Source of the DNA: FCB group bacterium
GTDB lineage: Bacteria > Zixibacteria > MSB-5A5 > GN15 > JAAZOE01
Assembly: GCA_024231695.1 (NCBI GenBank)
Contig: JAAEQF010000587.1
Span: 1 to 64,000, forward strand
Direction of reading: 5' to 3'
DNA: 64,000 nt
Shown here: in pieces, positions 1 to 64,000 of the stretch
How positions within the stretch are numbered: the stretch's first letter is position 1
How the letters are laid out: every line of letters starts with the position of its first letter
Translations under genes and position numbers: made by a program
Notes under the pieces: generated by a model
Told to the model about the DNA's origin: nothing
What the model saw: only the letters and a program-made list of their open reading frames with translations
Database searches by the model: none

Positions 1-19
1 TCGCCACGTCTCCCTCGGC

Positions 20-856
20 ATGCCTGGGGATCCGGAGGCGGGCGTTTGGGGTGAGGATGGTTGGATTGATTCGATGGACGCGCGAGAACAAGTGGAACGT
101 CGTGTTTCAAACTCGCTATCTCGGTTATCGAATGCGTTAAATGAACTTTACCGGGCCAAAGGACGTCGTGATTTATCTTACAAGTCAAAGGGCCGTCTAC
201 TAAGATCCATTTTCAAAAAACGGATTAGTGAACTCCGAACTGGGTCGGTGACGATGCAGAAGGTAGACTTTTCTTCTCATGACCGGGTACGGGGTGACAT
301 GCCGCAAACGGAGGCGGACAAAATACGAAGATTCGCGATTAGATTTTTGTCCGATAGGATGCAACGGGTAGTTGCTCGCCGGAAGCTCCCAAGGATAGTC
401 GAGAAGCTGGCACCGAAAACGAGACCACTAGGATACTGGAATAAAAACGAAAACGTTTTTTATTTGCCTCAAATAAGCGCAGCAAAACAGCGAGCTGTAG
501 TACTAAGAGTTTTTGCAGAGTACTTCGATACATTCGGCCATTGTGGCGAGGCTGCCGTGATTTCTAGAAATGGCAATTTGGCAAGCGATACTATTTCGAA
601 TGTCAACGGGGTGCTATATCTTGACGTGGCCACGTCGTCATTTTTTGACGGGCTGATTGTCGGCCAGACAGAAAAACTTAGGGTAAACGCCAGCGCCGGC
701 ACGGTTAAAGGGGTGAGTGATGTACGGAGCGAATGGACGAAATCGGCGTTTGAATGTCTTGCGGACGGGTTCGAGACGAATCTGGGCTTTTTGTGGGACA
801 CGGCGCCGGTGCACGTTGCGTTTTTGTTGGCCTATATTGAGGGGCAATTTGTATGA
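20..856 (+). CDS. hypothetical phage protein, head-module context
   Basis: Long ORF immediately upstream of a tightly packed + strand operon; no recognised motif. Confidence 0.6.
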   Translation: MPGDPEAGVWGEDGWIDSMDAREQVERRVSNSLSRLSNALNELYRAKGRRDLSYKSKGRLLRSIFKKRISELRTGSVTMQKVDFSSHDRVRGDMPQTEADKIRRFAIRFLSDRMQRVVARRKLPRIVEKLAPKTRPLGYWNKNENVFYLPQISAAKQRAVVLRVFAEYFDTFGHCGEAAVISRNGNLASDTISNVNGVLYLDVATSSFFDGLIVGQTEKLRVNASAGTVKGVSDVRSEWTKSAFECLADGFETNLGFLWDTAPVHVAFLLAYIEGQFV

Positions 857-1152
857 AAATACCGTTGAAACATATCGCGAGTGGTAGAAAAGTTGCGGAC
901 GTCACTTTTAAAGGTGGCGGTGAACTCGGGGCAACTGGCCACGTCGTCAAGACTGGCGAGGGTACCAACAATGATGTTAAAATAATTCGTGACGCAATAC
1001 TTAAATATAAAAATTTTTCGTTAGAACAGGTGTACACCCCAAAAGGTCATGTTGCGATTTGGCGCGGTTTTTGGGGTTGGCTTTGTGGGATTCGCCTAAT
1101 CTTACCAACAATCGGATACGAAATGGTCACGGCAGATATTGACTGGCCGTAA
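853..1152 (+). CDS. hypothetical protein
   Basis: 99-aa ORF overlapping the upstream stop by 4 nt (translational coupling). Confidence 0.6.
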   Translation: MKIPLKHIASGRKVADVTFKGGGELGATGHVVKTGEGTNNDVKIIRDAILKYKNFSLEQVYTPKGHVAIWRGFWGWLCGIRLILPTIGYEMVTADIDWP

Positions 1153-1169
1153 CGAAAGGGGCAGAGCAT

Positions 1170-1490
1170 ATGCAGATTATGATAAGGAAGTCGCCTGAGG
1201 AAATGCTCCAAGGGATGGGACTTGACACAAAGCAGATCGGAAGGGTTAAATTAGCTATATGGAACGCTGTTAAAGAGAGCTTCCTTAATCGGAGTGAAAG
1301 AATGAATAGTTCCGAGGCAAATAGACGAATAAGATTCTGTTTCAAAGAGTCCGTGAGATTAATTGGGGACTATGATCTTACCGTTCGTGAAGTAGAATAC
1401 TATTTGCCAACATCTTTGAGATGCAATTTAATGGGAATCGAATTTCAGCCCAGTGATAGGCTGCTTAAAAGCCGTCAAGCAACGATCTAA
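1170..1490 (+). CDS. hypothetical protein
   Basis: 106-aa ORF in the operon, 17 nt after the previous gene. Confidence 0.6.
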   Translation: MQIMIRKSPEEMLQGMGLDTKQIGRVKLAIWNAVKESFLNRSERMNSSEANRRIRFCFKESVRLIGDYDLTVREVEYYLPTSLRCNLMGIEFQPSDRLLKSRQATI

Positions 1491-1495
1491 GGAGA

Positions 1496-2305
1496 ATGAA
1501 AATGAAGTTTGTAAAGGAAATGTTAAAATTTTCAGACGCCAGGGGCGTGATGGAGAAGCAGGCTAAGGACGTGAAAGCCGGCAACAAAGAACTGGCACCG
1601 GTGCTGAAAAGCAACATCGAAGTGGTTGAGCTACATAAAGGGATAAGCGAAAACGGCGTTATCTCTGACGACTCGACCATTGTTATCGAGGTTGATGAAA
1701 AAAAGACTCCACAACAAGTGCAGAATTACCTGATGCTTGGCCTTCAGAAAATAGAAGGAAAAGTAGACGAAATTGCCGCTGGCATGAAAAAGTCCGCCGT
1801 GAAGACGGAGCCCGTCAAAAAAGAGTATACCGAAACTCAATATATGCTGGAGAGAATGATCTATAAGTTTCGTGCGAGAATGAACGCAGCCCAATCAGCA
1901 CTAGATACAATCGACTTTGCATCACTTGACAAGGTGACTGGTGACGGAAAAAGCGAGCCCATCAAAAAAGCGGATGTTATCGACTTGCTGAACTTCGACG
2001 CCATCGTCGAGGAATGTGGTGAGGAATCCGTCTCTGCGGTTAAAAAGATGATTGACGAGAACGGAGCGCCGGAAGGCGAAGAAACTCCAGATGCCGAGGA
2101 AGAAAAACCCGATGGTGAGGAGGAAACACCTGACGGCGACGACACCGAACCAGACGCCGAAACATCTGATGATGGTGATGGAGACGATAAAGAACAACAA
2201 GAGGAATCACAGAAGGATAACGATGACGACGAAGATGATACCGACAGCTTTGTCAACGATTTAGATTTGTCTCCGCCACTCGAAGATGTGAAAGATAAAA
2301 AATAA
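1496..2305 (+). CDS. hypothetical structural/scaffold-associated protein with very acidic C-terminus
   Basis: 269 aa with an Asp/Glu-rich tail (EEKPDGEEETPDGDDTEPDAE...); located just before the protease; SD aaggag upstream. Confidence 0.65.
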   Translation: MKMKFVKEMLKFSDARGVMEKQAKDVKAGNKELAPVLKSNIEVVELHKGISENGVISDDSTIVIEVDEKKTPQQVQNYLMLGLQKIEGKVDEIAAGMKKSAVKTEPVKKEYTETQYMLERMIYKFRARMNAAQSALDTIDFASLDKVTGDGKSEPIKKADVIDLLNFDAIVEECGEESVSAVKKMIDENGAPEGEETPDAEEEKPDGEEETPDGDDTEPDAETSDDGDGDDKEQQEESQKDNDDDEDDTDSFVNDLDLSPPLEDVKDKK

Positions 2306-2307
2306 TA

Positions 2308-3045
2308 ATGGGTGCAGAAGTCAGAATATACCGGGGAATCAACGGTGATGGGAAGTCCGTCGCCGTTGTTGCTGGTAACCCGGAAGGTTTGCTGAGGGAG
2401 GCTGTCGAAAAGTTCGCTGGTGTCCCATATGGACATCCAGAAACTGGCACGGCGATCACACCAATAGCCGAATTGACTGGAATAATTCTAGATCCTACCG
2501 AAGATGACCGCGTCTTAAAATACGAGGAAGCTATTCTCGTGGATGAAGAGGCCGAGCGGATCAACGATATGATCTGTGACCTTGGCCTCCCTATAATTCG
2601 TGAATCGGCAGAAGAGTATATTTATAAAGCTGAGGATAATGAAGATGAGGTCGAGGAGCGAATAGTATTTGCCCCGGTGTTAGAGCCGAATGATGGCGAT
2701 GACGGCACCCCCCTAGATCCAGACAAACAGAAAGAGATTTACTCAACTGAAGCCGTCCGAAAAACTGCTCATTACTGGATGGAAAACGGCGGTGTCATCG
2801 GTCTAATGCATCGTTTTGATGTGTCTCAGGACGTTACTATTCTTGAGACATATATTGCGCCGGTTAATTTCACGTTTGAGTACGACGGGAGCAAATACAA
2901 GGTTCGCAAGGGTGTCTGGTTACTAATGGTCAGAGTTAATAATGATGAGATGTGGAAAGCCATCAAAGAGGGCAAACTTGGGGCGTTCTCCGTTGGTGGT
3001 TCCGCAATTAAACGCAAGGAGAAGGTCTTGAAAAATGGCGATTAG
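2308..3045 (+). CDS. XkdF-like phage prohead protease
   Basis: C-terminal pattern 'HRFDVSQDVTILETYIAPVNFTF...KGVWLLMVRVNNDEMWKAIKEGKLGAFSVGGSA' resembles the XkdF/S78-type protease family; position before the capsid gene fits. Confidence 0.75.
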   Translation: MGAEVRIYRGINGDGKSVAVVAGNPEGLLREAVEKFAGVPYGHPETGTAITPIAELTGIILDPTEDDRVLKYEEAILVDEEAERINDMICDLGLPIIRESAEEYIYKAEDNEDEVEERIVFAPVLEPNDGDDGTPLDPDKQKEIYSTEAVRKTAHYWMENGGVIGLMHRFDVSQDVTILETYIAPVNFTFEYDGSKYKVRKGVWLLMVRVNNDEMWKAIKEGKLGAFSVGGSAIKRKEKVLKNGD

Positions 3046-4114
3046 AGCCAAAAAGAAAAAGAAGAAGACTATAGAAGTAAAACGTTGCGTTGAGATGTTT
3101 ACAGATGAGGTGTCCATGGTGACGCGCGGTGCGAATGGCCACCGAAAGTTTTTGATGGTAAAATCTGACGGTGAAGTTGGTCAGATCATTGTAGATAATG
3201 TCGAAAAATCTGTGCCAGCAAAAGATGCTTCTCGTGATTCCAAGGATAAGGCTCAAAAGGCAAGATCCAAAAAATATGGGATAGAAGTGCTCCCCAAAAA
3301 TAGCAATTTGAGTTATCCGGCAAACGCGCCATCGACAGAGCGGTTGTATGGCGACCCGGTGAACCTGAAATATCCATTGGCCTACGATGGGGCAACTAAG
3401 CCAGACGAAGGCCGAACCAAAAATGCGATTTCGCGATTTAAGGGTAACTATAAACAGTACTCTAAGAAAGCGAGTCAAGCTCGAATTTACGAACGAATAG
3501 TGAGGGCTGCCATGGGCGTAGGTATCAAAGTAAATTTCGATCCAAAAGATCCAATTGATTCAAAACTTCCGGGAGACATTAAATCTCGGATAAAAAAAGA
3601 CGATTCTAACGGTCCCGACACGGACCCCGCAGGCACGGATTCAACTGCAGCGGACGACGAGAAAGGTTTTGAAGTATCGGACTGGCTCCAAGGACTATCC
3701 AAGTCTGCGGAAACCCCGGACGGTGACGACAACTGGCTTGCCTCGATTAGTTCCGCTTTGGACCCCGTAGACGAGGGCCAGGCACCAGAGGAAGACTTGA
3801 AGAAAGAAGATAGTTCTTCGTCGGAGGAAGAAAAAGAACGAGCCGAGAGCTCAGAGGAGCCGGTCAAAAAATCCGATGACGAGCCAAACAAAAACAGTGC
3901 CTTGGAAAAACTCGAAAAAGAGCTCAAGGCGAAAAATGCCCAGATTGACGATCTGACAAAGTCGGTGCGAAGCATGAAGGCGGATATTGCCAGGCATTCG
4001 ACGCATATTGATTCGCCGAGGACGATGTTACCTGGTGCCGAAAACACCAAGGAGGACAGCGATCCATATGCCGAACGCAATAGCAGTATCGATTTGAGCC
4101 CCGCTCTCGACTAG
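3035..4114 (+). CDS. scaffold-like / protease-associated protein
   Basis: 'DEVSMVTRGANGHRKFLMVKS' motif typical of prohead protease/scaffold context; acidic and coiled-coil C-terminus; directly upstream of the capsid gene. Confidence 0.6.
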   Translation: MAIRAKKKKKKTIEVKRCVEMFTDEVSMVTRGANGHRKFLMVKSDGEVGQIIVDNVEKSVPAKDASRDSKDKAQKARSKKYGIEVLPKNSNLSYPANAPSTERLYGDPVNLKYPLAYDGATKPDEGRTKNAISRFKGNYKQYSKKASQARIYERIVRAAMGVGIKVNFDPKDPIDSKLPGDIKSRIKKDDSNGPDTDPAGTDSTAADDEKGFEVSDWLQGLSKSAETPDGDDNWLASISSALDPVDEGQAPEEDLKKEDSSSSEEEKERAESSEEPVKKSDDEPNKNSALEKLEKELKAKNAQIDDLTKSVRSMKADIARHSTHIDSPRTMLPGAENTKEDSDPYAERNSSIDLSPALD

Positions 4115-4134
4115 TTAGAGTTAGGAGAAAAAAC

Positions 4135-5070
4135 GTGACTATTGGTAACACAGAAGTACTGAAAAAAATTGAGATGCTTTCCGATGAACTTGAAAACGGA
4201 GGGCTGATGCCGCCGAAAGTGGCGAAAAAATTTATCATATCAGCGGTGGAAAGCGCACCGCTATTGAAAATGATGCGCACGGTGATGATGAAGGAACCGG
4301 AGCAGAAATTCCCCAAAATGACCATAGAGGGTCGTGTTGCGCATGCTGCGGTAGAGTCTGAGACTCCTCCGAGTGCAAATTTTGTGAAGCCGACAACCGA
4401 TGAAGTAAACATCACAACCAAAGAACTCGTAAGTATCGTCCCATTGAGCGACACTGTGATGGAAGACAACGTCGAGGGTAAGGCGCTTTGGAAAACCATT
4501 GAAGTATATATGCGCAAAAAGATCGCATCCGATGTACAAGAAAACTTCACCGAAGGCGATATTACATCGGCAGATCCAGACCTAGCCTTGTTCGACGGTT
4601 TGCAAGCACTTGTGACGAGTAATGTTGTGGATGGATTAGGCGCTGCCTGGTCCGCTGACCTCGCCGTTGATGGAATGAATGCTATTCCTGAAGCGTATTG
4701 GGAGCAAGAAGAATCTATGCTTCGTTGGCTCGGTGCCCCAAAGACTGAACGATTGTATAGGCTGGCACTAACCCCCCGTGAGTCGGCATTAGGCGATTTA
4801 TTGCTGAATCAAAAATCCGGTAGCTCTCCGCTCGGGATCCCTATGGTTAATATTCCGAGGTGGCCGACTAATCTTACGCCTGGAAATTATTCCACAGAGA
4901 TATTGATGAACCCGAAGCAATTCCTTGGTGGTTGGCATCGGAATATTCGGATTGAATTTGAGAGGAAAGCCACTGCGCGAAAAACCTATATGGTAATTTC
5001 CATGAGGGTTGGTTGTGCACTCGAGGAGGAATTGGCGGCTGCGAAGGTGGAGAACGTTCTCGTCGCATAA
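4135..5070 (+). CDS. major capsid protein (HK97-fold candidate)
   Basis: 311 aa, GTG start after aggag; position after protease/scaffold; 'SIVPLSDTVMEDN...ALWKTIEVYMRKKIASDVQENFTEGD' resembles phage capsid families. Confidence 0.7.
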   Translation: MTIGNTEVLKKIEMLSDELENGGLMPPKVAKKFIISAVESAPLLKMMRTVMMKEPEQKFPKMTIEGRVAHAAVESETPPSANFVKPTTDEVNITTKELVSIVPLSDTVMEDNVEGKALWKTIEVYMRKKIASDVQENFTEGDITSADPDLALFDGLQALVTSNVVDGLGAAWSADLAVDGMNAIPEAYWEQEESMLRWLGAPKTERLYRLALTPRESALGDLLLNQKSGSSPLGIPMVNIPRWPTNLTPGNYSTEILMNPKQFLGGWHRNIRIEFERKATARKTYMVISMRVGCALEEELAAAKVENVLVA

Positions 5071-5073
5071 TTG

Positions 5074-5118
5074 ATTGAACGTAGAGTTCTGTTTGGCCAT
5101 ATGGTCAAGCGGTTCAAT
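5074..5118 (+). other. nested inverted repeat downstream of capsid gene
   Basis: attgaac (5074-5080)/gttcaat (5112-5118) encloses ttggccatatggtcaa (5092-5107), a near-palindrome. Confidence 0.45.
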
Positions 5119-5152
5119 ACTTCAGTAAAAATTTCGTTTAGGAGGATTTAAA

Positions 5153-5794
5153 GTGACAATTACAAGTATTATAAAAAAAGCTGAAATGGGGGCCGCCGGT
5201 AGTGAGGCGACCTTCGTGACCCTAATCAGTTTCGTTGGCGCGGCCGACTACGGCGACGGTGGAGTGGATGAGAATCTTTTGCTTCAGGCTGCTGTAGGAA
5301 AACCCGTGACCCCGATCGGTATTGTACCGGCCAGGACTGTCGGAGCAAACCCGTTGTATGAGCCACGGATTGTTATGACTCCGGCGGCGGTAGATTCCGC
5401 TGCAGCGTCGTTCCCAACGGCCGATCAAGACACGAAAACCATAACCTATAAGCTCAACGGTGGAGCAGAGCAGACGCTTACATTGTCCGGTGCACACACA
5501 ACGGCGGCTCATCTTGCAGCATCGATTGAGGCTGTGGCCGGCCTACACGCATACGTGATTGCAAGCGGGCAAGTGAGGGTGAAAACTCTCAAAAACAGTG
5601 CGAGTGCAACGATAGAGATTACGGGCGGAACAGCTAACGCTGTGTATCTTTTCTCGACTGATGAAGCAGTTGGAAGTGATACAACAAAGTTGTTAGTCAT
5701 TAACGTCGCAACTGGGTTGGACATCGGGTATGGTTCTAGTTCTGCAGTGGATCTGTCAGGCAGTACTTTCGAGTGTATATTGCTGTCCGAGTAA
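5153..5794 (+). CDS. virion protein, possible capsid decoration, with one IN-motif-like domain
   Basis: 'TKTITYKLNGGAEQTLTLSGAHTTAAHLAASIEAVAGLHAYVIASGQVRVKTLKNSASATIEITGGTANAVYLF' matches a domain repeated in other proteins of the window. Confidence 0.6.
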   Translation: MTITSIIKKAEMGAAGSEATFVTLISFVGAADYGDGGVDENLLLQAAVGKPVTPIGIVPARTVGANPLYEPRIVMTPAAVDSAAASFPTADQDTKTITYKLNGGAEQTLTLSGAHTTAAHLAASIEAVAGLHAYVIASGQVRVKTLKNSASATIEITGGTANAVYLFSTDEAVGSDTTKLLVINVATGLDIGYGSSSAVDLSGSTFECILLSE

Positions 5795-5805
5795 AAAATT
5801 AACTT

Positions 5806-5891
5806 AACTCCTTGGGGGGTTGAATGGTGAAGTCTTTGCCCCGAAGCGACCATTCAGCCCCCCATTATATTAGACTTTGGGGCAAGGAGTT
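5806..5891 (+). promoter_or_regulatory. large RNA hairpin that can sequester the Shine-Dalgarno of the next gene
   Basis: AACTCCTT 5806-5813 pairs with AAGGAGTT 5884-5891 (the SD); inside, GGGGGGTTGAATGGT 5814-5828 pairs with ACCATTCAGCCCCCC 5849-5863; ATG at 5897. Confidence 0.7.
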
Positions 5892-5896
5892 CTAAA

Positions 5897-6619
5897 ATGA
5901 ATGATAAAATTTACGCAGTTAGGCTAAAAGAGTACAACAAGGGCGCTGGACATCTGTTGCGAAACTGGATTGGTGCACGTTGGAAATTACATTTTGAGGC
6001 TGGAGAATCTACACCTAAACGGCCGTTTAGACCGTCTAAAATCCATGAGGTAACCAAAGAACAATATGATTACATTATGGGTCGAAGTGGTGAAGGTGTG
6101 CCGAACGTTCCGCAGCCGAGAAGCGCTGGAGTACAAGCTTTTCAAGGTTGGGTATTAGATTCCAGACAAGAATTGGTTGATATGGTCAACAAAGAAGCTG
6201 ATCAACGGGCTTCAAGAGGTGTGACTAGTGCGCGAGCACTTGTAATACTGAGGGAACCAATGCATGCAGCGCCCCCGGTTGAACCGGCCGAGGTGGTCGT
6301 GGATAAGGTGCCTGAACCGGCAGATCATGTTGCAGAAGACAAAACTGGAACATTCCTTCCGATAGATGTCAAAGAGGAACTATCCAAGGATAAACCAGCC
6401 GAACGACCGGCACCTATAGCACCTATATCAAAGCGTGAGGCGGCGAAGCAGTACAAGGCGATTAAAGACGGCAAGGTTGCGGATCCAACCGTAGAACAGG
6501 CACACGAACCCACCGGAGATGATGAAGGCGATTCCAAATCAAAAAAGGTGGAAGAAAAAAAACCGAAGGCGAAGAAAAAAAAAATAGGAGGGAGTAAGCG
6601 AAAGACCGTTAAAAAATAA
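5897..6619 (+). CDS. hypothetical protein with Lys-rich C-terminus
   Basis: 240 aa; C-terminal KKVEEKKPKAKKKKIGGSKRKTVKK. Confidence 0.65.
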   Translation: MNDKIYAVRLKEYNKGAGHLLRNWIGARWKLHFEAGESTPKRPFRPSKIHEVTKEQYDYIMGRSGEGVPNVPQPRSAGVQAFQGWVLDSRQELVDMVNKEADQRASRGVTSARALVILREPMHAAPPVEPAEVVVDKVPEPADHVAEDKTGTFLPIDVKEELSKDKPAERPAPIAPISKREAAKQYKAIKDGKVADPTVEQAHEPTGDDEGDSKSKKVEEKKPKAKKKKIGGSKRKTVKK

Positions 6620-6677
6620 TAATTTCTAGCGGCTGATTTCCCCTCCCTTTTTTCCCATCTGACAGGAGTTTTAATTA

Positions 6678-7118
6678 ATGTTTGTTTATAAAGAAGACGC
6701 GATAAGTAGTAGCTCGGACATATGGATCCCCTTTTCTGACGTATTCGGAGGCGTCATGCTAGGCAAAAAGGATCTAACGCTTACGCTGAAGGGGTCCGGT
6801 GGTGCAACAGGTGGACCGGTGGACGTCACTATGGGGTTCTCAGTTTGGGGCGATGTTAATCCACAAGCACACGTCATCTCAGGCGCGGCGGTTGATACCG
6901 AGAGCTGGACGAATCTGACGCCGGCAATATTTCGAGTTGATCAGAACGCGAGAATTGGAACATCAGAATTGCAATTTACAGGGACAACCGAGTCTTTAGC
7001 ATGGTTGGATCTAGACGGTCTTAACGCCGACCGAATGAAATTCAAGCTAACGTTTACCGCTGCGCCTTCTGTAACACCTGCGGCGTTGCTAATAAAATCT
7101 CGTAGGGATTCACTCTAA
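6678..7118 (+). CDS. hypothetical structural protein
   Basis: 146-aa beta-rich ORF with SD caggag upstream. Confidence 0.6.
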   Translation: MFVYKEDAISSSSDIWIPFSDVFGGVMLGKKDLTLTLKGSGGATGGPVDVTMGFSVWGDVNPQAHVISGAAVDTESWTNLTPAIFRVDQNARIGTSELQFTGTTESLAWLDLDGLNADRMKFKLTFTAAPSVTPAALLIKSRRDSL

Positions 7119-7134
7119 TAGACAGGGGAAGAAT

Positions 7135-10100
7135 ATGATTCCATCTAATAATATTCCGCGAAAAACACAAGTGCAGTTGAATGCTATGACCAACCCGCCT
7201 ATTGGTCAGCTTTTTTATAATCTCGACACTATCACATATCAATTTTGGAATGGTGTGGCGTGGGTGTTCGTTCCCAAATCGATGTCTGGAATATTTGATC
7301 CAGTATCGTATGAAAACAACGATCATGTTGTATTTATAAAGGGAAACGACACGACTGACGGAAGTATAAGATTAGCGCTTTCCGCAGAAAGCGGATTTGC
7401 AACTATTGAAAAGAGATCGGATTCTCTCTGGATTCGATCATCTCTTGAGCTTGCCACTAATTCGCTTTGGTTGGGAACAAATGTTGGGATATCTACTTGT
7501 GGTCACCATCTATTAATAGAGGGCGCACATGGAAACCATTTTTACCCTCATTCGTCTTTCGATGGCGAAGTGTCGACGTCTGAGCCTAAAATAATTGACG
7601 CATATTCTTTTTCTGCTAGGGACATCAAACAAGCAGATAATTCCGGTGAGATAACAGGGGCTGATATCGGTGTTATCCACTCCCCATCCTATTCTGATAT
7701 TTTCAAGAAGGCATATTTTAAGATCGGAACGACAGCGGCGACGGCACCAGTGAGGATTAGAATCTACAGAGGGACAGACGCGACAGGCGATCTTGAATTT
7801 GACGGAATATATAATGCTTCTCTATGGGGGCCATCGTCGACCGAAGTTGCGATATCGTTAGACGGGTTCGTCGAATATTTAGAAGGCGAAACATATTTTG
7901 TTAGGATTTCAAGTGACAACGCATTATCGCTGGATGCTGACGTCTCGAATACATACCCATGGTTTGCCGTCGATTCGTCACGAAGCCGTGAACTAGACAT
8001 GATTGGCACAATTCCTTATAAAGATGGAGAAACTTACACGGTTGGCCAATGGGTGATTCAGGACAGACAAATTTATATTTGCAACGTGGCCGGAATACAA
8101 ACAGGGACTTTTGCATCGAATTCTAGTTCGTGGGATTCGCTGGCAACAGGTGTGGGGGCTGACAAGTTGAGGACAACCGGAATTTTATCCGGTGGGATAC
8201 TTGCGAACCCAACATCAACGACACTAAGCTGGACGGCTGGTACAGGATTAGTTACCGACTACTCGACACCGTTGTCCCCATCTACGGCTAACGTAACATG
8301 GAATAATGTCACAACGTACACTCCGTCCAACCTATCTACGGATGGGACCTATTTAATTGCGTACAATTCCGCTGGGGTAGTATCAGAAATTAATCTTAAC
8401 GTTATAGCGCCGCTGTACACAAAAAATTATATTATAATAGGATCATATACGGTTATAAGTGGATCAATAATCAATTTTAGTTCGTTGCCAGGAAATCTGG
8501 GTTATGACGGAATCAACAGTTTTTTCGATTTTATTAACCTTGTGATCGGCCCAGCTACTATATCAGGCAATAAATATGGGGCGAACGGCACCAATATGAA
8601 AATTGACGTCGTTGGGGGGCAGGCTTTTATAATCGGCTCGAATTTTCGCAATAATCCACAGCTAGCTGATATTATTACGCTTGGTAGCGGATCATCAATA
8701 TCTTTTGGTAGAGTATATTGTGAGGCAAGCCCTGGCTTAGATGTGGTGTTCGAAACAAGTGCGACGACTGAAATAGATCCTACAAAGTGGGATAATGGAT
8801 CAGGAACTCTTCAGACGGTCACAGCTGGGTATTGGACAATCCAACGCATATTTAGGTCACGCACTAGCGCAACGTTTGTTGCGTATGGGCAGCAAGAATT
8901 TGCAACTAAGTCGGCCGCTGAAGCTGCGCTTGGCAATGAGGAATTTGAAGAGAAAAGTCCCTTGCCCACTTCTTTATTCCGGTGTTCGTTGCTTGTTCAA
9001 GAGTCGGCAACTGATTTGAGTAATATGAGTCAAGCCGATTTTTTCCACGAGTCGGCTTTTCGAACAGGGGGATTATCTAGTGCATCGGCGACTATTCCTG
9101 GGATAACAAATCCAGGCGGTGTGGTGGAGAGTATCCAATTTAATGACTCTAATTTTGCTGGAGATGACGATTTTATTTATAATCAAACCACGATGCGAAT
9201 GGCAATCGGAGACACGGGGAATGATTATCTGACGAATATAACAATAGGACAGGGGGCGACGGCTGCACAAAGGGGGCTAACTCTTGCCGGTACCGCCAAA
9301 ATAGGGGACGTCAAAGACGAGGGGGTAACGATACAGCTGATAGAAAATGATACCGACAATATGGGGTTGATGCTTGTTCAGCATTCAGACGTCGACCACG
9401 CCAGTAAGGCTGGAGTTCATCTCACTCTTGGAAACGCACTGACAACAATTACGGCTCGGACAGGTGATGGAGTTTTGGGCCGAAATATAAATATTGGAGA
9501 TGGAAATACTAAGGTTGGTATAGGTTTTGAGCCAACAGATTCCCCGGCTGGAATCACACACGTTCTTACCGTAAACGGTGATACCTCAATAGATGGTGAC
9601 ACCTCAATAGATGGTTCCGCTGTAGATTGGGGCAATACTGATCTTAATGAGCGAAATGGTTTTGTTAATCAGACGGATTCAGTGCTTTCGATTGTTGAGA
9701 GTACTAGGACATTTAGTATTGCCCCGGCGGTAAGTTCATTTCGAATTTACTCAAGAAATCAGGCTTTTGATATTAATTCAATCCAGTCATTAGTTTGGCC
9801 TGATACTGAGGGGAATCATTATTTTTATTTTGACGAATCTGGTGTTTTACAACAAACGACCACTTTCGATGATAGGTTCCTCCTTGGTCCATGGGTATAT
9901 GTCTCGTATTTGTATTGGGATAAAACGAATAGCGAGACTATTTTTAATGATTGTTTTGAGGAGAGACACGGGGCGCAAATGGATAGTGCAAATCACGATT
10001 ATTTGCACACCAAGTTTGGGTTGACTTTAACTGATGGAGGATTAGGGCTAACTGGTTTTACTGTAGGTGGTGACGGTAGTTTAAATACTCACGCTCAATT

Positions 10101-11196
10101 TGGGCATGCTGCTGGGAATATGGCAGATGATGACGTTAAATTAAGCATATCGTCGCTTGGTAGTACTGTTGGGTTGCCTGTTTTATATCTTGATGGAACA
10201 AATCCGACTCCAGATAGTAGGAGTACGACGAATTCTGGGTTCAGCGTTTTAACTACCGGCACCGGTAGATTGGCATATAACGGGACTTCAGGCGGATCGC
10301 GGCTATTAGTAGAGGCAACAGATAATTATTTTGTTTTGTATCATGTTTTTGCAACAAATATGAATGCAGGAACAAAAAGAGTTTTTAGTGTTCCTGGCGA
10401 CGACGAATACGCGACAGTTGATGAAGCCCGGAACGCAGCTGTCCAGGACGTTTTTGATGTTGCTCCAATGTTGTCAACGCTGAAAGAACTGAAAAGAATT
10501 GGAACAATTATCCTAGAAACCTCCGATACTTTTGGTAACGCTGTTAAAGCACGTGTGATATCGGCAGATGATGGAAACCCATTTGTTGACTGGAGAACAG
10601 ACACCCTAAATAGAGGTACGTTGTATTCATCGATAGACCATCGTAAATTAACAAATCGAGATGTCGATGGATCACACCCAATATCAGCTATTAGTTCATT
10701 AGTCACAAATAAGGGTGTTGCTCACGACGATGGCGCTGGTTCTATGACAGTGTCGTTAGATTTTTTATCCAAGGGCGATTTATATATTTCTGTGTCAGGG
10801 GAGACAGCATCGATCACTCCAGGAACACCTATTAATCTTTGTAGTAATTCAACAACAGTTTTTGGAGCGTTGTCTACATATGATTTTTCAATTATTGGTG
10901 CTGGGCAGTTACGTTATGATGGAAATGTTCAGAAAAAATTTGTGGTAACATCATATATTTCAATGAAGGCAGAGGAAAAAAGTGTTTTGTCATTTTTTGT
11001 TGCCAAGAACGGAGTTGCAATTCCTGATAGTGAACAAATGCGTAAGATTGATAAAGGTGGCGATATCGGTGGTCACTCGGTAGAGTGGGTTGTAACTTTA
11101 GATACAAATGATTACGTCGAAATTTTTGTTGATACAGACACAGCAACCAAGGTCACCCCAGAAAAATTGTATATGAAGGCCGTACAATTGCTATAA
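7135..11196 (+). CDS. large virion (fibre or head-fibre-like) protein
   Basis: 1353-aa Ser/Thr/Gly-rich ORF, no Cys clusters, in the structural operon. Confidence 0.65.
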   Translation: MIPSNNIPRKTQVQLNAMTNPPIGQLFYNLDTITYQFWNGVAWVFVPKSMSGIFDPVSYENNDHVVFIKGNDTTDGSIRLALSAESGFATIEKRSDSLWIRSSLELATNSLWLGTNVGISTCGHHLLIEGAHGNHFYPHSSFDGEVSTSEPKIIDAYSFSARDIKQADNSGEITGADIGVIHSPSYSDIFKKAYFKIGTTAATAPVRIRIYRGTDATGDLEFDGIYNASLWGPSSTEVAISLDGFVEYLEGETYFVRISSDNALSLDADVSNTYPWFAVDSSRSRELDMIGTIPYKDGETYTVGQWVIQDRQIYICNVAGIQTGTFASNSSSWDSLATGVGADKLRTTGILSGGILANPTSTTLSWTAGTGLVTDYSTPLSPSTANVTWNNVTTYTPSNLSTDGTYLIAYNSAGVVSEINLNVIAPLYTKNYIIIGSYTVISGSIINFSSLPGNLGYDGINSFFDFINLVIGPATISGNKYGANGTNMKIDVVGGQAFIIGSNFRNNPQLADIITLGSGSSISFGRVYCEASPGLDVVFETSATTEIDPTKWDNGSGTLQTVTAGYWTIQRIFRSRTSATFVAYGQQEFATKSAAEAALGNEEFEEKSPLPTSLFRCSLLVQESATDLSNMSQADFFHESAFRTGGLSSASATIPGITNPGGVVESIQFNDSNFAGDDDFIYNQTTMRMAIGDTGNDYLTNITIGQGATAAQRGLTLAGTAKIGDVKDEGVTIQLIENDTDNMGLMLVQHSDVDHASKAGVHLTLGNALTTITARTGDGVLGRNINIGDGNTKVGIGFEPTDSPAGITHVLTVNGDTSIDGDTSIDGSAVDWGNTDLNERNGFVNQTDSVLSIVESTRTFSIAPAVSSFRIYSRNQAFDINSIQSLVWPDTEGNHYFYFDESGVLQQTTTFDDRFLLGPWVYVSYLYWDKTNSETIFNDCFEERHGAQMDSANHDYLHTKFGLTLTDGGLGLTGFTVGGDGSLNTHAQFGHAAGNMADDDVKLSISSLGSTVGLPVLYLDGTNPTPDSRSTTNSGFSVLTTGTGRLAYNGTSGGSRLLVEATDNYFVLYHVFATNMNAGTKRVFSVPGDDEYATVDEARNAAVQDVFDVAPMLSTLKELKRIGTIILETSDTFGNAVKARVISADDGNPFVDWRTDTLNRGTLYSSIDHRKLTNRDVDGSHPISAISSLVTNKGVAHDDGAGSMTVSLDFLSKGDLYISVSGETASITPGTPINLCSNSTTVFGALSTYDFSIIGAGQLRYDGNVQKKFVVTSYISMKAEEKSVLSFFVAKNGVAIPDSEQMRKIDKGGDIGGHSVEWVVTLDTNDYVEIFVDTDTATKVTPEKLYMKAVQLL

Positions 11197-11263
11197 GTTA
11201 GTAGTGGAAAAATGTTTTTTTCGGTGATAACTTGAGATATAGGCACACGACGAAAGGAACAAA

Positions 11264-11599
11264 ATGCCCAAAATTGACGTAACTCAGAATCTCAAAGACT
11301 TAGATGGAAAGAACATTGCTGGACCGCCGGGTAAGAACGGGAAACCAGATCCAACTACTCTTAGGTCGGTAAGTGTTCTAGCACTCTTGGCTGCGAGAGA
11401 AGGACAAACGGGAGCGCAACGGTATGAAAATTATCAGTTGTCTCAAAAAATCTCGACAGAAGATTGTCCGATGTTGACGTCCGAGGAGATCACCCTCCTA
11501 AAACAAATTATAGGTGATTCATTCATCGCGATCATAGTAGGTAGGGCATGGGATGCACTAGATCAGAAGACAGACAGCATTATAGTGGAATCCGCCTAA
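11264..11599 (+). CDS. hypothetical protein
   Basis: 111-aa ORF with SD gaaagga. Confidence 0.55.
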   Translation: MPKIDVTQNLKDLDGKNIAGPPGKNGKPDPTTLRSVSVLALLAAREGQTGAQRYENYQLSQKISTEDCPMLTSEEITLLKQIIGDSFIAIIVGRAWDALDQKTDSIIVESA

Positions 11600-11697
11600 A
11601 ATAGCGGATATAAAAAAGACAAGTCTACCACCCTTGATCGCTAATCTATTGACCTCTTAAAACTTTTCATGCCAGAATCATTACGAGAGGATGAATC

Positions 11698-12711
11698 ATG
11701 AACGTATGTTTCCAGTTCGATATCCCGGACGTCGCAACTCGTATTTCAGAAGGCTACGTATCCATAAAAATCCAGCGCGATCCTGGCGGTGGCTATGTGG
11801 AAATTTCAGGTGCGACCACTCGACCACCGTTGCGAGACGTTGTATCAACGTATGTCTATCAGGACCCAACAGGTGATCTTACGTGGGACTACCGCGCAGT
11901 ACTCATCATGTCGGACGGCACGGAGTACGGAACGCCCTACGCAGCGACGTCTATTTATCAAAACACATATACGACGCTCCAAGACGTGAGGGACGAAGGA
12001 GTGCTTGCGGCAGATATCTCAGACGCTAGGGTAGAATCGTTCATAGAAGTTGCAAATCAGTATATTGAGGATTACACAAATAACTGGTTTACTCCGCAGT
12101 TCAAAGTGTTTGAGGTGACCGGAGAGAATCGATCACGGTTATTTCTCGACGCGCCAATAATTGCGGTGCAAAGGGTGTCTATCGACAACGCTGACGAAAA
12201 TATTAGTAATCTTGTTGTTAACAACCGATACCTACGCAACGGGCTCACATCGCCAGATGATCGAAAAAACCCGATGATCACCTATTCCAGCGGATACGCC
12301 GTTGATGATGGTCAGCGGCTATATTCTCTTGGTGGTGGTTCGTTTCCTAGCTATCGGCAAGAGACGAAAATATGGGGAATTTTCGGATACACAGAACTAC
12401 CACGTGGGGGAGTGTGCGGCGAAACGGAAACCGGCAGCCAAGTACCGCTAAATTATGGAGGCGTGCCAGATCTCATTAAATGGTGTGCTACTCAACTGGT
12501 TGTAAATCGTTGTTTTCCAACACTTTCAGATGGGTCTTTGAATATTATTTTAAAAAATCGGATGACGCGATTGAAGACACGAGACCAGGAAGTGGAATTT
12601 TCCGATGAAGATACCTCGGAAATAAAAACCACAGATGGGTTCACAAACAGCACGGCGATCGACCAGGTTCTGAACACTTTTAGGCGTCCGGTACATATGA
12701 AATTTGTATGA
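11698..12711 (+). CDS. head-tail connector (gp6-like) protein
   Basis: 'TTLQDVRDEGVLAADISDARVESFIEVANQYIEDYTNNWF' is typical of gp6-like connector proteins; followed by neck genes. Confidence 0.6.
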   Translation: MNVCFQFDIPDVATRISEGYVSIKIQRDPGGGYVEISGATTRPPLRDVVSTYVYQDPTGDLTWDYRAVLIMSDGTEYGTPYAATSIYQNTYTTLQDVRDEGVLAADISDARVESFIEVANQYIEDYTNNWFTPQFKVFEVTGENRSRLFLDAPIIAVQRVSIDNADENISNLVVNNRYLRNGLTSPDDRKNPMITYSSGYAVDDGQRLYSLGGGSFPSYRQETKIWGIFGYTELPRGGVCGETETGSQVPLNYGGVPDLIKWCATQLVVNRCFPTLSDGSLNIILKNRMTRLKTRDQEVEFSDEDTSEIKTTDGFTNSTAIDQVLNTFRRPVHMKFV

Positions 12712-13520
12712 CGAGTTTTTTTACAAAACTGATTATGAAATTCTACGCGGTTATATACCGCACTGACACGCTTACAACAGACCGGGCGAACTTGGTTAGC
12801 GGCACCGGGCCGTGGAACATGTCGGCACAACCGAGCTACACAATAGACGTGACCATAGACGGTGGAGGCGTTCAAAATATTGTAATCGATACAACATTGT
12901 TTGCGGTTCCATCCGCAGCAACGGCGGCGGAAGTAATTTTACAGCTTGGAGGAATCGCAGGCGGATTCGCTATCGAAAACGCTAGCTATCAGATAGTCAT
13001 AGCCACCGATACTATCGGAGATACTGGGTCTGTGTTGATCGGTGGGGACGGTGGGGCGTTGCTTGGATATTCCACCGAAGCTACCAACGGCGGGGCGTAT
13101 GACGATGTTTATGGTGCGCCATTACCAACGGCCGATGGAACACAGACGGGCGCTAACAGCCGTCGTGAACTTGCTCCAGTGACCCAACTATGTCAGATCG
13201 ATAGAAACGATTGGGGGAAGCGAAAATTGACCGCCGGCGGCGAGTCTGAAAAAGCCGACATCGTGGTCGTTTTGACGTTTGATAACCTTGCCGCTGCTGG
13301 GCTCATAGATTCGGAAGGAATGCCAAAACTTAGAATAGGGGATCGAGTTGATCGTATTTTACGTCGTGATGGTACACTTGATGTTGAATTTCCAGTACCA
13401 CCAGGGATGTGGGTCAATAAGGTTGAACGTTCCGGGCACGGGCTGACATATTTTGGGACCGCTCAAACAAACCTTTTCTATTTGCATTGTAGAAAAGATA
13501 GGACTATTGAAACCGAATGA
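12708..13520 (+). CDS. neck/head completion protein with IN-motif-like domain
   Basis: ATGA overlap with the previous gene; internal 'YTIDVTIDGGGVQNIVIDTTLFAVPSAATAAEVI...GGDGGALLGYSTEATNGG'. Confidence 0.5.
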   Translation: MTSFFTKLIMKFYAVIYRTDTLTTDRANLVSGTGPWNMSAQPSYTIDVTIDGGGVQNIVIDTTLFAVPSAATAAEVILQLGGIAGGFAIENASYQIVIATDTIGDTGSVLIGGDGGALLGYSTEATNGGAYDDVYGAPLPTADGTQTGANSRRELAPVTQLCQIDRNDWGKRKLTAGGESEKADIVVVLTFDNLAAAGLIDSEGMPKLRIGDRVDRILRRDGTLDVEFPVPPGMWVNKVERSGHGLTYFGTAQTNLFYLHCRKDRTIETE

Positions 13521-14116
13521 TACTTGAAATAATAGACAACAGCGCTCCATCAATTCAGGAATACCGTTTGATGGTAGGATCCATTAATAGGGCTGTGTCT
13601 ACTGTACTCGCTCACGAGGCGTTTCGGCTATCCAACGGAATAAAAACGGGTTTAATAGAACAACGCCCTGGGGGAAAGCAGATCCGTCCTTTGAAAAGAA
13701 GTACAATTCTACTTAGAGGAATTCGTACCGGCGGTGGAAAACCAGGGACAAAAGCGCTAATCCATTCGGGGGCGATGGTTAATTCTGTGACGGCAAAGCG
13801 TAGGAACAGGTTTCATTATACGGCAGGTGTGCACAGAAATGCACGGAGCAAAGACGGCAAAAGTTTGTCTAATATCGCAGCTATCCATGAGGGCGGGACC
13901 AAAACTTACACGGTAACCGTAACTGAGAAAATGAGACGTTTTTCATTTGTTTTAATGAAATTTGGCATACTCCGCGCACCGTGGCGAATTGGTCAGCAAC
14001 TTAAGCGGAAAATTGAAGCGCGGCCGTGGCTTGGACCAGCTCATGAGGAATGGGAAAAAGAAGCTGATTATAGATTTACCGTTGCACTAGGTGCAATTTT
14101 GGGGATAGCGAGATAA
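13517..14116 (+). CDS. HK97 gp10-like / tail completion protein
   Basis: 'ALIHSGAMVNSVTA...AIHEGGT...ARPWLGPAHEEWEKEA' pattern of the gp10/virion morphogenesis family. Confidence 0.65.
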   Translation: MILEIIDNSAPSIQEYRLMVGSINRAVSTVLAHEAFRLSNGIKTGLIEQRPGGKQIRPLKRSTILLRGIRTGGGKPGTKALIHSGAMVNSVTAKRRNRFHYTAGVHRNARSKDGKSLSNIAAIHEGGTKTYTVTVTEKMRRFSFVLMKFGILRAPWRIGQQLKRKIEARPWLGPAHEEWEKEADYRFTVALGAILGIAR

Positions 14117-15075
14117 TGGCCGTACCGACGATCACAAGCATAACACCCGATAACGGTTTGACTCGAGGGCTGAACATGATCCAAATAAATGGCACCGGTT
14201 TTTCGATGCCTCCAGACCCACCGCTTGACACTGCTGGGCCGTCGTTTCAATCAATCAAGGTGACGTTTGGTTCTGTTCAGTCTCTATCCGCGTTTGCTAT
14301 CACACCCGTGTTGGCGGTCGCTGTAGTACCGACCTATACTAGCGATAGTATGCCGGAATCTGGGGATGCGGTGCCGGTCACTCTAACCAATTTGGACAGC
14401 GCTGGCTCTGAAATTGTAGGTGAAAACGTTACATTCAATTCGTACACGTACAAACGTCCACTGTTTACAACACAACAGCTATCGGAATACGTGCTGAATC
14501 GTTTCGTCTCCTATTTGCGGCGACACATTGCGTCAAACGTTTGGATGACGATGGGGCGGTCATTCTCAGAAGGTAATGATCAGCTAAACGAGAAGATAAA
14601 ACAGGCTAAACTTCCGCTGATATGGATAAATGGAATTGATTTCGAATTCAATAAGCTAGCTCAGCCGATGAAAAATCAAGAATATTTAACTTCGTCGACG
14701 GCGTTTAGTGAGTTTCGTCCACCAACAACGGTCGACATTGTAATGTCGTCGATTCAGATTTATTCGAGGTCGGAACATCCACGCGAAATTTATGCACTTT
14801 CGCAGGCATTTTTGAACACCTTGAGGGATATTCCAAAACTAATCTGTAACCCGCCAGGGTACGACACGGAAAAAACGGAATATAAATACCCGATGTCAAT
14901 ACCGGATGATGGTGCTCCGTCCTTTGACCTCGGGCCTGAAAACGACGGGCTCAAGGTTTGCACCGTCGGCTGTATTATCGAAGAGGTAGACTTGGCGGAT
15001 CTGAGCGGTACGCTCACTGGATTAGGGTGGACGGTAGAAGAGGATCCGGAAATCGATTTTTATGCAACCACGTGA
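14116..15075 (+). CDS. tail terminator-like protein with N-terminal IPT/TIG-like domain
   Basis: N-terminus 'VPTITSITPDNGLTRGLNMIQINGTGFS...VTFGS...VVPTYTSD...VPVTLTNLD' is TIG-like; located between gp10-like and sheath genes. Confidence 0.5.
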   Translation: MAVPTITSITPDNGLTRGLNMIQINGTGFSMPPDPPLDTAGPSFQSIKVTFGSVQSLSAFAITPVLAVAVVPTYTSDSMPESGDAVPVTLTNLDSAGSEIVGENVTFNSYTYKRPLFTTQQLSEYVLNRFVSYLRRHIASNVWMTMGRSFSEGNDQLNEKIKQAKLPLIWINGIDFEFNKLAQPMKNQEYLTSSTAFSEFRPPTTVDIVMSSIQIYSRSEHPREIYALSQAFLNTLRDIPKLICNPPGYDTEKTEYKYPMSIPDDGAPSFDLGPENDGLKVCTVGCIIEEVDLADLSGTLTGLGWTVEEDPEIDFYATT

Positions 15076-15089
15076 TGTGATAACATCAC
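15072..15089 (+). other. perfect 7-bp hairpin at the stop codon before the sheath gene
   Basis: gtgatgt-gata-acatcac at 15072-15089, overlapping the stop (15073-15075). Confidence 0.5.
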
Positions 15090-15129
15090 TACAGATAGGA
15101 CGTCTTACTAAAATCGGAGGTGAAGCAGC

Positions 15130-17325
15130 ATGACTACTGGCGCTTCTAGAATAAATGTAAAATGGGTACAAGGGCAACAAACCGTTACGGGTGTTGACAC
15201 GTCTAGAGCCGGAGCTGTTGGTATCACTGAACGTGGACCGATTGGCACACGGACAACCGTGTTCAGCAAAGAAGAGTTTAGGCGGTTTTTCGGAGGATAC
15301 GTGGTACACGCCGCGTCAGATCTTTCGATTTCGGTTGATTCTTTTTTCGACAACGGCGGAACAGCTCTTGACGTTGTCAGAACCTGCCACTACACAAGTA
15401 TTGGTACCGACCCGGATTCGTACACGGCGGTAATCGGTACTTTGGCATTAACCACATTTTCCGGCGGATCACCAACGGCAGGGACGGAGACGTCAAGCGG
15501 TTCTGAGACGTTCGAATTGGCTAATGGTGACACTATACTGATTAACCCAGACGCTGGAGGGGATCAGACTTTCACGCTCACCGCTACCGCTGGAACCGTA
15601 GCAACATCAAACGCATGGCCTGTAGCCGACCAGACGACGGAGACCATCACAATCACCGCAGATGGTGGCACACCCCAAATCGTGCCTCTAACATCGCCGG
15701 CAACTACTGCCGAGGAAGTAGCAAATCAAATCAGCGCTGCAGCCGTCACGGGAATTCAAGCTTATGTCTCAGGTGGACACCTAAATATCCGTAGTGATAC
15801 GCAAGGTTCTGGCTCTACTATTGTGGTGGCTACTTCATCGTCTGTAATTATTTTTGGTACTCCGACTGCGGGGACTGGAAACGTTATAAGTGTTGCAGCC
15901 GTTACGGGTGCAGAGATTGTAACGGTTACGACAGCACTTACCGGTGCAACTGTTTCTGTTGAGGGCACCGGTGAAATCACTGTAACTAGTGCAACTACCG
16001 GCTTATCGTCTTCGGTCCAAATCACGGGAACCGCTCAAACAAAAATTGGATTCGATGGGGCAGTGCATTCAGGGAGTGCAACCCCCACCGAAACGACTTT
16101 GACGATAAATGGAAAAACTCATGGTTCCTATGCCAACGACCTGTATTCGGTTGTATCCGATGCAAGTAATGGTGACGCTGAATTTTTCAATTTTTCGATC
16201 ACTAAAAATGGCGAAGTACAGGAAGCATGGGCGAACGTAACGATGGATTCGACTCATTCTCGCTACGTCGTTGATATTGTTAACCACGTAACGACCGGTT
16301 CGGATTTGATTTCGCTCGTAGATGCGGATCTTATCGGTGGGTCGGGCTATACCGCAACAGAGGCGCGGCCGACAAACGGGACGTTGGGACCACTTACCGG
16401 TGGTGATGACGGACTTACCAGCTTAGTCGATTCTGATTTTGTTGGATCGTCAGCAACATACACCGGACTCTATGCACTAGACAACGAGACCGGAATTAGA
16501 CTTTTGACTGTCCCAGGCCACGCGTCGGCAACCGTGCACGCGGGGCTGAACGCTTATATTATCCATCGCGAAAAGGGGCTCTACGTTGTCCACCCCACAC
16601 CGGGCCCGGAACAATCCGTTACGGACGCAACAACGATGAAAACGTGGGCAGACTCCAATCTGTATGGGACTACCGAGTTTGGCTGTTGTGCTTGGCCTAG
16701 AATAAAAGTTGCCAACCCGTCGACAGCGACATTTGGCAACGTGGATACCATCACAATTGGGTCAGAAATGGCCAAGATGGGCCGATTTGCTTACAATGAT
16801 CGATTTAACCCAGACGGCGTTTTGGTCAGTACCGCAGGGATCAAAGATGATCGAGGCGTTATTATCAACTGCCTCGGCGTCGAATACACCGATATGGAGC
16901 TTGACGGCAAAGCCGACCTACTCGCAAATGTCAATATCGAACCGATTAGGAAGTTCGAGGGAACGGCTTACCATTGGGACGGTGGCGACAACCTGAAAAT
17001 AGACGGGGATTGGCCGCGACAATGGCACGCAAGAGGGGCAATTTATGTTGTGCAAAGCATCAAGAAAGGTGCGCTTTGGGTTAAACATTCCAAGAACAAC
17101 CCGAAAAACCGTGGAGATTGGGAACGCCAAGGAAGTCGTTTTTTGACAACACTACCAGACGATGCATTCGATTCTGACCGTCCGACATTCTGGCAAGTAT
17201 CTGACGCATTAAATGGTCCTGAAATCCGGGCACAGCAACGTATCCGTGGAAAACTTGGGCTTGGGTTCGCCGATGACGCAAAATATGTTGAGATAATCGT
17301 TACTAGAACGATTGCACAGAGTTAG
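15130..17325 (+). CDS. tail sheath protein with internal inserted domains
   Basis: N-terminus 'GVDTSRAGAVGITERGPIGTRTTVFSKEEFRRFFGG' and C-terminus 'WHARGAIYVVQSIKKGALWVKHSKNNPKNRGDWERQGSRFLTTL...NGPEIRAQQRIRGKLGL' are sheath-like; followed by the tube gene. Confidence 0.85.
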   Translation: MTTGASRINVKWVQGQQTVTGVDTSRAGAVGITERGPIGTRTTVFSKEEFRRFFGGYVVHAASDLSISVDSFFDNGGTALDVVRTCHYTSIGTDPDSYTAVIGTLALTTFSGGSPTAGTETSSGSETFELANGDTILINPDAGGDQTFTLTATAGTVATSNAWPVADQTTETITITADGGTPQIVPLTSPATTAEEVANQISAAAVTGIQAYVSGGHLNIRSDTQGSGSTIVVATSSSVIIFGTPTAGTGNVISVAAVTGAEIVTVTTALTGATVSVEGTGEITVTSATTGLSSSVQITGTAQTKIGFDGAVHSGSATPTETTLTINGKTHGSYANDLYSVVSDASNGDAEFFNFSITKNGEVQEAWANVTMDSTHSRYVVDIVNHVTTGSDLISLVDADLIGGSGYTATEARPTNGTLGPLTGGDDGLTSLVDSDFVGSSATYTGLYALDNETGIRLLTVPGHASATVHAGLNAYIIHREKGLYVVHPTPGPEQSVTDATTMKTWADSNLYGTTEFGCCAWPRIKVANPSTATFGNVDTITIGSEMAKMGRFAYNDRFNPDGVLVSTAGIKDDRGVIINCLGVEYTDMELDGKADLLANVNIEPIRKFEGTAYHWDGGDNLKIDGDWPRQWHARGAIYVVQSIKKGALWVKHSKNNPKNRGDWERQGSRFLTTLPDDAFDSDRPTFWQVSDALNGPEIRAQQRIRGKLGLGFADDAKYVEIIVTRTIAQS

Positions 17326-17339
17326 AAGGAGCATAAACG

Positions 17340-17807
17340 ATGCCTGATACACCTAAAAACTTCATGATGCAACCCAAGTGGGTGCTGTATATTGATGGGA
17401 TGGAGAGGATCAGATTCTCACGTGTCACCGTGCCAGACGAGACGGTATCCGACAACGTGATTCGACAGGGGGCTCAAACCCACCCAGACCGGGCCCCCGG
17501 AGAATACCAGCCAGTAGATGTCGAAGTCGAAGGGCCAGCGTACTTTTCTGATCCGACATTTCGCACAATGTGGAACAGAACGATTGATGTCATCAATGGC
17601 GGCGGTGCCATTGGCGAGGACCTTTATTTCGATTGTGATCTAGTACAATTGGATCGTGACAACGAGACGGAGATGGAAAAATACCGTCTTCATCGGTGTT
17701 ACTGCGGCGGCCGTAAGTTCGGCGATTTTGATGCCGAAGCCGACGGCGCGAGAAAGAAAGGTTTAATCCTTCGTCCGAAAAAAATTGAAGAAAAACCAGT
17801 CGCCTAA
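17340..17807 (+). CDS. tail tube protein
   Basis: 155 aa, directly after the sheath; 'VDVEVEGPAYFSDPTFRTMWNRTID' style. Confidence 0.65.
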   Translation: MPDTPKNFMMQPKWVLYIDGMERIRFSRVTVPDETVSDNVIRQGAQTHPDRAPGEYQPVDVEVEGPAYFSDPTFRTMWNRTIDVINGGGAIGEDLYFDCDLVQLDRDNETEMEKYRLHRCYCGGRKFGDFDAEADGARKKGLILRPKKIEEKPVA

Positions 17808-17837
17808 TTCTGGCGTCATAATTAATTAAGAAAGGCT

Positions 17838-18665
17838 TTGGGGCAAATGTCTGAAATTATCCAGTTCCCGACGCGTATGCAGGTTGAAATGCATGGGCGT
17901 TCAGTGTCTGAGCTACGCGAAACGCTCAAGGGATTTAAATCTTCCCTCGTAGCGTCTCAGACGGCAGCGCTTGAGGCTGCCAGTGTGAAAATTATTAGTA
18001 TCGGTGATTATCCGGAAGATCGGATCACTAAGGACGATGACCAGGTTAATTGGGAAAAAGCAACATCTGAAGATCGAATTTACGGGTTGAAAGCAACGCG
18101 TCTTTTGTCATTTAGTGATGGTGCCCATTATAAAATGGAGAACAATTGCGAACGGTGCGACAAAAAATTTGTCAAAAAGGTTGATTTACGACGCGTCGAA
18201 GATGGCGGGGATATCGTGTGTTGGGAATTTGAGTACGAAGAACACCGCGATGCATTCAAGCGAGGTGTTCCGTTTGAGGGTAAACTTAGGGACAGACTCA
18301 TCAAATGGCGATTGCTTTATGGGGAGGACGAGGCACAAATCGAAAGGATCGCTCAGAATAATCCAAACGCAAACACTAGCGATCTGACATTTAACATGAA
18401 GATCGTCGAAGTTGAAGGCATGCATAGAAATGATGTCGATGCATGGCTGAAGACTCTTGGTGATGAGCGAATTGAGTTGCAGGATATGATGGCAGAGGCG
18501 AGTGCCGGTGTAGACCTGGTGGTTGATGCACAATGTCCGTGGTGCGATTGCGTTCAGGATGCTACTATCCCTTTCGATTTAGAGTTCTGGATTCCAGTTG
18601 TGCAAACGCAGCGGGATCGTCGTCGTCGTCGTCGAGAAAAGGCACTCAAAAAGACGGTTCGATAG
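17838..18665 (+). CDS. tail assembly chaperone (G-like), Zn-binding
   Basis: Located between tube and tape measure; CxxC pairs (CERC, CPWC); ends in an overlap with a -1-frame ORF. Confidence 0.65.
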   Translation: MGQMSEIIQFPTRMQVEMHGRSVSELRETLKGFKSSLVASQTAALEAASVKIISIGDYPEDRITKDDDQVNWEKATSEDRIYGLKATRLLSFSDGAHYKMENNCERCDKKFVKKVDLRRVEDGGDIVCWEFEYEEHRDAFKRGVPFEGKLRDRLIKWRLLYGEDEAQIERIAQNNPNANTSDLTFNMKIVEVEGMHRNDVDAWLKTLGDERIELQDMMAEASAGVDLVVDAQCPWCDCVQDATIPFDLEFWIPVVQTQRDRRRRRREKALKKTVR

Positions 18666-18991
18666 GGCTGGCAAACTATGGGTATAGTCCCATAGCATCC
18701 CCAGAATTGCTTTACATTTTAAATTCTTTTGACGAGGCACCGTGCGGTGCCACGCTGGAAGAAATGGAGAATCTTTCACGTGTGTCTATGTGTGAGGGAT
18801 TTGTCGACATATCCGATGAAGAGAGCCTTTTTCAGCTCCAGTTAACGCTTTGTTCCTCTCACCCCATGGCGATCTCTGCAAACATGAGATGGGATGACGC
18901 TGGTCAATTACCTCTAAAAGATGCTATTCGTATATTAGAGTCGCTGGTCAAAAAGAATGAAGATTTGGCCGCTGAGATGAAGAAAAAATAA
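18654..18991 (+). CDS. -1 frame extension of the tail assembly chaperone (GT-like), expressed by frameshift
   Basis: Frame -1 is open from before 18533 to 18991; no ATG lies in this frame between the slip site and LEEMEN; CAAAAAG at 18647-18653; hairpin 18676-18695. Confidence 0.65.
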
Positions 18992-19014
18992 CGGGGAACG
19001 GAGGAAAGTGGTTT

Positions 19015-21795
19015 ATGGCTAGAACCTTAAAAACCATTTTTGATGTTTTGGCACGGGATGGTGCAACTCCTACGCTTAACCGTGTCACAGGCTCTTTTGG
19101 CTCTATGCGTAGAGCCGCTCGCAACGCTAACCAGGCGCTTGGTGGGATGAATGCATCTATTGCCCAAATGCAGCGAAGGGCACAATCCGCAATGGCTGGC
19201 GGCTTTATCGGTGCTGGGTTCATGAAAATAGGAGGGGGGCTCACGAAATTCGTCGCAGAAGCAGTGCGAGAATCTGGCGAACTTGAATATGAACTCGCAA
19301 CGTTGAGGGGGATATCAGGTGCTGCCGCTGATGAGATGGATCGACTCGCATCTGCCGCTGCACGTGCCGGCGTAGAAACCCAGTTTACACCAACGCAGGC
19401 GGTGCAAGGACTCCAGAGTCTAGCTCAACAGGGTTTTACCACAGCACAACAATTAGAGGGGCTGATGCCGTCTCTATTGCTTGCTGGTGCATCAGGTGGG
19501 AAAGTTCCACTAGCCGACGCGGCGAAGCTCACCGCGCAGGTAATCAAGGGGTTTGGTAGGGATGCGGAAGACGCAGGGCTGATGGTCGACCAAATGGTAA
19601 TGACAACCACCAAATCTGGTATGGCTATCGACGATTTGGCGGGGGCGATGCAATATGCTTCGTCTGCAGCTCAAAATATGGAAGTTGATTTCACTGATAC
19701 CTTGGCTACGTTGGGGCTCATCAAAAACGTCATACCTTCTGCAGAAGTTGCCGGCTCGGCGTTTCAAATTCTAACGGCTCGGCTTTCAAAGCCGCTAAAC
19801 CAGAAAAAATTGAAGAAGAATTTAGGAATAGACGTTATCGATAAGGCAACCGGAGAGTTCCGGGGATTTGGTGCTTTATTGCTCGATATAAGCGGGAAAT
19901 TTGCCAAAATGAAAGGTGGAAAGCGGGCCGGTCTCATCCAGGAGATCTTTGGTCCGAGGGGAATGAAAGGCATCATGCCGCTCATGACCCAGCTTGAAAA
20001 GGGCGTTACAACTCAAACCGGTGCAGTGTTAAAAGGACAGGCCGCGTGGAAATATTGGATGGACACCCTAGACCCAGATAAGGTCGACGGGTTCGCTAGT
20101 GCAATGAACGACATGAAACTTGACACTCTAAAGGGTCAAACTGAGCTCCTAACCGGTTCTTTCCTTACGTTCATGATAGAGATAGGCAAAGGAACAGCCC
20201 AATTTAGGAAAGGGTTTATAAAAGCGTTTCTCGGTGGGTTTAATACGTTTTTGTCGGTATTCCAGGAATTGCCAGAAGCTTTAAAAGCAGGATTTGCAGG
20301 ATTTTTAGAAATTGGTGGCGGTGTTCTCAAATTTATTGGTGTACTCCTTATCGCGAAGGCAGCGCTCGGATTATTCGGATTTAGTCTAAGCTCAGTTATA
20401 TTAGGGATCGGCAAAATGTTATTGCTGGCGGTACCGTTGACTATTTTCTTTAGTGGAATTGCGTTGGGTGCTTATGGAATTTACAGGGCAGTATCGACTA
20501 ATTTTGGGAGGGCTGAAAAGTCGTCAACATCCCTCGTAGATAAAATAAAATTGGGATACAAGGGGATTGTTGATATCGTCAAACAAGGTGGACTTTCGAA
20601 AGCTACCGAAAAGGAACTGGCGAAGATGAAAGATTCCGCCGGTATGTCAGCTTTCTTTAAAGGCTTTATTAAGGTTTGGCGCAACGCTAAGGCTTTTTTC
20701 AAAGGGGTTATCGCTGGGTTTGACAATGGACTTAAGCGGCTGGAAAAACCGTGGGGAAAATTTGTTGCGACAGTGACCAGAATTTTTTCGATTTGGACTG
20801 GCGGCGGTAAGAACGCCATAAATACGACTGATAAATGGACTAGGAAAGGCGAAGCCTTCGGAGATGTCCTGGTAGGTTTAAGCGAAGTAACCCTCGAACT
20901 CATGACTAAATTTGTTGAGTTTGGAGAGAAGGTCTCAAAATCGATGGAAGGGGTGACTGTAGACGAAGTCATCGACGGGTTCGCGACACTACTTAATACT
21001 ATTGCAGCAACGGGGAAAGCGGTCATGGCTGTCGGTCGACTATTCAATGTAGTGGGAACTATAATCGGAGAATATTTTGGGGGACTAGTCGTATATTGGA
21101 CCGCTGTTCTTGATAAGATAAAAGCAGAATTTAGCAAGGATATATTATGGTTTCAACAGAAGATAAATTCAGTATCTTTGAAGTTTGGCCAAGGGCCAGT
21201 TTTTGATATTGATCCAAATGAAATTAAAAAGATTGAACAACAAATAGCGTCTGCTGATGCTAGAATAAAACTCGGTTTTAATTTTGTTGGAGAGTCCTCA
21301 CTTTTAGACCCATCTCGACAACAAATTGGGCGTCAAGAAGCCGCTTATGGACACGCCTACAGATCGTTTGGAAAAACAGAATCATTAATTCAACAACGTA
21401 ATGCTATTATAAAGGCAATGAGGCGGGACACTCCGATGGCACTTGGTGGCTTAAAAGGAGAATTTCGTAGTGTGGTTGCTGATAGAGATAAAGCGAAAGC
21501 TATGACGGCGACTAGTGATATCGCGTCTATCGTTAAAAAACTGGGGGCAAGACAGTCCGAAATAGTCGAACGTCAGCAGAGTAGTAGCTTTGATGAATCA
21601 ACGAAATTAGAGCGAAAAATGCTATCGACTGAATTGGCGGCGATTAAAGAGATATTGAAAATGAGGCAAAACATCCGAGTATCTGCCGACGTCGACGGCA
21701 AGCGGCTATTTGAACTTTACAACGAAAAAGCGGCTGAAGATAAAGAGGATGATTTTAGCAATCCCAATATGACCCCAGTAACGCAGGGAGGTTAA
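19015..21795 (+). CDS. tail tape measure protein (TP901-type core)
   Basis: 926 aa; 'ELEYELATLRGISGAAADEMDRLASAAARAGVETQFTPTQAVQGLQSLAQQGFT...' typical tape-measure core, plus a hydrophobic central region. Confidence 0.9.
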   Translation: MARTLKTIFDVLARDGATPTLNRVTGSFGSMRRAARNANQALGGMNASIAQMQRRAQSAMAGGFIGAGFMKIGGGLTKFVAEAVRESGELEYELATLRGISGAAADEMDRLASAAARAGVETQFTPTQAVQGLQSLAQQGFTTAQQLEGLMPSLLLAGASGGKVPLADAAKLTAQVIKGFGRDAEDAGLMVDQMVMTTTKSGMAIDDLAGAMQYASSAAQNMEVDFTDTLATLGLIKNVIPSAEVAGSAFQILTARLSKPLNQKKLKKNLGIDVIDKATGEFRGFGALLLDISGKFAKMKGGKRAGLIQEIFGPRGMKGIMPLMTQLEKGVTTQTGAVLKGQAAWKYWMDTLDPDKVDGFASAMNDMKLDTLKGQTELLTGSFLTFMIEIGKGTAQFRKGFIKAFLGGFNTFLSVFQELPEALKAGFAGFLEIGGGVLKFIGVLLIAKAALGLFGFSLSSVILGIGKMLLLAVPLTIFFSGIALGAYGIYRAVSTNFGRAEKSSTSLVDKIKLGYKGIVDIVKQGGLSKATEKELAKMKDSAGMSAFFKGFIKVWRNAKAFFKGVIAGFDNGLKRLEKPWGKFVATVTRIFSIWTGGGKNAINTTDKWTRKGEAFGDVLVGLSEVTLELMTKFVEFGEKVSKSMEGVTVDEVIDGFATLLNTIAATGKAVMAVGRLFNVVGTIIGEYFGGLVVYWTAVLDKIKAEFSKDILWFQQKINSVSLKFGQGPVFDIDPNEIKKIEQQIASADARIKLGFNFVGESSLLDPSRQQIGRQEAAYGHAYRSFGKTESLIQQRNAIIKAMRRDTPMALGGLKGEFRSVVADRDKAKAMTATSDIASIVKKLGARQSEIVERQQSSSFDESTKLERKMLSTELAAIKEILKMRQNIRVSADVDGKRLFELYNEKAAEDKEDDFSNPNMTPVTQGG

Positions 21796-21797
21796 TT

Positions 21798-22328
21798 ATG
21801 ACAGATGTTCCGACTGAAGTAAGAACAACAATTCTCAATGTTGATACGGGCAAGGGAATTATGCTTCAGTACGAACCGGAGGTGATATCCGGAAGTGTAC
21901 AGGCTCAATATAATGCTGATCCATCGTTATCCGGCACACACGAGAACATGAAGTTTTCACACACTGCTAATGAAACGTTTGAACTCGAAATGAGATGGAA
22001 TCGCATACATCTTTCCGCGTTAACTGGGAAGACAACTGACGAGTGTGATCGTATAATTTCAGATGCTCGTTCGTTTGTCCGTTCTTTGTTACAGCCATCG
22101 AGGCTTGTCTTAGATGTAGTTGGTGGTGAAACACCGTTGCTGATTGTCAAGTGCCCTGGAGTGTTTGAAGTATACGCAAGGATGATGAATATTGGCTGGG
22201 ATGCGATGACTAGGGATCCCAAAAATGGAAGCCCGTTGCAACTTGTAATGAGGGGGACTTTTAAAGAGGATCCGCAGTATCGGTACCATTCTGATGATAT
22301 AATCGACATTGGATACGAAAGGATATAA
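21798..22328 (+). CDS. tail/baseplate protein, tube-initiator-like
   Basis: 176 aa between tape measure and LysM protein; synteny only. Confidence 0.5.
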   Translation: MTDVPTEVRTTILNVDTGKGIMLQYEPEVISGSVQAQYNADPSLSGTHENMKFSHTANETFELEMRWNRIHLSALTGKTTDECDRIISDARSFVRSLLQPSRLVLDVVGGETPLLIVKCPGVFEVYARMMNIGWDAMTRDPKNGSPLQLVMRGTFKEDPQYRYHSDDIIDIGYERI

Positions 22329-22330
22329 CA

Positions 22331-22675
22331 GTGGCAACACTCTGGGAATATAGCCATTATCAATTTTCTTTCGAGCGTTACGATGAACGCGCACGGCTTT
22401 ATACTACCGAGTACGAACCATTTACTTATCAGGATCTGCCAGATAATATCGAACATGAAGTAATGGACGGTGACACATGGCATTCTATCGCACACAAATA
22501 TTGGTCGCCGATTTTTGAATCGAATAATCTTTGGATATACATTGCTGATTTTCAGACTCAGGCAGTTGTCGATCCATTTATAACGCTTAAAGCCGGTACT
22601 ATTGTTGTTGTCCCGTCACGAAATACATTGTTCACTAAAATTCTAAACCCCGACCGGAGAAATATCGTTGGTTAA
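22331..22675 (+). CDS. LysM-domain tail protein (gpX-like)
   Basis: GTG start; 'EHEVMDGDTWHSIAHKYWSPIFESNNLWIYIADFQ...LKAGTIVVVPS' LysM-like. Confidence 0.75.
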   Translation: MATLWEYSHYQFSFERYDERARLYTTEYEPFTYQDLPDNIEHEVMDGDTWHSIAHKYWSPIFESNNLWIYIADFQTQAVVDPFITLKAGTIVVVPSRNTLFTKILNPDRRNIVG

Positions 22676-23996
22676 ATGGAGGACACCGGTTGTTTCGCTG
22701 AGCCTCGTTAATTCTGACGAGGGGGATGACGGATTGCTTGATTTTGCACAAGATCGGCTCACGTCATTTGTGTTTAGAGATCGAGAAAGTAAAATCGATG
22801 TGTGCGAAGTCACATTTTCCAACTATGACAAAAAGCTTCTTGATGAGCCGCGATTGAAAGCTGGACAAGAATTTTTAGTGCAATGGGGATACCCTGACAA
22901 CATGTCAAGGATCTATAGCATGATTGTCAAAAAATCTCACGAGAGCGGAACAAATTTTACCGTGAAGATGAAAGGCAAAGCCGTTTCTCTCGACAAGGGA
23001 AGGAATCATCGTCAGTGGCAGGGGATGAGAGATTCAGACGTGGCGATGGAGATATTGAGAGAACATAATTACGACGGGCTAACACTTGACGTCGTTCAGA
23101 CGGAAGTCGTTTACCCTACGATCACGCAATCCACATCTGATGCACGTTTTATTCAAAAACTATCAAAAAGAAATCGCTTTCGATGGTGGATCGATGCATC
23201 AGGTGCCCATTTCAGGCCTAGAAAAAATGATGCGACACCTTATAAATGGTACACATATCGCGGCCATTTTGATGGAGACGGTGAAATTCTGTCTCCCGGA
23301 CCAAATATCGAGACGAATTTTGCATCAGATATTGCTAGAATAAAGATTAAAGGGATTGATCCATACACACTTGAAGAGGTTATAGCGGAGCAAGGCATCG
23401 CTGGCGGCACCGCAGAAGAAAATTACGCCGTTTCTCTAGGCGAAGAACAAGAAATTGGTGATCCAGATAACCTAGAAAGCAACAGGCAGGGAAACGTCAC
23501 AAGAACAGAAGAGATAAACATAGGGTTGGCCACACAATCGGAAGTGAATGCAAAGGCTGAGGCAGTCTATCGGGAAGTGTCGGAACGTCGGTACAAAATG
23601 AGTCTGCCAGTTGATGGAGATCCGCAGCTTGGTGCAAAGACTTTGATTGGTTTACGTAATTATTCCGAATCGAGTTCAGGACTATATTATGTAAAAGAAG
23701 TTGAACACCAGATCCAACCTGGGCGGTATCGTTGTGATTGCAAAACGGTGCGAGATGCAACGGGGAGAACATATCTAAAAAAAAAATTTGGTGTTGGAAA
23801 AAAGAACCAGTCAAAAGATCCTGGTGGTTCAAGCGGCCCTCCGTCAACAAAAAAATTGGAACGCACTTTGACAACTAGGAAAGGGCCGAACGGCGAGACA
23901 GAGTGGGTCTATGCATTCGTAAAAGAGGGAACAAACCAGGTAGTCAAAACCGCAGAAGTTTCGGAAAAACAGAAGGCGCAGCTGGATGGAAGATAG
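22668..23996 (+). CDS. baseplate hub, late control gpD / gp27-like
   Basis: 'FVFRDRESKIDVCEVTFSNYD...QWGYP...STSDARFIQKLSKRNRFRWWIDASGAHFRPR' typical of gpD/VgrG N-terminal hub proteins. Confidence 0.8.
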   Translation: MVKWRTPVVSLSLVNSDEGDDGLLDFAQDRLTSFVFRDRESKIDVCEVTFSNYDKKLLDEPRLKAGQEFLVQWGYPDNMSRIYSMIVKKSHESGTNFTVKMKGKAVSLDKGRNHRQWQGMRDSDVAMEILREHNYDGLTLDVVQTEVVYPTITQSTSDARFIQKLSKRNRFRWWIDASGAHFRPRKNDATPYKWYTYRGHFDGDGEILSPGPNIETNFASDIARIKIKGIDPYTLEEVIAEQGIAGGTAEENYAVSLGEEQEIGDPDNLESNRQGNVTRTEEINIGLATQSEVNAKAEAVYREVSERRYKMSLPVDGDPQLGAKTLIGLRNYSESSSGLYYVKEVEHQIQPGRYRCDCKTVRDATGRTYLKKKFGVGKKNQSKDPGGSSGPPSTKKLERTLTTRKGPNGETEWVYAFVKEGTNQVVKTAEVSEKQKAQLDGR

Positions 23997-24005
23997 GGGC
24001 ACAGC

Positions 24006-24590
24006 ATGGTAGAGAATGCACCATTAAACGGTCCATTTTTGGGTTTTATTGTCAAGCGGGAACAAGATCCACCTAATGATCCAGAAGCGGCTAACATGGA
24101 TGTGCTTGGTCGTGTCAAAGTCCGCGTACCTGGGAAGTGGGCAGAATCAGCATGGGCTTGGCCACTTGGCTTTGGTGGGTCTGCACAATGGGGCAAAAAT
24201 GTCGTCCCCCCTATGGGCGCAACGGTCGCGATCTGGGCAGTAGAAGGCGACGAAGACAAGTTATTTTACGTTCCAGCGAACCATGCAAAAGAAATGACAT
24301 TCCCAGAGTTTGAGCATCCGGATATTATCGTGATGGGGGATAAGTTTTTGCGTTTGATTTACGACCGCAGAGACGGACAACGATATGCCGCTGCACAGGT
24401 AGTGAAAGAGGTGAACGGAGAGGAGAGCTTGATTTGTGAGGTGCGCTTTGATATCGAAGGAAATTCCGTGCGGATTAGGTCTGAGACCGCAATGGTTATT
24501 GAAAGCGGGGGGCATCTTTCTATTGAAGCTGACGGGGATATCGAAATCGGAGGCCGGAAATTGGCCCGTAAATCTGGGATGATAGACTGA
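24006..24590 (+). CDS. baseplate spike (gpV/gp5 OB-fold-like)
   Basis: 'LGRVKVRVPGKWAESAWAWPLGFGGSAQWGKNVVPPMGATVAIWAVEGDEDKLFYVPA' OB-fold spike signature. Confidence 0.75.
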   Translation: MVENAPLNGPFLGFIVKREQDPPNDPEAANMDVLGRVKVRVPGKWAESAWAWPLGFGGSAQWGKNVVPPMGATVAIWAVEGDEDKLFYVPANHAKEMTFPEFEHPDIIVMGDKFLRLIYDRRDGQRYAAAQVVKEVNGEESLICEVRFDIEGNSVRIRSETAMVIESGGHLSIEADGDIEIGGRKLARKSGMID

Positions 24591-25378
24591 TGTCGTTTTC
24601 GTGGAATGTAGGAAATGATGTGATTTGTAACAATGTGCCGTCATTCTCTGGGCTTGACGACATTTGTTTCCCTGGAGGGGCGTGCCTTTCTTACGTGATG
24701 ACGTCTATTCAGTCGATCCCAAGTCCGACTGAAATACCGTTGCAATTTATGTCGCAACTAGGACCTGCGACAGCGTTTATACAGCCGTTTATGAACGTAC
24801 TTGATACGGTGATCGCCGTTTATAAATGCATCGACGGAATTGTTGATTTTGCGACGTCTCTAAATCCCTCTGAGTTGCTGGAGTGTGTCCCCAATCTCGT
24901 TGAGAAAATCAACGCGATGCTGACAATGATCCCTCAATTGTCTATCCCTCGAATGGTAATCTCCATGGTTAACGCACTAATTTCTCTACTAAGTGGGTTG
25001 TCGACGGATCTCCAGTACCTTGTTGATCGGTTGGACGCGATCGCCAGGGGGATTGATCGTGCGGCGGATCTGAATGACAACAAGAAAAAAGATTTTCTCG
25101 TTTGTGCTCAGGACACTATGAATGAGTCATTGTCAGCCACGGCGATGGCTATGCAGGCCGTCGGGCGGATAATTTTATTAGTTAATATATTTATGGGGTT
25201 ATTTGGGGGCCCGGAGATCCCGTGCTTCGGCGAAATTTTGGACGGCGCGACTGCTGACGTACTGCAGCCAATAATCGATATTATTGATGCTTTGGTGGAT
25301 TTACTACAACAGCTCGTTGATATGGTACCAGACCCAATCGCCGCGCTTACAAAGGTGCTTGGAGATACAAAATGTTGA
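24590..25378 (+). CDS. baseplate-module protein, hydrophobic helical
   Basis: 262 aa between spike and gp25; hydrophobic helices. Confidence 0.55.
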   Translation: MSFSWNVGNDVICNNVPSFSGLDDICFPGGACLSYVMTSIQSIPSPTEIPLQFMSQLGPATAFIQPFMNVLDTVIAVYKCIDGIVDFATSLNPSELLECVPNLVEKINAMLTMIPQLSIPRMVISMVNALISLLSGLSTDLQYLVDRLDAIARGIDRAADLNDNKKKDFLVCAQDTMNESLSATAMAMQAVGRIILLVNIFMGLFGGPEIPCFGEILDGATADVLQPIIDIIDALVDLLQQLVDMVPDPIAALTKVLGDTKC

Positions 25379-25755
25379 GAAAGGATATAATAGGCTTAAG
25401 GTTTCCCGTGCAGCTTGACGGTAAAGGTGATTTGGCATCACTGACCGGAAAAAAATTGGAAGACGCAGATAATAAATTTTTGATTTCGATAGAGCGCGGC
25501 GAAATACCTTGGGACGGGAACAAAGGGACAAGGCTGAGAGAGCTACTACATAGCAAAGTAGCTAACGCATTGGTAGTCCAGGCAATAGCTTTTCGCGAGG
25601 CCACCGATGTAATTAACACATACAACCCTAGATTTAGGGTCGTTAGCACTATCCCATCGTTCGAAGACAATTTGATTAGCATTTCGGTTCAATACGTGGA
25701 ACGTGCTAAAGTAGATCCAGAACGTAGGGCCGTTTCGATTGAGGTGAACCGATGA
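25372..25755 (+). CDS. gp25/gpW-like baseplate wedge protein
   Basis: 127 aa; 'DADNKFLISIERGEIPWDGNKGTRLRELLHSK' typical of the gpW/gp25 family. Confidence 0.8.
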   Translation: MLRKDIIGLRFPVQLDGKGDLASLTGKKLEDADNKFLISIERGEIPWDGNKGTRLRELLHSKVANALVVQAIAFREATDVINTYNPRFRVVSTIPSFEDNLISISVQYVERAKVDPERRAVSIEVNR

Positions 25756-27326
25756 CCGCGATATTCACAGAGGCATATAATTTTACAGAGAGGGATTTTA
25801 CCGCAGCGGATCTGAGGCTCCGGAGTCTCCAAAATTCTGTTTTCCCGGATATGACGGATCCGGATTCGCCAAACTTGATTAACTTGCTTAGGTCGTATTC
25901 TGCATGGATGTTGAGCCGAAATGATTTTTACATATCCAAAGCCGCGAGGGAAAGTTTTATCGCGACAATGCAGGAACGACGATCGGCTATTTATCACGGC
26001 CGGCGTCAGGGGTACACGTTGTCTGGAGCCGTTGCCGCTGCTGCTGATCTTACAGTTACAATCACGAATGGACCGATGCCAGCAAGTGTGACTTTTTCGC
26101 AAGGCGATATTGTAAAAACGCAAGAGGTGCCTATCCCAATAATCGGCGAAATCCAGTCTGAGGTTGTAATTGTTTCTGGAGAAACTACCGCAACTCTGGC
26201 GTGGAAACACGCCCAATCAAAACAGGATACCTACACAAGCACGGGTAAGAGACTCCAATACATGAAGCTACAAAATGCTCCGTATTTGGATGGTAGTGCA
26301 GAGTTTCAAACGGCAGCCGGGACTTGGACTGAGGTGCAAACTTTCCTGAATAGTGGACCGACAGATCGTCACTATAGGGTGATTGTTGATGAGGACGATT
26401 TTGGGTGGATTTATTTTGGAGACGACACAAACGGAGCGATTCCGCTAGGTACTTTCAATATTGATTATGAAATAGGAGGAGGCGAAAGCGGCAACGTTGC
26501 AGCGAACACGCTGACAAAATTTGCTAAAACATATACAGACGCGAACGGCAATCAAGTTGTTTTGACAGTGACCAATGCAGACAAGGCCGCCGGTGGTGAC
26601 AATAGAGAAACCGTCGCAGCGGCGAGGGTCAACATCCCAGAAAACAGGCGGCTTGGAGCTGGAACAATTACGAGGGAAGATTTCGAACTTAGGGCACTGA
26701 CCGTGAACAACGTTGCGAGAGCGCTCATGCTATCGAGTGGTGAGGATTACACCGTACCGGAAAATGAGGGTAGGCTGTATATCGTTCCTAACGGCGGGGG
26801 AACGGCGAGTTCATTGATTTTGGATGCGGTCGAAACATTGATAACCGTCACATACCCCCAACCGATATCATTTACTACTAGTGTCATTTCGGCCAGCTAT
26901 CTATCTGTGGATATCATGGCAGTGATTTATCTTGCTGCGGGGGCTAATGCAACATCGGTAAAAACGGATATTTTGAGTCGATTGAGTCATTATTTCGAGC
27001 CGATTGTTACTAGTGGAAGTCAATATATCGACGAGACAATAACGACGGACGCGGGGCTATCAGTTACGATTGGGATCGGGATGCCCAATCCATTTATTGA
27101 TTTTGGCTATAATTATAAGGACCAAGATGGAAATGCGGAGGGTGAAATACCGCTGAGTGACATTTATAATACTATTAGAGACACCGCCGGTGTTAGGAAA
27201 ATTGGAGATTCAGTGGACGCCTTCCTTTTGAACGGTGATCACTCCGATATTCCGATCAGCAATTACCAATTTCCGTCGCTAGGGGTCGTTACATTGATTA
27301 ACGGTACAACAGGGAATGAAATTTAA
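25752..27326 (+). CDS. baseplate J-like protein
   Basis: 524 aa; 'GGGESGNVAANTLTKF...VTNADKAAGGDNRETVAAARVNIPENRRLGAGTITREDFELRAL' is the gpJ core. Confidence 0.85.
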   Translation: MTAIFTEAYNFTERDFTAADLRLRSLQNSVFPDMTDPDSPNLINLLRSYSAWMLSRNDFYISKAARESFIATMQERRSAIYHGRRQGYTLSGAVAAAADLTVTITNGPMPASVTFSQGDIVKTQEVPIPIIGEIQSEVVIVSGETTATLAWKHAQSKQDTYTSTGKRLQYMKLQNAPYLDGSAEFQTAAGTWTEVQTFLNSGPTDRHYRVIVDEDDFGWIYFGDDTNGAIPLGTFNIDYEIGGGESGNVAANTLTKFAKTYTDANGNQVVLTVTNADKAAGGDNRETVAAARVNIPENRRLGAGTITREDFELRALTVNNVARALMLSSGEDYTVPENEGRLYIVPNGGGTASSLILDAVETLITVTYPQPISFTTSVISASYLSVDIMAVIYLAAGANATSVKTDILSRLSHYFEPIVTSGSQYIDETITTDAGLSVTIGIGMPNPFIDFGYNYKDQDGNAEGEIPLSDIYNTIRDTAGVRKIGDSVDAFLLNGDHSDIPISNYQFPSLGVVTLINGTTGNEI

Positions 27327-29896
27327 TGGTTTTGGAATTTCAAAACAAAGATTTTTCAATCGCTGGTCCAGGTCCCGGACAAGCCGAAGACTGGATATTG
27401 ACGGCGTTTTTGCAGCTCCCCGGATTCGCCAAATTCAAAGTTTTTGGCGGGCTTTCTTTGGAGGAGACTTTCGAGTGGTATGACGCTTACGCTATTCTAT
27501 GGAGTGGCGTTGAACCATATGATTTCAGTTCAAAACTTGAGTTAACTATCGTAGCCGTCGGGACGACACCGGACAATTATTTTGAAGTTGTGGGAGACGT
27601 GCGAAGGCTACTTCCTCCATCGGCATGTTTCCAGGTGACCGGTACCGTTCCGGATCAAACGAATCTTGATGCTTATTGGATAGTCGAGAGTATCGAGATG
27701 AACGGGGTGAATACCAGAATTTACGTCACCGAGGAAGTGTTGGCCGATGTGCCGGCCGAAATTTATATCCCGCCAATTATCTACTTTAATATTGATAACT
27801 ACGGCTGGGGAGCACGCCTTACGTCAGGCGCGACATACCCGATTGCGCCGTTTACCGGTGGGGAAGTTCTAGAACTTCAAATTAATCACGGTGCAACCCA
27901 GTCAATCACTTTTTCCGGTGGGGAGACGACCGCCCAGAATGTTGTGGATTTATTGAATTCGCAGTTCGTTACATTGTTGATCGATTCCGACGTTGTCGCT
28001 GAGCTTTCAAGCGGTGTACCGATTATAAAAACGAAAGCACAATCAACTGGAAATTATCTACAAGTGCTCGGTGGAACTGCAAACACGTCTTTGCAATTCC
28101 CCACATACGATCATTTTGGATTTGGGCAATTTGCCCAACTTTTTGACATATATTGGGAAGATGCTGCAGCGGTGACAGCTGAGGAATTATCCGCGTATTT
28201 CAAGCAGTACGTCGAACACGGCGATTTCCACGGCCGAGAATCTCAAAGCGGTGGGAATGTCATGGTTAGGTCTGAGAAGGCCGGGGACGTGGCAACGTGC
28301 CAGGTGTGGGGGTACTACGGCGAGATTATGACATTAGCTACTTGGCCGATTGCGGCTAGGTCGCCAGCAAATAACACTCTGAATATTTCCTTTGACGGCG
28401 AGGCACCAGTTGCCGTCGTCATGACTGTAGGAGCTACGACGGCCGAGGAAATCAAGGACGACATCAGGCTCGCTATTGCATCAACGGATTCCAGCGGCGT
28501 TGTCACTATTGCCGATAATGGACAATTAATTATAAGTGGTCCACTAAGTGTGCAGGTTATTTCAGGCACAGCAATAACGGATCTTGGCCTCCATACAAAT
28601 ATTATCTACGGCAATAATCACGCTCACTCAACGTTGGGTTTTACGTCGGATGTCGCGACGGGAAAAGACGAGATTGGCTTTTTTTCGGCGTTTGATATGG
28701 TCGCTGCAATCGCGGCTAATTTCGCAGGTGGAACAACAATCCAGTCCACGTTTGATTCTTTTGAGTGGACAAGCGTTGTGGATAGCCTGGACAGGGCAAC
28801 AACGTTTGAAGCGGCGGTCAAGAGCTGGGCGGAATGGTTACACCGTGGGGCTATCAATTCAGTGACGATTGGATCCAAAACATTCGTTTTTGCGGGGTTA
28901 AAAGAGGATTATTTCTATGTCGGTGTTAAATGCCTCGTTCAGGGATCGACTGGAAACGATAAGGAATATACCGTTGCAACCGTGTCTCAGGGCGGGGGTG
29001 GAACTACCATCACAGTTGTTGAGGACATACCGGACTCGACGGCTGATGGGGAAATTTATCCGCTGATTTTTCCAAACGGAATCGAAGATTTCGACCAAGG
29101 GTGGGATTGTACTTTCTTGAGCAACCCGGACGACCAGCCACACTGGTTTTTTGATGGCGTTTTAGTTGGCGACACGGTGGATTTTCCGCTCAACGTTGCG
29201 TCTAACCGAGATGAGATGTGGATATATGTTGGCTCTGAGACAAACTTGGTACACATCACTATTGCCGCTGGCATTTACGACGACGCTGGCGCTTTAGTAT
29301 CCGAGATGAACGCTAGATTTTCGGCGGCGTCTAGTGCACAGCTTGAATTTTCGGTGCGTGATGAGAGCACAGATAATACGAGTGCTAAAATAGCGTTTGG
29401 ATGGAGTGGCTCAGGGACAGCTGCAGAAGAATTCTTTTTCGTCAACCGTCACGGCCAATATGAAGGGTTGGACATTCGCGAAACTATCGGAATGCTTAAT
29501 TTTGTGAGTGGGATTATTTTAAGAATTAAAGTTCCGTCTCATTGGTTTGAACATGTTGGCGGCGTTCCCCACGGGACGACACCAAATCAATGGGCAGATG
29601 ATACGGAATTATTTGAAGTTGATCCGGATAGTCGGTTTTCATATACAATCCAAACCACTCCAGCTGGTGAAACTGTTGTTATCCCGGAGGGTTCGGATTT
29701 CGCGCTATTTAACAAGGACGTTGCACAAGCCAATTCGGCGTACGAGGCGTTTATTCCGGAGGCGTGGGGCGGTGAATTACTTGAGACGGCCGCAGCAGAT
29801 CCGTCTACATTTTCGGATACATTGACCGTAGCAATATTTGATACAGACCAACCGACGCCAGAAGACGTCGAGGATTTTGAAGAAGGGTGGCCATAA
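27326..29896 (+). CDS. baseplate/tail protein with about three IN-motif-like domains
   Basis: 856 aa; ATGG overlap with gpJ; three internal copies of the recurrent beta domain. Confidence 0.6.
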   Translation: MVLEFQNKDFSIAGPGPGQAEDWILTAFLQLPGFAKFKVFGGLSLEETFEWYDAYAILWSGVEPYDFSSKLELTIVAVGTTPDNYFEVVGDVRRLLPPSACFQVTGTVPDQTNLDAYWIVESIEMNGVNTRIYVTEEVLADVPAEIYIPPIIYFNIDNYGWGARLTSGATYPIAPFTGGEVLELQINHGATQSITFSGGETTAQNVVDLLNSQFVTLLIDSDVVAELSSGVPIIKTKAQSTGNYLQVLGGTANTSLQFPTYDHFGFGQFAQLFDIYWEDAAAVTAEELSAYFKQYVEHGDFHGRESQSGGNVMVRSEKAGDVATCQVWGYYGEIMTLATWPIAARSPANNTLNISFDGEAPVAVVMTVGATTAEEIKDDIRLAIASTDSSGVVTIADNGQLIISGPLSVQVISGTAITDLGLHTNIIYGNNHAHSTLGFTSDVATGKDEIGFFSAFDMVAAIAANFAGGTTIQSTFDSFEWTSVVDSLDRATTFEAAVKSWAEWLHRGAINSVTIGSKTFVFAGLKEDYFYVGVKCLVQGSTGNDKEYTVATVSQGGGGTTITVVEDIPDSTADGEIYPLIFPNGIEDFDQGWDCTFLSNPDDQPHWFFDGVLVGDTVDFPLNVASNRDEMWIYVGSETNLVHITIAAGIYDDAGALVSEMNARFSAASSAQLEFSVRDESTDNTSAKIAFGWSGSGTAAEEFFFVNRHGQYEGLDIRETIGMLNFVSGIILRIKVPSHWFEHVGGVPHGTTPNQWADDTELFEVDPDSRFSYTIQTTPAGETVVIPEGSDFALFNKDVAQANSAYEAFIPEAWGGELLETAAADPSTFSDTLTVAIFDTDQPTPEDVEDFEEGWP

Positions 29897-29897
29897 A

Positions 29898-30590
29898 ATG
29901 AGTGCAACAGACTGGGCAGAGCTTGACGATAGTTTAGCTGGAGTACATGCGAGTGAGACAAATGGTCTTGGTGTCCCTAACGGGGGTGGTTCGCAGATTT
30001 TTGCGTTTAATTCGTTTGACGCCAACCAAATTGGCGCAGCGGGGAGACGGTGCACGATTGATGACTTTGTTCCGATGGCGTCTGGCGGTCGCATATCGGG
30101 GTGTGTTGCTAGGCTTCCAAGTGGCGCGAACACCGGTTTTTCTCCGTTGTTATTTATGAGTCTTTCGGGGACGTCCGTTAACGACAATGCATATATTTTA
30201 GGTCTGGAGGATGCAGATCCTTACCGAATTGTTCTACTGAAAGGATCACCAAATGACGGTATCCCCGACGGCACATATTTGGCTAGGTCGTCAACTCAGT
30301 ACAATATGAGCGACAATCTCTGGCATCATATAAGATTGGACGTCATTCATCAGGGATCAGGTGCAGTGACGCTTGAAGCGTTCCATAGCGATTTAATTGC
30401 AAACCCGTGCACAGCTCCAGTTTGGACGGCGATCGATGGGTTGGCCCAATTCGTAGACGATGCAGTTGGAGCCAATACCGGAACAGTTCCCCTTATCGGC
30501 GGATACACTGGCTTTGCATGTGCGTATATGCAATCAATTGCGACACGCGGAGGCTTTGACCATATTCGAATAGAGAGACAGGTACCTTAA
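29898..30590 (+). CDS. tail-associated protein
   Basis: ORF 29838-30590 in the track; ATG at 29898 directly after the upstream stop is the better start. Confidence 0.6.
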   Translation: MSATDWAELDDSLAGVHASETNGLGVPNGGGSQIFAFNSFDANQIGAAGRRCTIDDFVPMASGGRISGCVARLPSGANTGFSPLLFMSLSGTSVNDNAYILGLEDADPYRIVLLKGSPNDGIPDGTYLARSSTQYNMSDNLWHHIRLDVIHQGSGAVTLEAFHSDLIANPCTAPVWTAIDGLAQFVDDAVGANTGTVPLIGGYTGFACAYMQSIATRGGFDHIRIERQVP

Positions 30591-31027
30591 TGGCGTTGAC
30601 TCCCACGTTGCCGGATAAACCGGATTATCCAGATGCTGTAGTGCGCGAGAATGGATCGTGGTTCGAGCTATCCCTTGGTGTGCTATCAGGTCGGGTACAA
30701 GTCGGTGCCGATTACCACATGATACTCGGTCAGTTGATTTCGACAGAACCTGGAACTATGCTGACGGGAGACTATATTGAAGTCACGCAGGAAAACGTCA
30801 ATTTAACCGGCGTTGATTATATCACGTTTCCAGCGCAAGTTGTCGGACGTGCGATCGAAAATCCAAGTGTTGCGTGGTCTAGTACAATAATAGTAAATAG
30901 TACTGTCTACGGCAGCAAAGAAATTAAAACAGATAAAATTATGAATTGGGCAGACTTTCGTGTGCCTGTATCATTGGTAACAGGTATGGTGGATGTCACA
31001 GTCCGCCTGACTCTAATAGAGGTGTAA
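30590..31027 (+). CDS. hypothetical tail protein
   Basis: 145 aa, 1-nt overlap with the previous gene. Confidence 0.6.
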   Translation: MALTPTLPDKPDYPDAVVRENGSWFELSLGVLSGRVQVGADYHMILGQLISTEPGTMLTGDYIEVTQENVNLTGVDYITFPAQVVGRAIENPSVAWSSTIIVNSTVYGSKEIKTDKIMNWADFRVPVSLVTGMVDVTVRLTLIEV

Positions 31028-31028
31028 C

Positions 31029-33881
31029 GTGGCAGTAATAATAACACCAATGGGGGTTTCGTGGCCGGCCGAATGGACCGACCCTTTTATTGACGAAATA
31101 ACACTCACCATCAATTCAATCGACGCTATGAGGGAAGACGAAGACCTCATGCTGATTGGCGGTGGAGATGTCACATTAGTAGGTGATTTATTCTCCTGGG
31201 CCGCCCCGATATATTTATATTCGACTAGAACCGGAAACTACGCAACAATTGCTATTGGTTCTGTGACGGTTCTAGACGGTCATTCAATTTATTTCACCCC
31301 GGTATCAAGGCCGATGCCGACGGCAGCAGTTTCATTATTATCAGCTGTATCCATACCGGCGGCAGCAATTAGAATAGGTGTTCGAAAAGGAGCAACTGTC
31401 GTTTTGCGTGATAGAGGTGCTGGCGAAATTTCGCCCACATTGGATGACGCCTACAACAACGATGGCGGCGCAGCAACTATCGATGTGGACGCGGGCGATA
31501 TCAATTGGGACGTCACCGGAGCATACTCATTTATCGTTGATTTGACGGCCGCGACTGGCGACGTTGACGGTTTTATTGTTCAAAACACTATGCCTCCTAA
31601 CGGTCAGTCAACGTTATTTCAAGTTATTAAAAACTCGACAAATGATGAAGTCGATTTGTGGGCACGGGTGGGAGACGCGACGGTTAGATCTAAAAACGAC
31701 ATGTTATTAGAAGCGGACGCCGATATGACGCTCGATGCTCGCGGCGTTTCAAAAACGCTTAATGATGCGTCGAACACAACTTTTACAGGTTTAATATCGG
31801 CAGAAACGTCGATTTTTGGGGCACTGAACACCCTGGCCGGTGGCGTTACGTCATTGACTCTCGACGACGCTTACAATAATGACGGCGGCGCAGCGACTAT
31901 CGATGTTGACGCGGGCGATGTCAATTGGGACGTTACTGGGGCGTACTCATTTATAGTTGATCTAACGGCCGCAACTGGTGACGTTGACGGTTTTATTGTC
32001 CAAAACGTCGACCCTCCGAACGGCCAATCGACAATGTTTCGAGTTCTAAAAAATTCGACAAATGACGAAGTCGATCTATGGGCCAAGGTAGGAGACGCGA
32101 CGGTCGAATCTCTAAATGATATGTCGCTAAAAGCGGCAGTTGATATAACGCTCGACGCCCGTGGAGTTTCAAAAACGCTTAACGATGCGTCAAACACAAC
32201 TTTTACGGGTTCGATCTCGGCTCAAACATCAATTTTTGGGGCACTGAACACCCTGGCCGGTGGCGTTACGTCATTGACTCTCGACGACGCTTACAATAAT
32301 GATGGCGGCGCAGCGACTATCGATGTTGACGCGGGCGATGTCAATTGGGACGTTACTGGGGCGTACTCATTTATCATTGATTTGACGGCCGCGACTGGCG
32401 ACGTTGACGGATTTATTGTTCAAAATACCGTTTCACCAAACGGCCAATCAACCATATTTCGAGTTCTGAAAAACTCAACAAATGATGAATTAGATCTGTG
32501 GGCAAAGGTGGGAGACGCGACGGTTGAATCTCTAAATGACATGTCGTTAAAAGCGGCCGTCGATATAACACTCGACGCTCGCGGTGTATCGAAAACGCTT
32601 AACGACGCGTCGAACACAACTTTTACAGGATCGATCTCGGCTCAAACATCGATTTTTGGAGCACTAAATACCTTGGCAGGCGGCGTTACGTCATTGACTC
32701 TCGACGACGCTTACAATAATGACGGCGGCGCAGCGACTATCGATGTTGACGCGGGCGATGTTAATTGGGACGTCACTGGAGCGTATTCATTTATCATTGA
32801 TTTGACGGCCGCAACTGGCGACGTTGACGGTTTTATTGTTCAAAATACCGTTTCGCCGAACGGCCAATCAACGCTATTTAAAGTTCTGAAAAATTCGACG
32901 AATGACGAGGTCGATCTGTGGGCCAAGGTAGGAGACGCGACGGTCGAATCTCTGAATGATATGTCGCTAAAAGCGGCAGTTGATATAACGCTCGACGCCC
33001 GTGGAGTTTCAAAGACGCTTAACGACGCGTCAAACACAACTTTTACGGGTTCGATCTCGGCTCAAACGTCAATATTTGGAGCACTAAACACCCTAGCCGG
33101 CGGCGCCGCTGGAGAAGTCAATACAGCGAGCAATGCTGGTTCTACCGGAGTGGGGCCGTTCGATAATAAAAACGGTGTAGATTTAGAGTTTAGAAACACA
33201 AAATCTGCTAATAATATTTTAACGGTAACATTAGACGGCTCAAATAAAGACGTACTGCACACTATCGTCGAGGGAAATATAGATCATGACGCGTTAGATA
33301 ATTATGTTGCCAACAAACATATCGATTGGACCATTAGCCAAGATCCACCTGTTATCCATACCGATAACTACGAGCATGGTGGTTATACATACGGTATCAT
33401 AGCGACAGCCGCTGCAATGCAAGCGATATCGTCTCCATCAGACGGCGAGTCGTGTTTTTGCACAGAGTTGGGGAGTCCATTTCATTGGCAGGGCAATACT
33501 TGGCAGACGGATAAAAGTATTGAGGTTGTCAATAATTCTGGATATACGGTTTCGGAGGGAGATGTTGTTGTACCTTCGACATCTACCGCAAATTCTGTGA
33601 CTATGACCACGTCATCTAATTATAAATTTGTTGCCGGGACCGTTTTATTGGGCGGGACCAACGGCAGCTATATAACTGTTGCCATAGGTGGTTTTTGGTT
33701 AGTTTATGTTTTAAACGCTTGTAGTCCAGGTCATATGCTAGTCACTTCGACCACGTTGGGAGCTGCGAATAGTGTAGGTGTGACCAATCAGGCGGGATCA
33801 TTTGCCTGCTGTTTTGGATCAAAAAGTAGCTCGCCGGGATATGTTTTGGCGCTAGTTGGTATTCCTAGCGAATTGTTATAA
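31029..33881 (+). CDS. tail fibre-like protein with four tandem 140-aa repeats
   Basis: 950 aa; repeated 'LDDAYNNDGGAATIDVDAGDVNWDVTGAYSFI...TLAGGVTS'. Confidence 0.75.
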   Translation: MAVIITPMGVSWPAEWTDPFIDEITLTINSIDAMREDEDLMLIGGGDVTLVGDLFSWAAPIYLYSTRTGNYATIAIGSVTVLDGHSIYFTPVSRPMPTAAVSLLSAVSIPAAAIRIGVRKGATVVLRDRGAGEISPTLDDAYNNDGGAATIDVDAGDINWDVTGAYSFIVDLTAATGDVDGFIVQNTMPPNGQSTLFQVIKNSTNDEVDLWARVGDATVRSKNDMLLEADADMTLDARGVSKTLNDASNTTFTGLISAETSIFGALNTLAGGVTSLTLDDAYNNDGGAATIDVDAGDVNWDVTGAYSFIVDLTAATGDVDGFIVQNVDPPNGQSTMFRVLKNSTNDEVDLWAKVGDATVESLNDMSLKAAVDITLDARGVSKTLNDASNTTFTGSISAQTSIFGALNTLAGGVTSLTLDDAYNNDGGAATIDVDAGDVNWDVTGAYSFIIDLTAATGDVDGFIVQNTVSPNGQSTIFRVLKNSTNDELDLWAKVGDATVESLNDMSLKAAVDITLDARGVSKTLNDASNTTFTGSISAQTSIFGALNTLAGGVTSLTLDDAYNNDGGAATIDVDAGDVNWDVTGAYSFIIDLTAATGDVDGFIVQNTVSPNGQSTLFKVLKNSTNDEVDLWAKVGDATVESLNDMSLKAAVDITLDARGVSKTLNDASNTTFTGSISAQTSIFGALNTLAGGAAGEVNTASNAGSTGVGPFDNKNGVDLEFRNTKSANNILTVTLDGSNKDVLHTIVEGNIDHDALDNYVANKHIDWTISQDPPVIHTDNYEHGGYTYGIIATAAAMQAISSPSDGESCFCTELGSPFHWQGNTWQTDKSIEVVNNSGYTVSEGDVVVPSTSTANSVTMTTSSNYKFVAGTVLLGGTNGSYITVAIGGFWLVYVLNACSPGHMLVTSTTLGAANSVGVTNQAGSFACCFGSKSSSPGYVLALVGIPSELL
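31434..33110 (+). repeat. four tandem 420-bp repeats inside the fibre gene
   Basis: tcgacgacgcttacaataat at 31861, 32281 and 32701, with a divergent copy at 31441; period exactly 420 nt. Confidence 0.95.
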
Positions 33882-33891
33882 GGAGTAAAAA

Positions 33892-34536
33892 ATGGGACGT
33901 GAAAATAATTTGATAAATTGGACACGATTGAATGGTTTCACCAGTCAATGGGTGGCAAAAGAATCAATTAGTTCTCCAGATTGGTGTGATGCTAATAGCT
34001 GGCCACTAGGAACAACAGACAGCACGTGGAAGGTCACCGCTCAAAGTGTTACGGGGCGTGATAACGATGACAGAATCGTTGTTATGACTAAAGCTATTGT
34101 GACTTTTTGCGGTGCTATTATTCACGATGAGGGGGGAATGTCAGTTGACTATTATGTCGGCGACACAGAAGTTGAAAGTACATTATATTCATCAAGAAAA
34201 GATTTCGAAAAACGAGCGACAAAAGTTTCAATCCAAAATGCGTCTGACGAAAAATCAGGGGTGATAGGCGATGTGTGGCGGTTTGAAATGGATTTTCTAG
34301 AGGAATCAACGCCGTTGATTTTATGGCCTATTTCCATGGGGGCGGCAGATGATGACCCAGTAAAATTGACATCATTTTCTCTAAAAATTGGAGACGATAA
34401 GGCTTACAAAGCAAAAGTTGAACCAAACGGTGAATATGCATTTGTGAGGTATCCTGACATAAGAATTTTCGAATTGCCGTTGACTGACGAAGAACTACAA
34501 GCTCAGCGTGATGCAAAACCAGAAATTATTAAATAA
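33892..34536 (+). CDS. hypothetical tail protein
   Basis: 214 aa, SD aaggag, in the operon. Confidence 0.6.
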   Translation: MGRENNLINWTRLNGFTSQWVAKESISSPDWCDANSWPLGTTDSTWKVTAQSVTGRDNDDRIVVMTKAIVTFCGAIIHDEGGMSVDYYVGDTEVESTLYSSRKDFEKRATKVSIQNASDEKSGVIGDVWRFEMDFLEESTPLILWPISMGAADDDPVKLTSFSLKIGDDKAYKAKVEPNGEYAFVRYPDIRIFELPLTDEELQAQRDAKPEIIK

Positions 34537-36677
34537 TGTCAATTCAGGTCACACAACTAATACCATCTCTCGGAATCGTCGAAGCGCAAACGGCAGAAAC
34601 TAGTTCGCCATACCTTTTCATTTTACGTGATCCCGAAGATGGCGAGATTGAAATCCCACAAGATGGGCTGATTTCGTTAATCGTTGTTGATTTGACTAAG
34701 AGCCCAGAAATAACCACTCCCTACTATATTAATTGTGGGTTGGATATTAGTTTGGACGGTGGGGAAAATTGGGTGTCTGCGTATTTGACAGGTTCGTTTT
34801 TCGCACCCTACAACGGGACGTCCAGCGCGGTAGTGCAGCACTCACTATCTGACCCATTTGTTTACAACAAAATAACGATCGATTACACCGGTCTTTATGA
34901 CGACAGTTCAACCGTGATGGTTCGGGCGGCGGCCTCTGTTTCCGGTTGGGGGCATAGCCCATGGGGGCAATTTCCGTGGGGGCATCCGAGCGCGACGGAT
35001 GTGTTGTTAGAGCAGTGGTCGTTTGTAATTGAGGACAAAACGGCACCACGGCTGATTTTTGCCGAGGCTATCGACAGAAAAATATGCCGGCTGACCTATG
35101 ACGATGACATGCGCGCAGGGACACCGGACGGACGAGCACGCGTCCAAACAGGGACGCCAGGCACGTGGGATCTATACGTCGCCCCCCTTGATGATCCGTA
35201 TACACTTACGGTCGTTGTGAACGGAGGGGGGACGCAGGAAATTATCTTCCAAAATTACATGTGGTTAGATCCGCATGCGGTGACAGCTGACGAACTCGCA
35301 ACCGCTTTATCGGCTTTGGTCGTTGGCGGGGTGTCCGCCGTCGATGGTTCTAGCGGCGTGTATATTTATTCAGATACGGTCGGTGACTCGTCAAAAATAA
35401 AGGTTAACGGTGGTACCTCAAACGCCCTATTTGGTTTTGAGACGACAGAAAAAACGGGCTCCAGCGAAGGAGTTTTGGACAAAGAAAATTATACAATTGA
35501 GCGAAACAACGTCTATCCGGCGGTTGCTGTCCATCTCGATGTCGAGGAGGTTGAATTTGTTGAGGGATCTTTGACGCAGGTTGACCTTACTTTTCAATGG
35601 GAGATGACACCGCGTGCACCATACACCGTGATTGTTGACGGTGATGTTGCTGACACTTCTCACAACGACATCGATCCAGACTACAAAACGGCGCAATTTC
35701 TCGGATTTAATCCAGTGTGGCCAGAGGACAGGGACGCCGAGATAAAAATGCCTCATTCCCTTTGGGAAGATGGGGATCCGTTGGACGTGGCGCGGGCTGT
35801 GGTCAACATGTACCAGGAAATTGAAGAACTCAAAATTACCGACGTCGACGAACTATGGGACACGTGGAACATCGACGTTTGTAACGATCCAACCGTCGAA
35901 TTGATGTTATACGATGCCGGGAACCCGTTTACAGATTTTGATCTCACCTCGATCCAAAAACGGAAATTAGTTGAACTACTACCGTTTATTTATCAACAAA
36001 AAGGCTTGTCATCCGGGCTGACATCAACGGTTTTAGTTATCCTCGGTATACCGGTGACGATTGTGTCGTACACTGCTGATTCATGGCGGCTAGGTATCGA
36101 TATTTTGGGGAGCGAATACCCATCAAATCTATGGTCTTCGAATGCGGAGCCGTTCAACATGATCGGCGGCGGAACATTAAACATAATTATCGACGGAGGA
36201 CTCCAGCAAACGGTTACTTTTGTCGATACTGATTTTGCAATACCTGGCGCAGCAAGTGCCGAGGAAGTGGCAATTGTAATAAACGATCAACTCACCGACG
36301 GCGGGGCGAATATTTTTGACGATGGCGGTGGGCGAAGGGTAGAGATACTCTCTTTTAAATGGGGCCCCGGGGCATCGATCCAGGTCACAGGGGGAACAGT
36401 TGCCAGTGCAATAGGGTTTGACACAGCAATAGTTTCTGGCGGCGGTGGGTGCATGCTGGCGCCGTCTTCGGAACGAATGCAGAGAACGTTCGATCTTGAA
36501 TATTCGACGGTCGTGCCGTCGGACGAAGAAATTGAAAAAATTAGGAAAATTGCAATTTATATGAAGCCTGTAAACAAGCATCTTGGTAGGATAAGGGCAG
36601 CTAAGATTATTCCTACGTCTGAATATTGGCAATTGGGATTTGATTACCTAGGAGTTGACACCGATCTAGGAGTTTAA
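34536..36677 (+). CDS. tail protein I-like with two inserted IN-motif-like domains
   Basis: 'SLWEDGDPLDVARAVVNMYQEIEELKITDVDELWDTWNIDVCNDPTVELMLYDAGNPF...LTSIQKRKLVELLPFIYQQKGL' gpI-like core. Confidence 0.6.
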   Translation: MSIQVTQLIPSLGIVEAQTAETSSPYLFILRDPEDGEIEIPQDGLISLIVVDLTKSPEITTPYYINCGLDISLDGGENWVSAYLTGSFFAPYNGTSSAVVQHSLSDPFVYNKITIDYTGLYDDSSTVMVRAAASVSGWGHSPWGQFPWGHPSATDVLLEQWSFVIEDKTAPRLIFAEAIDRKICRLTYDDDMRAGTPDGRARVQTGTPGTWDLYVAPLDDPYTLTVVVNGGGTQEIIFQNYMWLDPHAVTADELATALSALVVGGVSAVDGSSGVYIYSDTVGDSSKIKVNGGTSNALFGFETTEKTGSSEGVLDKENYTIERNNVYPAVAVHLDVEEVEFVEGSLTQVDLTFQWEMTPRAPYTVIVDGDVADTSHNDIDPDYKTAQFLGFNPVWPEDRDAEIKMPHSLWEDGDPLDVARAVVNMYQEIEELKITDVDELWDTWNIDVCNDPTVELMLYDAGNPFTDFDLTSIQKRKLVELLPFIYQQKGLSSGLTSTVLVILGIPVTIVSYTADSWRLGIDILGSEYPSNLWSSNAEPFNMIGGGTLNIIIDGGLQQTVTFVDTDFAIPGAASAEEVAIVINDQLTDGGANIFDDGGGRRVEILSFKWGPGASIQVTGGTVASAIGFDTAIVSGGGGCMLAPSSERMQRTFDLEYSTVVPSDEEIEKIRKIAIYMKPVNKHLGRIRAAKIIPTSEYWQLGFDYLGVDTDLGV

Positions 36678-36879
36678 GGAAGATTAGCGTTGTTATGGAT
36701 ATTCATATGACACGGACGACAGACAACAATAAGGTTTTCAGGAAGAAACAGGAGGGATTCGTCTCTTTTACACAGTTTTCACATTGTTTAATCAATCTTC
36801 GCCTTCCTTCCTATACGGCAGAATTGCCACATTCTGGAAGTATTAAGAACGGGAAGCACCCGAAAGATAAGGATACATC

Positions 36880-39786
36880 ATGAATCGATACAATTTCTAC
36901 TTTGAGCAGTTAGTAACAGAGGCCCAAATGGATCAGTCTTTTTCCTGGGCGGAGGAAGCAGATTGGCGCGCTATGACTACCGCTATACTCGGGAAGGTTT
37001 CCGGACAAACGGCACGGGGAGCGATTCACTGGGGCGCGACGGTAACGGAGAATGCATCGCCAAGCATGAGCGTTATTGTAACCCCTGGCGCGTGTTCTGA
37101 CCCGACGGGTAGGCATGTTTCGTGGGATTTAAACCAGTCTGTAGATTGCTCTTTTGATTATCAGGCGGCGGCAACGGACGTTGTAGCTCCAGGGAACGAA
37201 AAGTATTTAGGGCTTTTTGCTCTTTGGAAACGAGATCTTACCAACGCAGTGTCGGATGGTAACGGGCTGACCGTGTATTTCGAGCAGTACGATTCTTTCG
37301 AATTACAGATACACCAAGGGGTTGAGGCTTCGGCCGGGGCGGCTGTTCCACCGTCGACACCTGCGGACTCGATCAGACTCACAAATATATTAATAGCGTA
37401 CGCGGAAACCCAAATTCTGAACGCTAATATTGAAGACAATATTGCAGGGCGTCTTAGGGACGACTATGTGCGGGTAATAGGTGTTAATCTGCCGAATTTT
37501 GTATATGGAAATCCGTCGGACGCTATCGCTGATTTATTCGATAAAATCGATACATATTCATCTAGCGGATCCGTCACGTTTCTCGGCACGTCAGATTGGC
37601 ACGATAGTTCTGGGCCACTGAGTTCGGTCAACGTTCAGAATGCGATAAATGAAATTGTGGCAGATCTTGCCGAGGATAATGTTGGTTCTGGCGGGCAATG
37701 GGGTTCTGATAAAATTGGTTCTGATGCCTACGCTACAGCCGGAAACTATGCCGACCTTGCAAGAGGGTCTGTGTCTGATCAGTTAAGGGAATTGGCTGAT
37801 TATATCGACGATAAATTCACTTTTTCTTTCACCTCTACATGGTGGGGGGGACAACCTGTTTCTGGGACTTCACCGCCTCCCACTAATGTTTTTGAGGCAT
37901 TAGATGCTATCGTGCATGATTTAGCATCTACGAGCGGAGCGGAGCGTGTGGGAATGCAAGGATGGACATCAATTAATGGCTATGTCAGTTGGACTGCTGA
38001 TAGGATCGGGGATGTCTTAACTGAGATTGGTACGGCTTTAGACGGCCATATTAATGGCGATCCACCGCAGCACCCAACAGCATCAATTAGTGCTACAGAT
38101 TATGATGATTGGGCATTTCTGAATTTTGAGGATAATTCAGCGCTGGCATCAAGTGGGTTAATTACAAATGCAGCCGGCGGGCAAGCTGCGGTATTTATAA
38201 AATATAGCTCAACTGATTTCGGAGATTTAGTATTAGTACACAGTTTAACTGGCACATGGATACCTCTTTCAAAAGTTAAAAATGGAGCTTCTTATTCTGA
38301 CCCACCCGATGGTTATTTTTTGGGCAAAACGGGATCCCAGGACCTTTTAGAAGGTGCCAACCTCGAACTACAATTGCAAAACATAGCAAAACGCCTTGCT
38401 GAGAGACCGGGCGACGAGGATAGTATCGTAAGGGGTGAACATTCGTGGGAAAAGAATCAATATTTATTACAAGGTGCGCATACTAATTGCTTAACGGAGG
38501 GAGGGGGGAGCCCGAATCTTTCCCCCCCTTCTCAGTTAAAGGAAGGTGTTAATCTTTCCGACACCTCACAAAAAACGTGGGGGCACGGCGAAAACAATAC
38601 TATTGCTACTATTTCTGATGATTTAGTGGACATATGCAAAGGCTGGGCATACGATCAAAATAAACATTGCGTATATGCAGTTGGTGATCGTTATAGTGGT
38701 GACTGTGTTGTGGTACGTACTTTCGTTGATAATCACGATAATTTCTTAACAACTCATTATGGTATTTGTACAGCCGACGCGTCTGGAACGCCGTTAACCA
38801 CGGCTAATGCAAATGCAGAATTGTATGGTGTTTGTTCGGACGGCGAACGTATTTATGTGCTTGCACAAAGATCTGCAAGCGGTGCTGCTGCTGCTGTGCA
38901 TTGTTATGACGCGAAACTATGGGATGATGGAGGGTTGCTTAAATGGATATGGTCAACAGACATTCCTGTTACGACAGGTTCATTAGGGACAAGAAAAACC
39001 GATAGTAGGATCAGATGTTCGACGAATAAAATTTGGGTTCTCCAGGGGGCTGAGAATGTCGACTTGGCTGGAACGGGAACACCTATTGCAAGCATGTCTT
39101 CTGTTGATGGTAGTGGCGTTATCCAGGATAAAGGAGATCCGCTCTCCACTGGCGGTACCCCATGTTATCCCCAGGGGGGATTGACAATATCAAAAGATAA
39201 TGAAGTTTTTTTCTCCGTAGGAATAAGCGGAGCAGGCAGTTGGCTTGTGCCTGCTGATAGTGTTGGCGCATCGACGGGTAAGGGGACGATGGGGTTCACA
39301 GCTACTCAGTGTAGAGAAGTATTAATTCCGGGATATCGTAATGTCGTGGGGATCGGTGATGGTGAGCCCAATACAATAGTGTACCCGAACGATTGTTTTG
39401 GAACGATTAAATGGTGGGATTGGAATAACAATACTAAGGACTATCAGTTTTTTATTCCGGTTTATCAGGAAGAGTTTGTAGACAAGCCAATGGTCGGAGA
39501 TTTCGACGGCGTGTCGATGTGGATAAAAGTTTGCATGAATACAACAGGAGATGCCAGGCTAGGGGATAATTATGGTGTTTTCGCAATTCACGGCGCCGAA
39601 CTCGCGGGCAAAAAAGATCATATCTATACCCCCCAAAGAGTTTATCAAATCAATGAAGCAAGGGTGACAACTTCGGGAAAAGAACCTGGCAGAATTTGCG
39701 CTTGGGGACCTGGGATCTGGAACATCCCTTATGAAAACGATGATTCCAAAATAGGATTTATGCCATTTTCTAAATTATCCGGTTAA
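36880..39786 (+). CDS. tail fibre / receptor-binding-like protein
   Basis: 968 aa following the gpI-like gene; repetitive Gly/Ser/Thr-rich composition. Confidence 0.6.
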   Translation: MNRYNFYFEQLVTEAQMDQSFSWAEEADWRAMTTAILGKVSGQTARGAIHWGATVTENASPSMSVIVTPGACSDPTGRHVSWDLNQSVDCSFDYQAAATDVVAPGNEKYLGLFALWKRDLTNAVSDGNGLTVYFEQYDSFELQIHQGVEASAGAAVPPSTPADSIRLTNILIAYAETQILNANIEDNIAGRLRDDYVRVIGVNLPNFVYGNPSDAIADLFDKIDTYSSSGSVTFLGTSDWHDSSGPLSSVNVQNAINEIVADLAEDNVGSGGQWGSDKIGSDAYATAGNYADLARGSVSDQLRELADYIDDKFTFSFTSTWWGGQPVSGTSPPPTNVFEALDAIVHDLASTSGAERVGMQGWTSINGYVSWTADRIGDVLTEIGTALDGHINGDPPQHPTASISATDYDDWAFLNFEDNSALASSGLITNAAGGQAAVFIKYSSTDFGDLVLVHSLTGTWIPLSKVKNGASYSDPPDGYFLGKTGSQDLLEGANLELQLQNIAKRLAERPGDEDSIVRGEHSWEKNQYLLQGAHTNCLTEGGGSPNLSPPSQLKEGVNLSDTSQKTWGHGENNTIATISDDLVDICKGWAYDQNKHCVYAVGDRYSGDCVVVRTFVDNHDNFLTTHYGICTADASGTPLTTANANAELYGVCSDGERIYVLAQRSASGAAAAVHCYDAKLWDDGGLLKWIWSTDIPVTTGSLGTRKTDSRIRCSTNKIWVLQGAENVDLAGTGTPIASMSSVDGSGVIQDKGDPLSTGGTPCYPQGGLTISKDNEVFFSVGISGAGSWLVPADSVGASTGKGTMGFTATQCREVLIPGYRNVVGIGDGEPNTIVYPNDCFGTIKWWDWNNNTKDYQFFIPVYQEEFVDKPMVGDFDGVSMWIKVCMNTTGDARLGDNYGVFAIHGAELAGKKDHIYTPQRVYQINEARVTTSGKEPGRICAWGPGIWNIPYENDDSKIGFMPFSKLSG

Positions 39787-39790
39787 TAAT

Positions 39791-40342
39791 ATGGAGGAGG
39801 ATGTGGGGAAGCTTATACAGGAGGAACTAGTGAGTCATGATACAGATCCACTTCGAACAGAATGCGCAGTTAAATTTGCTAAATCTGATACTATTGTTGA
39901 AGGATTTACCGAAGCTATCAAAGAATTTAGGAAGTCCAGATTAGAATCAGAAAAACGTCTTACCGCCGTTGAAGCATCGACCAAATCAGCGTGGCACGAG
40001 CTTAGAAATGATGTAATCCCAGATTTAAAACAAATACCGGAACAAGTGAGGACCGAGCTAAAACAAATCAGAAATGAGATTAGTGATGCAATGGTGCAAC
40101 ACAAAAACGATTGCCCTGCTTATGCCAACGCGATGGATCGTGCTCGTAGACATATCAAAACGACTCCTCCGTCAGGTTCCTTCCGAAAACCTAAATCAGA
40201 TGAGAAATTTTTCACTAATACCCGTCTAAAATGGTTGGTATATCTTGGGTTTATTTTTGGTGGAGCAATCGCAGGAGCTGGCGTGACTCTCGGCTATTGG
40301 CAGGGAGTGCCAGAACTACCCGAAGTATCAGAGAGTAAATAA
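39791..40342 (+). CDS. coiled-coil protein with one C-terminal transmembrane segment (lysis-related?)
   Basis: 183 aa; 'LKWLVYLGFIFGGAIAGAGVTLGYW' near the C-terminus; end of the late module. Confidence 0.5.
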   Translation: MEEDVGKLIQEELVSHDTDPLRTECAVKFAKSDTIVEGFTEAIKEFRKSRLESEKRLTAVEASTKSAWHELRNDVIPDLKQIPEQVRTELKQIRNEISDAMVQHKNDCPAYANAMDRARRHIKTTPPSGSFRKPKSDEKFFTNTRLKWLVYLGFIFGGAIAGAGVTLGYWQGVPELPEVSESK

Positions 40343-40358
40343 TATTTTTGAAACCTGC

Positions 40359-41474
40359 TTAGCGAAAATCTACAAAAACATAATTGCCGTCGATGTGCAG
40401 TCCAATTTCCTGAAATTGAGAATCATTAGATTTAGGTGCCGACAATGCAAATCTGATTTCTCTAACACCAGTATAATCCACGTCGAACGTGTGATCGGAG
40501 TTTATCCATTTGTCCCAATACGGATCACATCGGGGAGGTGTTCCGGAGTCGGACCAAATCTCTATTTTGCCAAATTTTCCGTCAGGCCTTATTCCGTTTA
40601 GCCTTACTTCCATCGAAAAATCGTCCAACCTACCCTTGCTGCAGAACCACGTTCCGACTGTTACATTCATATTTCCAGAATCAAGTTGTTCTTCGGTGAA
40701 GTGGTCCAACAAATTAATGTATTGTACTAGTCCGCACGCGGTTCCGTTATTCGCGAACACCGCTCTACCGTCTGGGGCGTTTGGGTTATACGCTGATACG
40801 GTGAAACAATCATCAAAGACTCCTTTTACGGTCCAGTTGTCCATCCCTTGTTCGGCTCCGGGGTTCATGAGTAGATTCACGGGCGGCGGTATTTCCGTGT
40901 CGGTATCCGTATCGGTATCGGTATCCGTATCCGTGTCGGTATCGGTATCCGTATCAGTGTCGGTATCTGTATCTGTATCTGTATCTGTATCTGTATCTGT
41001 ATCTGTATCAGTATCCGTATCGGTATCCGAGTCTGTGTCGGTATCTGTGTCTGTATCGGTGTCGGAATCCGAATCAATATCTGTGTCAGTGTCAGTATCT
41101 GTGTCAGTATCAGTGTCAGTATCTGTGTCAGTGTCAGTATCTGTGTCAGTATCAGTATCTGTATCGGTGTCTGTGTCGACATCCGTATCCGTATCTGTAT
41201 CCGTGTCGGAATCCGTGTCGGTATCAGTATCTGTATCAGTGTCCGTATCGGTGTCCGCGTCCGCATCACTATCTGAATCACTATCGCCGTCAGAGTCACC
41301 ATCGGAGCCAGTGTCGACATCGATGTCGGTGTCACCTCCATTATCAATATTGTCAGCGTCAGAATCGAATTCAATATTTTTAGGTTCTACATAAAAAGCA
41401 TCATCGTAATCATGCACCGAACAACTCAACACCCAAGCGCATATCACTAATAAAAAAACATTTTTTCGTTTCAT
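40359..41474 (-). CDS. lipoprotein with long (DT)n tract and C-terminal beta-sandwich-like domain
   Basis: Start MKRKNVFLLVICAWVLSC (lipobox VLSC), SD ggagg; about 140 aa of DTDTDT/DSD repeats; C-terminus 'NLLMNPGAEQGMDNWTV...' resembles carbohydrate-binding jelly rolls. Confidence 0.8.
   Translation of the reverse strand: MKRKNVFLLVICAWVLSCSVHDYDDAFYVEPKNIEFDSDADNIDNGGDTDIDVDTGSDGDSDGDSDSDSDADADTDTDTDTDTDTDTDSDTDTDTDTDVDTDTDTDTDTDTDTDTDTDTDTDTDTDTDTDTDIDSDSDTDTDTDTDTDSDTDTDTDTDTDTDTDTDTDTDTDTDTDTDTDTDTDTDTDTDTDTEIPPPVNLLMNPGAEQGMDNWTVKGVFDDCFTVSAYNPNAPDGRAVFANNGTACGLVQYINLLDHFTEEQLDSGNMNVTVGTWFCSKGRLDDFSMEVRLNGIRPDGKFGKIEIWSDSGTPPRCDPYWDKWINSDHTFDVDYTGVREIRFALSAPKSNDSQFQEIGLHIDGNYVFVDFR
40895..41335 (-). 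repeat. degenerate hexanucleotide minisatellite encoding (Asp-Thr)n
   Basis: Runs of gtatcN/gtgtcN on the + strand. Confidence 0.9.
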
Positions 41475-41498
41475 GGTTCCTCCATAGCTACTATATAA

Positions 41499-41526
41499 AA
41501 AATAATCCATGAAGGTCAGGTGTCAA
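41499..41526 (-). promoter_or_regulatory. sigma70-like promoter for the lipoprotein gene
   Basis: TTGACA (41521-41526, minus) - 16 nt - TATTTT (41499-41504, minus). Confidence 0.55.
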
Positions 41527-41595
41527 GTCATTCATCTGGAATAGATGGAAATCATATTAACTAGTAAATGCATAAACTCATGATTACCGGGCAGT

Positions 41596-41613
41596 CAATA
41601 ATGACAATTATTG
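41596..41613. promoter_or_regulatory. operator candidate
   Basis: CAATAAT-gaca-ATTATTG perfect 7-bp inverted repeat between the divergent promoters. Confidence 0.5.
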
Positions 41614-41624
41614 AACAATACATA

Positions 41625-41652
41625 TTGACAGCAACGCCGGAAATGCTAATAT
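41625..41652 (+). promoter_or_regulatory. sigma70-like promoter for the repressor gene
   Basis: TTGACA 41625-41630, 16-nt spacer, TAATAT 41647-41652. Confidence 0.65.
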
Positions 41653-41696
41653 ATTAAATAGCTTTAGGGTAAAATTCAACCTCCAAGGAGTAAAAA

Positions 41697-42245
41697 ATGT
41701 CGGCCAAAAAGATGCTGAATATTCGCACGATCAATGTCAAAACCAATTTCGATAAAGCTCTTAAAAAACTAAATTTTTCAAAATGTTCTGTCGCTAAGCG
41801 TGCGGGGATGCCTTCCGGAAGTCTTGGCAGCGTTTTGCTTCACAACAATCCTACAATGCGCCAGCTTTACAAAATATCATGTGGTATTGGCGTGTCTATT
41901 AGATACCTCATGGAGGGTGGTGATGTAGAGGAAGAACTGAAAAAAAATTACATTTTCGAGGCGATGTGCGAGCCGCAATTAAAAAAAGGCTGGGAACCAA
42001 AAAAACCGAATGTGTCAGCCAGAGTCCAAATGATTCTTAGAGAAAAAGGAATAAGAAAACTCGAAGCGGCACATAGGATCAACGCGCTACCGTCATGGTG
42101 GTCGCCTATCTTAAAGATGAACAATCCCACCATCCTTGTACTAGAACGGATTGCATACGCGTTAGAGGTCAAGCCTTTTGAGTTGGTGGATCCAGTGTCT
42201 CCAGTTGATTATGCTGAGATCATCATGCCCCCAATTTCATTCTAG
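41697..42245 (+). CDS. tandem helix-turn-helix transcriptional regulator (repressor candidate)
   Basis: Two XRE-like segments: 'CSVAKRAGMPSGSLGSVLLHNNPTMRQLYKISCGIGVSIRYL' and 'IRKLEAAHRINALPSWWSPILKMNNPTILVLERIAYALEVKPFEL'. Confidence 0.7.
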   Translation: MSAKKMLNIRTINVKTNFDKALKKLNFSKCSVAKRAGMPSGSLGSVLLHNNPTMRQLYKISCGIGVSIRYLMEGGDVEEELKKNYIFEAMCEPQLKKGWEPKKPNVSARVQMILREKGIRKLEAAHRINALPSWWSPILKMNNPTILVLERIAYALEVKPFELVDPVSPVDYAEIIMPPISF

Positions 42246-42292
42246 TAGAAAATCTTCACATAAAAAAATACAAAGAAAATAAATAAAACATC

Positions 42293-42320
42293 TTGCAACG
42301 ATGGCGGAGTGTGCTATTAT
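42293..42320 (+). promoter_or_regulatory. sigma70-like promoter for the recombination operon
   Basis: TTGCAA 42293-42298, 16-nt spacer, TATTAT 42315-42320. Confidence 0.6.
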
Positions 42321-42370
42321 AGCAGAATAACGGCCGTCGAAACGGTCATAAAAAAAGGGGAACGGATAAC

Positions 42371-43192
42371 GTGAATTTAAGAATATCGCCCACACAAGTG
42401 TCAATGTTTTTCGGTTGTGCAGCAGCCTATTATCAGCGCTACATCCTGGGGCGTAAAATACCGCCTGGTATTGCTCTTGCGATGGGTACAGGGTTGGATG
42501 AGGCGGCAAATGTAAATTTTATCCAAAAGCAGGCCACTCGGAAAGACCTACCACTCGATATGTTTGAAGACGCGGCGGCAACGGCGTTTACTGAACGAGT
42601 AAGAAAAGAAGGATTATTGCTTACAAAGGAGAACGCGAGCCGGTCTGAACAGTTCATCGCAGAATCGAAGGATAAAACCGTTGAGTTGGCCCGGAAGCTT
42701 GGGGAGTCTGTTGCCCCGTTGATCCAACCGGTAGCGGTACAGACAACGATTGAATTCATAAGAGATGCAAACCCGGAAGTTATCCACACCGGAAAAATTG
42801 ATGTACTGGACGAAACACACGACGTGATTGACGTTAAGAGTTCAAAAAATCGTTGGTCTAAGGTTAAAGCGACGGCGCAAGTCCAGCCAACGTTTTATAT
42901 CCCAGGCGTCAAAGAGACGTTGAACGCGAGCCCTAAACGGTTTGTTTACCATATAATCACCAAGGCAAAAAAACCGGTTCATCAAATGGTGGAAACGTTC
43001 CGTGATGAAAGCGATTTGATTGAACTCGACTATCGGATAGAAATAATAGTAAAGATGCGCAAAGCTGGATTATTTCAACCATGTGACCCCGATCATTGGC
43101 GCTGTAGTCCAGAATGGTGCGCCTTTTATTTGGCGGGGTGCAAGTACATTTCTACACGCAAAAAAATTACCTATATCAACAGGGAGGTATGA
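42371..43192 (+). CDS. RecB/Cas4-like PD-(D/E)XK nuclease with Fe-S-type cysteines
   Basis: 'GKIDVLDETHDVIDVKSSK' nuclease core; N-terminal 'SMFFGC' and C-terminal 'CSPEWCAFYLAGC'. Confidence 0.75.
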   Translation: MNLRISPTQVSMFFGCAAAYYQRYILGRKIPPGIALAMGTGLDEAANVNFIQKQATRKDLPLDMFEDAAATAFTERVRKEGLLLTKENASRSEQFIAESKDKTVELARKLGESVAPLIQPVAVQTTIEFIRDANPEVIHTGKIDVLDETHDVIDVKSSKNRWSKVKATAQVQPTFYIPGVKETLNASPKRFVYHIITKAKKPVHQMVETFRDESDLIELDYRIEIIVKMRKAGLFQPCDPDHWRCSPEWCAFYLAGCKYISTRKKITYINREV

Positions 43193-43194
43193 CC

Positions 43195-43602
43195 ATGAAA
43201 TTGTCAGAGTTTCTTAAAATTACTAATGCGCAGGAATCATCCATTAAAAATATTACTGCGGATGATGCTATGGCGGCGGTGAAGCAAGATGGCTACGAGA
43301 TCCGGCACGTTAAGGAACAGACACCTAATATTTGTATGGCGGCGGTGAAGAAAGATAGCTACGCGCTCCAGTACGTGAAGGAGCAAACGCCCGAAATATG
43401 TATGGCGGCGGTGAAACAAAGTGGCTACGCGCTCCGGTATGTGAAGGAGCAGACGCCCGAAATATGTATGGCGTCGGTGAAGAAAGATGGCTACGCGCTC
43501 CAGTACGTGAAGGAGCAAACGCCCGAAATATGTATGGCGTCGGTGAAGAAAAATGGCTACGCGATTGAGTTTGTTGACAAGTCAATTTTTGAGCCAGAAT
43601 AA
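43195..43602 (+). CDS. DUF4116-like repeat protein
   Basis: Five 22-aa repeats 'MAAVKKDGYALQYVKEQTPEIC'; start chosen at MKLSEF (track ORF begins 43114). Confidence 0.7.
   Translation: MKLSEFLKITNAQESSIKNITADDAMAAVKQDGYEIRHVKEQTPNICMAAVKKDSYALQYVKEQTPEICMAAVKQSGYALRYVKEQTPEICMASVKKDGYALQYVKEQTPEICMASVKKNGYAIEFVDKSIFEPE
43270..43599 (+). repeat. five tandem 66-bp coding repeats
   Basis: Repeat ATGs at 43270, 43336, 43402, 43468 and 43534. Confidence 0.9.
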
Positions 43603-43638
43603 CAACAAAACGCGCATAGCGCGGGAAAGATTAATACA

Positions 43639-44772
43639 ATGGTAGACACACAAATTTATACTCCGGAATCTTTAGCAACAAATGGACATTCCGACACGGG
43701 CGAAATCATGAGCGCTCAGGGTGGAATGGACGTAGAATCTAGCCGAGCGATTGCAAGCGTTCAAGCATCGATGGTGATGGCGGCAAAGAGGCCTCGGCGG
43801 GAAATCGCTTCTTGGAAAAGAATGAAGGCTGCCTGTAGCCGTCTTCGTTTTGCAGAAAAGGCATTGTTTGCATATCGGCGTGGCGGGACGCTTGTTTCTG
43901 GTCCAACGATTCGCTTGGCAGAATCCCTTGCCTCGGCCTGGGGAAATCTCGATATGGGGTTTAAGGTTATTGAAAAGCTTGAAGGTGGTCACCTTGTCCA
44001 AGTTTTCTGCCATGATCTCGAATCGAATTTGAGGGTATCAAGAGAACTCATTATAAGCAAAAATAGATATATGGGCGGTGATCTATTGAAAGCAGAGCGG
44101 GACATCGCAGAAAATATTTCCTCGGTAGCTCAACGAAACGTAAGGAACGTCGTCCTTCAATGCTTGCCGGCGGATTTAGTAGAAGATGCGATCTCACAAT
44201 GCCAAAAAACAATGGCGAAAGGAGATGGCCGGCCGTTGCAAACACGCATTCGTGACGCCGTTGTAAGTTTTGAGGAGATAGGCATTAGTGTTGCGATGCT
44301 GGAGGATTTTCTGGGGCACAATATGGAAGCAACTGAACCGCTTGAGATCCCCAAATTGCAGGGCGCTTATCAATCGATCACATCAGGAATGGCAAAGCGA
44401 GAAGAGCTATTCAATATTGCTGCGGATCTACCGGCGCCGGTGGAAAAAAAGAAAAAAGTTCAAACCGTAGAGCCGAGCAAAACCGAAAAAAGCACCAACG
44501 ACAAAATACGAGACGCACTACAAGCAGAAAAAGAAGGGCGAACACCGTCCGGAAAAGATCCGTCAGCGCATGTGCCCACAACGGACGAGATTAATGAAGA
44601 AGAGTTGGTAGCAATTCAACAACGCGAGATGGAAGAATATGAAGCGGCACAATATGAGCGTGGACGGGGAAAAGAAGACAACAACGATAATGGTGAATTA
44701 CCACTCGATTACACACCAAAAACGGCAAGGAAACCACGGCAAGCCAGAGGCATGAAGACAAAGGGGGTGTGA
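43639..44772 (+). CDS. putative phage recombination/ssDNA-annealing-associated protein
   Basis: 'GGTLVSGPTIRLAESLASAWGNLDMGF...VFCHDLESNLRVSRELII...NVVLQCLPADLVEDAISQC' resembles a widespread phage family near RecB-like nucleases; function uncertain. Confidence 0.45.
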   Translation: MVDTQIYTPESLATNGHSDTGEIMSAQGGMDVESSRAIASVQASMVMAAKRPRREIASWKRMKAACSRLRFAEKALFAYRRGGTLVSGPTIRLAESLASAWGNLDMGFKVIEKLEGGHLVQVFCHDLESNLRVSRELIISKNRYMGGDLLKAERDIAENISSVAQRNVRNVVLQCLPADLVEDAISQCQKTMAKGDGRPLQTRIRDAVVSFEEIGISVAMLEDFLGHNMEATEPLEIPKLQGAYQSITSGMAKREELFNIAADLPAPVEKKKKVQTVEPSKTEKSTNDKIRDALQAEKEGRTPSGKDPSAHVPTTDEINEEELVAIQQREMEEYEAAQYERGRGKEDNNDNGELPLDYTPKTARKPRQARGMKTKGV

Positions 44773-45332
44773 TGCCCAAACGTAATATTATAGATGCTCT
44801 TTCGCAATTAATTTTTTGCAAAAATACGAATCCACCACCGTCGCGTATTGATAAAGGGCTTCCTCCTTATCTGAAAGCACCACCGAGATCTACGCATAGA
44901 TCCAAACAATTAAGGAGTGTGGACGAGCTAATGGAAGGCGTTGATGGATGGAGAACAGAGTTGGTAGAGGATCGATACCAAATCCAAAAATGCATAGGCT
45001 TTTCGTCAGCAGTAGATTTGAGATTAAATAATAGTTGTTCAAATTGTCCAAATTATGCCTTAGAAATTAAGGATGTCGCTTTAGGAATAAATTACAATCG
45101 TGGTTGTCGTTTGGTAGATTGGATGCCATTTCCAGTACGGACTTATAAAAACGTTTGTATGTTACATTCTTTGCTTCCGTTTAGGATGTCATTCGAAAAT
45201 ACTTATTTAGATTATTGGAATTTGGACAAAAAACAAGTTTTGGCAGTGGAAGAGGTTATTAAAATACTTTATAGCAATAAATATTTTATAGAAAAAGTGA
45301 AACAAAAAGAAGGGAACGGCAAAAATGAATAG
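44769..45332 (+). CDS. hypothetical protein
   Basis: 187 aa in the recombination operon, overlaps both neighbours. Confidence 0.6.
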   Translation: MMPKRNIIDALSQLIFCKNTNPPPSRIDKGLPPYLKAPPRSTHRSKQLRSVDELMEGVDGWRTELVEDRYQIQKCIGFSSAVDLRLNNSCSNCPNYALEIKDVALGINYNRGCRLVDWMPFPVRTYKNVCMLHSLLPFRMSFENTYLDYWNLDKKQVLAVEEVIKILYSNKYFIEKVKQKEGNGKNE

Positions 45333-46596
45333 TGAAAAAGCAAAATTAGTAAAATTTGAGGTCAACAATATAGCATGTATCAGATTTGCAGAAGTCGAAT
45401 TCACTGAAAATGACAATCTTGTTGTGGTCGGTGGTAAAAACGGTTCAGGGAAATCATCCCTTTTACAGGCTTTAATGTTTGCCTTTGAGGGTAAAAAAGG
45501 GATGGAGAAAGACCCGCTTAGATATGGCGCAGACAAGGGATTCGTAAAAGTGACTTTAGGGGGAAACGAATTTCAGATCCGCCGTGCGATAACAGAAAAA
45601 AGCGAGACATTGACCGTTAAGGGGCCCGACGGAAAAAACATCACATCCCCGCAAAAAGTGTTGAACGAAATTATAGGTTCAATAGGTATCGACCCAAGTA
45701 TCATCTGGCAGATGAGCGGCCCCCAAATTTCACAGACGTTGCGTGATTCGATGGGGATAGATTTATCAGAATTGGATACCAAGGAAAAAAAGGCTGTCGA
45801 CGCCAGAAAAATAGCGAATGCAAAGACCAAAAAAATTGCTGCTATTGTTGAGGCTGCCGAATACCATGAGGGTGTGCCGGATGAAAAACAATCGGCGTCG
45901 GAACTTGTATCTGAGTTCAGTGATGCTGAGAAGTACAACAAAACTATCGATAATGCTAGAAATGCATTTGATGGCGGTATCAAACGATACAATGAGATCG
46001 ACGTTGAAATAAATAATTTGCAGGAACGGATAAATGCACTTTGTGCTGAGTCAGAACAACTCAAAGTGGAATCTGAAAAAGCTAATGAATTTTTAGCATC
46101 AAACGAATATGTTGATTTGGAATCTATCCGAATAAAAATGGTAAACGTCGAAGCTATCAACGAAAAAGTAGAGGCAAACAAGCGTCATTTAGAATTGACA
46201 AAAGAGCTTTCCGATTCTAAATCGAAAGCGACTGTTTTAGACAAAGAAGTAAAGGCGGTTCGACAGGATAAACTTGACTTGATCGCTTCGTCTCAATTCC
46301 CTCTAGATGGTGTTGAGTTTGACTCGGACGGCCAGTTGATACTTGACGAAAAGCCGTGGCACGCTTGGTCTGATGGGGAGCGCCTCCTTGCATCTTTTGA
46401 GATAGCGGCGGCCATGTCCCCGGGGGTTAATGCCGTAGTATTAAGGCAGGGGGCTTTATTTGACGAGGATGCAAAAAAGGTCATAGCCGATATTGCGAAA
46501 GAAAAAGGATATATCGTTCTGATGGAGGTCGTTGGTGAAAGTAACGACGTTCAGATTATAATGGATAACGGCCAGGTGAAAGACCAAAGGGGATAA
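45325..46596 (+). CDS. SbcC/RecF-like coiled-coil ATPase
   Basis: Walker A 'VGGKNGSGKSSLLQAL'; coiled coil; C-terminal 'SDGERLLASFEIAAAM' signature-like segment. Confidence 0.75.
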   Translation: MNSEKAKLVKFEVNNIACIRFAEVEFTENDNLVVVGGKNGSGKSSLLQALMFAFEGKKGMEKDPLRYGADKGFVKVTLGGNEFQIRRAITEKSETLTVKGPDGKNITSPQKVLNEIIGSIGIDPSIIWQMSGPQISQTLRDSMGIDLSELDTKEKKAVDARKIANAKTKKIAAIVEAAEYHEGVPDEKQSASELVSEFSDAEKYNKTIDNARNAFDGGIKRYNEIDVEINNLQERINALCAESEQLKVESEKANEFLASNEYVDLESIRIKMVNVEAINEKVEANKRHLELTKELSDSKSKATVLDKEVKAVRQDKLDLIASSQFPLDGVEFDSDGQLILDEKPWHAWSDGERLLASFEIAAAMSPGVNAVVLRQGALFDEDAKKVIADIAKEKGYIVLMEVVGESNDVQIIMDNGQVKDQRG

Positions 46597-46651
46597 CCGG
46601 TTTGACAATTTTAAATTGTTCAGTAGTACTTTAAATAGAAAGGAAAAGGCA

Positions 46652-47074
46652 ATGGTTGAAGCAGTGGAATTTGCACGTAAATACAAGGGAAAACTGACTG
46701 TCATCAAGGCAGACGGCGACAGAGTGGAATTGGTTCTAAACAAACTCGACGAACTCCGGATCGAGCCTAACAAAAAAGGCGTCATGGAGTTTAAAAAGAT
46801 GACTGCCAGATGCGCCGTTAGAAGGGGACGGAAGTTGTTAGTTGATGAGTTCAATGGAGTATCGAACAAGGTGACGCTGGAATTGGAGTTATTCGACATC
46901 GACGATGAACCTGCTGGCGTTGTCGTTGTCGACCCGGCAACCATCGAAAGCGCTGCGTCTGGTTCCGCACTTATCGGAGAAGTGAAACAAGACATGGTTG
47001 ATTGCAACCACGAAGGTCTTGTATGGGAGGAAATCACCTTCCTGCCTAAAAGTGCCAGTATGCGCAACGATTAA
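46652..47074 (+). CDS. hypothetical protein
   Basis: Start after gaaaggaaaaggca; the track ORF start at 46616 is less likely. Confidence 0.6.
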   Translation: MVEAVEFARKYKGKLTVIKADGDRVELVLNKLDELRIEPNKKGVMEFKKMTARCAVRRGRKLLVDEFNGVSNKVTLELELFDIDDEPAGVVVVDPATIESAASGSALIGEVKQDMVDCNHEGLVWEEITFLPKSASMRND

Positions 47075-47134
47075 ACATAATAATCCAAATACAAAACGTT
47101 AAATTATTGGTTTGGGCGAGAAAGACGTGCTATA

Positions 47135-47159
47135 AAAAGAGTACTCTAGCTACTCTTTT
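47135..47159. other. 9-bp perfect hairpin in convergent intergenic region
   Basis: aaaagagta-ctctagc-tactctttt; could act on either strand. Confidence 0.5.
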
Positions 47160-47245
47160 CGTAGTGCTTAAAGTCACGATGGCAGTCGTGGCCCTTTTCG
47201 TTCAGCTTCACGCCAACTATCGATTCTTTTTCATGTACACATAAA

Positions 47246-47276
47246 AAAAGGCCGCTACTTGCAATAGCGACCTTTT
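47246..47276. terminator. bidirectional rho-independent terminator candidate
   Basis: aaaaggccgcta-cttgcaa-tagcgacctttt, 12-bp stem with one mismatch, A/T-flanked, between convergent genes. Confidence 0.65.
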
Positions 47277-47366
47277 ACGCGTTGGCTATTCACCTTGACG
47301 ACACCGTATAATCATCCTTTTTATAAATAAAGGTCGGAATGCCGTCAAGCATTCATTTTTTTATAT

Positions 47367-47744
47367 TTAGTATCCCATTTGTTTTTTCATAGATCTGCGG
47401 TGGGTCTCGTATTCTTGGTCAATTTTAGCGGACTCTTTTTCAGTTTTTAGTTTTTCTTGCCATTCCTCGGTAGATTCGATTTCCGCGATAGCGGCTTCGA
47501 TTTTATCAAGGATTTCTTGTTTCATCGCCAGGCATCCAATTTTGGCGGCGAATACGGGATGGTTTAGTTTTTCGGGTTTGCCATAACCAATATGTGAGTT
47601 ATCGACATATGCATCAATGTCGAAGTCACAACATTTTACTGTGATTTGATCTCCATCTACGTTGATATTTTCTTTGGTGTTTAAAGTTAGTTTTACTTCG
47701 GCGTTTTGGTTGTTGCTAGTTTTCCATGTGATTATTTTTTTCAT
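47367..47744 (-). CDS. hypothetical protein, leftward
   Basis: ATG at 47744 (MKKIITWKTSNN) with ggggaac upstream; divergent from the antirepressor; convergent with the + operon. Confidence 0.6.
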   Translation of the reverse strand: MKKIITWKTSNNQNAEVKLTLNTKENINVDGDQITVKCCDFDIDAYVDNSHIGYGKPEKLNHPVFAAKIGCLAMKQEILDKIEAAIAEIESTEEWQEKLKTEKESAKIDQEYETHRRSMKKQMGY

Positions 47745-47798
47745 TGTGTTCCCCGTTTCGTTGTTTGTTTTGTGTGTTGCGTTGTTCATGAGTATCAA

Positions 47799-47825
47799 CT
47801 TATAGCACATTGTGTATAGTGTCAA
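47799..47825 (-). promoter_or_regulatory. promoter candidate for the leftward gene
   Basis: TTGACA (47820-47825, minus), 15-nt spacer, TATAAG (47799-47804, minus). Confidence 0.4.
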
Positions 47826-47873
47826 CCTTTTTTTGTAGTTCCTACTTATTTTTTTGTGTTTTTTAGAAAAACC

Positions 47874-47901
47874 TTGACGGAAGTATCTGATTCGGTAATC
47901 T
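47874..47901 (+). promoter_or_regulatory. promoter candidate for the antirepressor leader
   Basis: TTGACG 47874-47879, 16-nt spacer, TAATCT 47896-47901. Confidence 0.45.
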
Positions 47902-47910
47902 AGAACAGTG

Positions 47911-48013
47911 CAGCCCGCAAAACTGCGCAACTTTGAAATTTTAAGATCTTCCGATGAGTTACCGAGTTTTCCCTACCTTTGCGGGCTGTACGTTGAGCTC
48001 GGTGGCTCATCGG
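47911..48013 (+). promoter_or_regulatory. structured 5' leader of the antirepressor with interleaved (ABA'B') stems
   Basis: A cagcccgcaaa 47911-47921 / A' tttgcgggctg 47978-47988; B ccgatgagttaccgag 47951-47966 / B' ctcggtggctcatcgg 47998-48013. Confidence 0.7.
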
Positions 48014-48041
48014 AGGATCCTATTTTTAAGGAGGTATTAAA

Positions 48042-48920
48042 ATGACAGACATTGTAAAATTCAATTTCTATGGTGATGAGCTTGAATGTGTGAAGGACGA
48101 CGAGGATCTTTGGGTCTCTGTCCGGCGGATGTGTGAACCACTTGGAATTGATCACGACAATCAACGCGTCAAGCTGAAAAAAAAATCTTGGGCACGCACG
48201 GTGCTAATCACCGCGCACGATGCAAACAACCGAAAACAATCACAATTTTTTATTCATGTTGATAGTGTGCCAATGTGGTTGGCGACTATTGACGAAAAAC
48301 GCGTATCAGAACATGTTCAGCTTAAACTAATCAAGTTTCAACTCGAGGCTGCCAAAGCCTTGCGGGATCATTTCTTCGATCACAAGATTTCAATTCCAGA
48401 CAACCTCGAGGATGCTTTATTGCTGGCAGCGTCTCTTGAGGGCGAACGAAAGAAACTGAAGGCCCGCGTCGAAGCCGACCGGCCAAAGGTAGAGTTCGCC
48501 AAACGGATCGAGACATCGGAACAAACCTATTCATTGTCGGCGGCGTCCAAGGTGCTCAACAACGAAGGTATTGGATTCGGCCGTCAGCAGCTCTGCAACT
48601 TTCTTCGGTACATGGGGCACCTGTTCCGCAACTCAAGGAAAGAACTTGAGCCGATGCAGGATTGTATTGACCGAGGATATTTCGAATATAAATTTGGCGA
48701 ACGTTACGAATTCAAGAATAACGTTAAAACAGGTCGCAAGCTACGATATGGGGCGACAACGGTGACCGGCAAGGGGTTAGTGTGGATAAAAAGCCTCATG
48801 GAACGTTACCCGGACTTGGTTGATTCTGTGTTGAATCAGAGCGCTATCATCCACAAATCAGCGCATAAAAATCGTGAATGCCGAAGGGCTAGTATCCATT
48901 CTGTGAGAAAAAAACGTTGA
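48042..48920 (+). CDS. phage antirepressor (P22 AR N-like + KilAC-like)
   Basis: N-terminal 'YGDELECVKDDEDLWVSVRRMCEPLGIDHDNQRVKLKK'; C-terminal 'SLSAASKVLNNEGIGFGRQQLCNFLRYMGHLFRN...'; SD aaggagg. Confidence 0.8.
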   Translation: MTDIVKFNFYGDELECVKDDEDLWVSVRRMCEPLGIDHDNQRVKLKKKSWARTVLITAHDANNRKQSQFFIHVDSVPMWLATIDEKRVSEHVQLKLIKFQLEAAKALRDHFFDHKISIPDNLEDALLLAASLEGERKKLKARVEADRPKVEFAKRIETSEQTYSLSAASKVLNNEGIGFGRQQLCNFLRYMGHLFRNSRKELEPMQDCIDRGYFEYKFGERYEFKNNVKTGRKLRYGATTVTGKGLVWIKSLMERYPDLVDSVLNQSAIIHKSAHKNRECRRASIHSVRKKR

Positions 48921-48983
48921 CAGCGTTGCATTGCGTAATACATAATGCCGCAACGAAATAACAACGCGACAGCGTCGCATAGC
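48917..48983 (+). promoter_or_regulatory. promoter/operator region of the replication operon
   Basis: TTGACA 48917-48922 with possible -10 (cataat 48941-48946); imperfect palindrome gttgcatt...aatgccgcaac; direct repeat gacagcgtYgcatWgc at 48919 and 48968. Confidence 0.45.
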
Positions 48984-48995
48984 AAAGGTTTTGGC

Positions 48996-49400
48996 ATGAA
49001 TGAATACATTTTTATTCCTACTTCGATTTTGGACTCTTCTGTATGGCAAGAACCACCTCATATCCGGTTAACGTGGATTACAATGATGTTGATGGAAAAC
49101 AAAAAAGGCGTTGTTGAGGCGTCAATACCAGGCCTTGCCAGGCGCGTAGGGGTTACCGTGGCAGAATGTATTGAGTCATTAGATTTTTTAAAAAATCCTG
49201 ACGAATACAATATTTCTAAGAACTTCGAAGGACGGCGAATAAAAGAAACGTCTGAGGGGTGGATTATTTTAGAACACGATAAACATTCTGCGAAGTTGCA
49301 AAAGCAACGAACCCAGAGTGCAGAAAGGGGCCGGCGTTTTCGTGAACGAAAAAAGGAACGTGAAAAAGAGCGAATGCAAAGTGGAAAGTGTGAAAAATGA
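48996..49400 (+). CDS. winged-helix-like replication-associated protein
   Basis: 'MNEYIFIPTSILDSSVWQEPPHIRLTWITMMLMENKKGVVEASIPGLARRVGVTVAECIESLDFL'; Lys/Arg/Glu-rich tail. Confidence 0.55.
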   Translation: MNEYIFIPTSILDSSVWQEPPHIRLTWITMMLMENKKGVVEASIPGLARRVGVTVAECIESLDFLKNPDEYNISKNFEGRRIKETSEGWIILEHDKHSAKLQKQRTQSAERGRRFRERKKEREKERMQSGKCEK

Positions 49401-50446
49401 GACCACCTTACACATGCGTATATCGCGAGATTTGGGATGATGAATCATTTTGGGTGATGTCAGAGATTGGAAGGCTGGTTTATTTTTACGTTTTAACAGC
49501 ACCTATGGGGAATGGATTAGGATGTTTTAAGGCCGGTATGGCCGCGATGATAGAGGAATCTAGAATTCCAGAAAAACGATTTGTGGAAGGGTTCAACGAA
49601 GGGTTGACGAAAGGGTTATTCAAATACGATAATCGGCACAGAGTAATTCTCATCCCTAAATATTTTGAACGAAATCCACCAATCAATCCGAATGGGATCG
49701 TAGCGATGAGTAAAGAGTATGTTAAAATTCCTGATTGTGGGCTTAAACATGAATGTTACCATATAGTTAGGGTATTTGTTGAGTCAAAAAGTGAAGGTTT
49801 CTCAATGCAATTTGAAAGCCGATTTGATGTACCTTCAGCGAACCCTTCGGTAAATGATTCGGCGAATGATTCAGCAAATGATTCGGGCAATGATTCGGGT
49901 AATCATTCAGCGAATGATTCGGCAAATGATTCAGGTAATCATTCGGGTAATGATTCGGCGAATCACCTGGTAACGTATTCCCCTTCCCCTTCCCCTTCCC
50001 TGTCCCCTTCCCTGTCCCCTTCCCTGTCCGATCCCCTGTCCGATCCCAATAAAAATATTAAAAAGAAAATTGCCGATTGTGACGCCGATTTTAATTTTTT
50101 CTGGGCAATTTACCCCAAAAAAGTAGGCAAGAAAGCAGCGATCAACGCGTGGAAAAAATCAAAAAAAGAAAAAAAGAAAAAAGATCGATTGCCAGACGCC
50201 AACACCGTTGTCGATACAATAAGAAACCAAATAGAAGCAAAAAAAGCTATCCGAGCAGCAGGGCAATTTGATGCAGAATGGCCCAATCCTGCCACATGGT
50301 TAAACGAAGGACGGTGGATGGATGAAATTAGCCCACCAGCAACGCAAATAGGTAGGGCTAGACAAAGCGTGGCTTTGAATCAAATAGAACAAGGAAAACA
50401 GGCTTTACAAGAAGCAAGAAGAAAGAGATTAAAACGTGACGAATGA
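49397..50446 (+). CDS. replication initiator / DnaD-like replisome organizer
   Basis: 'YREIWDDESFWVMSEIGRLVYFYVL' and C-terminal 'FWAIYPKKVGKKAAINAWKK...WPNPATWLNEGRWMDE' typical of phage replication proteins. Confidence 0.7.
   Translation: MRPPYTCVYREIWDDESFWVMSEIGRLVYFYVLTAPMGNGLGCFKAGMAAMIEESRIPEKRFVEGFNEGLTKGLFKYDNRHRVILIPKYFERNPPINPNGIVAMSKEYVKIPDCGLKHECYHIVRVFVESKSEGFSMQFESRFDVPSANPSVNDSANDSANDSGNDSGNHSANDSANDSGNHSGNDSANHLVTYSPSPSPSLSPSLSPSLSDPLSDPNKNIKKKIADCDADFNFFWAIYPKKVGKKAAINAWKKSKKEKKKKDRLPDANTVVDTIRNQIEAKKAIRAAGQFDAEWPNPATWLNEGRWMDEISPPATQIGRARQSVALNQIEQGKQALQEARRKRLKRDE
49852..50045 (+). repeat. low-complexity coding repeats (NDSAND/SGNHS then SPSLSPSLS)
   Basis: About 12-bp units gattcggSNaat followed by ccccttccctgt units. 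Confidence 0.85.
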
Positions 50447-51254
50447 AATCAAAACAAGTGCCGATACGATTGATGCCGTCATGGCAACATTCTGCACCGA
50501 ATATTCACCCCATTTCGCAATCACAATTGAAAGATCCAACTTGTGGCAACGGATGCTATCAAAATTTGCACCTAAAGTTATACAATCCGCTGCACACATA
50601 TTGATGAGTTTGCCCAACGAATTCCCACCACGGATAGGAATGATGCATGATAAATGCGCAAGTATTTCAGAAGGAGAACTGTTTGAGCCTACTAGCAGCG
50701 ATGCATGGGGGAACATTTTGAAAGCCGTCGCTTCGAACTCTCGAGGAGATGACATCAACTTAACCGACATGGAGCGAGCCGCTTACAAAAAAACAGGTGA
50801 CGGAACCCTTGCCGGAATTGGGAAATCCCAAAACATCGACGCAACACGTGCAAATTTTGAAAGGGCGTTCAACGCATTGGTTAAAAAGCAGCGGTTAGAG
50901 CGTGCCATTTCACCTGATATACTGGCATTTGCGAATAGTTGCTCTAAATCGCAAAAGTCGAGACTCACGTCCGGGAACAATGCGATGGAAAGTCAACCCG
51001 AACCACATAGGGATAGGTTTAAGAAGGAAGATATTTTAAAAGAAATCGCAAAGTTTAAAGAAACCGCCCAATTCAAACAAGCCGCTGAGGTTCCTCCATT
51101 TGCCACTCAAGAGCCCTCAATCAAGAATGCGACCAATGACGGCAATAAGTTAACCGAAGAGCAAATAACGGCATTTTTCGGAGGCGATGGGCTATCTAAG
51201 ATAGAGGACATGTTGGGTAAGTCCCTTAACAAAATGAGAAAGGATAATTTATGA
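50436..51254 (+). CDS. replication-module protein, helicase-loader-like (tentative)
   Basis: Overlaps the DnaD-like gene; 'TSSDAWGNILKAVAS' resembles phage replication accessory proteins. Confidence 0.45.
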   Translation: MTNEIKTSADTIDAVMATFCTEYSPHFAITIERSNLWQRMLSKFAPKVIQSAAHILMSLPNEFPPRIGMMHDKCASISEGELFEPTSSDAWGNILKAVASNSRGDDINLTDMERAAYKKTGDGTLAGIGKSQNIDATRANFERAFNALVKKQRLERAISPDILAFANSCSKSQKSRLTSGNNAMESQPEPHRDRFKKEDILKEIAKFKETAQFKQAAEVPPFATQEPSIKNATNDGNKLTEEQITAFFGGDGLSKIEDMLGKSLNKMRKDNL

Positions 51255-52261
51255 AATTTAACGAATTTTACGATGCATCAAAAAAATTTATCGACCCTAG
51301 AATACGGGTCAAATACAAAGAAGAAAGCAAATTTTGGAAGTTGTTTCCCTTAAAAATGCGGTCATATTGGACCACGTTGGGAAAAACCATCTGGGCACCA
51401 AATAGGGAACGCGTTTTGAGTCCAAACCGGGTTGCGTCTGCGGTTGCCGTGTATCTACACGAATGCCGGCACGTGGCCGACTCGTTGGACCGTCCAATTA
51501 TGTATTATATTGATTACTGCTTCCCGCAAATTCTGGCGCCGTTTTTGGCAATCGCTGCGGTTGTACTACACCTCGTTTTCGATATCCCTTGGCACCTCGG
51601 TTGGAGCCTTGGGGCGTCATGCATTGCATTATTTCCGTGGCCATCTTCTACCAGGTTAAATATTGAGGATCATGCTTATGCAATAAGCACATGGATTAGG
51701 TTTAGAAGATACAAGAATTTTGATGATCCAAAGCTCATTGCTGAGGCGACGGAATCACTATCAAAGGTCATAAATTCCTGGGTTTATTACAAGATGACGT
51801 GGAGGAATAAGACTGCGGATATTGAAGCGAAAGAAATCATAATTAAAGCGGTAGGTTGGTGCAGAGAAGAAAGACATGGATTGTTTTATCCAGATCCATT
51901 TGAAAATGCCGATTTAAACGGCACTTTAGTAAAATTATTGGATGAACCATTTTCTACAACATGGTATCCGCGCTCAATTCGCGACTTACATGGATTGTTT
52001 TATCCAGATCCATTTGAAAATGCCGATTTAAACGGCACCTTAGTAAAATTATTGGATGAACCATTTTCTACAACATGGTATCCGCGCTCAATTCGCGACT
52101 TAGATCCGGCGATACCTGCCGATGTTGCCCGGGTAGTAGGCGGCTACATGTTGGCAATAGACGAACAGGATGAAAAACCAACGATTGAGGCCAAAGGGTT
52201 TGGGGTATCCGTCAACACGGCCAGACGTGGGATCAACTTCAAGAAAGGTAGTAAAAAATGA
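51251..52261 (+). CDS. membrane protein with HExxH zinc-metallopeptidase-like motif
   Basis: 'VYLHECRHVADS' followed by hydrophobic segments 'ILAPFLAIAAVVLHLVF' and 'GWSLGASCIALFPW'. Confidence 0.6.
   Translation: MKFNEFYDASKKFIDPRIRVKYKEESKFWKLFPLKMRSYWTTLGKTIWAPNRERVLSPNRVASAVAVYLHECRHVADSLDRPIMYYIDYCFPQILAPFLAIAAVVLHLVFDIPWHLGWSLGASCIALFPWPSSTRLNIEDHAYAISTWIRFRRYKNFDDPKLIAEATESLSKVINSWVYYKMTWRNKTADIEAKEIIIKAVGWCREERHGLFYPDPFENADLNGTLVKLLDEPFSTTWYPRSIRDLHGLFYPDPFENADLNGTLVKLLDEPFSTTWYPRSIRDLDPAIPADVARVVGGYMLAIDEQDEKPTIEAKGFGVSVNTARRGINFKKGSKK
51875..52102 (+). repeat. two-copy near-identical 114-bp tandem duplication
   Basis: Copies start at 51875 and 51989; one difference noticed (cactttagt vs caccttagt). 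Confidence 0.95.
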
Positions 52262-52932
52262 AACGGAAATTGAAGAAATTAGAATTGATAAGCTATTATA
52301 TCGTGGACGGTGAAAAGGTTACTGACAGACCGGACAGCGAGGATGAAATTTATCATTACGTCGGTCCTGCGTCTCCGACACAGAATAAAATTATCGGTCC
52401 ACCGCCAGACGTGACTGGCGACCTGACCGGAGTGCGAGGCAATCTGAGAGGTGTATACGGCGATTTAACGGGATTGTCCGGCGACCTGACCGATATAATG
52501 GGCAACCTAACTAATGTGACGGGAGACCTAACCGGTGTATCCGGCGACCTGACCGACGTGTCTGGCGATCTGACCGACGTGTCTGGCGACCTAGGCGGCG
52601 TGAGAGGAAAAATTGACGGCTTACGAGGTCACTTAATAGCAATGTCTGGAGACATAACTGATGTGTGGGGTTCCGTAAACGGAGTTTCAGGAAATATGTC
52701 AGGATTGTCCGGCGACCTGAATCTAGTTCACGGAGACATGACTAACGTCCGTGGCGACCTAACCGGTGTATCCGGTGACCTAACCGACGTGTCTGGCGAT
52801 CTAACCAATGTGCGTGGCGACATGGCCAGAATGCGTGGCAACTTGACCGGTGTGTTCGGCGATATTAACGAGTGCGATATTACCAATGAAGAACGTAGAA
52901 AAAGCATAAATATCGAGGACTTGTTGAAGTGA
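52258..52932 (+). CDS. heptad-repeat (GDLTxVS) protein, solenoid-like
   Basis: 22 consecutive 7-aa units from 52417 to 52878 without register break. Confidence 0.8.
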   Translation: MKRKLKKLELISYYIVDGEKVTDRPDSEDEIYHYVGPASPTQNKIIGPPPDVTGDLTGVRGNLRGVYGDLTGLSGDLTDIMGNLTNVTGDLTGVSGDLTDVSGDLTDVSGDLGGVRGKIDGLRGHLIAMSGDITDVWGSVNGVSGNMSGLSGDLNLVHGDMTNVRGDLTGVSGDLTDVSGDLTNVRGDMARMRGNLTGVFGDINECDITNEERRKSINIEDLLK

Positions 52933-53023
52933 GCGATTTCTCACTGACAATCCTTAGTATAAAAAGCTGAACATATATCGGCAATTATAGAAAAAAAGAA
53001 AATAAAAAACTTGCGCGGAGTTT

Positions 53024-53035
53024 TAACACGTGTTA
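53024..53035. promoter_or_regulatory. operator candidate
   Basis: Perfect 12-bp palindrome TAACACGTGTTA upstream of the HTH-like gene. Confidence 0.45.
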
Positions 53036-53065
53036 GTTTTTCAACAGCGAAAGGGGAACGGTACA

Positions 53066-53359
53066 ATGGAAAATATAAAAGAATTAATAGAGTGTGCCCG
53101 TTTTAGTGCTGCAATAATATCTAGCGACCGTGCTACCAACAAGACATTGGCAAAAGTTCTAAAAGTAAGTCATCTCAAGGTTGAGAGATGGTACAAAGAA
53201 CATGATAAACCAAATGACGAATGTAAAGAGAAAATTAGATTATTGGCTAGTCATTGGAGAAAATTTTCTTCTATGACGGCTAATTTGATTAAAAAACTAG
53301 AGTTCGAGAGTCTCGATCAAGTACGCGATATCGAAAGGGCCGCTAAAAATGGCAACTAA
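53066..53359 (+). CDS. small HTH-like protein
   Basis: 'NKTLAKVLKVSHLKVERWYKEHDKP'; start after aaggggaacgg. Confidence 0.55.
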   Translation: MENIKELIECARFSAAIISSDRATNKTLAKVLKVSHLKVERWYKEHDKPNDECKEKIRLLASHWRKFSSMTANLIKKLEFESLDQVRDIERAAKNGN

Positions 53360-54497
53360 AATTGAATGGGCTGATTCGAGTTGGAATCCAATTTCCGGCT
53401 GTTCGCCTATGTCTGCCGGCTGCGCGAATTGCTATGCAAGTTCGATGTCAAAACGCCTAAAAGGTCGGTTTGGATACCCTCAAAATGATCCGTTCAAGGT
53501 GACTTTTCACAAAGATAAAATTAACGAGCCGGACAAGTGGAAAAAACCTCGGAGGGTATTTACCTGTTCGATGGGTGATCTATTTCACGATGACGTAACT
53601 GACGGTCAGATTATGTGGGTGTTCTGGAAAATGGCCCGCGCCAAACAACACACATTCATTGTATTGACTAAAAGACCAAAGCGAATGAGACGATGGTTTT
53701 CTAAATGGTTGCAGAAACATTTAAAAGGAATTGACTACACAAAATATAGTTTTGTCCGTGATCCAGATGGAATTCGAAAAACGCACAAAGTTGGTCGCGC
53801 CCTCCTTCTAGCTGAGATGTTGGAATTATGGGGAGAAAAACCAATATGGCATGTCTTACCTACCTACGACAGTTTATATGGTATTGTTCATTGGCCGGAC
53901 GTTTTCCCGAACGTCCATATCGGTGTGAGCGTCGAGGATCAAAAGACAGCGGATGAACGGATTCCTCATTTGCTTCGTTGCCAGGCGGCGGTTCGTTTTG
54001 TGAGCGTCGAACCTCTTTTAGGACCGATAAATTTATCACCATTTTTGCCACACAAATTTAATTGCGAACCACATTGTACATGGTGCGAGGACTGCATTCA
54101 TTCTGGGAAAGACGATGGATGGAAGGAAACGACAAAACATAATCATTCGCCATTTTTGGATGGCGTTATTACAGGCGGAGAAACCGGTCCACGTGCTCGG
54201 CCAATGCATCCAGATTGGGTGCGATCTATCCGTGATCAGTGTGTCGATTGCGGAACTAATTTTTTCTTTAAATCTTGGGGCCAGTGGCAAAACGGAAGCG
54301 ATTTCAGCCGACCGTTGAAAAGTCATATTGTGCTATCCGATGGACGCCACGCCATTAACGCCGGCGAACTTGGATTTCGACAGTGTGACGGTCCTGAATG
54401 GAATGCACTTAATCCGACTATGATGGCGAAGGTAGGCAAGAAGCGTTCGGGGCGCACACTTGACGGCCGGACGTGGGATCAACTTCCTAAAAGATAA
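53349..54497 (+). CDS. phage Gp37/Gp68-type (DUF5131) protein
   Basis: 'TKIEWADSSWNPISGCSPMSAGCANCYA...TCSMGDLFHDDV...FIVLTKRPKRM...GVSVEDQKTADERIPHLL...VSVEPLLGPI'. Confidence 0.85.
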   Translation: MATKIEWADSSWNPISGCSPMSAGCANCYASSMSKRLKGRFGYPQNDPFKVTFHKDKINEPDKWKKPRRVFTCSMGDLFHDDVTDGQIMWVFWKMARAKQHTFIVLTKRPKRMRRWFSKWLQKHLKGIDYTKYSFVRDPDGIRKTHKVGRALLLAEMLELWGEKPIWHVLPTYDSLYGIVHWPDVFPNVHIGVSVEDQKTADERIPHLLRCQAAVRFVSVEPLLGPINLSPFLPHKFNCEPHCTWCEDCIHSGKDDGWKETTKHNHSPFLDGVITGGETGPRARPMHPDWVRSIRDQCVDCGTNFFFKSWGQWQNGSDFSRPLKSHIVLSDGRHAINAGELGFRQCDGPEWNALNPTMMAKVGKKRSGRTLDGRTWDQLPKR

Positions 54498-54510
54498 ATA
54501 GAGGTAAATC

Positions 54511-54831
54511 ATGGTTTTTAAGGGACTAAATAAATCAGCTGAAAACGAATTGAAGAAAATAATCGACTCACCCGGTGGCTTGCCACTTATTAAAACTACA
54601 AAATCAGAATCTGAATTGTCACTTACAAGGAGACCAATTAATGCAACATGGTCTATATCTTTAGATTGCAATTGCCCAGAATGCAAAGAAGATATTGATT
54701 TACTTGACGGGCCAGATTTTTGGGAAATGCATGATTTTGAGATTGGCGAACACGAGACAAAACGAACTCAAAATGTAGAAGTCATTTGTCCAAATTGCGA
54801 GCATGAATTCTCAGTAAATTTGTCATATTAA
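54511..54831 (+). CDS. Zn-ribbon-like small protein
   Basis: CxCPEC and CPNC pairs. Confidence 0.55.
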   Translation: MVFKGLNKSAENELKKIIDSPGGLPLIKTTKSESELSLTRRPINATWSISLDCNCPECKEDIDLLDGPDFWEMHDFEIGEHETKRTQNVEVICPNCEHEFSVNLSY

Positions 54832-54884
54832 AATGATTATTTTAACCAAAGATCTAGTTGGTAGGAGAGTTATTTGGAGGTACT

Positions 54885-55313
54885 ATGAGTGAACAAAAAA
54901 AACTGATTAATTTTGATGAATTTAAACGGTTGATGTTTGGCCCGGCTGATGAATGCAACGATTGTTTGCACATGGACGGATGTTATTGCCAGGATGAGCC
55001 TCACCCAAACTGCCCGATATGGGCAAGCTTAGAATGTGAGCCTTCCAAGGAATTATCTATACAATCCACAGCCCGAAGACATGCGCCAGGGAGAGGAAGT
55101 CATTTGGCTGATATTTTCAAAAAATGTCCATCTGTTGAGGATGTACGTTTAACAGAGATGTACAATGAAAACAGGCACCCTATTTATAAAGTTGAAATAA
55201 AACCAGCCAATAATAAAACTTTCAATGAAACCGTTAATCATATTATTGCCGGCCTTGGTCAACATGTAATCAGAGACTGTTTTTGGGCGAAGTGGGGATC
55301 AGCTAATGAGTAA
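54885..55313 (+). CDS. hypothetical Cys-rich protein
   Basis: ATG at 54885 after ggaggtact (track start 54858). Confidence 0.55.
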   Translation: MSEQKKLINFDEFKRLMFGPADECNDCLHMDGCYCQDEPHPNCPIWASLECEPSKELSIQSTARRHAPGRGSHLADIFKKCPSVEDVRLTEMYNENRHPIYKVEIKPANNKTFNETVNHIIAGLGQHVIRDCFWAKWGSANE

Positions 55314-55557
55314 ACAAAAAAAACTAGATAACGAAAGCAGTAAGGCCATTTTGGATGCGATGGGATACACCGTTGAACGGTGTGATAAATGCAAGTATTT
55401 CTTAGGTTGTGATGGTGATTCAGCAGACGATAAACCATCTCGTTGCACGATTCTTACCATTTTTTATATTGAAGTTGAACATGATGGTTCTGGGCATTGC
55501 AGAAATTTTGAGCCTAATGATGACAGCCAATCAACCAGAGCAATAATGGTGATTTAG
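55306..55557 (+). CDS. hypothetical Cys-rich protein
   Basis: 83 aa, overlaps the previous gene by 8 nt. Confidence 0.5.
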   Translation: MSKQKKLDNESSKAILDAMGYTVERCDKCKYFLGCDGDSADDKPSRCTILTIFYIEVEHDGSGHCRNFEPNDDSQSTRAIMVI

Positions 55558-55620
55558 CCGGAGGCTGGTGCCCATGCTGATAGCAAGGTGTGAAATGGGT
55601 TCGATTCCCATTCGTGGCTG
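55557..55620 (+). tRNA. tRNA-like or degenerate tRNA fragment
   Basis: Good T-arm ATGGG-TTCGATT-CCCAT and AGCC...GGCT closing pairs, but no normal anticodon arm. Confidence 0.25.
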
Positions 55621-55812
55621 CAAGCCTGGAACAACCATGAGCATGACATGGCCAGGTAGCAGGCTCGCTTTTTTGCGGGGATTGCGTAATTGCATGACGG
55701 GTTATGGGGTTGACCGACCTTCCCAACCTCTGACAGTCCGGAAAGACGGCGGGCGATTGTATGACGCCTAAGTTAATACTTAAAGGTGAGGTTTTATTAT
55801 CCATATATGACA

Positions 55813-55931
55813 GCCGGGAAAGACCGGCACGGCGGAACGTTGGTAACCAATCCATCGCTGGCCGGTACCTTGGGAGACACGTGACACCGAGCAGGCGTGT
55901 TTCCGACAAAGACCTAAACGTGGTACCGGTC
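55813..55931 (+). ncRNA. structured non-coding segment upstream of tRNA-Trp
   Basis: Hairpins gccgg/ccggc (55813-55828), ttgg/ccaa (55840-55850), ggccggtacc 55860-55869 / ggtaccggtc 55922-55931 enclosing ggagacacg 55873-55881 / cgtgtttcc 55896-55904. Confidence 0.4.
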
Positions 55932-55946
55932 GCTCGCCGCCACTAT

Positions 55947-56020
55947 GGGCCAATAGCTCCAACTGGTAGAGCGCCGGATTCCAGTCCCGGATGTTGGGGG
56001 TTCGAATCCCTCTTGGCCTG
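55947..56020 (+). tRNA. tRNA-Trp(CCA)
   Basis: GGGCCAA TA GCTC CAACTGGTA GAGC G CCGGA TTCCAGT CCCGG ATGTT GGGGG TTCGAAT CCCTC TTGGCCT G; all arms form (one A-C mismatch in the anticodon stem). Confidence 0.85.
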
Positions 56021-56043
56021 TCGCTCTTAAAAAGGAATCAATC

Positions 56044-56475
56044 ATGCAATATTTAGAGAAGTGGCAAATAGAACAGATAATGACCGAGGCAAAAAGGTGC
56101 AATATTGTCGATGTTCAAAGCAGTCCACTTGTACGCGGACATATTGAAACTGTGTATCAACAGATATGCCCGATAGATGATTGGCGTAATTTTGTGGCAT
56201 ATATGCATCCACGTGTATGGGATTATTTTGTGTGTTCACTTAGGAACACTTGGGATCTTGATTTTTCATATTCTCAGAATAATAAAAGCATTAACTCTGT
56301 TTTGTTTGAAAAGATAAAATTGTTCACTCAACGGTGGATTCCGACAACATGTGTATTAATAACGGAACCAGATAATTTAACAATACGGCCTTTGGGATGC
56401 GAAGATGGCAAACATAATTTTGCTAGGTTCGAGGAACCTCAAAAGGTTTGGTTGATCACTAATTTAGTGGTGTGA
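56044..56475 (+). CDS. hypothetical protein
   Basis: 143-aa ORF between RNA elements. Confidence 0.5.
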   Translation: MQYLEKWQIEQIMTEAKRCNIVDVQSSPLVRGHIETVYQQICPIDDWRNFVAYMHPRVWDYFVCSLRNTWDLDFSYSQNNKSINSVLFEKIKLFTQRWIPTTCVLITEPDNLTIRPLGCEDGKHNFARFEEPQKVWLITNLVV

Positions 56476-56481
56476 GGTTAT

Positions 56482-56605
56482 GGGGCTCACTTGGTTGGAA
56501 GATGATAAACGGCAGGTTGTTTTGTTCGTCCCTCCATGTTTCTGGTCTTTCGTTTTTTCGAACAAACAATTTGCTACATGCGGGTTCGATCCCCGCTGAG
56601 CCCCC
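56482..56605 (+). ncRNA. tRNA-like RNA with extended central stem
   Basis: GGGGCTCA 56482-56489 / TGAGCCCC 56597-56604; D-like cttGGTTGGaag; GCAGGTTGTTTTGTTCG 56512-56528 / CGAACAAACAATTTGC 56559-56574; T-arm GCGGG TTCGATC CCCGC. Confidence 0.55.
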
Positions 56606-56644
56606 AATTCAAGTTTGGTATAACGTGATCAAAAAGGAGACAAC

Positions 56645-57151
56645 GTGATGACGGACGAAGGTATCATAGTGAAGGGCGAAAACTTAACGACTGACGAGAT
56701 CATCGAACAATTGAATAAACAGGATAGGGATCGCAAGTGGTACAAGGTAGATGACGGAGTAATCAGCTGGGATACCCTTGAAGCTAAACAGGTCTCGTCG
56801 GTTCAGATAGTAGCGGGCTGCCGAGCTGATAACGGTGGCCCGTTGAAGTGTCGTGAATGTAAAAGGATGGTTGGTCGTGATGAGAAGGAAATCCACCTTA
56901 TCGAGGATGGCTGGTGCAATTGCAAGGAATGCTATGATAAATATATGGACATGTGGGGCGACGACGAAGACGACGACGAGACGACTGAAACCGTATTCAA
57001 AAACTGTCTTCGGTGCGGAATGCGAATAGAGGTGAGCGTCGAGAATTCCTGCATATCTCAGTACTGCGAACACTGTCTAGATTACAAAAGCGTTTACGCG
57101 AGAATGGAAAAGGCAGAGGCTTTTATAGCAAACTTAAATGAAAGGAAATAG
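56645..57151 (+). CDS. Zn-binding Cys-rich protein
   Basis: Multiple CxxC pairs (CREC, CKEC, CLRC, CEHC). Confidence 0.6.
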   Translation: MMTDEGIIVKGENLTTDEIIEQLNKQDRDRKWYKVDDGVISWDTLEAKQVSSVQIVAGCRADNGGPLKCRECKRMVGRDEKEIHLIEDGWCNCKECYDKYMDMWGDDEDDDETTETVFKNCLRCGMRIEVSVENSCISQYCEHCLDYKSVYARMEKAEAFIANLNERK

Positions 57152-57782
57152 AATGCTAATACTTCCAAAACGAATCACTGAAAACGGCGTCAGGATGCCA
57201 TGCACAGACAGCATGATAAGGGCGATTGACAAAGGGATAAAGACCGAGACTCGCCGGCCGGTGAAATATAACGCAGCTGGCAAATTGCAAAAATGCCGAT
57301 ACGGAAAACCTGGTGATTATTTGCTTATTACCGGTGCCCACATTCTAGTCGATAGTGACGGCAACAACACCGAGCCAGACCGAAAAGGTGACAGGTCTCA
57401 TGCGATTTATCGTGCGGACTACGAAGGCGACGCAAGTAGTATCGAATGGCGCCCCCCGATGTTTATGCCGAAATGGATACCGAACAGGGTTGTTCGCAAC
57501 GTCGGCGTTTTTGTTGAGCATCTGCATGACATAACGGAAAGACAGTCCATCGCGGAGGGGATACTTGACTTTTGGGGTTATAAAAACGAGGGACAGGAGT
57601 CTCCCATTATTATCGGGCATCATTGGGACAAGAACGCAACGAAAGAAAAGTTTTTTAGTAGTGCGCTATCCGCATACGAGGATCTGTGGAACAAAATCTA
57701 CAAAGATAGAGGCCTCTTTTTCAACACGAATCCCGAAGTCTGGCGAATCAAATTTGAGACGGTTGATTTGAGTTCGTTATGA
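57150..57782 (+). CDS. ASCH-like phage protein
   Basis: 'IDKGIKTETRRPVK...PPMFMPKWIPNRVVRNVGVFVEHLHDITERQSIAEGI...YEDLWNKIYKDRGLFFNTNPEVWRIKFE'; ATG at 57150 (MLILPKR) with gaaagg-type SD. Confidence 0.65.
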   Translation, partial: RMLILPKRITENGVRMPCTDSMIRAIDKGIKTETRRPVKYNAAGKLQKCRYGKPGDYLLITGAHILVDSDGNNTEPDRKGDRSHAIYRADYEGDASSIEWRPPMFMPKWIPNRVVRNVGVFVEHLHDITERQSIAEGILDFWGYKNEGQESPIIIGHHWDKNATKEKFFSSALSAYEDLWNKIYKDRGLFFNTNPEVWRIKFETVDLSSL

Positions 57783-58057
57783 TAGGTTTTTTTTCATTTC
57801 TATTTGTTATTTTGGTAATAGCGCTGCTTGTTTGTTGGGTTATCGAAAAGGTGATTCACCTTTTATATCTTCATAATGATATAAAAAATGAGCAACTCCA
57901 AAATGAATTATTAAAAAGTGAGATCGCCCTTAAAGAAGAGGCGGCGGCGATGTGCAAGGTTAAGATATGGTCAGAACTTCGCGGTAGTAGGGGGAAACGT
58001 AGTTATGTTACCAACGATGAACTTTATAATATGGGGTTATCTAAATACATCGGTTAG
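57779..58057 (+). CDS. small membrane protein
   Basis: N-terminal transmembrane segment 'FFSFLFVILVIALLVCWVI'. Confidence 0.5.
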   Translation: MIGFFSFLFVILVIALLVCWVIEKVIHLLYLHNDIKNEQLQNELLKSEIALKEEAAAMCKVKIWSELRGSRGKRSYVTNDELYNMGLSKYIG

Positions 58058-58074
58058 TCGATAAAGGTGCACAA

Positions 58075-58293
58075 ATGAGTAGGCGAAAAATCAAAATCAA
58101 AATGCCGGTAGACGAAAAGCCTCAAAAAAAGGGTGTACCAAAAAGGGGTTCTCACGCAGAAAAAAGGGCACAGAAAATAGGAGATCTGAATATAAGGCGC
58201 AAACATTCAATTTTAATGCGTGAGATGGAAGAAAAAAAGGCTCAAGAAGCTGAGGCAGAGGCGGCTAGGATTGCGGAGGATTCAGATGGTTGA
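58075..58293 (+). CDS. small Lys-rich protein
   Basis: 72 aa, in the operon. Confidence 0.5.
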   Translation: MSRRKIKIKMPVDEKPQKKGVPKRGSHAEKRAQKIGDLNIRRKHSILMREMEEKKAQEAEAEAARIAEDSDG

Positions 58294-58882
58294 AAAAAAG
58301 AAAAAAATCATAACGGACAAGCAAAAACTTAAAGCAGCTGGAATTGAAATTTTGAAGTTGAAAAAACAGTGTCAGGTTTTGATGAAATGGAAAAGGAAAG
58401 CAGAACCAGTGCTGCACTATAATAGCCGTCAACTGGGCGAGGATAATATAGGCGATCATCTCCGAATGTTTGATTTCTACTGGAAAGATCTTGTCACTAA
58501 TGAGGACGGTTCCTGGAATTTTGATCAGGTAAAAAAGGAACTCCACGATTATGCGATATGTCTTGATGAGGTGCCCAAGGTCTATATGCACGTAACTGGC
58601 GGCATGCTGTCAAAGCCGAATACTTGCGCGTTTTACGTGATAGATGCTTTCGATAGGTCTGTTGACGATGACATCCAGGAAGAAATGGACGTTCTCCGTG
58701 AGAAAATCAAACGACGTGATCAAGTGTTCAGTAAACTTGCTGCTCTTACAATGGATAACGAAGACACAGACGGCAAATCGAACCCGTGTATTGATAAATC
58801 GACCGTATTGAGGTTGATCAGGGAGTTTATTCCTAGTGATGAGGCCGTTGATATCGAGGTTAGGAATGCTGCAGCGAAATAA
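58286..58882 (+). CDS. hypothetical protein
   Basis: ATG at 58286 overlapping the previous stop; track start 58220. Confidence 0.6.
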   Translation: MVEKKKKIITDKQKLKAAGIEILKLKKQCQVLMKWKRKAEPVLHYNSRQLGEDNIGDHLRMFDFYWKDLVTNEDGSWNFDQVKKELHDYAICLDEVPKVYMHVTGGMLSKPNTCAFYVIDAFDRSVDDDIQEEMDVLREKIKRRDQVFSKLAALTMDNEDTDGKSNPCIDKSTVLRLIREFIPSDEAVDIEVRNAAAK

Positions 58883-58972
58883 GCAACCGTCGCAACACCA
58901 CGGTATGAGAAGGCGGCACAGATAATTTGAGTGCTGCAGCAGACGTGTCACGGTGGATTTTGCAGAAAAAAC

Positions 58973-59001
58973 TTGCAACACCAAAGCAGTTAGTTTATAA
59001 A
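58973..59001 (+). promoter_or_regulatory. sigma70-like promoter
   Basis: TTGCAA 58973-58978, 17-nt spacer, TATAAA 58996-59001. Confidence 0.6.
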
Positions 59002-59046
59002 TAAAAACGCAATGTCAACAACGCAAATAGAAAGGATTGAATTGAA

Positions 59047-59424
59047 ATGCCTGATGGATTTAGAAAATTGACGGCCGAAACACTCGGGAATGGTGAGGCG
59101 ATAAGCCAACTGAACGAGGAGCTAGACCGTGCTGTCGAGAACATTCTCGATATCAATAAGGATCCTAGCGTTACAAGAAAAGTGACGTTGGTGGTCAAAA
59201 TCACGCCGGTAAAGGGCAAGGAGCGCCAAGAGTACATGATTGAGTACCAGGCAGACTCTAAGCTGCCGTCGGACGCTGCGGGCGTTCAGCCTCTATTTCT
59301 GAATAGGGAAACGGGATACGTCCCAAACATGGAGCAAATGTCTTTTGAGGAGTCATTTGACGAGGAGACGGGCGAAGTGACCCGTATAAATGCGTCCAAC
59401 GGTGGCGCGGAAGGAACAAAGTAA
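59047..59424 (+). CDS. conserved phage hypothetical protein
   Basis: 125 aa, first gene after the 58973 promoter. Confidence 0.6.
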   Translation: MPDGFRKLTAETLGNGEAISQLNEELDRAVENILDINKDPSVTRKVTLVVKITPVKGKERQEYMIEYQADSKLPSDAAGVQPLFLNRETGYVPNMEQMSFEESFDEETGEVTRINASNGGAEGTK

Positions 59425-59425
59425 A

Positions 59426-60151
59426 ATGTGGAAAGATCTCAATGATGATTTTGTCCAGTCAATCGCGAAATTGGCAACTGACAACAAAGTCCAGCAGCTG
59501 ACAGACGACGGAGGACGAGGGTATTTTTCGAAAAGCGTAACCCCTATGGCTCCGGCTATAGCAGTCGAACAGAAACTAAGCACACTGGACGGCCTAATCG
59601 ATATGATAAAGGCCGAAAAGCTGTCGTGCTCAATTTACATTGCAGGCCCAAACAACGTGTATTTGCGCTCAACACTTGATGATAAGTGGCGGAATCGTGA
59701 GACTTTTGCGGTGTCCACTATTGACGGGTGCTCGTTTCCATTCGAAAGGGAGATGAGTATTGAGGATTTTATCATTCGGTTGCAGTGCAACTTTGTCGAC
59801 ACGGACAACAAAAAGAAGATTATCGATTTGGTGTCGTCCATAACGGTCGGGGGAGTCACCACGGCCGATGACGATGGTATTGCTCAAGAGGTTGTCACCA
59901 AGGCGAGTATCGGGCACAAGAAAAGCAAGGTAAAACTAGATCCGATTGTAGGGCTGAAACCCTATCGAACTTTCCCAGAGGTAGAACAACCGACGGACAA
60001 GTTCTTACTCCGTATACACCATGCTGAAGGTTGCCTCCCCCGTGTGTCCCTACGTTCCGCCGGTGGTCATATGTGGAAATTGGCAGCCGTCAATTCGATT
60101 TACGAATATCTCAAGGAAAAAGCGCCAGAAGGTATCGCTGTAATTCGTTGA
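59426..60151 (+). CDS. conserved phage hypothetical protein
   Basis: 'ITVGGVTTADDDGIAQEVVTKASIG...LKPYRTFPEVEQPTDKFLLRI' resembles a common phage family; ATG at 59426. Confidence 0.6.
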   Translation: MWKDLNDDFVQSIAKLATDNKVQQLTDDGGRGYFSKSVTPMAPAIAVEQKLSTLDGLIDMIKAEKLSCSIYIAGPNNVYLRSTLDDKWRNRETFAVSTIDGCSFPFEREMSIEDFIIRLQCNFVDTDNKKKIIDLVSSITVGGVTTADDDGIAQEVVTKASIGHKKSKVKLDPIVGLKPYRTFPEVEQPTDKFLLRIHHAEGCLPRVSLRSAGGHMWKLAAVNSIYEYLKEKAPEGIAVIR

Positions 60152-60193
60152 GGAGGTAAATCACCTCGGGGCGGGGCGAGCGTAAGATCTGTT

Positions 60194-60442
60194 TTGAACA
60201 ATATGGGGAAACATTCGCGTGCTGTCGCTACCGCTTTTGCCATGACTTCAGCCGCTATCGCCATGGAGGGTGCAACCAAGTTTTTGGAACAAACACTCAA
60301 CAAGTGTGTTTGTGATTCTCCGTTGCCGGACATTTTTACTCGTAGCGCTAGTTTAACTTTTTCATGTGCCTTTATCTGCCTGAATTGCGGCAAGGTGTTA
60401 GAGGAAAAAGAGCTCTATGAAAGGCGGGCAGTAAGAAGATGA
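60194..60442 (+). CDS. hypothetical protein
   Basis: 82 aa with CxxC. Confidence 0.4.
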   Translation: MNNMGKHSRAVATAFAMTSAAIAMEGATKFLEQTLNKCVCDSPLPDIFTRSASLTFSCAFICLNCGKVLEEKELYERRAVRR

Positions 60443-60702
60443 AGAACACTAAATTTATTGTCACTTATGTGATATTGTCTCCTCGAAAAGGCATGAAGAG
60501 TACCCGTGATTTTATGTTAAAAACGGTTGTCCACGAAAACAACCATATAACAGATGCTGTATTGATGTTTTGGTCAGACGAGATAGTAGAAAAGTATACA
60601 GGTCCAAAAGATTTAAAGCATATCGCTAAATGGATGAATGCGCAATTAAATACTCGATTCTCTATATATAACCCGGATTCAGGCAACATCTATAGTTTTT
60701 AA
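60439..60702 (+). CDS. hypothetical protein
   Basis: 87 aa, ATGA overlap with the previous gene. Confidence 0.5.
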   Translation: MKNTKFIVTYVILSPRKGMKSTRDFMLKTVVHENNHITDAVLMFWSDEIVEKYTGPKDLKHIAKWMNAQLNTRFSIYNPDSGNIYSF

Positions 60703-60742
60703 TGGAAAATATACCAAAAAGTCGGACCAAAAGGCGAACGAA

Positions 60743-61183
60743 TTGAATAGAGAAGAACGCAGAAAAGATGAGACCGACGACGGTGAATGTCTCCGCTGCG
60801 GTGAGTGTTGCATGGTCCTCACTTTAGCACGTCTCAGCGATGAAGAAGCAGCACTTTTAGGGAAAAATTCTTGTGTTGATATAGAAAGCAATCCTAACAA
60901 GTACGAGATTAAGAAGGTGCATAGGGAATGGGAACCGGAATTTGCGGTTGATGGCGTCTGCGTGTTTTTGTCTCAAGGGGAGGACGGCTATACTTGTACG
61001 GCAAGGAATGAACGCCCTCGAATATGTTCCGAGTTTCAGTGCACGTCAGAACGTTGGGCACCCAAAATGGATTTCTTGATATTACAAGGGTACTTCTATG
61101 CGGACAAAGAAGGCATGAAAGAAGAAGAACGAAAACGACGTCTCGAAGAGCTTACTGTGTACAGAAAAAAGGCTGGTGTTTGA
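60743..61183 (+). CDS. YkgJ-family-like cysteine cluster protein
   Basis: 'CLRCGECCMVLTLARLSDEEAALL...GVCVFLSQGEDGYTCTARNERPRICSEFQC'. Confidence 0.75.
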   Translation: MNREERRKDETDDGECLRCGECCMVLTLARLSDEEAALLGKNSCVDIESNPNKYEIKKVHREWEPEFAVDGVCVFLSQGEDGYTCTARNERPRICSEFQCTSERWAPKMDFLILQGYFYADKEGMKEEERKRRLEELTVYRKKAGV

Positions 61184-61425
61184 TGCCGATATTTTTTATT
61201 TGTGAAGAGTGTGGTGAAGTAAATGAGGGGGTACACGTGAAAGACTATTTATTCACAAAACCCAGAGACTGGTTCCAACGTTCGTTTTTTGAAGATGGAC
61301 CAAAGCCCGGTAAAAGAATCGAATCAGCCGTACTATTTGCTTGTAGCCACGAGTGCATGGAAAAACTGAACGCCAAATATCCAAACGACACGAAAGTAGA
61401 AATCAACCTGAAAGTGGTAAAATGA
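61183..61425 (+). CDS. hypothetical protein
   Basis: ATG at 61183 (MPIFFICEECGE); track start 61024. Confidence 0.5.
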   Translation: MPIFFICEECGEVNEGVHVKDYLFTKPRDWFQRSFFEDGPKPGKRIESAVLFACSHECMEKLNAKYPNDTKVEINLKVVK

Positions 61426-61571
61426 ATCAATCCGAAGAGGTGATATTCGAACAACCGATGACTTATTTTAAGTATTGGGTAGAACTCACGGCCCCATTCC
61501 TTTTTGGGCATGTCGGTCAACATCTATTCATGGAATTTTGGGACAGGGAACAAGAAGGGGTGGAGGCGTGA
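61422..61571 (+). CDS. small hypothetical protein
   Basis: Start MNQSEEV at 61422, overlapping both neighbours. Confidence 0.45.
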   Translation: MNQSEEVIFEQPMTYFKYWVELTAPFLFGHVGQHLFMEFWDREQEGVEA

Positions 61572-61780
61572 TGACGAATGATGAAAAAGAACTCATTGAA
61601 ATGAACGAAGGGCTAATTGAGTTAAACAAAAAACTTATCAAGGATTGTGATAAATTGGCGGAATTAAATTTAGACTTACTTGACCTAAATACCGTGCTAA
61701 AACAGCGAATTATCGACATAGAGGATGAAAAGGGGATAATACCGGAGAATCAAAAAAAGAAACCGAAGTACTTAAACTGA
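61571..61780 (+). CDS. small coiled-coil protein
   Basis: MTNDEKELIEMNEGLIELNKKLI..., ATG at 61571. Confidence 0.45.
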   Translation: MTNDEKELIEMNEGLIELNKKLIKDCDKLAELNLDLLDLNTVLKQRIIDIEDEKGIIPENQKKKPKYLN

Positions 61781-61886
61781 TGCAACTACGCAAAATTATT
61801 ACTAAAAAAGTAGACTGTGGAACGATTCCACAATAGCCCATTTGTAATCGAAATAGTACCAACGCGTGAACAAAAGGAGAATCGCA

Positions 61887-62240
61887 ATGTGTAAAGAGGA
61901 TAAGGCAAAAAAAATAGAGGAACGAGGGGCAGAGACAGAAATCGTTCACAAGACTTCTCTCAAAGAAGTCACGAAAAAGGACTCTGACAAAAAAATGGAC
62001 ACCAACCAAGTGCTTGGAATCATGGCGGAGCTGGCTAAACGTGCGGCGTTGACTATGATACAAGACGAGCTGGAACTTTACAAAGGGCTCATTGATGACG
62101 CCGAAATGACGGACGAAAAACTAAAAATCATAAGGGAAGTGGCAGATTTGAAATTGCGTTCAGTTGGTGTTTGTCTGGCAGGAATGAGGATGACAGGTAA
62201 GATGGAGGTGCCGAATGGTGGAGACGTATCCAGTAAATGA
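61887..62240 (+). CDS. hypothetical protein
   Basis: MCKEDKAKK start after aaaaggaga. Confidence 0.5.
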   Translation: MCKEDKAKKIEERGAETEIVHKTSLKEVTKKDSDKKMDTNQVLGIMAELAKRAALTMIQDELELYKGLIDDAEMTDEKLKIIREVADLKLRSVGVCLAGMRMTGKMEVPNGGDVSSK

Positions 62241-63066
62241 ATATCAACCGGACGTAAACCACGATAACAGCATCGTATTTTTTGGCCAACTTTTTGACAT
62301 CGGTGTCAGGGTGGTAAAATGGTACGAGTACCGTGGTTTAAACGGATACTTGAAGAAAAAGAAGGTCATTCGTGAGGAGGATCGGAAAACAGGAAAAATG
62401 AAGACCGTAAGGGTCATCAAGGGGAAGCGATACGGCGGAAGGTTTCCGCGTACCGGGCGCAAGGCGGTAGATATCAGGCAGTTCATGATCCACCACACTG
62501 GAGGGTACTTACCCGGTGTGTGTTTCAACACTCTCCACAACGAGCGCCGTCTATCGGTACAATTTATCCAGGCCGACAACGGAACTATTTATCAAACCAT
62601 GGATGCCAAAGAAATCGCCTGGCATGGTGGGAAACAAAACAGGTGTTCGATTGGTGTGGAGTGCTGCTTGTATCCGCGTGCGTTGAGAAACCCAGAAGCG
62701 TATAGGCCAGAGAAGTGCCGGCGTCTTGGGTTGACACCGCATGAAACAGGGAATGTGTACACCCAGGGAAAACATAGGACTGTGTTCATGATGCCTAACA
62801 ACCAGGTGGAGGCATTGGCACATCTAGCCGCTGGCGTGTGGTTTGCTCGTAACAAAGTCGCTGGGTTTATCAATAGAGCTCCAGGCTTTCCAACTCGTGT
62901 AGACGAGGTCCTACCAGATCCGGATTTCGATACTAAATACCGAAAACATAATGGATTGGTCATCCACGCCAATGTTGCCCCTAAAAAATGGGATGCAACG
63001 GGGCTAGACTTGGAACCATTTGAGGATCGAGTCGGCGATATTTATTACTCGATGAAAGCAGAATAA
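62215..63066 (+). CDS. N-acetylmuramoyl-L-alanine amidase endolysin (Amidase_2-like)
   Basis: 'RQFMIHHTGGYLPGVCFNTLHNERRLSVQFIQADNGTIYQTMDAKEIAWHGGKQNRCSIGVECC'. Confidence 0.8.
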   Translation: MVETYPVNEYQPDVNHDNSIVFFGQLFDIGVRVVKWYEYRGLNGYLKKKKVIREEDRKTGKMKTVRVIKGKRYGGRFPRTGRKAVDIRQFMIHHTGGYLPGVCFNTLHNERRLSVQFIQADNGTIYQTMDAKEIAWHGGKQNRCSIGVECCLYPRALRNPEAYRPEKCRRLGLTPHETGNVYTQGKHRTVFMMPNNQVEALAHLAAGVWFARNKVAGFINRAPGFPTRVDEVLPDPDFDTKYRKHNGLVIHANVAPKKWDATGLDLEPFEDRVGDIYYSMKAE

Positions 63067-63648
63067 ATGAACGATTTAACTGTAAAAAAAGAATTAAGAT
63101 TTATGCTGCCTGAAATTAGGATTCAACACCCTAAAACAGGCGAACCGTTGTGCATCGTGACGCCGGCGGCAGGCTCTGTGTTTGACATTCGTATCCCCGA
63201 AGGCATCACCTCTGAAGAATTGCTTATAGTAGTGTCAGATTTCGCGCAGTTTTGTTATCGGTCAACCATGGCGGTACAAAAGCGGCTAATGAATAGGGGG
63301 TGGACACATGAGCAGCTAGGAGAATTGTTTTTTCCTGAAGCCGAAAAAGTCGATGCAGATGCCCCTCCTGAAGTTTTGTACCAGAAGTTAGCTGACGCGA
63401 TGAAGGTGGCGATGGCTGGCTCTGAAAAATGGCAAGGGCTGTTGTCCAAAATTCCGATGTCAAAGCTTTCCGAGGTAGGGATGATCGATTCTTCCGGTTG
63501 GGAGCGCACCGACTATGAACAAGTGTTGCTTTGGCTGATGGACGAGCAGGAAGAAATGCCAAAATGTATTTCTGACTACTTAAAACGTTTTGACGATGGT
63601 AGTGCGATTGACGCGTTCCTTTACCCTAATGAAGGCGCGAAAGAATAA
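63067..63648 (+). CDS. hypothetical protein
   Basis: 193 aa immediately after the endolysin. Confidence 0.55.
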   Translation: MNDLTVKKELRFMLPEIRIQHPKTGEPLCIVTPAAGSVFDIRIPEGITSEELLIVVSDFAQFCYRSTMAVQKRLMNRGWTHEQLGELFFPEAEKVDADAPPEVLYQKLADAMKVAMAGSEKWQGLLSKIPMSKLSEVGMIDSSGWERTDYEQVLLWLMDEQEEMPKCISDYLKRFDDGSAIDAFLYPNEGAKE

Positions 63649-63654
63649 AAATGG

Positions 63655-63852
63655 ATGAAAAAACCAAAATGTTCAACTGAACCTTGCGAAGAGTGTGGAG
63701 CAACGCGTTGGAGTTATATAAAACCACAAATAGTGATGGGGACATTTCGAAAAAAAGTCACGCAGGAAAAAGTTTGTAGAGAGTGTGGAGGCGAAAGCTA
63801 TGTTGAAAATGTCCCACAATTTTGCCCATGCTGTGATCAAGCGATGGAATAA
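63655..63852 (+). CDS. Zn-ribbon small protein
   Basis: CEECG...CRECGGE...CPCC. Confidence 0.5.
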   Translation: MKKPKCSTEPCEECGATRWSYIKPQIVMGTFRKKVTQEKVCRECGGESYVENVPQFCPCCDQAME

Positions 63853-63891
63853 TTTTTGATTCCGAAAGAAAGGTACACAATATGAATTTTT

Positions 63892-64000
63892 TAAACGTAG
63901 GAACAAAAGCATTTATAATGTATGCAGATTTAGATCCGTGGGAGGTGTCTAAGGCCAAAAACAATTTTACTAAATTGAGAGACGCTAAGATTGTCGAAGT
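63892..64000 (+). CDS. hypothetical protein, truncated at window end
   Basis: ATG at 63892 after gaaagg, open to the window edge. Confidence 0.4.

Follow-up and report, generated by a model that had tools for sequence, protein, structure and literature searches.

We found that the leader of a phage operon, at positions 47908-48019 of the window (the whole stretch of 64,000 nucleotides that was analysed), can form two long helices whose arms follow each other in the crossed order A-B-A'-B'. Judged from the nucleotide sequence, the feature is real and is most simply a pseudoknot. The crossed layout recurs, with different sequences, at the corresponding position of two distant relatives, which argues for a real uncatalogued regulatory RNA; no family of Rfam 15 scored above its gathering score in the leader, in keeping with the preliminary description, which had taken it for an undescribed structured leader RNA. 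We propose, tentatively and at just under even confidence, that the element acts in cis as a 5'-terminal regulatory RNA which gates the mRNA of the early/replication operon.

Position and pairing of the window leader

A promoter-like sequence, TTGACG-N16-TAATCT, is present on the forward strand at 47874-47901 (TTGACG at 47874-47879, TAATCT at 47896-47901), with 16 nt between the two elements as previously described. Its -10 element is weak and matches the consensus at only three of six bases, which explains why a simple promoter scan did not report it. The 5' arm of stem A (GTGCAGCCCGCAAA, 47908-47921), whose first bases are GTGCA, is located at the predicted +1; transcription probably starts at this arm, in agreement with the earlier proposal that the transcript begins at stem A. 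Further along the same strand come a 23-nt spacer (L1, 47922-47944) in which CUUUGAAA is able to pair with the start of the Shine-Dalgarno sequence (SD), the 5' arm of stem B (47945-47969), the 3' arm A' (47978-47991), which lies within the loop of hairpin B, and the 3' arm B' (47995-48019), 3 nt 3' of A'. The loops L2 and L3 have 8 nt and 3 nt, respectively. A:A' (47908-47921 with 47978-47991) consists of 14 continuous pairs with one G-U, and B:B' (47945-47969 with 47995-48019) of 25 continuous pairs with five G-U; both helices had been understated in the preliminary description, where A:A' was given as 11 bp. The end of B' is 8 nt from the SD of the first gene (AAGGAGG, 48028-48034, forward strand) and 22 nt from the start codon of ant; the distance of about 14 nt given earlier was due to a shorter B'.

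All the non-Watson-Crick pairs in both helices are G-U on the forward strand and A-C on the minus strand, and this sense-strand bias was counted in favour of an RNA-level pseudoknot. The predicted fold of the leader has an energy of -55.9 kcal/mol compared to -33.2 ± 3.9 kcal/mol in 200 shuffles (z of -5.88 for the sense strand), whereas the antisense strand is much weaker with a z of -3.80. B:B' is the strongest helix in the 64 kb window, and the crossed pair scored 34.8, the maximum being 26.8 in 20 whole-window shuffles and 26.2 in 1000 local shuffles. Energies calculated for the duplexes alone are -25 kcal/mol for A:A' and -43 kcal/mol for B:B' and favour, in this model, the formation of both helices. 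The leader had been described as either a pseudoknot or two mutually exclusive hairpins: the pseudoknot stands as a possible form, but the exclusivity is not imposed by sequence since the two helices use different bases, and a pseudoknot is the only form in which both can be present at once.

A 45-codon ORF with a GTG start (47908-48045) spans the leader and overlaps the start of ant by ATGA. It has no SD, and a coding explanation of the region through this ORF is unsupported.

The first gene 3' of the leader, ant (48042-48920, forward strand), codes for a 292-aa antirepressor with P22_AR_N and ANT/KilAC domains (Pfam, 9.7e-25 and 1.9e-14; PHROG anti-repressor Ant). Two genes on from it, on the same strand, is rep (49397-50446), coding for a phage O-like replication initiation protein according to PHROGs, and same-strand genes continue downstream of the leader. 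The window belongs to a 92.7-kb contig with capsid, tail and baseplate genes, read from its sequence as a phage binned into the draft genome. No tyrosine or serine integrase/recombinase was found on this contig, so that a temperate life is not established and the lysis-lysogeny role first given to the leader is unproven. Homologs of ant with its leader were absent from the genome-contig collection and from 99 relative genomes, and the phage, plasmid and viral-contig collections gave only distant P22_AR_N or KilAC matches. Capsid homologs were likewise absent from the genome-contig collection, and a search for rep in 133 genomes of the phylum returned its own copy only. Elsewhere in the draft genome, G000:C591:71423-71758 codes for a protein distantly homologous (29%) to the rep product. 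Two other proteins of the window were recorded: one of GDLTxVxG repeats (52258-52932) that weakly matches a family of ice-binding beta-rolls, and a 383-aa protein on the minus strand (40359-41510) with a sub-threshold match to a eukaryotic F-box associated region and no PHROG.

Crossed leaders in related phages

Relatives were retrieved with rep as bait, and all of them, L034 (93.5-kb contig, G106), L035 (113.8-kb contig, G107) and L032 (86-kb contig, G105), have related capsids. The rep gene is common to all relatives 3' of the leader, and the first 128 aa of its product are 59-63% identical. In L034 and L035, the A-B-A'-B' order was found directly 3' of a TTGAC promoter and ahead of the operon's first gene, with crossed helices as strong as those of the window. 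In L034, stem A pairs 3699-3712 with 3764-3777 and stem B pairs 3735-3748 with 3777-3790; in L035, stem A (18 bp with one bulge) pairs 3864-3882 with 3939-3956 and stem B pairs 3905-3920 with 3957-3972. The three leaders thus have a common layout, namely a stem A of 14-18 bp, a strong stem B, an A' arm abutting B' and an unchanged location with respect to the rep operon. The spacing is given here in the order window, L034 and L035: the A-to-B spacer is 23, 22 and 22 nt, L3 is 3, -1 and 0, the distance from B' to the start codon is 22, 33 and 28 nt, and that from TTGAC to the GTGCA at the start of A is 34, 33 and 34 nt. GTGCA opens the A region in all three leaders and the other arm sequence is entirely different; between the window and L034, 6 of the 14 A pairs are changed on both sides (by eye).

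The preliminary description had looked to homologous leaders for structural conservation; when this was tested, the two relatives were found to share the architecture with covarying sequence, an outcome that favours that description on this point. The covariation case comprises three strong sequences whose B arms resist alignment, which precludes a formal covariation statistic, and the argument is one of architecture, synteny and shuffles. At each of the three syntenic loci the crossed helices beat 1000 of 1000 local shuffles, none of which reached the score, and this comparison across loci refutes chance as their source, to which we give next to no probability. Moreover, when 484,328 bp from five related phage genomes were scanned on both strands for crossed pairs with a score of 32 or more and a span of up to 110 nt, only the three leaders and one further element (window 5813-5888) were found; the L034 leader was detected on both strands and the L035 leader via its complementary strand.

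The gene served by the leader is not constant. The leader is followed by ant in the window, by a different, small ORF of about 55 codons in L034 and by rep in L035, so that it is to be assigned to the early/replication operon and not to ant alone, and its first designation as a leader of the antirepressor is not supported. The leaders of other P22_AR_N antirepressors (L005-L008) showed only short crossed helices, unlike the window leader. The crossed-stem module is absent from L032 at the same locus. There, the flanks are 86-91% identical to those of L034 on both sides of an exchanged block, while L034 3226-3806 (upstream ORF, promoter and leader) and L032 3474-3806 are unrelated in sequence up to the SD; this block replacement indicates that the leader module is exchangeable. 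A capsid relative syntenic with the window contig (G103, 95 kb), in which ant was not found, has at this locus only a weak version: a hairpin of 27 bp whose loop can form 6 G-C pairs with a strand upstream, a pairing that lacks significance (460 of 1000 shuffles).

Some other structures were observed in G103. The hairpin (L033, 3844-3959) lies before rep with ACAGGTGC as competing upstream strand, and the L033 promoter is covered by a perfect dyad, GTGTAgatTACAC. In L024 17-102 (G103 62917-63002), a 16-bp hairpin has a loop, CCCGTGCC, that can pair with an upstream GGCAC(A)GGG; it is not significant in shuffles and precedes an ORF that is HNH-like by eye. Both of these G103 leaders resemble the crossed layout on visual inspection, without significance.

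The further element, next best crossed pair in the 64 kb, is a second A-B-A'-B' leader on the forward strand (5813-5888), conserved with compensatory changes and located 8 nt before the ORF 5897-6619, near the capsid gene. It is formed by helices of 16 bp (5813-5828 with 5849-5864) and 14 bp (5833-5846 with 5875-5888), and its last arm, B' (5875-5888), contains the SD of the ORF (AAGGA); here a pseudoknot would hide the SD directly. The same layout was found in the capsid relatives L016 (identical in L017-L019), L030 and L020, each of which beats 400 of 400 shuffles. This leader covaries in four sequences, the window and three further ones, with pairs that vary on both sides; for example, the inner part of the B arm reads GAAG/CTTT in the window, to which TGTG/CACA corresponds in L020. 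An outer helix, AACTCCTT:AAGGAGTT (window 5806-5896), also covers the SD of the second leader.

Proposed mode of action and alternative readings

In the cis-acting reading, the RNA would fold during transcription, A:A' forming first and B:B' once B' emerges. The resulting pseudoknot would border the ribosome footprint on its upstream side, where it could gate ribosome loading and/or mRNA stability for the operon, probably in concert with an RNA-binding partner and in a manner broadly comparable to T4 gene 32 and its 5'-terminal pseudoknot operator; the first gene served would be ant here and the small ORF or rep in the relatives. The varying first gene fits a role at the transcript level as well as a translational one. 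Partition functions showed that SD accessibility depends on the fold in the window, where B:B' is accompanied by a weak helix to AAGG, with no consistent change in L034 and L035. Since this accessibility is not consistently changed, an effect on expression is what we infer, and SD locking as a conserved mechanism was rejected because of the inconsistency across the three leaders. An intrinsic-terminator-like U-run 3' of B' was found in the window and is absent from the relatives, for which reason a conserved role as intrinsic terminator was also rejected.

We regard as unlikely that the leader is a trans-acting antisense or immunity RNA of the P1 C4 or P4 CI kind, whose released A-B half would pair with the A'-B' half of either its own or an incoming transcript and turn off the early operon. 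The near-perfect complementarity of the arms and their complete difference between relatives are what immunity specificity predicts, the element stands between promoter and antirepressor like c4 in P1, and between L032 and L034 the leader block has been swapped as a whole, up to the SD. However, the A-B-A'-B' order differs from the P1 order b'-a'-a2-b2, a match to the Rfam C4 family is absent, the arms would pair at once in cis, no processing site is known and the relatives have the leader without ant. Within its own genome, no other site complemented A or B above the level of shuffles, and no sigma-70-like minus-strand promoter was seen in the four leaders, a search restricted to this promoter type; cis action is therefore the simplest view. 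One further sequence resembling B' with 3 mismatches, CTCGGTAGCTCAACGAAA, occurs on the forward strand at window 44121-44138 within the ORF 43639-44772, and is not above chance.

A switch without pseudoknot, in which two alternative hairpins would be under kinetic or protein control as in an attenuator, also seems improbable. A nested folding model does give A:A' as the best structure until B' is transcribed and B:B' afterwards, replacing it, and in the window the B:B' form puts CUUUGAAA on the SD. But the helices have no common bases (1 nt in L034), so the topology alone would make them exclusive, the SD effect is not conserved and the relatives lack the U-run after B'. A pseudoknot fits better than exclusive hairpins, given the absence of shared bases apart from the one in L034, the constant spacer and the A' arm abutting B'.

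The folded leader might instead act as an RNA antiterminator like HK022 put, binding the elongating RNA polymerase and carrying it past terminators. Its position immediately 3' of the predicted early promoter, the varying first gene, which points to action on the transcript and not on one gene, and the downstream genes on the same strand would all suit such a role. We nevertheless consider it rather doubtful, as put consists of two plain stem-loops sharing sequence (PMC9378689), whereas here the stems are crossed and the leader sequences have only GTGCA in common.

More speculative, with a low probability, is a phage immunity RNA class, a hypervariable A-B/A'-B' set at the +1 of the replication operon in which A-B would silence only the matching A'-B'; if true, RNA arms and not a repressor protein would define immunity. 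Inverted repeats acting at the DNA level, as repressor operators or replication sites incidentally transcribed, are very unlikely: the promoter and the replication gene are nearby and GATTcggtAATC forms an imperfect dyad over the window -10, but the sense-strand G-U bias, the crossed order at fixed spacing and the absence of arm repeats elsewhere beyond chance speak against them.

Comparison with known regulatory RNAs

The C4 RNA of P1/P7 (RF01695) resembles the leader in its location between promoter and antirepressor operon, which applies to the window only, and in having two pairs of complementary segments. Its order, verified in P1, is nested (b'-a'-a2-b2) and not A-B-A'-B', and, unlike the window leader, it has 7-8 nt targets and folds on itself. 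The C4 covariance model, with P1 as positive control at 68.8 bits, gave no match in the leader even at an E of 10; membership in C4 is excluded by this model and by the segment order. P22 sar is a separate antisense transcript and P4 CI RNA has one sequence complementary to two sites; what they have in common with the present case is RNA control of an antirepressor or early operon.

The ColIb-P9 repZ pseudoknot is a short pairing between a loop and the SD region, controlled by a counter-transcript; in the present leaders, no sigma-70-like counter-promoter was seen. As cited in PMC10724649, this pseudoknot leader of an IncI-alpha plasmid controls a replication initiator. HK022 putL is, like the present leaders, a structured RNA just 3' of an early promoter (here a predicted one). 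Its two stem-loops, of about 70 nt, have sequence in common and do not cross (PMC9378689), in contrast to the crossed stems and unrelated sequences of our leaders.

With the operator of T4 gene 32, the three A-B-A'-B' leaders share the location in a phage leader, the pseudoknot topology, the position 5' of the ribosome-binding site and a merely partial conservation among relatives (PMC535899). The T4 operator has about 28 nt and is bound by the encoded single-stranded DNA-binding protein, whereas the present element has about 112 nt with stems of 14 and 25 bp, and the next gene is ant, a small ORF or rep instead of such a repressor.

On its predicted structure, the element is a variant of the phage leader pseudoknot. 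Pseudoknot leaders were so far known singly, in phages and plasmids, while here the layout is kept at the predicted +1 of the replication operon in phages that are divergent, uncultivated and about 90-114 kb in size, with the arm sequences turning over. Together with the second, SD-containing leader before a capsid-adjacent gene of the window phage, this points to an uncatalogued layer of RNA control on early and late genes. Owing to their lack of sequence conservation, such leaders escape standard homology searches, and finding more of them would take topology-based scans. To our knowledge, it is the joining of a +1 location, long crossed stems and near-total sequence turnover that sets these leaders apart from each of the systems compared, of which T4 gene 32, P1 C4, HK022 put and ColIb-P9 repZ come closest.
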